A DNA stretch of 35,861 nucleotides from Clostridiales bacterium 38_11 (GTDB lineage: Bacteria > Bacillota > Clostridia > Tissierellales > Dethiosulfatibacteraceae): the NCBI GenBank assembly GCA_001509345.1, contig LGGM01000008.1, forward strand, positions 1 to 35,861, in the 5' to 3' direction. Below, in pieces: positions 1-35,861 of the stretch. The stretch's first letter is position 1; each line of letters starts with the position of its first letter. The translations under genes and the position numbers were made by a program. Under the pieces are notes generated by a model. It was given only the letters and a program-made list of their open reading frames with translations, made no database searches and was not told the origin of the DNA.

Positions 1-78
1 ATTTTGTGTATATCGCTTAGTCAGGCAAATTTTATAAATATATAAGAAGTTGAATGTTTCACAATGTAATGATATCTT

Positions 79-154
<76 letters not shown>

Positions 155-168
155 TATTTCCATATTTA

Positions 169-254
169 GGAAGGGTTCCCGAGTTGGCCAAAGGGGACGG
201 ACTGTAAATCCGTTAGCACCGCTTTCACTGGTTCGAATCCAGTCCCTTCCACCA
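169..254 (+). tRNA. tRNA-Tyr (anticodon GTA)
   Basis: A class II tRNA of 86 nt with a long variable arm. The acceptor is GGAAGGG/CCCTTCC, the anticodon is GTA within CTGTAAA, the T loop is TTCGAAT and CCA is encoded. Confidence 0.96.
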
Positions 255-266
255 TATTTTCACCAA

Positions 267-341
267 GCGGAAGTGGCTCAGTGGTAGAGCATCGCCTTGC
301 CAAGGCGAGGGTCGCGAGTTCGAATCTCGTCTTCCGCTCCA
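267..341 (+). tRNA. tRNA-Gly (anticodon GCC)
   Basis: The acceptor is GCGGAAG/CTTCCGC, the anticodon loop is TTGCCAA, the T loop is the normal TTCGAAT, the discriminator is T and CCA is encoded. Its UCCA 3' end complements the UGGA of the T-box bulge in the glyS leader of this window. Confidence 0.96.
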
Positions 342-373
342 CTTTTTAAAATAATCAAAAATTAATCCAATTT

Positions 374-447
374 GCGGGTGTAGCTCAGTGGTAGAGCCCT
401 AGCCTTCCAAGCTAGTCGCGAGGGTCCGATTCCCTTCACCCGCTCCA
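374..447 (+). tRNA. tRNA-Gly (anticodon TCC), atypical T loop
   Basis: The acceptor is GCGGGTG/CACCCGC, the anticodon loop is CTTCCAA, the discriminator is T and CCA is encoded. Total length is 74 nt with a 4-nt variable loop. The T loop reads TCCGATT, so the base at position 55 (normally U, converted to pseudouridine) is C. The D loop keeps its GG pair. This is the tRNA that reads GGA/GGG codons. Confidence 0.94.
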
Positions 448-452
448 ATAAT

Positions 453-529
453 GCACTCGTAGCTCAGTTGGATAGAGCAACGGACTTCTAATCCGTGTGC
501 CGGGGGTTCGAATCCCTCCGGGTGCACCA
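453..529 (+). tRNA. tRNA-Arg (anticodon TCT)
   Basis: The acceptor is GCACTCG/CGGGTGC with one T-G wobble. The anticodon is TCT within CTTCTAA, the T loop is TTCGAAT and CCA is encoded. It decodes AGA/AGG. Confidence 0.95.
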
Positions 530-546
530 TTTACTAGGAAGATAGA

Positions 547-622
547 TGGGGCGTAGCCAAGTCGGTAAGGCACTAGACTTTGACTCTAGCATCCGTAGGT
601 TCGAGTCCTGCCGCCCCAGCCA
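547..622 (+). tRNA. tRNA-Gln (anticodon TTG)
   Basis: The acceptor is TGGGGCG/CGCCCCA, the anticodon is TTG within CTTTGAC, the discriminator is G and CCA is encoded. Confidence 0.95.
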
Positions 623-634
623 ATTTTATATCAT

Positions 635-710
635 GACCCATTAGCTCAGTTGGTAGAGCATCTGACTTTTAATCAGGGTGTCCCGCGTTCGAGTCGCGGA
701 TGGGTCACCA
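635..710 (+). tRNA. tRNA-Lys (anticodon TTT)
   Basis: The acceptor is GACCCAT/ATGGGTC, the anticodon loop is CTTTTAA, the T loop is TTCGAGT and CCA is encoded. Confidence 0.95.
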
Positions 711-715
711 AAAAT

Positions 716-804
716 GGAGAGGTACCGAAGCGGTCATAACGGGGCGGTCTTGAAAACCGTTAGGGTGTAAGCCCACGTGGGTTCGAATCCCACCCTCTCC
801 GCCA
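716..804 (+). tRNA. tRNA-Ser (anticodon TGA)
   Basis: A class II tRNA of 89 nt with a long variable arm. The acceptor is GGAGAGG/CCTCTCC, the anticodon is TGA, the discriminator is G and CCA is encoded. Confidence 0.95.
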
Positions 805-811
805 ATCTTCA

Positions 812-901
812 GGAGAAGTACTCAAGTGGCTGAAGAGGCTCCCCTGCTAAGGGAGTAGGTCTTAACAGGGCGCGAGGGTTCAAATCCCTCCTTCTCCGCC
901 A
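812..901 (+). tRNA. tRNA-Ser (anticodon GCT)
   Basis: A class II tRNA of 90 nt with a long variable arm. The acceptor is GGAGAAG/CTTCTCC, the anticodon is GCT, the T loop is TTCAAAT and CCA is encoded. It decodes AGC/AGU and complements the neighbouring TGA isoacceptor. Confidence 0.95.
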
Positions 902-945
902 GACTTAGTTGTTCTGATGGAGTGTCTTATAGATCTACAGATCAG

Positions 946-1021
946 AGGGGTGTAGTTCAGTTGGTAGAACGTCGGTCTCCAAAACCGAATGTCGTGGGTT
1001 CAAGTCCTGCCACCCCTGCCA
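946..1021 (+). tRNA. tRNA-Trp (anticodon CCA)
   Basis: The acceptor is AGGGGTG/CACCCCT, the anticodon is CCA within CTCCAAA, the discriminator is G and CCA is encoded. Confidence 0.95.
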
Positions 1022-1091
1022 ATTACGCAGAAGAGAATGGGTAGAGACTGGATTCAAGTCGTATCAATGCATCAATGTATTATTGTATTGT

Positions 1092-1168
1092 CGGGGTGTA
1101 GCGCAGCTTGGTAGCGCATCTGGTTTGGGACCAGAGGGCCGCGGGTTCAAATCCTGCCGCCCCGACCA
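1092..1168 (+). tRNA. tRNA-Pro (anticodon TGG)
   Basis: The acceptor is CGGGGTG/CGCCCCG, the anticodon is TGG, the T loop is TTCAAAT, the discriminator is A and CCA is encoded. A 70-nt spacer separates it from tRNA-Trp, longer than the other gaps in the cluster. Confidence 0.95.
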
Positions 1169-1173
1169 TTTAA

Positions 1174-1250
1174 GGGCTTATAGCTCAGCAGGTTAGAGTG
1201 CACGCCTGATAAGCGTGAGGTCGGTGGTTCGAGTCCACCTAAGCCCACCA
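1174..1250 (+). tRNA. tRNA-Ile (anticodon GAT)
   Basis: The acceptor is GGGCTTA/TAAGCCC, the anticodon is GAT, the T loop is TTCGAGT, the discriminator is A and CCA is encoded. Confidence 0.95.
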
Positions 1251-1257
1251 TCATTTA

Positions 1258-1334
1258 GGGCCTTTAGCTCAGTTGGTTAGAGCGCCCGGCTCATAACCGG
1301 TAGGTCTGGGGTTCGAGTCCCTGAAGGCCCACCA
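1258..1334 (+). tRNA. CAT-anticodon tRNA (elongator Met or tRNA-Ile2)
   Basis: The acceptor GGGCCTT/AAGGCCC has a normal first pair, which excludes initiator Met. The anticodon loop is CTCATAA, the T loop is TTCGAGT and CCA is encoded. Base pairs 4-69 and 5-68 are both C-G. These are the acceptor determinants described for TilS recognition in E. coli tRNA-Ile2, where elongator Met carries U4-A69 and A5-U68. I therefore lean towards the isoleucine tRNA that becomes lysidine-modified to read AUA, but the sequence alone cannot settle it. Confidence 0.9.
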
Positions 1335-1335
1335 C

Positions 1336-1411
<76 letters not shown>

Positions 1412-1430
1412 ACCAACCTGAATGGTGAAG

Positions 1431-1464
1431 AAACAATCCTTTCGTAACGAAAGGATTGTTTTTT
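1431..1464 (+). terminator. Intrinsic terminator of the tRNA cluster
   Basis: A 14-bp perfect stem, AAACAATCCTTTCG against CGAAAGGATTGTTT, has a 3-base apical loop and runs into a T tract. It closes the tRNA transcript before the promoter of the next gene. Confidence 0.9.
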
Positions 1465-1468
1465 AGTG

Positions 1469-1497
1469 TTGATAAGTTTTTTCATTATTGATAGAAT
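1469..1497 (+). promoter_or_regulatory. Putative sigma-A promoter of the MBL-fold gene
   Basis: TTGATA and TAGAAT are separated by 17 bases, just after the tRNA terminator and about 30 bases before the start codon at 1529. Inferred from pattern only. Confidence 0.6.
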
Positions 1498-1528
1498 ATT
1501 TAAAATACTACTATTAGTGGAGGCATGT

Positions 1529-2584
1529 ATGAAAGTGTTTTCGAAGGCTTTAAATCAGAATCACCAACATTACTTCCAATATGATATTATAGATTCAATG
1601 GATATTTATCTGATCAACAATCCGGTCGATTTTTATGGAATGAATTATGGGTTTGCAGCATGGCTGTTGGTTGATAATAAAAATGGCATTAATATCCTTG
1701 TGGAAATTGGCCCGGCGGCAGCTATCGATATCGTACAGGATACGATTGAAACGCTTGGTGTCAAAAAAATAGATTTTATCCTATTAACACACATTCATTT
1801 GGATCATGCAGGTGGATTGGGTCATATTCTGAAGTACTATCCGGAAGCGATGGTTTATGCGTCAGAAAAAGGAAGGAAGCATATTATTGAACCGGATAAA
1901 TTGTGGGATAGCAGTGTCAAAGTGCTGGGGAAGAGACTGACTGATGCGTACCAAAAAACAATCGGAATTCCTGAAAAAAACGTATTAAAGGATAAGCCAT
2001 CTATTGAAGGACTGTCAATTATTAAAACTCCAGGGCATGCACCGCACCATGAAACCTTTATATTTGAAAGGGAGGGTGTCCAATTGATTTTTTGCGGTGA
2101 GGCAGCAGGGATGATTTATGGAAGAGCAGAGAGAAAACTGGTGCTGGGGGATGGCATTGATAATGAGCCTGATTTTATCTATTTATATCCTGCGACCATA
2201 TATAGATTTGAGTATGACGTAAGCGACAACTCTTTAAAGAAGCTCATATCATTAGCTCATGATGAAAATTGTTATTTGTTTTACAGTCATTATGGTGCAG
2301 CGGAAGATGGCAAAAAGATGCTTGAAGCAAATCATGCACAATTGGTTTTCTGGAAAGATATGATAGAAAAAGAAGTTAAAAAACGTATTGAAAATGAGGA
2401 AAATCCGCTTGATATGGAATTTCTGAAAGAGATTGCATTCCAATTGATGAAATCAGATTTGCATTTGAAGGATTATGTTCATTATAGGGAGGATGTGAAA
2501 AGGGCTCAGTTTAGATATATACTCAATTCTGTCTATGGAATTGCTGATTGGGCTATCAGAAACTACCACAAGGAACGAGCCTGA
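1529..2584 (+). CDS. Metallo-beta-lactamase-fold hydrolase, substrate unknown
   Basis: The 351-residue protein carries the metal-binding motif THIHLDHAGG at about residues 87-96 (H88, H90, D92, H93). It also has a second histidine-rich segment, KTPGHAPHHE, and a later YSHYG segment, as expected for a dinuclear-metal hydrolase of the MBL superfamily. No signal peptide or membrane segment is visible, so it should be cytosolic. The start at 1529 is chosen because GGAGG lies five bases upstream; an in-frame ATG at 1466 overlaps the tRNA terminator and has no ribosome binding site. The C-terminal 90 residues are charged and helical with no recognised motif. It stands alone between the tRNA cluster and a convergent nuclease gene, so context gives no substrate. 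Superfamily membership is firm; thioesterase, lactonase or phosphodiesterase activity are all possible. Confidence 0.85.
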   Translation: MKVFSKALNQNHQHYFQYDIIDSMDIYLINNPVDFYGMNYGFAAWLLVDNKNGINILVEIGPAAAIDIVQDTIETLGVKKIDFILLTHIHLDHAGGLGHILKYYPEAMVYASEKGRKHIIEPDKLWDSSVKVLGKRLTDAYQKTIGIPEKNVLKDKPSIEGLSIIKTPGHAPHHETFIFEREGVQLIFCGEAAGMIYGRAERKLVLGDGIDNEPDFIYLYPATIYRFEYDVSDNSLKKLISLAHDENCYLFYSHYGAAEDGKKMLEANHAQLVFWKDMIEKEVKKRIENEENPLDMEFLKEIAFQLMKSDLHLKDYVHYREDVKRAQFRYILNSVYGIADWAIRNYHKERA

Positions 2585-2589
2585 TCAGT

Positions 2590-3549
2590 CTATTTTGAAT
2601 GTGTTTCCAGAAGAAGTCTGGAAAGCAAAAGGAGATTTTTGTCATTGATGGAATGGTTATTTTCCAATATTAGATATTTTTCGTATCTCGATAGGCCATA
2701 TTCCTTAAGACTTATATACTTGATATATTCTTCATCGTTGTTAAAACCCTCTCTGACCAGCAATTCAAATTCAATTTTTGCTGATTGTTTGGACCATAAG
2801 AATTTGTACAATAGGGAGTTGACAATCAGGTCATATTCAATAACCGGAAAGCATGAGAGGCTGAATTTGATGCTGTTTCTTTTAACTTGAATTTTTTTTT
2901 TGCTAAGATTTAGCGTGTTATAGGATGGCTTTTCCATGATAATCGAGCCTCTGGAAACATGTTTGTTGACATAGCTGAATACACATGGAAGGCTTAGAAC
3001 ATCTTCACGATTATGCACCAGCATCAAATCGAGGTATTCTTCCTTCGGTGTGATTTTATAGGATTTGTATAGTCTGATTAAATCCTCCCCATCCAATTGG
3101 TCTGTTCTATTGATATCCATGGATTTTTCAATGGTTTTTAGTTTGAAATTATCCAAACCTTTTGGAAGACCCGATTTTTTAACCTGTAAGTATAGGTCTA
3201 TAAGGGTCTTTTGATCCAAATTAGAAATCACATCATGTTTTTTACATTTGTTTTCATAGAAAGGGATATCAAATGCATTGCCATTGTAGGTAACAATATA
3301 TTTTTTTTGCATAAAATGGTTTGAAATAAATAACACCAGATTTTTTTCAGAGTCTGATGTGTCACCAAAGAATTGCTCGATAACATAATGTGAGTTTTCA
3401 TTATATAAAACACTACAAAGAAAAATGTTGGAATAAACCCTTGAAAGACCAGTTGTTTCAATATCAAAAAATATGGAATTCTGAAGTATGTGTGGATCAA
3501 TATGTAAATCTTGATGGAATTCTTTTGTTATAATTTCTTTAAATATCAC
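2590..3549 (-). CDS. YprB-like ribonuclease H-fold 3'-5' exonuclease
   Basis: The 319-residue protein has the DEDD exonuclease signature: FFDIETTGL (D29, E31), YNGNAFDIPFYE (D94) and HNREDVLSL (H179, D183). This spacing and the short length match the YprB family of RNase H-like exonucleases found in many Firmicutes. The substrate is unproven, with single-strand nucleic acid expected. The start is GTG at 3549, with AAGGA about eight bases upstream on the minus strand. The gene is convergent with the MBL-fold gene with a five-base gap and no visible terminator between them, so transcriptional interference is possible. The C-terminal third (about residues 200-319) has no motif I recognise. Confidence 0.82.
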   Translation of the reverse strand: MIFKEIITKEFHQDLHIDPHILQNSIFFDIETTGLSRVYSNIFLCSVLYNENSHYVIEQFFGDTSDSEKNLVLFISNHFMQKKYIVTYNGNAFDIPFYENKCKKHDVISNLDQKTLIDLYLQVKKSGLPKGLDNFKLKTIEKSMDINRTDQLDGEDLIRLYKSYKITPKEEYLDLMLVHNREDVLSLPCVFSYVNKHVSRGSIIMEKPSYNTLNLSKKKIQVKRNSIKFSLSCFPVIEYDLIVNSLLYKFLWSKQSAKIEFELLVREGFNNDEEYIKYISLKEYGLSRYEKYLILENNHSINDKNLLLLSRLLLETHSK

Positions 3550-3573
3550 GGATTCGTCCTTGATTTTGTCTTG

Positions 3574-3603
3574 TTGGATTATTAGTGCTTTTATTAGTAT
3601 AAT
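3574..3603 (+). promoter_or_regulatory. Putative sigma-A promoter of comEC-holA
   Basis: TTGGAT and a perfect TATAAT are separated by 18 bases, ending 20 bases before the comEC start codon. The predicted leader is very short. Confidence 0.55.
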
Positions 3604-3623
3604 ATATTTGTTAAACTATTGGT

Positions 3624-6032
3624 ATGGGAAATCTTACATTATTTGCAGCTTTGTCTCTAATCATGGGTATATTGTCAGGATACTCACAATATTTGAATGT
3701 TTTTATGGTGATCGCCCTTCTGCCGATTTTGCTGGCTACGGGATGTCATTTGATTAAAAATAAGAATAGATGCGTCTTCGCACTTTTTTTATTGTCTTTT
3801 TTTGTGTTTGGTTATTTTGCCACATTAAATGATGCGGCCAATCCTCTTGAAAATCACTATGGGAAAGAGGCCTCAGTTTCAGGAATCATCAAAACCATCA
3901 ATCGTTATGATGATTCAAGAGAGTATATGTCGGTCGTGATTGAGAGTGAGATAAGGATAGAAGACATTGGGTTTAATGAGAATTTGCTGGTTTACATAAA
4001 AAGAAATAAAGACATTTCACCTGGTATGTCAATCACAGGAATCGGACAACTATCCAAACCCAATAGAGCCACTAACTTTTTAGAGTTTGACTACCGGAAC
4101 TATCTTAATAGTCAAGGTATAAGAGCTATCTTCTTTATGGATGAAGGCTTCGAGGTTGATCAAAAAATCAGATTCAACTACAAAATTCAAAACAGTTTTC
4201 AGCAATATATCACATCAGTCTTGGATAATAATCTCAACATAGAGGAATCAAACCTCTTGAAGGGCATATTGTTAGGTGACAGGACTTATATTGATGAAGA
4301 AATACTTTCAAATATAAGAAAATTGGGAGTTGCCCATATTCTAGCTATCTCAGGCCTACATATCGGGATTATAATTCTTTCATTGAATAGCATACTGCGG
4401 GCATTGAGATTGAAAAGATCTGTCAGAATTGCTATCAGCCTTCTTATCTCATGGGTATATGGATATCTAATTGGATTTCCAGCTTCTGTATCAAGGGCTT
4501 TGATTATGACGAGTGTCATATCAATCGGCTATTTGTCTCATCGACGATATAATCCCTTGAATTCTATGATAGTTACTATGATGGCTATGTTGATTTTCAA
4601 ACCGCTCTGGCTATTTGACATAGGCTTTCAATTGTCTTTTGCAGCGGTAGCATCAATAATCACTTATTTAAAGTTTGTGGATATTTATTCATTGCACAGA
4701 TTTTCAACGGGATTGGTCCTTTTGATTATTATCCAGCTCTTTACGCTACCTATTAGTATTTATTATTTCAATTATTTTCCATTGTTGAGCCTGATGGCCA
4801 ACATGATTTTCATTCCGATTGTGTCTTATATTCTTTCAATTACCATCCTTGCATTGGGCATCAATCTGATTATTCCTTGGATTGCGTCTGTCCTTCTGCT
4901 GCCTGTAAATTTTGGCCTGATGTTGATCGTATGGCTTTCTGAAAGTCTTATGATGTTTCCAATCAACGGATTTGATGTACCATCTCCAACTATTTCGGAA
5001 ATCACGTTGTATTATATGCTCTTGTGTTTTGTTATTTTCCTGGCCTTGAATCGGAACGAAAAATATCGATTCAAAAAACTCTATCTTGTTATGGCTTCTA
5101 CTGTTATTATATACATAGGAATATTCCTATTGATTCCAACTATTTTCAACAATCATCTTAGAATATCATTTATAGATACAGGACAAGGCTTATCATCGCT
5201 AATTCAGTATAAGAACATCAACTTCATGGTGGATGCAGGTGGAGAGATATCTGGGGAATATCAAAAGACGGATTATATCTTTCCTGAATATCTGATAAAA
5301 AGGGGCATTAGAAAATTAGACACTATTTTCTTATCTCATTACCATCGTGATCATTATAGTGGTATCAATAAAATCAGTGAATATATTGACCTCAAAAGTT
5401 TCACATCCGGATATCACAATGACGAGCTTCTCTCGGATTTGGGTCAAACAAAACGATATCAGATTAATGCAGGTGATGAATTGATTATAGATGAAGATCT
5501 GAAATTGGATGTACTGTGGCCTCGTAAAGGTTATATTGCTGAAGATGAGAATCAAAATTCCCTGGTGATGATGCTTCGCTACAGAGACTTCAGGATCCTA
5601 TTTACAGGGGATATCAACCAAGATGTTGAGGGTATCATTAAGGATGATTTAAGACATGCTGATATAGTTGTTGTCCCACATCATGGTAGTAACACCTCTT
5701 CGGGGAAGGAATTTATTGATGGGACTAGTCCAAAGTATGGTATTATAAGCTATGGTGACAATAATTACGGGTTACCCAGTGAAGAAGTCATCAAAAGATA
5801 CGAAGAATCTGACGTCAATCTTCTTTCTACCTACGAGCAAGGAGAAATCATTATCAATGTATATCGAAACAGCAGTTACAATATCTTAGTCTTTCATGAA
5901 AAGCCGGATTACAATTTTTTCTTATTTTTTATTCTAAGCGGGTTTTTTGTGTTTTTTACTTGCCAAGTCACAGTATTGAAAAGGAGTACAGCCTATTATG
6001 AAATACAAGAATATCATGGTATTGACTGGTGA
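3624..6032 (+). CDS. comEC: ComEC/Rec2 DNA-internalisation channel protein
   Basis: This 802-residue polytopic protein has the ComEC layout. Membrane segments lie at the N terminus (about residues 5-65), followed by a soluble DUF4131-like region, a central multi-helix competence domain containing LGVAHILAISGLHIGI, and a C-terminal metallo-beta-lactamase domain with SHYHRDHYSG (H572, H574, D576, H577), LFTGDI and VVVPHHGS. In transformable bacteria ComEC carries single-stranded DNA across the membrane. The start is fixed by an upstream in-frame stop (TAA 3612-3614), and the ribosome binding site is weak. An extra hydrophobic segment (YNFFLFFILSGFFVFF) follows the MBL domain near the C terminus, which is not usual. 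The last 35 bases overlap holA. comEA and comEB, its usual partners, are not upstream here. Confidence 0.93.
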   Translation: MGNLTLFAALSLIMGILSGYSQYLNVFMVIALLPILLATGCHLIKNKNRCVFALFLLSFFVFGYFATLNDAANPLENHYGKEASVSGIIKTINRYDDSREYMSVVIESEIRIEDIGFNENLLVYIKRNKDISPGMSITGIGQLSKPNRATNFLEFDYRNYLNSQGIRAIFFMDEGFEVDQKIRFNYKIQNSFQQYITSVLDNNLNIEESNLLKGILLGDRTYIDEEILSNIRKLGVAHILAISGLHIGIIILSLNSILRALRLKRSVRIAISLLISWVYGYLIGFPASVSRALIMTSVISIGYLSHRRYNPLNSMIVTMMAMLIFKPLWLFDIGFQLSFAAVASIITYLKFVDIYSLHRFSTGLVLLIIIQLFTLPISIYYFNYFPLLSLMANMIFIPIVSYILSITILALGINLIIPWIASVLLLPVNFGLMLIVWLSESLMMFPINGFDVPSPTISEITLYYMLLCFVIFLALNRNEKYRFKKLYLVMASTVIIYIGIFLLIPTIFNNHLRISFIDTGQGLSSLIQYKNINFMVDAGGEISGEYQKTDYIFPEYLIKRGIRKLDTIFLSHYHRDHYSGINKISEYIDLKSFTSGYHNDELLSDLGQTKRYQINAGDELIIDEDLKLDVLWPRKGYIAEDENQNSLVMMLRYRDFRILFTGDINQDVEGIIKDDLRHADIVVVPHHGSNTSSGKEFIDGTSPKYGIISYGDNNYGLPSEEVIKRYEESDVNLLSTYEQGEIIINVYRNSSYNILVFHEKPDYNFFLFFILSGFFVFFTCQVTVLKRSTAYYEIQEYHGIDW

Positions 6033-6993
6033 TGAGCTATTCTTGATTGATTATTTTATATCCAGTATAAAGAAGCAATACATTGATGGAATGGAAGACA
6101 TGAATCTGCACAAGGCGGAGACTATCAAAGGCAATGTGGAAGAATTGGTGAATTTCATGAACACTGTCCCTTTTTTAGTGGAGAAAAAAGTGTTGGTTAT
6201 AGAAAACTGCGAATTTTTAACGTCAAAAAAAAGCCTTGCATCTGATGATGAGAAAAAACTTATAGCCTATATCAATCACAGAATTGACAATAATATCATG
6301 ATATTCAATTGCTATAACACAAAGTTGGATAGTAGAAAAAAGCTCTATAAAGAGCTGATTAAGGTGGGATCAATAGTCAATTTTCCTAAATTCGGCATCA
6401 ATGAGCTGAAGAGCTGGATAACAACATATCTCAGCAACAACGCAAGAAATATCAAGGACTCCGATGCTTTCTATCTGACGGAGATTATCGGCTATTTGGA
6501 TTACGAAAGCCTGCTGAATTTGTACGATGTTAAAAACGAGTTGAATAAATTGATAGGATATACGGAGAAAGACCAAACGATTTCTATGGATGACATCAAT
6601 CGAGTGGTCAAGCCATCAATCGAAAACAATATATTCAAATTGGTTGACAATATATGTGAAGGGAATACCAATAAAGCTTATGAGATGGTTGAAGATATGA
6701 TTGAAAACAGTGTAGCTGCCCCATATATTTTTCATATGATTGCCAGGCATTATAGACTTTTGCTAATGATTGTGACTATGGAACAAGACGGGCTGGGACA
6801 GGCTGAGATGATGAAATCGACTAATCTGAGAAGTTATGCTTTCCATAAAATGAGAAAGCAGATCAGAATGGCAGGGGATCTTAAAATCCGAGAGATATAT
6901 GATATGTGTTATACTTATGATAAAAGAAGCAAAATTGGATTGCTGGATATAGAAACAGGTATCAAAATGATTATCTCGTTTGCTAAAAAATAA
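5998..6993 (+). CDS. holA: DNA polymerase III delta subunit
   Basis: HolA is the delta subunit of the clamp loader, which opens the sliding clamp and loads it on DNA. The 331 residues begin with the family's IMVLTGDELFLIDYF segment and end with the helical collar region. Length is close to the usual 340. The start at 5998 is preceded by AAGGAG at 5981-5986, located inside the 3' end of comEC, so the two genes overlap by 35 bases and are probably translationally linked. The order comEC-holA-rpsT, with rpsT reversed, matches B. subtilis comEC-yqeN-rpsT. A shared bidirectional terminator follows. Confidence 0.92.
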   Translation: MKYKNIMVLTGDELFLIDYFISSIKKQYIDGMEDMNLHKAETIKGNVEELVNFMNTVPFLVEKKVLVIENCEFLTSKKSLASDDEKKLIAYINHRIDNNIMIFNCYNTKLDSRKKLYKELIKVGSIVNFPKFGINELKSWITTYLSNNARNIKDSDAFYLTEIIGYLDYESLLNLYDVKNELNKLIGYTEKDQTISMDDINRVVKPSIENNIFKLVDNICEGNTNKAYEMVEDMIENSVAAPYIFHMIARHYRLLLMIVTMEQDGLGQAEMMKSTNLRSYAFHKMRKQIRMAGDLKIREIYDMCYTYDKRSKIGLLDIETGIKMIISFAKK

Positions 6994-7016
6994 AACCAGG
7001 GTCACCTGGTTTTTAT
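6993..7016. terminator. Bidirectional terminator between holA and rpsT
   Basis: The stem AAACCAGG/CCTGGTTT with a 4-base loop is flanked by a T run on the + strand and by a T-rich run on the minus strand. It can end both the comEC-holA and the opposing rpsT transcripts. Confidence 0.85.
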
Positions 7017-7018
7017 GC

Positions 7019-7282
7019 TTATGCGATCGTATTTAGCCTCTTTGTCAATCTGCCTACTTTTCTAGCAGCTGTATTTGAGTGTATTGTACTTTTTGTTGAA
7101 GCTCTGTTTATTTTTTTCTGTATAAGGGATAACAATTCCTTAGCTGAATCATAGTTGTTTGCGTTAACCGCTACTTCAAATTTCTTTATATAAGTTTTGA
7201 TTTCTGATTTTCTGCTTCTATTGATATCGTTTCTTTTTGCGTTAACTAGAATTCTTTTTTTAGCTGATTTAATATTTGCCAT
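7019..7282 (-). CDS. rpsT: Small ribosomal subunit protein bS20
   Basis: The 87-residue basic protein begins MANIKSAKKR and ends in a lysine/arginine-rich helix (KVGRLTKRLN), typical of S20, which binds 16S rRNA early in 30S assembly. The ATG at 7282 is chosen over an in-frame GTG nine bases upstream because the strong site GAAGGAGGTG lies about eight bases before this ATG and overlaps the GTG. It is transcribed opposite to its neighbours from its own promoter. Confidence 0.96.
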   Translation of the reverse strand: MANIKSAKKRILVNAKRNDINRSRKSEIKTYIKKFEVAVNANNYDSAKELLSLIQKKINRASTKSTIHSNTAARKVGRLTKRLNTIA

Positions 7283-7350
7283 GGAATTCACCTCCTTCAG
7301 TGCATTATATCTATTTTCATAAAGTTATATTAAAATTTCGCGACTTTTAA

Positions 7351-7379
7351 ATTATACAGTCTTAATTCTAAAAAATCAA
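7351..7379 (-). promoter_or_regulatory. Sigma-A promoter of rpsT
   Basis: On the minus strand TTGATT and a perfect TATAAT are separated by 17 bases. The leader to the rpsT start is about 60 bases. A second TATAAT-like box lies nearer the gene (7304-7309) but lacks a -35 partner. Confidence 0.75.
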
Positions 7380-7463
7380 CATAAATTTTCAGAAAAATCC
7401 TTCTAATTTCATTATCAAAAGAATTATATTACATATTAGTCGAAATTTCAATACAAAATCGTC

Positions 7464-7492
7464 TTTAAAAGATAGAGATTATCTGTTATAAT
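7464..7492 (+). promoter_or_regulatory. Putative promoter of lepA-hemW
   Basis: TTTAAA and a perfect TATAAT are separated by 17 bases, giving a leader of about 25 bases before the GTG start of lepA. The remainder of the rpsT-lepA gap (7292-7523) shows nothing else that I recognise. Confidence 0.55.
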
Positions 7493-7523
7493 TACATTCG
7501 GATTATATACATAGGAGGGACAA

Positions 7524-9335
7524 GTGATAGATAGACAAAAATATGTTAGAAATTTTTCTATAATTGCACACATAGATCATGGCAAATCCACTTTAGCAGA
7601 TAGATTGATAGAGAAGACCGGATTTCTCACCCAAAGAGAAATGCATGAGCAGCTTCTTGATAACATGGATTTGGAGAGAGAACGGGGAATAACCATTAAA
7701 CTACAGACAATACGATTGGTATATAAAGCCAAGGATGGCCATGAATATATATTGAATCTGATAGATACACCAGGGCATGTAGACTTTCATTATGAGGTCT
7801 CTAGGAGTCTTGCTGCGTGCGAGGGAGCTGTCCTGGTAGTGGATGCCGCCCAGGGTATTGAGGCCCAGACACTAGCTAATGTCTATCTTGCACTGGATCA
7901 GAATCTGGAGATTGTTCCTGTGATCAACAAAATCGATTTGCCCAGTGCCAGACCGGAAGAGATCAAGAACGAGATAGAGGATGTCATTGGTCTTGAAGCA
8001 CAGGATGCGCCTATGATATCAGCCAAAGAAGGGATCAACATTGAAGAGGTGCTGGAGGCTATCGTCAAGAAAATCCCTGCTCCGACAGGCAATCCAGAAG
8101 CACCCTTGAAGGCTTTGGTGTTCGATTCGTATTATGACAGCTATAAAGGTGTTGTGGCCTATATCAGAGTAAAAGAAGGCAGGGTGAAAAAGGGCGATGT
8201 CATCAAAATGATGGCGGCCAGCAAAACCTTTGAAGTAGCGGAAGTTGGGGTTTTGGGACTTGGACAGCTGCCCGTTGAAGAGTTGACAGCCGGTGATGTT
8301 GGTTATCTTGCTGCAAGCATCAAGGATGTCAAGTATTGCAGGGTAGGGGATACAATTACCAAGGTAAACAATCCTGCAAAGGAGGCGCTCCCCGGTTATA
8401 AAAAGGTAATATCCATGGTCTATTGTGGGGTTTATCCAGCAGATGGTGAAGACTTCAACAATATCAGAGATGCACTGGAGAAACTACAGGTAAATGACGC
8501 CGCACTGATTTTTGAACCTGAGACTTCGGTAGCGTTGGGATTTGGATTCCGATGCGGATTTCTCGGATTGCTGCATCTGGAGATCATTCAGGAGAGACTG
8601 GAAAGGGAATTTGATCTTAATATCATAGCGACATCTCCCAGTGTCATATACAATATCTATAAGCATGACGGGACAGTGCTTCAAATTCAGAACCCGACCA
8701 ATCTGCCGTCCCCGACTGAGATTAAATATATGGAAGAGCCTGTTGTCAATGCCAATATCATGACACCTGTTGATTATGTGGGACCGATTATGGAATTGTG
8801 TCAAAATAGGAGAGGCATTTTCATCAACATGGAATACATTGAGAAAACAAGGGTTGTTTTGCATTACAAACTTCCTTTAAATGAGGTAATCTATGATTTT
8901 TTTGATGCATTGAAATCAAAGACCAGAGGCTATGCTTCATTGGATTATGAGCTTGCCGGTTATCAGGAATCCAAGCTGGTGAAGCTTGACATACTGATTA
9001 ATAACGAGCTGGTTGACGCTTTTTCAATAGTCGTTCATGAAGATAAGGCTTATGAAAGAGGAAGAAATATGGTTGAAAAATTGAAGGAAGTTATACCAAG
9101 ACATATGTTTGCAGTTCCAATTCAAGCCATTATCGGTTCTAAAATCATTGCTAGAGAAACTGTCAGGGCATTGCGAAAAGATGTTTTGTCCAAGTGCTAC
9201 GGTGGTGATATCACTAGAAAGAAAAAACTACTGGAGAAGCAAAAGGAAGGTAAAAAAAGAATGCGGTTGGTAGGCAGCGTGGAAGTGCCTCAGGAGGCTT
9301 TCCTGACAGTTCTCAAGTTTGATGAGAAAAAATAA
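7524..9335 (+). CDS. lepA: Elongation factor 4 (LepA), ribosome back-translocase GTPase
   Basis: The 603-residue translational GTPase has G1 AHIDHGKS (residues 15-22), the DTPGH box at D81, NKID at 135-138 and SAKEG after it. Domains II and III and the LepA-specific C-terminal domain (ending in [18 protein letters not shown]) follow. EF4 acts on stalled or mistranslocated ribosomes. The start is GTG with GGAGGGA three bases upstream. It is the first gene of a two-gene unit with hemW, a pairing common in Firmicutes. Length and motifs are complete. Confidence 0.97.
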
Positions 9336-9358
9336 ACAAGCCTATTGGAGAATATGAT

Positions 9359-10501
9359 ATGAAAAGCAAACTCGGTATATACATTCATGTGCCTTTCTGT
9401 GTCAAGCGATGCTTGTATTGTGACTTTTGCTCTGGCATAGACCTGGATACTGAGCTGGTGGCTAAGTATTTTCGCGCTCTGAAGGAAGAGATTGCTCTAA
9501 ACAGGCATATAGCAGGATATTACGTGGTTGACAGCATTTTCATCGGTGGGGGAACACCCTCTGCAGTCGAGTCTGGATACATAGATAAATTATTGAATGA
9601 CATATATAAGTGGTTTGAAATCGACAGCAATTGTGAGAGCACAATAGAAGTCAATCCCGGCACGATTGATATTCCAAAAGCCAGAGATTATATCTCCTCA
9701 GGTCTGAATCGAATCAGTGTAGGTGTGCAGACTCTCAATGATCATCTTCTCAAAAAAATCGGAAGAATCCACAGTGCTGCTGAGGCGGAGGAAACCCTGT
9801 CGGGTATTCATCAGGCAGGATTTTTAAATGTCAGTGTGGATCTGATGTTCAATCTACCAGGTCAGCACCTTGACAATGTGACTGCTGATATCAAAAAAAT
9901 AATGAAATACGACATAAATCATATATCATACTATTCTTTGAAAGTAGAAGAGAATACACCGTTTCACAATATGCTGAGGAATAATCAAATACAACTCGCA
10001 AGCGATGAGCTGGAAAGGGAAATATATCACAAGATTATAGCAATGCTTGAAAATAAAGGGTTCAATCAATATGAAATCTCAAATTTTTCCTTACCGGGAT
10101 ATGAAAGCCGACATAATATGAAATATTGGTCCAGAGATGCTTATCTGGGACTGGGGCTTTCGTCTCATTCTTTCATTGATCACCAGCGATTTTCCAACAC
10201 AATCAATTTGGATGGATATATCCATAGCCTGTTGTCGGATAAGAGACTGAGTCGGTCTGAAGCTGAAACCATACAGGGAAAAGATGTTATCTGGGAGTAT
10301 CTAATACTGGGATTGAGAAAAACAAAAGGCATTGATATTGAAGCGTTCAAAGCAATCTCAGGCAGCCATTTCCATGAATACAGAAAGATTCTCAATACGC
10401 TTGAAACGAAAGGATTAATTGAATTTGACACAACCGGTTTCAGACTTACCAGACTGGGTATGGATTTGTCGAACACTGTTTTTGTTGAGCTGCTAATATA
10501 G
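9359..10501 (+). CDS. hemW: HemW, radical-SAM heme chaperone
   Basis: The 380-residue protein has the radical-SAM cluster motif CVKRCLYC (C14, C18, C21) directly after IHVPF, GGGTPS for SAM binding, and a C-terminal HemW domain containing HNMKYW. HemW-type proteins carry heme for delivery to respiratory enzymes; they were long annotated as oxygen-independent coproporphyrinogen III oxidase, from which they differ in cysteine context. The ATG at 9359 is preceded by TTGGAG eight bases upstream. It follows lepA by 23 bases and is probably in its transcript. No clear terminator separates it from the hrcA promoter. Confidence 0.92.
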   Translation: MKSKLGIYIHVPFCVKRCLYCDFCSGIDLDTELVAKYFRALKEEIALNRHIAGYYVVDSIFIGGGTPSAVESGYIDKLLNDIYKWFEIDSNCESTIEVNPGTIDIPKARDYISSGLNRISVGVQTLNDHLLKKIGRIHSAAEAEETLSGIHQAGFLNVSVDLMFNLPGQHLDNVTADIKKIMKYDINHISYYSLKVEENTPFHNMLRNNQIQLASDELEREIYHKIIAMLENKGFNQYEISNFSLPGYESRHNMKYWSRDAYLGLGLSSHSFIDHQRFSNTINLDGYIHSLLSDKRLSRSEAETIQGKDVIWEYLILGLRKTKGIDIEAFKAISGSHFHEYRKILNTLETKGLIEFDTTGFRLTRLGMDLSNTVFVELLI

Positions 10502-10521
10502 AAAAATCAACTTATTAAGTA

Positions 10522-10550
10522 TTGACAAAAGTACTATATAGTAGTATCTT
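10522..10550 (+). promoter_or_regulatory. Sigma-A promoter of the hrcA-dnaK operon
   Basis: A consensus TTGACA and TATCTT are separated by 17 bases. The predicted transcription start falls a few bases before the CIRCE operator. A 12-bp palindrome, TACTATATAGTA (10532-10543), lies in the spacer. Confidence 0.85.
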
Positions 10551-10562
10551 ATTGTCATGAGC

Positions 10563-10589
10563 TTAGCACTCATTAAGGGAGAGTGCTAA
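10563..10589 (+). promoter_or_regulatory. CIRCE operator, HrcA binding site
   Basis: A perfect CIRCE inverted repeat: TTAGCACTC, nine bases, GAGTGCTAA. It lies between the promoter and the hrcA ribosome binding site. HrcA bound here represses the operon until heat shock titrates GroEL/HrcA. The site implies that hrcA controls its own operon. Confidence 0.98.
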
Positions 10590-10605
10590 CAAGGGAGTGA
10601 TAATA

Positions 10606-11673
10606 ATGGAACTGAGTGAAAGAAAGCTTAAGATTTTAAGAGCTATCATCAGCAGTTATATACAGGAAGGTGAAGCTGTAGGTTCCAGAACTATTTCAAA
10701 AAAACATAATATGGGAATCAGTTCAGCAACGGTACGTAATGAAATGTCAGACCTAGAGGAATTGGGTTATCTGATACAACCTCATACGTCTGCTGGAAGA
10801 GTCCCAACTGACAAAGCATATCGCCTATATGTCAATGGCTTGATGAAAAGCACCTCAGTTGGTAAATATAGTGAACAAATCAATAGAATTTTGCAGGAAG
10901 AAATAAATGAAATGAATAGTTTTATCAAAAATTCAGCTAGGATACTGTCAAATTTTACGCATTACACATCCTTTGCAATGACACCGCAACTTAAGGAATC
11001 GAAGCTTAAGCATATACAATTGGTGCCTGTCTCGGACAAAAAGATTTTATTGGTTATCGTTACGGAGAACAACATCATTAAAAATGTGGTTTTCAATATG
11101 TCAAGCTCAATTCCACAAGACCAATTGAATCGGATATCAAATCTCCTGACAGCTAAACTGAGTGGTGTGAAGCTGTCAATGCTAAACAGAGAACTTAAGA
11201 ATGAGATTATGCATGAGATTTATAGCATTAGGGAATCATTTGATGAAAAACTGGATGAATTGATGGTGCTGCTGATGAATACAGCCAATCAGTATGAAAA
11301 AGTTGAGTTGTACTATAATGGGTTGACAAATATTTTAAACTATCCTGAATACAGCGACACCAACAAAGCGAAAGAACTGTTGTCATTCGTCGAGGACAAG
11401 GAATCCTTCACAAAAGCATTGCTGAATGTTGAGGGAAAGGACCTGAGCATATTGATTGGTAAAGAGAATGAATTCGAACAGATCAAGGAATGTAGCATCG
11501 TGACAGCGACCTATAAATTGAATGGCATCATTATCGGTAAAGTCGGGCTGATCGGGCCTACCAGGATGGATTATAAGAATGTCATTTCTATGATTAAATC
11601 TTTGTCATTCAATATCAATAAACTGATCAACGAAAATTACACAGATATCAAAAGGAGTGAAACGGATGGATAA
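10606..11673 (+). CDS. hrcA: Heat-inducible transcription repressor HrcA
   Basis: The 355-residue repressor has an N-terminal winged helix (LSERKLKILRAIISSYIQ, then SSATVRNEMSDLEELGYL and the HTSAGRVPTDKAYR segment), followed by the GAF-like HrcA domain. It binds CIRCE elements, one of which is immediately upstream. The ATG at 10606 has AGGGAG eight bases upstream; an in-frame GTG at 10597 overlaps that site and is less likely. It heads hrcA-grpE-dnaK-dnaJ and overlaps grpE by eight bases. Confidence 0.96.
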   Translation: MELSERKLKILRAIISSYIQEGEAVGSRTISKKHNMGISSATVRNEMSDLEELGYLIQPHTSAGRVPTDKAYRLYVNGLMKSTSVGKYSEQINRILQEEINEMNSFIKNSARILSNFTHYTSFAMTPQLKESKLKHIQLVPVSDKKILLVIVTENNIIKNVVFNMSSSIPQDQLNRISNLLTAKLSGVKLSMLNRELKNEIMHEIYSIRESFDEKLDELMVLLMNTANQYEKVELYYNGLTNILNYPEYSDTNKAKELLSFVEDKESFTKALLNVEGKDLSILIGKENEFEQIKECSIVTATYKLNGIIIGKVGLIGPTRMDYKNVISMIKSLSFNINKLINENYTDIKRSETDG

Positions 11674-12271
11674 AGCTAATGATTACAGGAATGTGAAGTA
11701 TGATTATTCTGAAGAAGAAAAAGATGAATCGATAGAAAAAACAACTTCTGATAACGATAAAATAGAAATTATTGAAGAATTGTTAGAAGAAATGGAAGAA
11801 GACAAAGAAATTGTTGAAGAAGAAGAAGTCACACAAGAAGAAGTAATAGAAGAGGAAGTTCAAGATGATATGAGTAAAAAATTGCTTAGACTTCAGGCTG
11901 ACTTTTTGAATTATAAAAGCAGAGCTGAAAGGGAAAAGGACAGAGTTTACATTACGGCAGTTGAAGATACAGTCTGTGAATTCCTGCCAATATTAGACAA
12001 CTTGGATCGAGCGATTGAATCTACAGATGAAACTGGCAGTTTTAGAGATGGTGTTCATATGATTTATGTACAACTCAAGCAAACCTTGGAGAAAAAGGGT
12101 TTGAAAGAGATTGAAGCGCTGGGCAAGCCGTTTGACCCATACCTGCATCATGGCGTGTCATCCGATGAGGTTGAGGGTGTTGAGCCGAACGTAGTAATAG
12201 AGGTATTCCAGAAGGGATACAAATTAAAGGAAAAAGTCATAAGGCCAAGCTTGGTCAAAGTGTCAAGATAA
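11666..12271 (+). CDS. grpE: GrpE, nucleotide exchange factor for DnaK
   Basis: The 201-residue protein has a very acidic N-terminal tail (glutamate-rich, about residues 30-70, encoded by runs of GAA) followed by the conserved coiled coil and beta domain ([46 protein letters not shown]). GrpE dimers release ADP from DnaK and act as a thermosensor. The ATG at 11666 is supported by AAAGGAG eight bases upstream; a GTG nine bases earlier lies within that site. It overlaps the end of hrcA, suggesting translational coupling. Confidence 0.95.
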
Positions 12272-12290
12272 TTACAAGGAGGATAAAGAA

Positions 12291-14144
12291 ATGAGTAAAG
12301 TGATAGGTATTGATTTAGGAACAACGAATTCATGTGTTGCAGTTATGGAAGGTGGAGAAGCTGTCGTTATACCAAATTCTGAAGGAAAGAGAACCACGCC
12401 ATCGATTGTTGCTTTTACAAAAGATGGAGAGAGACTCGTCGGAGAAACAGCAAAAAGACAAGCTATCACAAACCCTGACAATACTGTTTTATCAATTAAA
12501 AGGCATATGGGAAGCGATCACAAGGTTACAATTAGCGGAAAGACGTATACACCACAGGACATATCGGCATTTATTCTACAAAAATTAAAAACAGATGCTG
12601 AGAGCTACTTAGGTGAAAAGGTAACTGATGCTGTTATTACTGTACCGGCATATTTTACTGATAGTCAAAGGCAAGCAACAAAAGATGCTGGGAAAATTGC
12701 CGGACTGAATGTTTTAAGAATTATCAACGAACCAACTGCAGCCTCTTTAGCATACGGTATTGACAAAGAAGAAGATCTACATACCGTTATGGTATTTGAC
12801 TTGGGAGGCGGTACATTTGATGTATCCATATTGGAGATTGGCGAGGGTGTTTTTGAAGTTAAAGCTACAAACGGAAACAATCACCTAGGCGGTGATGATT
12901 TTGATGAGGTAATCGTGAACTATCTTGCTGATCAGTTCAAAAAAGATAATGGGATAGACCTAAGAAAAGACAAGATGGCATTGCAACGATTGCGAGAGGC
13001 TGCAGAGAATGCAAAAAAAGAACTCTCATCGACTATGTCAACCAGTATCAATCTACCGTTTATCACAGCAACTCAAGACGGGCCAAGGCATATGAATGTT
13101 GATTTAACCAGAGCAAAATTCAATGAAATCACATCATTCCTTGTCGACAAAACCATTGAACCGACAAAAAAAGCACTGGCTGACGCTAAATTGAGTGCCA
13201 GTGATATTGACAAGGTAATACTGGTTGGTGGGTCGACTAGAACACCAGCAGTACAGGAAGCGGTCAAAAGAATAACCAATAAGGATCCACATAAGGGAAT
13301 AAACCCCGATGAGTGTGTTGCTCTAGGCGCAGCAATTCAAGGTGGTGTCTTAACTGGAGAATTTGGTAAGGACATATTGTTGGTAGATGTGACACCTTTG
13401 TCACTTGGAATAGAGACATTGGGTGGAGTGTTTACAAAACTGATAGAAAGAAACACAAGAATACCTTCAAAGAAAAGCCAGATCTTTTCAACCGCAGCTG
13501 ACAATCAGACTGCAGTGGATATTCATGTTCTGCAAGGAGAAAGACAGATGGCTGAAGGCAACATAACACTGGGAAGATTCCAATTGTCTGGCATTCCACC
13601 GGCTCAAAGGGGGATCCCACAGATAGAGGTCACTTTTGACGTGGATGCTAATGGTATAGTGAATGTTTCCGCCAAAGATAAGGGAACTGGAAAGGAACAG
13701 AAGATAACGATCACCGCCTCGACGAATCTCTCTGACGATGAAATCGATGCAAAAGTCAAGGAAGCGGAGAAATTTGCCGATGAAGATAAAAAGAAAAAAG
13801 AAGAGATTGAGTTGAAGAATAATGCTGACAATATGGTCTATCAGATTGAAAAAAGCATGACAGAGCTTGGCGACAAGCTAAGCGAGGAAGAAAAGACTGC
13901 TGTCAATACAAAAAAAGATGACCTGAAAAAAGCTTTGGAGAACAACAACATAGATGAAATAAAAACCAAATTGGCAACCTTGACAGAAGAGTTCAATAAA
14001 CTGGCACAAAAAATATATCAACAAGCTTCACCGGAAGGTAGCGAAAACACTGCCGAGGGGCAGCCTGAATCACAGGATGCTGAAAACGATGATGTGGTTG
14101 ATGCAGAATACGAAGAAGTGGACGATGATGAAAGTCAAAGCTAA
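12291..14144 (+). CDS. dnaK: Chaperone DnaK (Hsp70)
   Basis: The 617-residue Hsp70 has [17 protein letters not shown] at the N terminus, the phosphate-2 loop [25 protein letters not shown], the substrate-binding domain starting near [11 protein letters not shown], and a helical lid ending in an acidic tail. The N-terminal lobe is of the shorter Gram-positive type. The site AAGGAGG lies eight bases before the ATG. It works with GrpE and DnaJ encoded on either side. A hairpin spans its stop codon and may reduce read-through into dnaJ. Confidence 0.98.
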
Positions 14145-14171
14145 ATCATTTGATTTAGCTTTACCTTTTTT
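14139..14171 (+). terminator. Hairpin over the dnaK stop codon, possible attenuator
   Basis: A perfect inverted repeat AGCTAAATCA / TGATTTAGCT, with the dnaK TAA inside the left arm, is followed by TTACC and a run of six T. The stem is AT-rich and the T tract is displaced by five bases, so I expect partial rather than full termination before dnaJ. Confidence 0.55.
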
Positions 14172-14206
14172 AATGCAGTGTTATTTAAATGGTGGTGGTA
14201 TAATAG

Positions 14207-15340
14207 ATGAGTGAGAAAAGAGATTATTACGAGATATTGGGCATTAACCGGGATGCTGACGATAGCGAAATCAAAAAAGCCTTCAGAAAGCAGGCCAAGA
14301 ATTATCATCCGGATCTTAATCCAGGCGATGAAGAATCAGAAAAGAAGTTCAAGGAAGTCAATGAAGCCTATGAAATATTGAGTGATCCAGCCAAAAGGGA
14401 AAAATACGACAGATTTGGTCATTCTGCATTTGAAAACAACGGCACTGGGTTTGGTGGTGGATTTTCAGGTGCAGCAGGTTTTGATGATATTTTTGGTGAT
14501 ATATTCGGTGATTTCTTCGGTGGTGGTGCGACCAGACAAAGGCGAGCCGGGCCTAAAAAGGGCTCTGATCTGAAAATCAGATTAAATATTTCATTTGAAG
14601 ATGCCGCATTTGGCACAACAAAGGAAGTCAAGGTTTCACGAATGGAAACCTGTACTCATTGTCATGGTGAGGGAGCAGAACCGGGGACCGGTAAAGAGAC
14701 CTGTGGTACCTGCAATGGTTCTGGTCAGGTGAGATCAGTTCAATCCACACCATTTGGACAGTTTTCGAATGTAAGAACATGTCCGACTTGTGGTGGCACA
14801 GGGCAGATTATCAAAACACCTTGCAAGGTATGTGGCGGATCAGGCAAGGAAAAGAAAACCAGAAATATCAAGATACATATTCCAGCAGGTGTGGATTCCG
14901 ATTCCATCATACCATTGCGAGGAGAGGGCAATCACGGTGATAAGGATGCCCCGCCTGGAGATTTGTATGTTTATCTGAACATCAAACCCCACAAGTATTT
15001 CAGAAGAGAGGGTTATGATGTCTGGTATGAAATGCCGGTGTCGTTTTCAGCGGCTGCACTTGGTAACACAGTAGAGGTGCCTACACTTGAAGGTAAGGTA
15101 AAATATACAATTCCTGAAGGCTCACAGACAGGGACAGTTTTTAGATTGAAAAACAAGGGGATTCCACATCTTAGAGGTGGCGGGAAGGGTGATCAATATG
15201 TTAGAATAAATATTGAAATCCCTAAAAAATTGACCGATAAACAAAAGGCACTGTTGATGCAGCTGGCAAATGAATTTGGAGAAAAAATAGAGCCTCAAAA
15301 AAAAGGTTTTATCGATAAAATGAAAGACGCTTTTAGCTAA
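14207..15340 (+). CDS. dnaJ: Chaperone DnaJ (Hsp40)
   Basis: This type I Hsp40 of 377 residues has a J domain with HPD at 34-36, a Gly/Phe-rich linker (about 78-110), four CxxCxGxG zinc repeats (149-156, 166-173, 192-199, 206-213) and C-terminal client-binding domains. It delivers substrates to DnaK and stimulates its ATPase. The GGTGG ribosome binding site before the ATG is weaker than those of grpE and dnaK, consistent with lower stoichiometry. It follows dnaK by 62 bases that include the hairpin. Confidence 0.97.
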
Positions 15341-15355
15341 GGAGTGAGTTGGCAT

Positions 15356-16297
15356 TTGAACTGGATTGAAATTGTTATCAAAACAACTTATGAAGCCAAA
15401 GAGGCTGTTACTAACATATTGCATGAGGCTATGGTCAGCGGCGTCGTCATTGAAGATTCCAATGATGTCATCAATCTTCTAAAAGAGGATCAAGACAGAT
15501 GGGATTATCTTGATGAGGATTTGATACAGGATTATTATGATGGTGTGATAATCAAGGGATATTTTGAGAATGACGAAGATTCAACAGAAAAAATCGATCA
15601 CGTCAAAGCACAAATCAATATGCTTCCTAGATATGATTTGGATATTGGTATGACTGAAATTGAGATACAAAATATTGAAGAACGGGATTGGAACAGTGAA
15701 TGGAAAAAGAATTTCAAGCCCTTCAGATTGGGTGATCATGTTGTAATCAAGCCTTCCTGGGAAGAATATGTCTCCTGTGCAGGGGACATAATCATAGAAA
15801 TAGATTCAGGAGCGGCTTTTGGAACCGGTAGCCATGAGACAACCTCAATCTGCATTGAACAGCTTGAGAAGTACATCAATCCTACCAAAAGCGTGTTGGA
15901 TATAGGAACAGGATCCGGTATACTTAGCATATTGGCTTCAAAATTAGGTGCTTCACAGGTGTTGGGCATTGATATTGATGATGATAGTATAAGAGTGGCG
16001 AAAGAAAATGTTAAGATAAACGGTTGCGGGAATGTTGATATTCAAAAAGGCAATCTGCTTGAAAATGTAGATTATACAGCGGATGTAGTTGTTGCCAATA
16101 TCACAGCAGGTATTATCGTCAAAATGATTTCAGAGCTCCATACTGTCATGCAATCAGGGAGTGTATTCATTGGGTCCGGTGTTTTGTCCAAGAAATTGGA
16201 TGCCGTTGAAGACGCTTTAATTCTTAACGGATTTGAAATACTGGAAAAAATTTATAAGGGCGAATGGGCTGGCTTGTCAGCACGATTGATTAAATGA
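15356..16297 (+). CDS. prmA: Ribosomal protein L11 methyltransferase
   Basis: The 313-residue class I methyltransferase has the SAM motif VLDIGTGSGILSILA, the upstream GAAFGTGSHETT segment characteristic of PrmA, and VVANITAG as the catalytic NPPY-like motif. It trimethylates L11. I choose the TTG at 15356 because the sequence from there (NWIEIVIKTTYEA) aligns with the usual PrmA N terminus and AAGGAGTGA lies about eight bases upstream. The alternative GTG at 15344 overlaps that site. It ends in an ATGA overlap with rsmE. Confidence 0.93.
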   Translation: MNWIEIVIKTTYEAKEAVTNILHEAMVSGVVIEDSNDVINLLKEDQDRWDYLDEDLIQDYYDGVIIKGYFENDEDSTEKIDHVKAQINMLPRYDLDIGMTEIEIQNIEERDWNSEWKKNFKPFRLGDHVVIKPSWEEYVSCAGDIIIEIDSGAAFGTGSHETTSICIEQLEKYINPTKSVLDIGTGSGILSILASKLGASQVLGIDIDDDSIRVAKENVKINGCGNVDIQKGNLLENVDYTADVVVANITAGIIVKMISELHTVMQSGSVFIGSGVLSKKLDAVEDALILNGFEILEKIYKGEWAGLSARLIK

Positions 16298-17019
16298 ATA
16301 GATTTTTTGTAGATGAAATAAATGATGGACAGGCTAGGATTAAAGATGCGGATTTCAAACACTGCAAAAATGTTCTCCGATTGAAGGAAGGCTCGGAGAT
16401 ATTCTTGGTTTATAATAGCAGGGAATACATTGGGAAAATATTGTCTTATGAAACCAGTACAGCTCTTTGCACCATTGTAAAAGAATCGGAGAAGACTAGA
16501 GAGGCTGGCATTGATGTCAGCCTGTATCAGTGTATTCCTAAGTCCAGTAAAATGGAGACTATCATACAAAAGAACGTAGAGATAGGGGTCAATAGAATTG
16601 TACCCGTCATCAGTTACAGAACAATCGTCAAAATCTCAGAACAAGCTATAGAAGAGAAAAAGCTGATAAGATGGAATAAAGTCTCTGAAGAAGCCGCCAA
16701 GCAATCTATGAGAAATATTATTCCTAAGGTCGACCGTGTTATAACATTTAAGCAGATGATAGAAAACTTAAGGCAATCAAAAGGATTGATTATCGTTCCT
16801 TATGAGAACGAATCCGACAACAATATGGGCAATATTCGTATAGACTGTTCTGACGTTCGCATCGTCATAGGCCCTGAAGGGGGGTTCGAGGAATTCGAGA
16901 TAGAGGAACTGAAAAACGCAGGAGCTCATATTGTAACACTGGGTCCGAGAATTTTGAGGACAGAGACTGCAGGTATTGTGGCGTGTGCGATCTGCATGTA
17001 TAAAACTAATAACATATAG
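16294..17019 (+). CDS. rsmE: 16S rRNA m3U1498 methyltransferase RsmE
   Basis: The 241-residue SPOUT-family enzyme has the trefoil-knot motifs VIGPEGGFEEFE and LGPRILRTETA near the C terminus and a PUA-like N-terminal domain. It methylates U1498 of 16S rRNA. It overlaps prmA by four bases (ATGA), and the prmA-rsmE pair downstream of dnaJ is a conserved Firmicutes arrangement. Confidence 0.94.
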   Translation: MNRFFVDEINDGQARIKDADFKHCKNVLRLKEGSEIFLVYNSREYIGKILSYETSTALCTIVKESEKTREAGIDVSLYQCIPKSSKMETIIQKNVEIGVNRIVPVISYRTIVKISEQAIEEKKLIRWNKVSEEAAKQSMRNIIPKVDRVITFKQMIENLRQSKGLIIVPYENESDNNMGNIRIDCSDVRIVIGPEGGFEEFEIEELKNAGAHIVTLGPRILRTETAGIVACAICMYKTNNI

Positions 17020-17027
17020 GTGATTTT

Positions 17028-18326
17028 TTGAATGTATCGTTTTACACTTTAGGATGCAAAGTAAATCAATTTGAAACAGAGGCGATGACACAACTATTCC
17101 GGGATGCGGGTTTTGATATCATTCAACCGGGTGAGGAGTCAGATGTGTTTGTCATCAATTCCTGTACTGTGACAGCTGCCAGTGATAAGAAGACTAGAAA
17201 CATGGTTAGCAGATTTAAACGATTGAACAAGGATTCCATTATTGTATTGGCAGGCTGTTATGCTCAATCAAAACAGGAGGATTTGAAATATGACTCAAAT
17301 ATCAATATAATAATAGGTACAAAATATAAGGACAGGGTTGTTGAATATGTGAATGAACATCTTGAAACCCAAAGTGTGGTTTTTAAGGTAGATGATTTCA
17401 AGGCGGGTGAGAATTATGAGAATCTGACCATCACCCATACTGAGGAACGCACAAGAGCCAATATCAAAATACAGGATGGCTGCAGGCAATTCTGTACCTA
17501 CTGTATCATACCTTACGTTAGAGGACCGGTCAGAAGCAGGGAGATAAATGATGTTTTAGATGAAATAATCCAACTGCATCGGAATGGATATCTAGAGATA
17601 GTATTAAATGGGATTCACATTACTTCATATGGACTTGACTTATATGATACCAATTTGATTAAATTGATCAAAGCCATAAATGACTTGAATCTTAAAGGAG
17701 TCAGGTTCAGGTTGGGATCACTAGAACCGAGAGTGATAAGCGAGGCTTTGATTCAAGCAATGAAAAAAGGCGACTTTTGCGATCATTTTCATCTATCTCT
17801 GCAAAGTGGATCAGATTCTGTTCTTGAAAGAATGAATAGAAGATATACGGTTAGGGATTATTATAATAAAGTGAAACTAATTAGAGACCATATGCCTGAC
17901 GTAGGCATTACGACAGATATTATCGTTGGATTTCCAGGTGAAACGGAAAAAGAATTTGAGGAGACATGTTCGTTTGTCGAGAAGGTCAAGTTTTCCAAGG
18001 TGCATGTTTTCCCTTTTTCGCCACGAGAAGGTACTAAAGCGTTCCATATGCCTGACCAGATTCCAGGTAAGATAAAAAAAGAAAGAACCAATAGATTGAT
18101 TGGATTATGTGATAGGGTCGCACAGAATTTTTATGAAACATTTAAAGGCCGGACTGTGGATGTTCTTTATGAGCAACAATATAAAAAAAGTTACTATATC
18201 GGACATGCCACCAACTATCTAACAACCCATAGCGTTTCTGCTGATGATTTGCACAATATCAGAAAAAATGTCCTTGTCAGTTCTATTGGAAACCATACAC
18301 TTATAACGGAGGAGGTGACATTGTGA
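17028..18326 (+). CDS. mtaB: tRNA t6A37 methylthiotransferase MtaB
   Basis: The 432-residue radical-SAM methylthiotransferase converts t6A37 to ms2t6A37 in ANN-decoding tRNAs. The N-terminal UPF0004 domain has cysteines C10, C46 and C77, the radical-SAM cluster is C152-RQF-C156-TY-C159, and a TRAM-like C terminus follows. The start is TTG at 17028, with AGGTGA upstream; the protein begins NVSFYTLGCKVNQFETEAM, the family's usual N terminus. It corresponds to B. subtilis yqeV, in the same position after yqeU (rsmE). Its stop overlaps the start of the HIT gene. Confidence 0.94.
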   Translation: MNVSFYTLGCKVNQFETEAMTQLFRDAGFDIIQPGEESDVFVINSCTVTAASDKKTRNMVSRFKRLNKDSIIVLAGCYAQSKQEDLKYDSNINIIIGTKYKDRVVEYVNEHLETQSVVFKVDDFKAGENYENLTITHTEERTRANIKIQDGCRQFCTYCIIPYVRGPVRSREINDVLDEIIQLHRNGYLEIVLNGIHITSYGLDLYDTNLIKLIKAINDLNLKGVRFRLGSLEPRVISEALIQAMKKGDFCDHFHLSLQSGSDSVLERMNRRYTVRDYYNKVKLIRDHMPDVGITTDIIVGFPGETEKEFEETCSFVEKVKFSKVHVFPFSPREGTKAFHMPDQIPGKIKKERTNRLIGLCDRVAQNFYETFKGRTVDVLYEQQYKKSYYIGHATNYLTTHSVSADDLHNIRKNVLVSSIGNHTLITEEVTL

Positions 18327-18667
18327 AAAACTGTTTGTTTTGCAAAATCGCCAATCAAGAAATACCATCAGAGATTGTGTACGAGAATGATGATATACTG
18401 GCTTTTAACGATATTAATCCACAATCACCTGTTCATGTTCTGATCATACCAAAAACCCATATTTCATCTCTAAATCAGATTGATCATTCTAATAGTGAGG
18501 TCGTTCTCAGCGTGTTTGAAGCCATACCTTTAATTGCAAAAAAAATGGGTATATTTGAATCTGGATATCGGGTGGTATCCAATTGTGGAGTTGACGGAAT
18601 GCAGTCTGTGGACCATGTGCATTTTCATGTTTTGGGCAAGAGACTGATGAACTGGCCACCGGGTTAG
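18323..18667 (+). CDS. HIT-family nucleotide hydrolase (HinT-like)
   Basis: The 114-residue histidine-triad protein has CLFCKI at the start, PVHVLIIPKTHISSL in the middle and the catalytic triad HVHFHV (H98, H100, H102). Such proteins hydrolyse nucleoside phosphoramidates and acyl-adenylates. The GTG start at 18323 overlaps the mtaB TGA and is preceded by GGAGGTGA. It is the last gene of the dnaK-region transcript; a strong new promoter follows. Confidence 0.93.
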   Translation: MKNCLFCKIANQEIPSEIVYENDDILAFNDINPQSPVHVLIIPKTHISSLNQIDHSNSEVVLSVFEAIPLIAKKMGIFESGYRVVSNCGVDGMQSVDHVHFHVLGKRLMNWPPG

Positions 18668-18683
18668 ACCTGAAAAATAACAG

Positions 18684-18712
18684 TTGAAAATAATTTTTAG
18701 TTAATGTATAAT
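18684..18712 (+). promoter_or_regulatory. Sigma-A promoter of rpsU-yqeY
   Basis: TTGAAA and a perfect TATAAT are separated by 17 bases. The predicted leader of about 48 bases contains the 10-bp palindrome ACAATATTGT (18736-18745) and a very strong ribosome binding site. Confidence 0.8.
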
Positions 18713-18766
18713 GTACAAGTGCAATTTGAGATAAGACAATATTGTATTATGAGGGGAGGGTCGCAG

Positions 18767-18955
18767 ATGACAGAGGTTAAAGTAAGAGAAAATGAATCTT
18801 TGGATAATGCATTGAAGAGATTTAAACGACAATGCGCTATCACTGGCGTTCTTTCTGAAGTAAGGAAAAGAGAGCACTACGAAAAGCCAAGCGTGAAGAG
18901 AAAGAAAAAGGCTGAAGCTGCCAAGAGAAAGAAAAACAAAAAGATTGGTAAATAA
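18767..18955 (+). CDS. rpsU: Small ribosomal subunit protein bS21
   Basis: The 62-residue basic protein contains the S21 hallmarks [14 protein letters not shown] and [23 protein letters not shown]21 sits near the 3' end of 16S rRNA and helps mRNA binding. The ATG at 18767 is preceded by GGGGAGGG; upstream in-frame codons precede this site and are rejected. It is a few residues longer at the C terminus (KNKKIGK) than the common 57-58 residues. Confidence 0.97.
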
Positions 18956-18968
18956 TTGAGGTGAAGGT

Positions 18969-19412
18969 ATGTCTTTAAAAGAGAAGCTTATGGAAGACTT
19001 AAAGGCTTCAATGAAAAATAAAGACAAGGTAAGAAAAAACACTGTAACCATGATTAGAGCTGCAGCTAAACAAATGGAAGTTGACAACAGAGTGGATCCG
19101 ACCGATGATGATATCATCGGCATAATCGCAAAACAGGTGAAACAGAAAAAAGACAGTATAGACGACTTCAAAGCTGGGAATAGGGAAGACTTGGTTACAC
19201 TTACTGAAGAGGAGATTGCTATTTTAACTGAATATTTGCCTGAACAGCTTAGCCTGGAGGCATTGGAAGAAATAGTGGTTAATGCTATCAAAGAAACCAA
19301 TGCACAATCCAAGAAAGACATGGGCAAAATCATGGGGAAAATAATGCCCCTGATTAAAGGCAAAGCCGATGGCAAGCAGGTTAATGAAATAGTTTCGAAA
19401 TACTTAAGTTAA
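18969..19412 (+). CDS. yqeY: GatB/YqeY domain protein
   Basis: The 147-residue helical protein matches YqeY: SLKEKLMEDLKASMKNKDK at the start, an EEIAILTEYLPEQL segment, and MGKIMGKIMPLIKGKADGK near the end. The family shares a domain with the tail of GatB, which binds tRNA in the amidotransferase; the role of the free-standing protein is not established. The site GAGGTGAAGG is just upstream. rpsU-yqeY is a conserved pair. Confidence 0.93.
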   Translation: MSLKEKLMEDLKASMKNKDKVRKNTVTMIRAAAKQMEVDNRVDPTDDDIIGIIAKQVKQKKDSIDDFKAGNREDLVTLTEEEIAILTEYLPEQLSLEALEEIVVNAIKETNAQSKKDMGKIMGKIMPLIKGKADGKQVNEIVSKYLS

Positions 19413-19437
19413 AAAAAGACCCTAGGGTCTTTTTTTA
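19411..19437. terminator. Bidirectional terminator between yqeY and deoD
   Basis: The perfect palindrome AGACCCTAGGGTCT is flanked by seven A on the left and seven T on the right, so it can terminate transcription from both directions. It overlaps the end of both genes. Confidence 0.9.
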
Positions 19438-20133
19438 TGCCAATTCCAATGCTATTTCCATCATATCTGTCAGCGTTTTTTCTCTTTCTTCCGAAGTTGT
19501 CATTGTATGATTCGTCAGGCTGTCGCTAACAGTGAGAATAGCCAATGCATTTGCTCCGAGTTTGGCAGCATTCATGTAGAGGGCTGCTGCTTCCATTTCA
19601 ACCCCTAGGACGCCCAAAGCTGCCCACTTTTTCCAAACATCCGGGTTAGCGTCATAGAAAATGTCATTGGACAGTATATTGCCAATCACTACGGGGATTT
19701 TCTTTTGATCTGCTGTGCGCTTTGCTTTTTCTAGTAGTTTATAAGAAGCGGTTGGCGCATAGGTTCCGGGCAGACCATATTGAGAAGCGAAATTTGAGTT
19801 GGTGGACGCGCTCATGGCCAAAATAACATCCCTTACCTTTACATTTTTCTGGAACGAACCACAAGATCCGATTCTGATTAGATTTTTGACACCATAGTCC
19901 ATTATAAGTTCATGTGAATATATCCCAATTGAGGGCATGCCCATTCCTGTCCCTTGAACTGAGACTTTTTTACCTTTATAATTACCTGTATAACCATACA
20001 TACCCCGAACTTCACTGTAGCAAAAGTAATCATCGAGATATTTTTCTGCTAAAAATCTAGCCCTTAAAGGATCACCGGGCAAAAGTATAGTTTCTGCAAT
20101 TTCTCCTTTTTTAGCACCAATATGTATTGTCAT
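19435..20133 (-). CDS. deoD: Purine-nucleoside phosphorylase, DeoD type
   Basis: The 232-residue PNP has HIGAKKGEIAETILLPGDP at the N terminus, the GTGMGMPS phosphate-binding segment, IRIGSCGSF, and GVEMEAAALY for ribose binding. It splits purine (deoxy)nucleosides with phosphate for salvage. The ATG is preceded by GGAGGTG. It is a single gene transcribed against its neighbours, from a promoter divergent from phoH. In B. subtilis this interval between yqeY and phoH holds yqfA-yqfD, so deoD appears to be an insertion or replacement. Codon use looks like its neighbours. Confidence 0.96.
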   Translation of the reverse strand: MTIHIGAKKGEIAETILLPGDPLRARFLAEKYLDDYFCYSEVRGMYGYTGNYKGKKVSVQGTGMGMPSIGIYSHELIMDYGVKNLIRIGSCGSFQKNVKVRDVILAMSASTNSNFASQYGLPGTYAPTASYKLLEKAKRTADQKKIPVVIGNILSNDIFYDANPDVWKKWAALGVLGVEMEAAALYMNAAKLGANALAILTVSDSLTNHTMTTSEEREKTLTDMMEIALELA

Positions 20134-20151
20134 AATAACACCTCCAAATTC

Positions 20152-20180
20152 ATTTTAACAAAACTTTCGGAGATATACAA
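20152..20180 (-). promoter_or_regulatory. Sigma-A promoter of deoD
   Basis: On the minus strand TTGTAT and TAAAAT are separated by 17 bases, ending 18 bases before the deoD start codon. Confidence 0.6.
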
Positions 20181-20221
20181 TTTTTTATAATTTTGTTTGT
20201 ATAGAAATATGTTTGGGCATA

Positions 20222-20230
20222 TGATATTAT
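20222..20230 (+). promoter_or_regulatory. Possible extended -10 promoter for the phoH operon
   Basis: TGATATTAT fits an extended -10 element about 30 bases before the phoH start; no good -35 box is seen at 17-18 bases. A promoter is needed in this divergent gap, but its exact position is uncertain. Confidence 0.4.
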
Positions 20231-20261
20231 TGATTAAACAGACATACCTAACGGAGGATAA

Positions 20262-21233
20262 ATGGAACAATTTGAAAAACAGATTCAATTGGAAAACAGC
20301 AATTTAGTCCCGCTTATTTTTGGGCAGATGGATAAGAACCTGAAACAAATCAAAGAGCTTTTTAAAATAGATTTGCTGGTCAGAGAAGATATATTGAAGA
20401 TAATTGGGAAAAAGGATGATGTGGAGACGGTCACCAAACTGCTTGAGGATATCATAAACGGGTTTAAGGATGAGGGCTTCTTGCCGGAATCAAAGTTCAA
20501 TTATCTTCTAAAATACTATGCAGAGGGCAATGTAGAGAGAGTGGGGGATTATTTAAACGATGTAATTACTGTGACGTCATTGGGTAAGATGATCAAACCC
20601 AAAACCATAGGTCAGAAGATTTATATCAATAATATCAGAAAAGACGATATTGTCTTTGGCATCGGTCCTGCCGGAACGGGAAAAACATACCTGGCAGTTG
20701 CAATGGCGGTGGATGCTTTCAGAAAAAAAGAAGTGGATAGGATTATTTTGACAAGACCGGCAGTAGAGGCTGGTGAGAAGCTTGGGTTTTTACCAGGGGA
20801 TCTCCAGGAGAAGGTTGATCCTTACTTGAGACCTCTATATGATGCTATGTTTGAAATCATGGGTGCTGAGAACTATTTGAAATACCTGGAAAAGGGATTG
20901 ATTGAAGTAGCACCACTAGCTTACATGAGAGGGAGAACCATTGATTCGGCATTTATCATACTTGACGAAGCACAAAACACAACCAAGGAGCAGATGAAGA
21001 TGTTTTTGACTAGACTTGGCTATGGCTCAAGAGCTGTTGTGACAGGAGATGTAACGCAGATTGACCTGCCTATGGGAAAGAAATCAGGACTGAAGGAAGT
21101 GGAGATAATTCTTAAAAACGTTGAGGGTATCGGATTTGTATACTTTGACAAAAAAGATGTGGTGCGGCATAAGCTGGTTCAGGATATTATTAGGGCCTAT
21201 GAGATTTATGAGAATAAAGGGATGGATCAATAG
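20262..21233 (+). CDS. phoH: PhoH-like ATPase
   Basis: The 323-residue protein has an N-terminal KH-like region and a P-loop domain with Walker A GPAGTGKT (135-142), TRPAVEAGEKLGFLPGDL and Walker B FIILDEAQNT (231-240). PhoH ATPases are usually encoded beside ybeY and are thought to act in RNA metabolism; the precise reaction is unsettled. The site CGGAGG precedes the ATG. It heads phoH-ybeY-DUF3048-cdd-era-recO and is two bases from ybeY, with no pgpH gene between them. Confidence 0.95.
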   Translation: MEQFEKQIQLENSNLVPLIFGQMDKNLKQIKELFKIDLLVREDILKIIGKKDDVETVTKLLEDIINGFKDEGFLPESKFNYLLKYYAEGNVERVGDYLNDVITVTSLGKMIKPKTIGQKIYINNIRKDDIVFGIGPAGTGKTYLAVAMAVDAFRKKEVDRIILTRPAVEAGEKLGFLPGDLQEKVDPYLRPLYDAMFEIMGAENYLKYLEKGLIEVAPLAYMRGRTIDSAFIILDEAQNTTKEQMKMFLTRLGYGSRAVVTGDVTQIDLPMGKKSGLKEVEIILKNVEGIGFVYFDKKDVVRHKLVQDIIRAYEIYENKGMDQ

Positions 21234-21235
21234 AA

Positions 21236-21688
21236 ATGGAGATACTGATTGATGTAAGAAAAGAAGGATTTGGTTTAAAGGAATCGTTGACGGAACTGAT
21301 AGACCGTGTAGCTGAACAGACATTGGAGCATCTTAACAAGGGAAAAAATTTCGAGATCAGCATATCCTTTGTTACAAATGAGGAAATCAGAGAGTTGAAT
21401 AAAACTTATTTAGGCAACGATTACGTTACGGATGTTCTTTCTTTTCCAATGGAGGACGAATTCGGGTCTGATTATGACAATACTGTTCTGGGAGATGTTG
21501 TTATCTCAATCGATAAAATTAGGGAACAGGCGGAGGAATTCAATCATTCCTTCGAGAGAGAACTTGCCTATCTGTTTGTTCATTCTCTTTTACATTTATT
21601 TGGTTATGATCACATAAATGAACAAGACAAGGACATCATGCGAAATGAGGAAAAATCTATTATGGACAAATTAAAGATATACAAATAA
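21236..21688 (+). CDS. ybeY: Endoribonuclease YbeY, rRNA maturation factor
   Basis: The 150-residue protein carries the UPF0054 zinc site HSLLHLFGYDH (H116, H120, H126) and the preceding TDVLSFPM segment. YbeY is a metal-dependent RNase used in 16S rRNA 3'-end maturation and ribosome quality control and works with Era, encoded three genes downstream. It starts two bases after the phoH stop. Confidence 0.96.
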   Translation: MEILIDVRKEGFGLKESLTELIDRVAEQTLEHLNKGKNFEISISFVTNEEIRELNKTYLGNDYVTDVLSFPMEDEFGSDYDNTVLGDVVISIDKIREQAEEFNHSFERELAYLFVHSLLHLFGYDHINEQDKDIMRNEEKSIMDKLKIYK

Positions 21689-21705
21689 ATATTACTGGAG
21701 AATCT

Positions 21706-22797
21706 ATGCTAAGAAGAATGATTTTGGCTTTAATTATTGTCGCTGTGTTGTCTTCATGCAACAATGGCCAAAATACCTCGACCGAAGATACAACTGTGTC
21801 TGAGCAACCTACAGCGACTCAAATAGAGGAAACAACAACACTACCCACAGAGACAGAACCAGAGATAATTGTCAAAGAAGGTGTTCCATCTCCAATCAGC
21901 GGTCTTTACTATCCCCAGGAGTTAACGGAATTGAGACCTGTGGCTGTTGTATTTGACAATCATCCATCTTCCAGATGGCAGGCAGGAATCTCTAAAGCTG
22001 AAATTGTTTATGAGTGTGAGGTTGAAGGACCTTTTACCAGATATCTGGCTGTTTTTCTATCAGAAGCGCCGGAGCACATAGGACCGGTCAGAAGCGCCAG
22101 ACCTTATTTTCTGACATTTGCCCTAGAATTTGATGCTGTCTTTGTGCACGTGGGCGGAAGCAATGAGGCATTACGCAATATCAGAGATTACCAGATGGCC
22201 AACATTAGCGGTATGACAAGCGGTGAATTCTGGCGCTACTATAAGACAGGTAAAGAAGCTCCCAACAATATGTATACAGCGATGAAAAACATCAGGAGTG
22301 CACAAAGCTATATGAATTACAGGCAGGCAGGCAATTATGAGTCCTGGAATTTTTCTGAAGATCAATATCCGCTGTCTGACGTCTATGATAGCAAAAGTGT
22401 GAATTCTTTTTCAATCACTTATAATGAAAACTACAATGTCCGATATGATTTTAATGAGGATATGGGCAAATACAATCGTTATGTCAATGATAAGCAGCAG
22501 GTCGATGAGTATTATGAGGATGAAATAATGGCAACCAATATCATTATTCAGAAGCTAAAAAAAGCGGTGCTGGATAATGAAGGCAGACTAGCTTTGTATA
22601 ATATTTCGAAAGGTGAAGGTTATTACATCAGTAATGGCGAAATGATCGAAATAAGCTGGGAAAAGACCGGTATCAGAAGCCGGACCGTTTACACAGATAA
22701 AAATGGAAACGAAATATTGCTGAATCCGGGTCAGACTTGGATTCAGGTAATATCACAAAATAGCATTTTAGGATTTGAGGAGAGTTTGGATGGATGA
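21706..22797 (+). CDS. DUF3048 (YerB-like) lipoprotein
   Basis: The 363-residue secreted protein has a lipoprotein signal, MLRRMILALIIVAVLSSC, with lipidation cysteine C18. A Thr/Glu-rich linker (about 22-52) and a DUF3048 domain with RPVAVVFDNHPSSRWQAG, EHIGPVRSARPYF and VHVGGSNEAL follow. It should be tethered to the outer face of the membrane. The biochemical function of DUF3048 is not known to me. It overlaps cdd by eight bases and sits where dgkA is found in B. subtilis, so it is expressed with ribosome-assembly genes. Signal and family are clear; the role is open. Confidence 0.88.
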   Translation: MLRRMILALIIVAVLSSCNNGQNTSTEDTTVSEQPTATQIEETTTLPTETEPEIIVKEGVPSPISGLYYPQELTELRPVAVVFDNHPSSRWQAGISKAEIVYECEVEGPFTRYLAVFLSEAPEHIGPVRSARPYFLTFALEFDAVFVHVGGSNEALRNIRDYQMANISGMTSGEFWRYYKTGKEAPNNMYTAMKNIRSAQSYMNYRQAGNYESWNFSEDQYPLSDVYDSKSVNSFSITYNENYNVRYDFNEDMGKYNRYVNDKQQVDEYYEDEIMATNIIIQKLKKAVLDNEGRLALYNISKGEGYYISNGEMIEISWEKTGIRSRTVYTDKNGNEILLNPGQTWIQVISQNSILGFEESLDG

Positions 22798-23194
22798 TAA
22801 AAAAATGATTGAATTGGCTTTGGAGGCTAGAGAAAATGCTTATGTACCGTATTCCAAGTTTAAAGTCGGGGCAGTTGTGTTAACGAAGGATGGACGGATT
22901 TTTACAGGATGCAACATAGAATCAGCCTCATTCACACCTACCATTTGTGCTGAAAGAACAGCATTGTCAAAGGCTATATCTGAAGGCTATCGGAATATCG
23001 ACACAATAGTTGTGGTGGGAAGCCTGGAAAAGATATCTTTTCCGTGTGGTGTGTGCCGTCAGTTCATCCGAGAGTTTGGTAAGAATATAAGAATAATATC
23101 AGCCACAAGTACGGAAAATTATGAGGTTTATACGATAGAAGATTTATTGCCGAAAAGTTTCGGCCCGGAGGATTTAGAACATGGCAACATTTAA
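22790..23194 (+). CDS. cdd: Cytidine deaminase
   Basis: The 135-residue homotetrameric-type deaminase has AYVPYSKFKVGA, the catalytic TICAERTAL (C53, E55) and FPCGVCRQ (C86, C89) providing the zinc ligands. It converts cytidine and deoxycytidine to (deoxy)uridine. The ATG at 22790 is preceded by GAGGAG seven bases upstream; an in-frame TTG at 22775 overlaps that site. It overlaps both neighbours (DUF3048 by 8, era by 14 bases). cdd-era-recO is a conserved Firmicutes order. Confidence 0.96.
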   Translation: MDDKKMIELALEARENAYVPYSKFKVGAVVLTKDGRIFTGCNIESASFTPTICAERTALSKAISEGYRNIDTIVVVGSLEKISFPCGVCRQFIREFGKNIRIISATSTENYEVYTIEDLLPKSFGPEDLEHGNI

Positions 23195-24071
23195 ATCGGG
23201 ATTTGCAACTGTTGTAGGCCGACCAAATGTCGGTAAATCAACGCTGATCAACTATATGGTTGGAGAAAAAATACTTATTATGTCAGATAAGCCGCAAACA
23301 ACAAGAAACAAGATTAAAGCGGTTGTTACTGACGAGGAATCACAGATTGTGTTTATAGATACGCCTGGGATACACAAGGCTAAAAACAAATTGGGGAATT
23401 TCATGGCTTCAGAAATCAACGAGGCTATGGGAGAGATGGACGTTCTTATTTTCATGACCGATGAGAAGAATAAATTGGGACCTGGAGACAAATATATCAT
23501 CGAGCAGATACAAGACTTTAAGATGCCTAAAATAGCCCTGGTCAACAAATCTGACATATACAAGGATAACCTGTCAGTAGAAGCGGAAATAACTGAAATG
23601 GATATCTTTGATAAGGTTCTGCGCATTTCTGCCACTGGCGGTATGAATGTTCAGGAGGTTGTTGCATTCATTAAGAATAATATAGAGGAAGGTCCACAGT
23701 ATTTTCCTGAAGACTATATAACGGATCGACCGGAATGGTTTGTCATATCTGAACTGATCAGAGAGAAAGCGCTTCAATTTCTACAAGACGAGATTCCACA
23801 TGGTGTTGGTGTTCTCATTGAGAAGATTGAACAGCGAGAGAACAAAGACATGATGGATGTATTCGCAGTCATCATGTGCGAGAAAAAATCCCATAAAGGT
23901 ATGATAATCGGCAAAGAAGGCTCAAAGCTGAGGGAAATAGGTGAGAGTGCCAGAATGGATATTGAAAGATTGCTAGGGACCAAGGTTTATCTGAAGCTTT
24001 GGGTCAAAATAAGCAAGAACTGGCGGGACGATGAGAGGATACTTCGAGAATTGGGATATAAGAGCTGGTGA
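23181..24071 (+). CDS. era: GTPase Era
   Basis: The 296-residue protein has GRPNVGKS (13-20), DTPGIH at D60, NKSD (122-125) and a C-terminal KH domain with HKGMIIGKEGSKLREIG. Era binds the 3' end of 16S rRNA and checks 30S maturation. Its GGAGG site lies inside the cdd coding region, ten bases before the ATG. It follows cdd and precedes recO as in most Firmicutes. Confidence 0.97.
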   Translation: MATFKSGFATVVGRPNVGKSTLINYMVGEKILIMSDKPQTTRNKIKAVVTDEESQIVFIDTPGIHKAKNKLGNFMASEINEAMGEMDVLIFMTDEKNKLGPGDKYIIEQIQDFKMPKIALVNKSDIYKDNLSVEAEITEMDIFDKVLRISATGGMNVQEVVAFIKNNIEEGPQYFPEDYITDRPEWFVISELIREKALQFLQDEIPHGVGVLIEKIEQRENKDMMDVFAVIMCEKKSHKGMIIGKEGSKLREIGESARMDIERLLGTKVYLKLWVKISKNWRDDERILRELGYKSW

Positions 24072-24074
24072 TTT

Positions 24075-24800
24075 ATGAGCTTTGAGGATGAAATCATCGT
24101 ATTAAAAGAGGTCCAGTATAAGGACTATGACAAAATTCTTCAGTGTTTCAGTAAAAAAAACGGGAAAATACAAGTGATGGCCAGAAACGCCAGGAGAGCG
24201 AACAATGAAAACATGTCTGTTGCGCAGATTATGAATCATTCCATAGTCAATATCTATCTGAACAAGGATATGTATATTCTGACGAATGGGTCTGTTATCA
24301 ATCATTTTTATGAGCTACGCAATAATTTCGAAAGCTATGTGTATGGCAACTATATTCTGGAAATCCTGAATCATGTTTTACAGGAGAATGAAAATTACAG
24401 CAAAATTTTCGACATGTCTGTCAAAATACTTCTGATGCTTGTGCATCACCCTGACAAAATGAACTATTTCATTGCCGCTTACGAGATCAAACTCATCAGT
24501 ATCTTGGGATATAAGCCGGAACTGGATAGCTGCAGCCATTGTGGTGGAAACGAGAAGGCATTTCTATTCTCTATCGAAGAGGGTGGGATTGTCTGTAAAA
24601 AATGTACATCACAGCAATTAGGATTGAGTGTTTCGCTTGAAGATATAGCAGCCATCAAGAGCCTGATAGGCACTAGATTCGATGATATCAAAAGTTTGAG
24701 CCATATCAGCAATAGGGCTCTGTACATTATAAATGCCTATTTTAATCATTATGTCGGGAAGGATAATTTTAAATCATTGAAGTTGATTAATAACAAATAA
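24075..24800 (+). CDS. recO: DNA repair protein RecO
   Basis: The 241-residue protein has the N-terminal OB fold (IVLKEVQYKDYDKILQCF), a helical domain, and a zinc site CSHCGG...CKKC (about residues 154-177). RecO helps RecA displace SSB in gap repair. It starts three bases after era with a weak ribosome binding site (GGTG) and probably depends on translational coupling. It ends the phoH operon; I see no strong terminator before the glyS promoter. Confidence 0.93.
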   Translation: MSFEDEIIVLKEVQYKDYDKILQCFSKKNGKIQVMARNARRANNENMSVAQIMNHSIVNIYLNKDMYILTNGSVINHFYELRNNFESYVYGNYILEILNHVLQENENYSKIFDMSVKILLMLVHHPDKMNYFIAAYEIKLISILGYKPELDSCSHCGGNEKAFLFSIEEGGIVCKKCTSQQLGLSVSLEDIAAIKSLIGTRFDDIKSLSHISNRALYIINAYFNHYVGKDNFKSLKLINNK

Positions 24801-24803
24801 TTA

Positions 24804-24832
24804 TTGACATCACCTAATTATGATGGTAGATT
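24804..24832 (+). promoter_or_regulatory. Sigma-A promoter of the glyS T-box transcript
   Basis: A consensus TTGACA and TAGATT are separated by 17 bases. The predicted start near 24839 gives a leader of about 215 bases, as expected for a T-box. Confidence 0.7.
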
Positions 24833-24838
24833 AATGTT

Positions 24839-25039
24839 AATTATACAATGCTGTGATTGAGAAGAGTATTTGGTTTTATAATATAGAGATTTAGGGACGG
24901 TGGAAACCTAATTTGTTGAACTGTAAGAAGGGAGCTCATGAGCATATACTACTAAAGAGGACTTCATTGATGTCAAGTAGGGTGGAACCGCGGAATTTTA
25001 CTTTCGTCCCTATGTTCGGGATGGAAGTTTTTATTTTTT
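24839..25039 (+). promoter_or_regulatory. T-box riboswitch leader of glyS
   Basis: The T-box core AGGGTGGAACCGCGG occurs at 24979-24993. The UGGA in its bulge is complementary to the UCCA 3' ends of both tRNA-Gly genes in this window, including the discriminator base. A Stem I region with AGAAGAGTA (24861-24868) and a distal hairpin TTAGG/CCTAA (24891-24911) precede it. A terminator helix (25000-25028) followed by a T run ends it. Uncharged tRNA-Gly should favour the antiterminator and raise glyS expression. I could not place a convincing GGN specifier triplet by eye. Confidence 0.93.
25000..25039 (+). terminator. Regulated terminator of the glyS T-box
   Basis: The stem ACTTTCGTCCC / GGGATGGAAGT with a seven-base loop is followed by a long T-rich run. 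It is the conditional terminator that competes with the T-box antiterminator. Confidence 0.85.
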
Positions 25040-25053
25040 GAAAGGAGAATCAT

Positions 25054-26451
25054 ATGGCAAATATTCAAAAGAATAATTTGGAAAAAGTGATATCATTATC
25101 TAAAAGCAGAGGAATCATTTTCCCAGGCTCAGAGATTTATGGCGGCCTAGCTAACACATGGGATTATGGTCCGATTGGTGTTGAAATAAAAAACAACGTA
25201 AAAAAAACATGGTGGCAAAAATTTGTGCAAGGAAGCGAATTCAATGTAGGTCTTGATTCTGCAATTCTTATGAATCCGAGAACATGGGAGGCTTCAGGGC
25301 ATGTTGGCGGTTTCAATGACCCTCTGATGGATTGTAAGAATTGCCAGTCAAGATTCAGAGCGGATAAATTGATTGAGGAATTTCTAAGAAAAAAGGAAGA
25401 TCTGGAAACTGTCGTTGATGGCTGGTCGAACACTCAGATGGAAAACTACATACTTGAAAACAGCATACAATGTCCAGAGTGCAATAGCAAAGAATTTACG
25501 AAAATCAGGCAATTCAATCTCATGTTCAAGACCTATCAAGGCGTGACAGAAGGGTCACAGTCTGAAATATTTCTGAGACCTGAAACTGCCCAGGGCATTT
25601 TTGTCAATTTCAAGAATGTAGTAAGAGCATCCAGAAAAAAGGTACCTTTTGGGATAGGGCAAATCGGAAAGTCATTCAGAAATGAAATAACACCCGGCAA
25701 CTTCATTTTCAGAACCAGGGAATTCGAGCAGATGGAGCTGGAGTTCTTCTGCAAGCCCGGTGAGGATCTTGACTGGTACAATTATTGGAAAGAATTCTGT
25801 ATGAACTGGTTGCTGGCTCTTGGCATGACAAAGGAGAACGTCAGATTCAGAGATCACGGTGAAGAAGAGCTTTCACATTACAGCAATGCAACCACTGATA
25901 TTGAGTACCTGTTTCCATTTGGATGGGGTGAATTGTGGGGTATTGCCGATAGAACAGATTTCGATCTGAAGCAGCATCAGGAATTCTCGGGAGAAAGCTT
26001 CAAGTACAAGGACCCAGTTACTAATGAGGAGTATATTCCATATTGCATTGAGCCATCAGTTGGAGTAGATAGGGTACTGTTAGCTTTTCTGATAGATGCC
26101 TATAATGAAGAGGTATTAGAGGATGGGTCAGAAAGGATTGTACTAAAACTGCATCCAGCGCTTTCTGCCTTCAAAGCCGCTATATTTCCACTGACTAAAA
26201 AACTTAGAGATCCTGCTATGGAATTGTTTAAGGATTTGTCTCATTATATCAATGTGGATTATGATGAGGCCGGTAGTATCGGAAAACGGTACAGAAGACA
26301 CGATGAGATAGGAACACCATACTGCATAACATATGATTTCGATTCTCTGGAGGATCACTGTGTAACCGTAAGATTCAGAGATACAATGGAACAAAAAAGA
26401 ATTAAAATTGAGGAATTGACACACTTTATTTTGAAGCAGCTCAAATTTTAG
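25054..26451 (+). CDS. glyS: Glycyl-tRNA synthetase, single-chain (alpha2) type
   Basis: The 465-residue class II synthetase has [20 protein letters not shown] at the N terminus, a cysteine pair CKNC and CPEC forming a probable zinc site, motif 2 SFRNEI, the [17 protein letters not shown] segment and motif 3 GVDRVLLAF, then an anticodon-binding domain. It is the dimeric type shared with archaea and eukaryotes, not the alpha2-beta2 glyQ/glyS of B. subtilis. AAAGGAG lies six bases before the ATG. It is controlled by the T-box leader. The next gene lies 12 bases downstream in the same reading frame. Confidence 0.96.
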
Positions 26452-26463
26452 GGGTGTGATCTT

Positions 26464-27105
26464 ATCAAGTTAACAGAAAGGCAAAACGATATAGTAGAAT
26501 TGGTAAAAAAACATGAACCTGTAACCGGAGAGCAACTGGGGGAGTATCTGAATGTTTCAAGAGCTACCTTAAGACCTGATTTGGCCATATTGAACATGCT
26601 GGGCATTCTGGTTGCAAAACCAAAAGTGGGGTATTTTTATAATGGACCGGGTATTGATTTAGCCATGAAAGAAATTTTTTCGATATCAGTTGATGAAATT
26701 AAATCCAGACCTGTTGTTGTTGATGAGGAAACCACGGTTTATGATGCTGCCGTAACAATGTTTTTAGAGGATGTTGGAACTATCTTTATTGTGAAGGATC
26801 AGTATCTAAAAGGGGTAATCTCGAGAAAGGATCTGCTGAAGGTTACCTTGGGAGGCAACTCGGCAACGACTATGCCTGTATCTGTTATTATGACAAGGCT
26901 GTCTAAGATGGTTTATTGCAGCAAGGAAGATATATTCATTGATGCTGTGAGAAAAATTGTGGACTACCATATTGATTGCATACCGATTGTAATGGAGGAA
27001 GGCCCGGATAAATTAAAAATCATAGGGAGAATCTCTAAAACAAACATTAGCACATATATATTAGGCATCAGCAATCGGGAAAGGGGATATTATGAAAAAG
27101 GTTAA
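26464..27105 (+). CDS. ccpN: CcpN-like transcriptional repressor, apparent ATC start
   Basis: The protein has an N-terminal helix-turn-helix (LTERQNDIVELV...NVSRATLRPDLAIL) followed by two CBS domains, the layout of CcpN, which in B. subtilis represses gluconeogenic genes (gapB, pckA). Homology begins at the codons for KLTERQ, but the frame from the glyS stop to those codons contains no ATG, GTG or TTG. The first canonical start is TTG at 26500, which would delete the first helix of the DNA-binding domain. An ATC at 26464 has AGGGGTG seven bases upstream and gives 213 residues, close to the 212 I recall for B. subtilis CcpN. I take it as the probable start. It overlaps ppsR by 14 bases. Confidence 0.8.
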   Translation: MKLTERQNDIVELVKKHEPVTGEQLGEYLNVSRATLRPDLAILNMLGILVAKPKVGYFYNGPGIDLAMKEIFSISVDEIKSRPVVVDEETTVYDAAVTMFLEDVGTIFIVKDQYLKGVISRKDLLKVTLGGNSATTMPVSVIMTRLSKMVYCSKEDIFIDAVRKIVDYHIDCIPIVMEEGPDKLKIIGRISKTNISTYILGISNRERGYYEKG

Positions 27106-27913
27106 AATTTATGCGCTATCGGATTCAATCGGGGAAACATCAGAACAAGTAGCAAATGCTGTAATGAAACAATTCGATATGATTGATTATCAGATTGACG
27201 TATGGGGATATGCTCAATCTAAAGAAACAATAGACGAGGCAGTCTATTCTGCGAAAAGAGAAAATGCTGTTATTGTATTTACATTGGTGATAGTAGAACT
27301 GAGAGATTATCTGATTAAAAAATCTGCAATTGAAGGTGTGACGGCGGTGGATCTGATTACTCCTTTATTATCCCCTATGATTGAGCATATCGGTCTAATA
27401 CCTAAGCGGAAACCGGGACTGCTACACAAATTTGATGAGAATTATTTCAAGAGAATGGATGCCATTGATTTTGCCGTCAAATATGACGATGGGAAAGAGA
27501 CCAAGGGTGTTTTGAAAGCGGATGTGGTGCTGATAGGGATATCAAGGACATCCAAGACCCCACTGAGCATGTATCTGGCAAATAAGAGCTATAAAACAGC
27601 CAATATACCCCTTGTACCGGAAGTGGAGCCACCTGAAGAGCTTTTTAAGATAAGCCCGGGTAAAATAGTGGCACTTTTCGCTGAGCCTGATTATTTGAAC
27701 CGAATCAGAAAGGAAAGGCTTAAAGCATTGGGATTGAATGACGGATCTTCTTATGCAGATTTAAAACGTATTATAAGGGAATTGGAATATGCAGATCTAT
27801 ATATAAGGAAATTAGGCTGTAGGAAGCTGGATATTACCAATAAAGCTATAGAAGAGATAGCCAGCATTATTATCGGCTGGCAGAGTGATAGTGCAAAAAA
27901 AGAAAGAGAATAA
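27092..27913 (+). CDS. ppsR: Pyruvate, phosphate dikinase regulatory protein (kinase/phosphorylase)
   Basis: The 273-residue DUF299 protein has YALSDSIGETSEQVANAV at the start and the P-loop GISRTSKTPLSMYLA in the middle, followed by ANIPLVPEVEPPEELF. This family phosphorylates (with ADP) and dephosphorylates PEP synthase or pyruvate phosphate dikinase, switching PEP formation. The order ccpN-ppsR (ccpN-yqfL in B. subtilis) is conserved and joins transcriptional and post-translational control of gluconeogenesis. The stop codon lies in the loop of the terminator. Whether the target here is PPDK or PEP synthase cannot be told. Confidence 0.9.
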   Translation: MKKVKIYALSDSIGETSEQVANAVMKQFDMIDYQIDVWGYAQSKETIDEAVYSAKRENAVIVFTLVIVELRDYLIKKSAIEGVTAVDLITPLLSPMIEHIGLIPKRKPGLLHKFDENYFKRMDAIDFAVKYDDGKETKGVLKADVVLIGISRTSKTPLSMYLANKSYKTANIPLVPEVEPPEELFKISPGKIVALFAEPDYLNRIRKERLKALGLNDGSSYADLKRIIRELEYADLYIRKLGCRKLDITNKAIEEIASIIIGWQSDSAKKERE

Positions 27914-27926
27914 CTCTTTCTTTTTA
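27897..27926 (+). terminator. Terminator of glyS-ccpN-ppsR
   Basis: AGAAAGAG pairs with CTCTTTCT around an AATAA loop that contains the ppsR stop codon, flanked by an A run and a T run. It begins inside the ppsR coding sequence. Confidence 0.8.
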
Positions 27927-27955
27927 TATAACCAATAAATGAGGATGTGTTTATT

Positions 27956-28954
27956 TTGTTCAGACAATATCAGGAAGATCTTGAATATAAAATACTGTCA
28001 AAATATGCGGTGAAATCAAAAGAGTCTAAAGGAAGAAAAGTTCCAGAATCGGATTGCGAAATAAGGACTGTTTTTCAAAGGGATAGGGATAGGATACTGC
28101 ATTCTAAAGCCTTCAGGCGATTAAAACATAAAACCCAGGTTTTTTTAGCACCTGAGGGAGATCACTATAGAACCAGACTGACCCATACCCTTGAAGTTTC
28201 TCAGATTTCGAGAACCATTGCAAGAGCGTTGCGTTTGAACGAGGATCTGACAGAGGCTATTTCACTTGGGCATGACCTGGGGCATACACCATTTGGGCAT
28301 AATGGAGAAGATATCTTGGATAAACTGTTGAGTAATGGATTCAGACATTATGAACAAAGTCTGCGTGTTGTTGATTTGCTAGAGAAACATAATGACATGA
28401 ACGGCCTAAATCTCACTGATGAGGTAAGGGATGGCATCTATAATCATACCGGCAACAATAAGCCATATACACTGGAGGCCCAGATTATTAAAGTATCAGA
28501 TAGAATCGCATATCTCAACCACGACATTGATGATGCCAAGAGAGCAGGCATCGTGAATATATCCAATATTCCAGAAGAAATATTGGAAGTATTAGGGCTG
28601 ACCCATGGAGAGAGAATCAATACCATGATTAAGGACGTGATTTATCAGTCATTAGATAAACCGGCAATTACAATGAGCTCTGAAATTCAGAAGGCGACGG
28701 ACCAGCTCCGGGAATTCATGTTCAAAAATGTCTATTTGAATGATATTGCAAAAAGCGAAGATAGAAAAGCTGAAAAAATCATGACGGATCTTTTCCATTA
28801 TTATATGAATAACCTGCGCGATATAGCTTCGAAGGAAGACATAGAGACCTATAGTGGAGAAGAGATAGTCAAGGATTATATAGCAGGTATGACAGATAGA
28901 TTCGCTTTAAAACAATTTAAAGATATCTTTTTACCGCTTCCATGGGACAAGTGA
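27956..28954 (+). CDS. dgt: dGTP triphosphohydrolase-like HD-domain protein
   Basis: The 332-residue protein matches the clostridial dGTPase-like family: FQRDRDRILHSKAFRRLKHK, GDHYRTRLTHTLEVSQI and the HD metal motif LGHDLGHTPFGHNGE. It hydrolyses dNTPs to deoxynucleosides and triphosphate, helping set dNTP pools. I choose the TTG at 27956, giving the usual start FRQYQEDLEY, with GAGGAT about ten bases upstream; an in-frame GTG at 27947 lies too close to that site. No promoter is evident after the preceding terminator, so it may rely on read-through. dgt-dnaG-rpoD is a recurrent Clostridia order. Confidence 0.9.
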   Translation: MFRQYQEDLEYKILSKYAVKSKESKGRKVPESDCEIRTVFQRDRDRILHSKAFRRLKHKTQVFLAPEGDHYRTRLTHTLEVSQISRTIARALRLNEDLTEAISLGHDLGHTPFGHNGEDILDKLLSNGFRHYEQSLRVVDLLEKHNDMNGLNLTDEVRDGIYNHTGNNKPYTLEAQIIKVSDRIAYLNHDIDDAKRAGIVNISNIPEEILEVLGLTHGERINTMIKDVIYQSLDKPAITMSSEIQKATDQLREFMFKNVYLNDIAKSEDRKAEKIMTDLFHYYMNNLRDIASKEDIETYSGEEIVKDYIAGMTDRFALKQFKDIFLPLPWDK

Positions 28955-28958
28955 TAGT

Positions 28959-28987
28959 TTGACATTCCCCATGAAAAGATGTATAAT
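28959..28987 (+). promoter_or_regulatory. Perfect consensus sigma-A promoter of dnaG-rpoD
   Basis: TTGACA and TATAAT, both perfect, are separated by exactly 17 bases directly after the dgt stop. The leader to dnaG is about 26 bases. It makes dnaG-rpoD transcription independent of dgt and lets sigma-A drive its own gene. Confidence 0.9.
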
Positions 28988-29019
28988 TTTATTCCGTAAT
29001 TTGATAGAATGGTGGGATT

Positions 29020-30732
29020 ATGTCATACTCTATAAGTGAAGAAAAAATTGAAGAAATCACAGGTTTAACAGATATCGTAGACATAATCGGAGAACACTTG
29101 AGCCTGAAAAAGACAGGCGCTAATTATATTGCTTTATGCCCATTTCATAAGGAAAAAACACCTTCATTTTCCGTTTCACCAGACAAGCAGATTTACCACT
29201 GCTTTGGTTGCGGAGAGAGTGGTGATGCTATTTCTTTTCTGATGAAGTATGACAATCTGGACTTTTTGGAAGCCGTTGAGCATTTGGCGGATAGAGCCGG
29301 CGTTTTGCTGGATATGTCTAAAGAGAAGGTAAAGCCTGACAATGATTTTCTGAAGGTTAACTACAAGATAAACAGAGAAGCAGCTATTTTTTTTCATAAG
29401 AATCTCATGAACAGTCCAAATGCCATCAAGTATTTTGAAAATAGGGGTATCCAAAAGAAGGCCCAAAAGTATTTTGGGTTGGGTTATATCCCGAATCAGT
29501 GGCATGATTTATTAAATCACCTAAAGAAATTGGGTTTTGAAGAGAAAGAAATCGAAGAAACCGGATTGGCCATCAAAAGCGAAAACAAGGGAAATTATTA
29601 TGACAGATTCAGAAACCGAATAATTTTCCCAATCTTTGATTTGAAAAAACGGGTAATTGGTTTTGGAGGAAGAGTTCTGGATGATACACTACCCAAATAT
29701 ATCAATTCACCGGATTCTATTATCTTCAACAAAGGCAGAAATCTTTATAATTTGAACAACGCCAGAAATTACACCGACAAGGGAATAATCCTGACAGAAG
29801 GATATATGGACGTTATAAAACTCACCATTAACGGGTATAACAATGTGGTGGCATCTTTAGGGACTGCATTAACAGATAACCAGGTCAAGCTAATGAAAAA
29901 ATACAGCAGAGAATTCTATATATCCTATGATTCTGACAATGCCGGGTTGAAAGCGGCCATCAAGGCTGTCAATGTTCTAAAATCACATGATTTGAACAGC
30001 AAAGTAATCATATTCCCTGAAAAAATGGATCCCGATGATTTTGTGACAAAATATGGTGGAGCGAGATTCAATGACAGATTGAACAAAGCGCTTGAATACT
30101 TTGATTATTTGGATTATTATCTAAACCTGACACATGATACCAGGCAGGACAAAGGCAAATTAGGATACATCAAGGAAATCAACCTATATTTGCAGCACGT
30201 GAAAAATGCTGTTGAAAAAGAACTGTACATTGAGAAGATATCACAAAAGCTTGGTATATCTAAAGAATCGATACTATTGGAGTTCAAGAACAATCAGAGG
30301 AAGGCATTCAATAGAACCCCCGATAGTATCAAAAAGCTTGATATGGCAGGACAGAATGCATCAGATTATGAATTGGACTTAATTGAAATATTGACAAATA
30401 ATCATGAAATGACAAAATACATAAAAAACAAATACGATACCAGTGTTTTCTATAGCACAAAAAACAGATCTAGGTTTTATGCTATACTGAATGATTTGTC
30501 AAAAGAACATACCGATGAACAGGGAACATACAAGCGAATGGATTTGACTCAAGATGAGCTGAAAAAGGTTGTTGATGATTATATCAAAAAGATAAAGACT
30601 GATCAGCTGATAAAGATTAAAAGCGAGATTAAGACAAAGCTTCTCACAGAACCTGAAAACACTCAATTCAAAGAACAAATATCTGAGATAGACAAAGAAA
30701 TACTTAGATTAAGGGGGCACCACAATGGCTAA
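29020..30732 (+). CDS. dnaG: DNA primase
   Basis: The 570-residue primase has the CHC2 zinc finger (C40, H43, C61, C64), the RNA polymerase core with [12 protein letters not shown], and the TOPRIM motif LTEGYMDVI (E260, D264) followed by YDSDNAG. The C-terminal helicase-interaction region is present but the protein is somewhat shorter than the usual 600. DnaG lays RNA primers at the replication fork. GGTGGG precedes the ATG. It overlaps rpoD by eight bases. Confidence 0.97.
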
Positions 30733-31894
30733 AAGCAAAGACTTACCAGAAACGAATGAGGATAAGCATGTCTTAGAAGATTTAAAAAATTCATTAAGAA
30801 AAAAAGGTAGAAAAGAAGGATTTATAGAATATAAGATGATTGCAGATACATTTGAGAAGATAGATATAAGCCCTGAGGAGATTGATGATATATACAAGTT
30901 TCTGGAAGACAACAAAATTGAAATATTGGGATTACAGGATGATTTGATTATCACTGAATCAGATAATGAAGATGATGAAGAGGATGATGTTGTAGACAAG
31001 GACCTCGAAAGTGATTTGCTCACCAGAATCAAAAGCGAATCTGACTCAATTCTGCTCAAGGGTGTCAATGTTGATGATCCGGTTCGAATGTATTTGAAAG
31101 AAATAGGAAAGGTTCCGTTATTGACCGGAGATGAAGAAGTGGAACTGGCCAAAAGAATGGAAAACCTGGACGGTGAGGCTAAGAACAGACTTGCGGAAGC
31201 CAATCTGAGACTTGTCGTCAGTATCGCCAAGAGATATGTTGGAAGAGGTATGCTTTTCCTAGACCTTATCCAAGAAGGCAATCTGGGTCTTATTAAAGCA
31301 GTCGAAAAATTTGATTATAAAAAGGGATATAAATTCAGCACCTACGCGACCTGGTGGATAAGACAAGCTATCACCAGAGCTATCGCTGACCAGGCCAGAA
31401 CCATCAGAATTCCAGTCCATATGGTAGAGACGATCAATAAATTGATCAGGGTGAAAAGACAGCTGCTTCAAGAATTGGGTAGGGATGCTACGCCGGAAGA
31501 GATAGGAATGGAGATGGATATGGAGCCTGAAAAGGTTAGAGAAATCCTGAAGATAGCGCAAGAACCGGTATCACTTGAAACACCAATAGGTGAGGAGGAA
31601 GACAGCCATTTGGGTGATTTCATACCGGATGATGATGCTCAAGCACCAGCGGATGCCGCAACATCGACTCTTCTCAAGGAACAATTGGTTGAGGTATTGC
31701 AGACTCTTACAGATAGGGAACAGAAGGTGCTTAGATTGAGATTTGGATTGGATGATGGAAGAGCCAGAACCCTTGAAGAGGTTGGAAAAGAATTTGACGT
31801 TACGAGAGAAAGAATAAGGCAAATTGAAGCCAAGGCATTGAGAAAATTAAGACATCCCAGCAGAAGCAAAAAACTGAAAGATTACTTGGAATAG
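30725..31894 (+). CDS. rpoD: RNA polymerase primary sigma factor (sigma-A)
   Basis: The 389-residue housekeeping sigma factor has an N-terminal region 1.1-like segment, an acidic linker ([14 protein letters not shown]), region 1.2 [16 protein letters not shown], region 2 [20 protein letters not shown], region 3 and the region 4 helix-turn-helix ending [20 protein letters not shown]. It recognises the TTGACA/TATAAT promoters seen throughout the window. The ATG is within the dnaG 3' end, with AAGGGGG upstream. A nested inverted-repeat structure covers its 3' end. Confidence 0.98.
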
Positions 31895-31920
31895 AGATCC
31901 TTTAAAGGATCTTTGCTTCT
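31895..31920 (+). terminator. Possible weak terminator after rpoD
   Basis: The perfect palindrome AGATCCTTTAAAGGATCT directly follows the rpoD stop and is followed by an interrupted T-rich stretch (TTGCTTCTT). Nine bases of that stretch also pair with AGAAGCAAA inside rpoD (31862-31870). Termination is probably partial, since no promoter for trmK is seen. Confidence 0.5.
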
Positions 31921-31935
31921 TATTATGGAGAAATT

Positions 31936-32628
31936 ATGGGTAATAGAATAGATGAAATTATAAAACTGATCGATTGCTGTCATGTCGCTGCTGATATCGG
32001 AACAGATCACGCCTATGTACCGGAGATATTGATAAATGAGGGAATCTGTAGAAAGGTCATTGCAACTGATTTGAATGAAGGACCATTTAAAATAGCTAAA
32101 AGCTACATTGAGTCCAAATCTTTGTCTGACATAATTGATGTCAGATTGGGTGATGGACTTCATCCAATTGATCTGAAGGAAGTGGACACAATTATTATAG
32201 CAGGAATGGGTGGATATCTAATTCGAGAGATTATTGATTTTAGGAAAAATGAATTTAACAATCGCCACACATTGGTCCTTCAACCCATGAACGCCTCAGA
32301 TAAGCTTAGACATTATCTGTTTGATAATGGATTTGAATTGGTAGACGAAGGACTGGCTAAAGAGGACTTTCACTTTTATGAGATTATTAAGGCTAAAAAA
32401 AGAAAGGACATTGAAAATATTGACGGCGAGATTTTTTTTGAGGTTGGCAAAGCACTATTTATAAAAAAACACCCCTTGCTTAGATCTTTCATTGAGAATA
32501 AAATAAGGATAAACGATGATATTATCAGGAATTTACAGTCATCTCATGCTGAAATGGATACAATGAAAATGCTTAGACACAAGAAAAATCTATTGCAGGA
32601 GTTGATACATGAGTATGAAATTATATGA
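31936..32628 (+). CDS. trmK: tRNA adenine-22 N1-methyltransferase TrmK
   Basis: The 230-residue class I methyltransferase has the SAM motif VAADIGTDHAYVPEIL, ATDLNEGPFKIA and the IIIAGMGGYLIREII segment, all typical of TrmK (YqfN in B. subtilis), which makes m1A22 in tRNA. ATGGAG precedes the ATG. It follows rpoD and overlaps the nif3-type gene by 20 bases, as in the sigA-yqfN-yqfO neighbourhood. Confidence 0.93.
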   Translation: MGNRIDEIIKLIDCCHVAADIGTDHAYVPEILINEGICRKVIATDLNEGPFKIAKSYIESKSLSDIIDVRLGDGLHPIDLKEVDTIIIAGMGGYLIREIIDFRKNEFNNRHTLVLQPMNASDKLRHYLFDNGFELVDEGLAKEDFHFYEIIKAKKRKDIENIDGEIFFEVGKALFIKKHPLLRSFIENKIRINDDIIRNLQSSHAEMDTMKMLRHKKNLLQELIHEYEII

Positions 32629-33403
32629 TTTGATGACCTATCTTAATCAGGTATTTCCCTTCGAGATATCTAAGGATTGGGATAATTCAGGCAGACAGAT
32701 TGCAGATGATCAAAAAACAATCAATAGAATAGTCATAGGCATTGATCTTACAGATAAATTATTGGATAAGGCGATTGAGACCAATGCTGATCTGATTATC
32801 ACACACCATCCGTTCATTTTTTCACCATTGAAGCGTGTCAATATTACTTCCTACAAAGGAGATATTATCAAAAGGATGATTGTTAATGACATCAGTTCAA
32901 TTGCATTGCACACCAATTATGATTTATCAATCATTGGGATGGGTCAGGTCATAGGATCTAAAATAGGATTGGTTAATTTGGGACATTTAGTAAAAGCCGA
33001 AAGTTTTAAAGAATCCGGTTTTGGTTCAGTCGGGGATTTGGAAAAAGAAGTTGAATTGAATACATTTATAGATACCTTCAAAAACAAGTTCCAATTGGAA
33101 TATGTGACCCTTTATAATGAAAATGCAAAGCAAACAATTAAAAAAGTTGCTTTTTGTGGGGGGGCGGGCGCTGATTTTATATTGGACGCTATCAATATGA
33201 AGGCTGATATTTATATTACCGGTGATATAACGCATCACGACGCACAAGCGGCATACGAAGGCGGTATTATATTGATGGACCCAACCCACTACGGGTTGGA
33301 GAAAGTCTTTATAGACCATCTCAGCAGCCTTATAGCAGATGAATACAGCGGTATAGAACTCATACCATACCAAGTAAATGAATTCAAGGCAAAAATCAGA
33401 TAA
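32609..33403 (+). CDS. Nif3-like dinuclear metal-centre protein
   Basis: The 264-residue protein has the family's metal ligands: ITHHPFIFSP near the N terminus, and DITHHDAQAA and PTHYGLEK in the C-terminal half. It also has KDWDNSGRQI near the start. It corresponds to YqfO, next to trmK, but is about 110 residues shorter, lacking the PII-like insert domain of the B. subtilis protein and thus resembling E. coli YbgI. It is often annotated as a GTP cyclohydrolase I type 2, a role that is not well supported. AGGAG lies seven bases before the ATG. Confidence 0.9.
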   Translation: MSMKLYDLMTYLNQVFPFEISKDWDNSGRQIADDQKTINRIVIGIDLTDKLLDKAIETNADLIITHHPFIFSPLKRVNITSYKGDIIKRMIVNDISSIALHTNYDLSIIGMGQVIGSKIGLVNLGHLVKAESFKESGFGSVGDLEKEVELNTFIDTFKNKFQLEYVTLYNENAKQTIKKVAFCGGAGADFILDAINMKADIYITGDITHHDAQAAYEGGIILMDPTHYGLEKVFIDHLSSLIADEYSGIELIPYQVNEFKAKIR

Positions 33404-33424
33404 GAGATGCATTGGATAAAACGA

Positions 33425-33453
33425 TTGTAATATAGAATGATTTATATTATAAT
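33425..33453 (+). promoter_or_regulatory. Sigma-A promoter of rnpB
   Basis: TTGTAA and a perfect TATAAT are separated by 17 bases. The predicted start coincides with the 5' end of the RNase P RNA helix P1. Confidence 0.8.
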
Positions 33454-33456
33454 TCT

Positions 33457-33783
33457 ATGAGCAAGTCGGATAGCTGCATGGAGACATGAGGAAAGTCCGA
33501 GCTTCACAGAGCAGAATGCTGGTTAATGGCCAGTGAGGGTGACCTTAAGGAAAGTGCAACAGAAAATTACCGCCTGAAAAGGTAAGGATGAAAAGGTGAG
33601 GTAAGAGCTCACCAGCGACCAGGTGACTGGCCGGCTGTGTAAACCCCATTCGAAGCAAGACCAAGTAGGGATGTGAAAGCAGCTGCTCGCTGTATCCCGT
33701 GGTAGGTTGCATGAGCCTTTTGGTAACAGAAGGCCTAGATAGATAGCTATCAATAACAGAACTCGGCTTATAGACTTGCTCAT
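33457..33783 (+). ncRNA. rnpB: RNase P RNA, type A
   Basis: The catalytic RNA of RNase P trims tRNA 5' leaders. The ends form helix P1, ATGAGCAAGTC pairing with GACTTGCTCAT. The universally conserved GAGGAAAGTCC is near the 5' end and ACAGAACTCGGCTTA near the 3' end. Internal blocks GGAAAGTGCAACAGAAAA, GTAAACCCC and AAGCAAGACCAA-GTAGGG follow the ancestral type A layout, rather than the type B of Bacillus. Length is about 327 nt. A promoter and a strong terminator flank it. Confidence 0.97.
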
Positions 33784-33784
33784 G

Positions 33785-33815
33785 AAAAAACAACCGCTTT
33801 ATGTGGTTGTTTTTT
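33785..33815. terminator. Terminator shared by rnpB and the ABC-F gene
   Basis: AAAAAACAACC pairs with GGTTGTTTTTT around a nine-base loop, with T runs on both strands. The ABC-F stop codon (33799-33801) lies in the loop, so the hairpin serves both converging transcripts. Confidence 0.88.
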
Positions 33816-35715
33816 CATGCAGTATTTCCCAATTTTGATAAAGATTTTCGAGTTCTTTTTTTAGTTTCTCCAGATGAAGGCTTATTTCTGATGATAGAAC
33901 ATGGTCATTGTATACTTTAGGTGTGCATAATTCGGTCTCAAGCTCTTCAATGTTGGTTTCAGTATTGTATATGGCTATTTCCAGTTCCTCGATATTTTTT
34001 CTGGTCGTTTGTCTCCGCCTGGTGTTCAATCTCTCTTTTTTTGTTAGGTTTCTCAATTCTGTTTTTGTTATGGAATCATCATGATCATCATCTATCAACA
34101 GGCTGTTTTTTTTCTCGATGTAATAATCATAGTCACCAAGATATTCGGCAACACCATCATTTGTCATTTCCAATATTTTATTGACCGTACGGTTAAGAAA
34201 ATAGCGGTCATGTGATATGATCAAAACAGTGCCCGAATAGTCATTAATAGCATTTTCAAGGATGCTTTTAGAGTCAATATCCAGATGATTCGTCGGCTCA
34301 TCCATCAGTAGAAAATTTGTTTTCGACAACATGAGCTTCAATAGAGATACCCGATTTTTCTCGCCACCACTTAAGTCGCTTATGTTTTTGAACAAATCCT
34401 CACTATAAAACATGAATTTGGCAAGATATCCTCTTACCTCATGAACTTTGAGCCGAGGATATTCATCCCAGATTTCATCGAGTACAGAATTCTCCATGTT
34501 CAAATCAGACAGTTCCTGGTCAAAATAACCTATATTGACATTGTGTCCAAAAATCAGTTCACCACTGTCGGCCTCGATGTTTCCCGCTATGATTTTTAGA
34601 AGTGTTGTTTTTCCAATGCCATTCGGTCCAACAAGTCCGACCTTGTCATTTTTAAACATGCTTAGATTAACATTGTTGAATATTTTTTTGTTTTCATAAG
34701 ATTTGGATAAATCGGAGATCCTTAAAACATCATTGCCGCTTTGAATGGTAGGATTGAATTTCAGTGCTATTTTCAAGGTATCTGCATCGGGGTTATCCAA
34801 TAGCGTTATGTTTTGGAGCATTTTTTCTCTGCTTTTTGCCTGTCGAACCTTTTTATCCCGTCCATTTGCCAAAAATTTTGCAATGATTTCTTTTTGTTTC
34901 TGAATTTCTTTTTCCTGCAGTATGAATTTTTTCTTGTTCAGTTCAATTTCTTCTGTCCATCTGCGGATGAAGTAGGAGTAATTGCCATTGTACACTTTTA
35001 TCTTTTTGTCACTTAAAAAAAGTGTTTTATTGGTTACCTTATCTAAAAAGTATCTATCATGGGAAATCAACAAGACTGTTCCCTTGAAATCTTTGATATA
35101 TTTTTCTATCCACTCTATAGAACTAATGTCCAAATGGTTGGTTGGCTCATCAAGCATCAGAATATCGGGGGATGACAAAAGAAGCTTAGCCAACATCACT
35201 CTGCTTTTTTGACCACCACTCAATTGATTCATCTCTAAAGAAAACTCATCTTCATTGAACCCTAGTCCAAACAGTACACCTCTTATTTTGCTTTTAAAAC
35301 CATATCCTTCCAGTTTCTCAAAATGCTCATTCTTTATAGAATACGCTTCCAACAAAACTTCAAGCTTATCGGGTTGTGTTGCATATAATGCCATTTTTGA
35401 TTCTAGCGCTCTAATTTCTTGTTCAAGTGATAAGATGTCTGAAAAAACTTCCTGAACCGTATTATAAATGGTCGTGTTGTTTTTATTGCTGTCAGACTGC
35501 TTCAGATATCCGATTTTCTTGTTATTGTTCAAATAAAAACCACCACTGTCAAATTCCATCTCAGAAGTCAGAATATTCAGCAATGTCGTTTTTCCTGAAC
35601 CGTTTAGACCAATTAAAGCTACCTTCTCATGTTCATTTATGGTAAAATCAATCTCATCTAATATTTTATTCGTGCCAAAAGATTTATTGAGCATGTTGCA
35701 AGATATATCTATCAT
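33799..35715 (-). CDS. ABC-F family ATPase (YdiF-like)
   Basis: The 638-residue protein has two ABC domains without membrane segments. Walker A GLNGSGKT (36-43) with signature LSGGQ (165-169) is followed by Walker A GPNGIGKT (363-370) with signature LSGGE (448-452), each with MLDEPTNHLD or LMDEPTNHLD. A charged linker (about 255-305) joins the domains and a C-terminal coiled coil (about 560-635) follows, the ABC-F plan. ABC-F proteins bind the ribosomal E site to relieve stalled translation; some protect against antibiotics. Linker and tail suggest a YdiF-like housekeeping member. The start is ATG at 35715 with a weak site, and the leader carries an inverted repeat and an overlapping short ORF. 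Confidence 0.92.
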   Translation of the reverse strand: MIDISCNMLNKSFGTNKILDEIDFTINEHEKVALIGLNGSGKTTLLNILTSEMEFDSGGFYLNNNKKIGYLKQSDSNKNNTTIYNTVQEVFSDILSLEQEIRALESKMALYATQPDKLEVLLEAYSIKNEHFEKLEGYGFKSKIRGVLFGLGFNEDEFSLEMNQLSGGQKSRVMLAKLLLSSPDILMLDEPTNHLDISSIEWIEKYIKDFKGTVLLISHDRYFLDKVTNKTLFLSDKKIKVYNGNYSYFIRRWTEEIELNKKKFILQEKEIQKQKEIIAKFLANGRDKKVRQAKSREKMLQNITLLDNPDADTLKIALKFNPTIQSGNDVLRISDLSKSYENKKIFNNVNLSMFKNDKVGLVGPNGIGKTTLLKIIAGNIEADSGELIFGHNVNIGYFDQELSDLNMENSVLDEIWDEYPRLKVHEVRGYLAKFMFYSEDLFKNISDLSGGEKNRVSLLKLMLSKTNFLLMDEPTNHLDIDSKSILENAINDYSGTVLIISHDRYFLNRTVNKILEMTNDGVAEYLGDYDYYIEKKNSLLIDDDHDDSITKTELRNLTKKERLNTRRRQTTRKNIEELEIAIYNTETNIEELETELCTPKVYNDHVLSSEISLHLEKLKKELENLYQNWEILHEKTTT

Positions 35716-35726
35716 TTAAATCACTC

Positions 35727-35764
35727 ATAATCCAATTATCCTCTTTTAGAACTGATTGGATTAT
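35727..35764 (-). repeat. Inverted repeat in the ABC-F mRNA leader
   Basis: Ten-base arms ATAATCCAAT and ATTGGATTAT flank an 18-base loop, 11 bases before the ABC-F start codon. The loop holds an AGAGG sequence that resembles a ribosome binding site. Confidence 0.7.
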
Positions 35765-35822
35765 TCTCCTTTCTCTCAATCTATCTATTTGGATATTTTC
35801 TACTACTTCGTTACCTTAGTAT

Positions 35823-35851
35823 AGTATATTGAGTGAAGCGCATGTTGTAAA
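35823..35851 (-). promoter_or_regulatory. Putative promoter of the ABC-F gene
   Basis: On the minus strand TTTACA and TATACT are separated by 17 bases, predicting a leader of about 100 bases. Confidence 0.6.
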
Positions 35852-35861
35852 GTGAAAAAAA

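Follow-up and report, generated by a model that had tools for sequence, protein, structure and literature searches.

The ccpN gene of the window, i.e. the whole 35,861-nucleotide stretch of Clostridiales bacterium 38_11 DNA that was analysed, has no canonical start codon and, as judged from its orthologues, almost certainly starts at the AUC codon at position 26464. The explanation that we favor with high confidence would combine initiation on this AUC by the initiator tRNA, a long Shine-Dalgarno (SD) sequence placed over the stop codon of the preceding glyS gene, and a low CcpN output. The relevant features, all on the forward strand, are the following:

24844 to 25014, forward strand: T-box leader upstream of glyS (presumed glyS-ccpN transcript); Rfam RF00230, 92.2 bits, E 3.8e-21, just under the gathering score of 93
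25054 to 26451, forward strand: glyS, glycine--tRNA ligase (dimeric type), stop codon TAG at 26449-26451; NCBIfam NF003211, 680 bits
26450 to 26462, forward strand: extended SD AGGGG-(U)-GUGAUCU, strong and well placed for the ATC, which runs over the glyS stop and has its core AGGGGTG at 26450-26456; RNAduplex pairing with GGAUCACCUCCUUUCU, -16.3 kcal/mol
26464 to 26466, forward strand: candidate ccpN start codon ATC; start-type codon (AUH/AUG/UUG/GUG) at the aligned position in 277 of 279 loci
26464 to 27105, forward strand: ccpN, 213 amino acids, HTH_11 and two CBS domains; NF053704, 255.7 bits (curated cut-off 260, model named for Bacilli); HTH_11 56.5 bits, CBS 51.3 bits
26500 to 26502, forward strand: TTG, the earliest canonical start-type codon in frame and an annotation trap, use of which would drop the first 12 residues, conserved in relatives
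27092 to 27913, forward strand: ppsR-type regulator of PPDK/PEP synthase, overlapping the end of ccpN; PF03618, 313.6 bits; NF003742

The glyS-ccpN junction in the window and its family

The protein read from ATC 26464 was covered by the CcpN model NF053704 at residues 1-202, from profile position 1 onward, and the same model matched all 10 rows of the ccpN alignment A1; the Pfam search located an N-terminal HTH (PF08279) and two CBS stretches (PF00571). CcpN represses gluconeogenic genes in B. subtilis (gapB, pckA), and the ppsR/yqfL-type neighbor downstream of the window's ccpN follows the gene order of that species. The surrounding genes form a row of translation and macromolecular-synthesis genes (cdd, era, recO-like, glyS, ccpN, ppsR, dgt-like, dnaG, rpoD), of which profiles identified glyS, ccpN and ppsR, and the remainder was named by eye. 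Elsewhere in the window, 14 tRNA genes are clustered at the left end (79-1411) and a class A RNase P RNA is located at 33458-33786 (292 bits).

The genes glyS and ccpN lie in one reading frame that continues after the glyS TAG as GGG TGT GAT CTT ATC AAG TTA ACA GAA AGG CAA AAC GAT ATA GTA GAA TTG (26500). As an earlier, sequence-only reading had pointed out, this ccpN frame is devoid of ATG, GTG and TTG between the stop codon and TTG 26500, and ATC 26464, which follows AGGGGTG with a spacer of 7 nt, gives a protein of 213 residues. Two GTG triplets within the gap (26454 and 26456) are out of frame, and their reading frames close after 1 and 5 codons, respectively. The same reading was also right that a start at TTG 26500 would cost the helix: IKLTERQNDIVE, a part of the HTH, would be cut out, and the HTH_11 match already begins at residue 6. 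Translation of an N-terminally shortened CcpN from this codon has in its favor that it is the first ATG/GTG/TTG in frame; it is nevertheless highly improbable, as the conserved N-terminus IKLTERQ..IVE would be lost, in which R6 and Q7 are invariant among the 10 aligned rows and [R/K]Q is present at the expected place in 279/279 loci. Moreover, loci with an ATG, TTG or GTG start begin at the ATC column, and none begins later.

The alignment of the junction across related genomes, proposed in the sequence-only reading, spoke against the two alternatives that it had named. In a genome of the same genus (L002; CcpN identity 89%), the junction is identical up to the ATC; in two further genera of the family (L003 and L004; CcpN identity 70% and 69%), it reads TAA GGG TGT GAT CTT ATT AAA and TAA GGA TGT GAT ATT ATC AAA, respectively, and the partial copy of another family genome (L189) shows the same junction type with an ATA start. 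The family thus uses ATC, ATT or ATA at this position, behind a glyS stop codon that is TAG in the window and L002, and TAA in L003, L004 and L189. With the junction found again in L002 and in L003, L004 and L189, all of the same family, chance or a read error as the source of the odd ccpN start is, on this comparison, excluded. An error of sequencing or assembly, or decay of the gene, might have been suspected from the draft state of the assembly and from the single extra base that, relative to many relatives, shifts a GTG out of frame; the chance of either is negligible, since L002 and L003 carry identical bases and L004 and L189 a comparable junction, all four being separate genomes, and since the remaining ccpN frame is intact and closely similar to the same-genus copy. 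Read-through of the glyS stop codon into a GlyS-CcpN fusion, perhaps subsequently processed, is very unlikely, despite the common frame of both genes: the stop codon alternates between TAG and TAA among the relatives, no PylS above the family cut-off was detected in the genome (sub-threshold matches only, as in most of 14 control genomes), and in most relatives ccpN is not located directly in frame behind a window-like GlyS, yet exhibits the same SD and start column.

The start column across Clostridia and Bacilli

For a broader comparison, ccpN loci of the order, the class and the phylum were combined with those of named genomes and anchored on the invariant RQ motif, which resulted in a set of 279 distinct loci of Clostridia and Bacilli. 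In the column of ATC 26464, the codon is ATC in 84, ATT in 68, ATA in 64, ATG in 31, TTG in 24, GTG in 6 and another codon in 2 loci; thus, AUH codons (ATC/ATT/ATA) occupy the column in 216/279 and ATG/TTG/GTG in 61/279 loci. The feature is not peculiar to this genome, and all three AUH codons are used in orthologues. Where the column does not encode isoleucine, it holds ATG, TTG or GTG in 61 of 63 cases (97%); in 15 other variable, Ile-rich columns of CcpN that served as control, these three codons make up 8-48% of the non-Ile codons. An internal isoleucine would be expected to drift to GTT, GTA, CTT or TTA as in the control columns, which argues for a start codon instead. On a protein tree built with this residue left out, this one position changed between AUH and a canonical codon at least 20 times. 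According to these codon patterns, the column of ATC 26464 shows the behavior of a start codon in the Firmicutes sampled.

The sole two loci with a non-start codon in the column are L273 (GTC) and L279 (TTC); L279 possesses an ATG one codon upstream of the column, and L273 a GTG and an ATG three and four codons upstream. Among the AUH starts, ATC is over-used (84 observed versus 36.9 expected from the Ile codon use of the same genes, a figure uncorrected for ancestry).

Non-canonical starts in bacteria are usually dismissed as oddities or annotation errors; the ccpN position has kept AUU, AUC or AUA in some three out of four loci sampled across Clostridia and Bacilli, and changes to or from ATG, TTG or GTG have occurred repeatedly at that exact codon. 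For annotators, this implies that ccpN is likely mis-started in many genomes, either at a GTG within the SD or at a TTG that lies too deep inside the gene.

Shine-Dalgarno pairing and the upstream GTG

The 3' end of the 16S rRNA was searched for in this draft genome and not found; pairing energies were therefore calculated with an assumed standard anti-SD. The usual 16S 3' end has AGAAAGGAGGUGAUC as its complement. A counterpart of the window's SD is conserved in the relatives, and the median SD energy of AUH starts amounts to -14.9 kcal/mol. In 153/216 AUH loci, a GTG is positioned exactly three codons 5' of the AUH codon; this upstream GTG, which a gene finder would pick, is the GTG of the SD itself (AAAGGGGTGATC) and lacks an SD of its own. 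Where AUH has a canonical codon at most four codons upstream (157 loci), the SD serving the AUH codon had a median of -15.1 kcal/mol, and the sequence strictly 5' of the canonical codon reached -5.9 kcal/mol, near the background before internal Ile codons of -5.1 kcal/mol. In 48 AUH loci, there is no in-frame ATG, GTG or TTG back to the stop codon; in 23 loci, the GGTGA of the SD falls in frame and puts a TGA three codons ahead of AUH.

Minor initiation at GTG may occur in those species that carry it three codons upstream (the 153 loci above); in the window it is impossible. The stretch from SD to start is one base longer in this family than in many relatives, which places the GTG out of frame and leaves ccpN intact; judged by these reading frames, a GTG start is impossible in this lineage, which is one of the natural experiments of this kind. 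Initiation at GTG 26456, which is out of frame, with a subsequent -1 shift that restores the ccpN frame, could be proposed from the five-codon frame GTG ATC TTA TCA AGT TAA and from the relatives with an in-frame GTG nearby. This detour is scarcely conceivable: the GTG sits within the SD, many other lineages with an AUH start lack it or have it in another frame, and no slippery heptamer for a -1 shift was seen by eye.

Two further ideas are not put forward. That SDs become stronger in evolution at AUH than at canonical starts seemed apparent from the raw medians (canonical starts: -11.6 kcal/mol; p 4e-15) and was not significant after correction for relatedness (approximately 4.5 pairs for and 1.6 against; median p 0.375). 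A tie between the AUH start and glyS adjacency is not proposed, as many AUH loci are not directly behind a window-like GlyS.

Proposed mechanism and comparison with known non-canonical starts

For AUC initiation at 26464, the following course is proposed. The initiator tRNA, presumably carrying fMet, would read the AUC to begin CcpN, and the long SD pairing across the glyS stop codon would recruit the 30S subunit to it; the poor codon-anticodon match would hold initiation down, so that little repressor would be made despite the place of the gene in a translation operon. As the SD begins within the glyS stop codon, terminating ribosomes could re-start on the AUC, and ccpN translation may thus be coupled to glyS termination. 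A CcpN level that is low and tracks the state of translation initiation would be the likely role of this arrangement, as in S. aureus.

The T-box upstream of glyS contains an exact core GGGTGGAACCGCG at 24980-24992 (0 expected by chance) and is accompanied by a hairpin resembling a terminator at 25000-25028; in L003 and L189, the core motif likewise precedes ccpN, at approximately the same distance of 1.5 kb. The pattern scan of 24700-28000 returned a single terminator-like site, which belongs to the T-box; co-transcription of ccpN with glyS is therefore probable, and in the window's family ccpN would answer to glycyl-tRNA charging; the T-box would then place ccpN under glycyl-tRNA control. 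Tentatively, and with considerable doubt, the AUH starts of ccpN and infC might be regarded as an old control group of most Firmicutes, in which the level of the gluconeogenesis repressor is set by the initiation state (IF3, formylation of the initiator tRNA, or the supply of one-carbon units); in the window's family, the glycine T-box on glyS-ccpN would tie the repressor a second time to glycine/one-carbon status.

A start of this kind has been known since 2026 from S. aureus and B. subtilis (PMC13009471): the AUA start of S. aureus ccpN was mapped by a Ribo-Ret peak and a luciferase reporter by Kohl et al. 2026, its output relative to AUG was approximately 10% in poor medium and rose to as much as 30% in rich medium, and a non-canonical ccpN start with extended SD was reported as common to B. 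subtilis. New are its reach through Clostridia as well as Bacilli (the 216 of 279 loci above), the use of three AUH codons, the codon-column test and the lineages that rule out a GTG start. The S. aureus and window genes are alike in orthology, AUH start and extended, start-proximal SD; they differ in the codon (AUA versus AUC) and in the window's bulged U, its SD overlap with the glyS stop and its out-of-frame GTG. Of the proposals in the sequence-only reading, initiation at AUC 26464 is strongly supported by the orthologue comparison together with the S. aureus Ribo-Ret and reporter results (PMC13009471), and scarcity of the repressor is supported for S. aureus by the output of 10-30%, by analogy with which a low CcpN output would be expected in the present organism. 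Kohl et al. 2026 (PMC13009471) also suggested a link between one-carbon metabolism and the ccpN start; this idea and that of an IF3 effect become testable in organisms free of the confusing GTG. In S. aureus, cvfC1 (AUU) and citZ (AUA, NCTC 8325 lineage) share AUH initiation (approximately 10% of AUG in poor medium; PMC13009471), and cvfC1 also the extended SD; unlike S. aureus ccpN, these unrelated genes are narrowly conserved and show little or no medium effect.

The comparison with infC (AUU), likewise drawn in the sequence-only reading, holds, as both genes display an AUH start (AUU/AUC/AUA in infC) behind a strong SD: infC of this genome has an ATT after GGGAGGTG (-14.1 kcal/mol) and reads GGGAGGTGTAATT ATT AAG. 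This infC (L209:1478-1500), in full ATG GGA GGT GTA ATT ATT AAG, has a likely AUU start; its in-frame ATG lies immediately 5' of the SD, overlaps it and could mislead annotation. In E. coli, infC controls itself through IF3. In contrast to this self-controlled gene, ccpN encodes a metabolic repressor, and a dependence of ccpN on IF3 may be supposed by analogy with infC.
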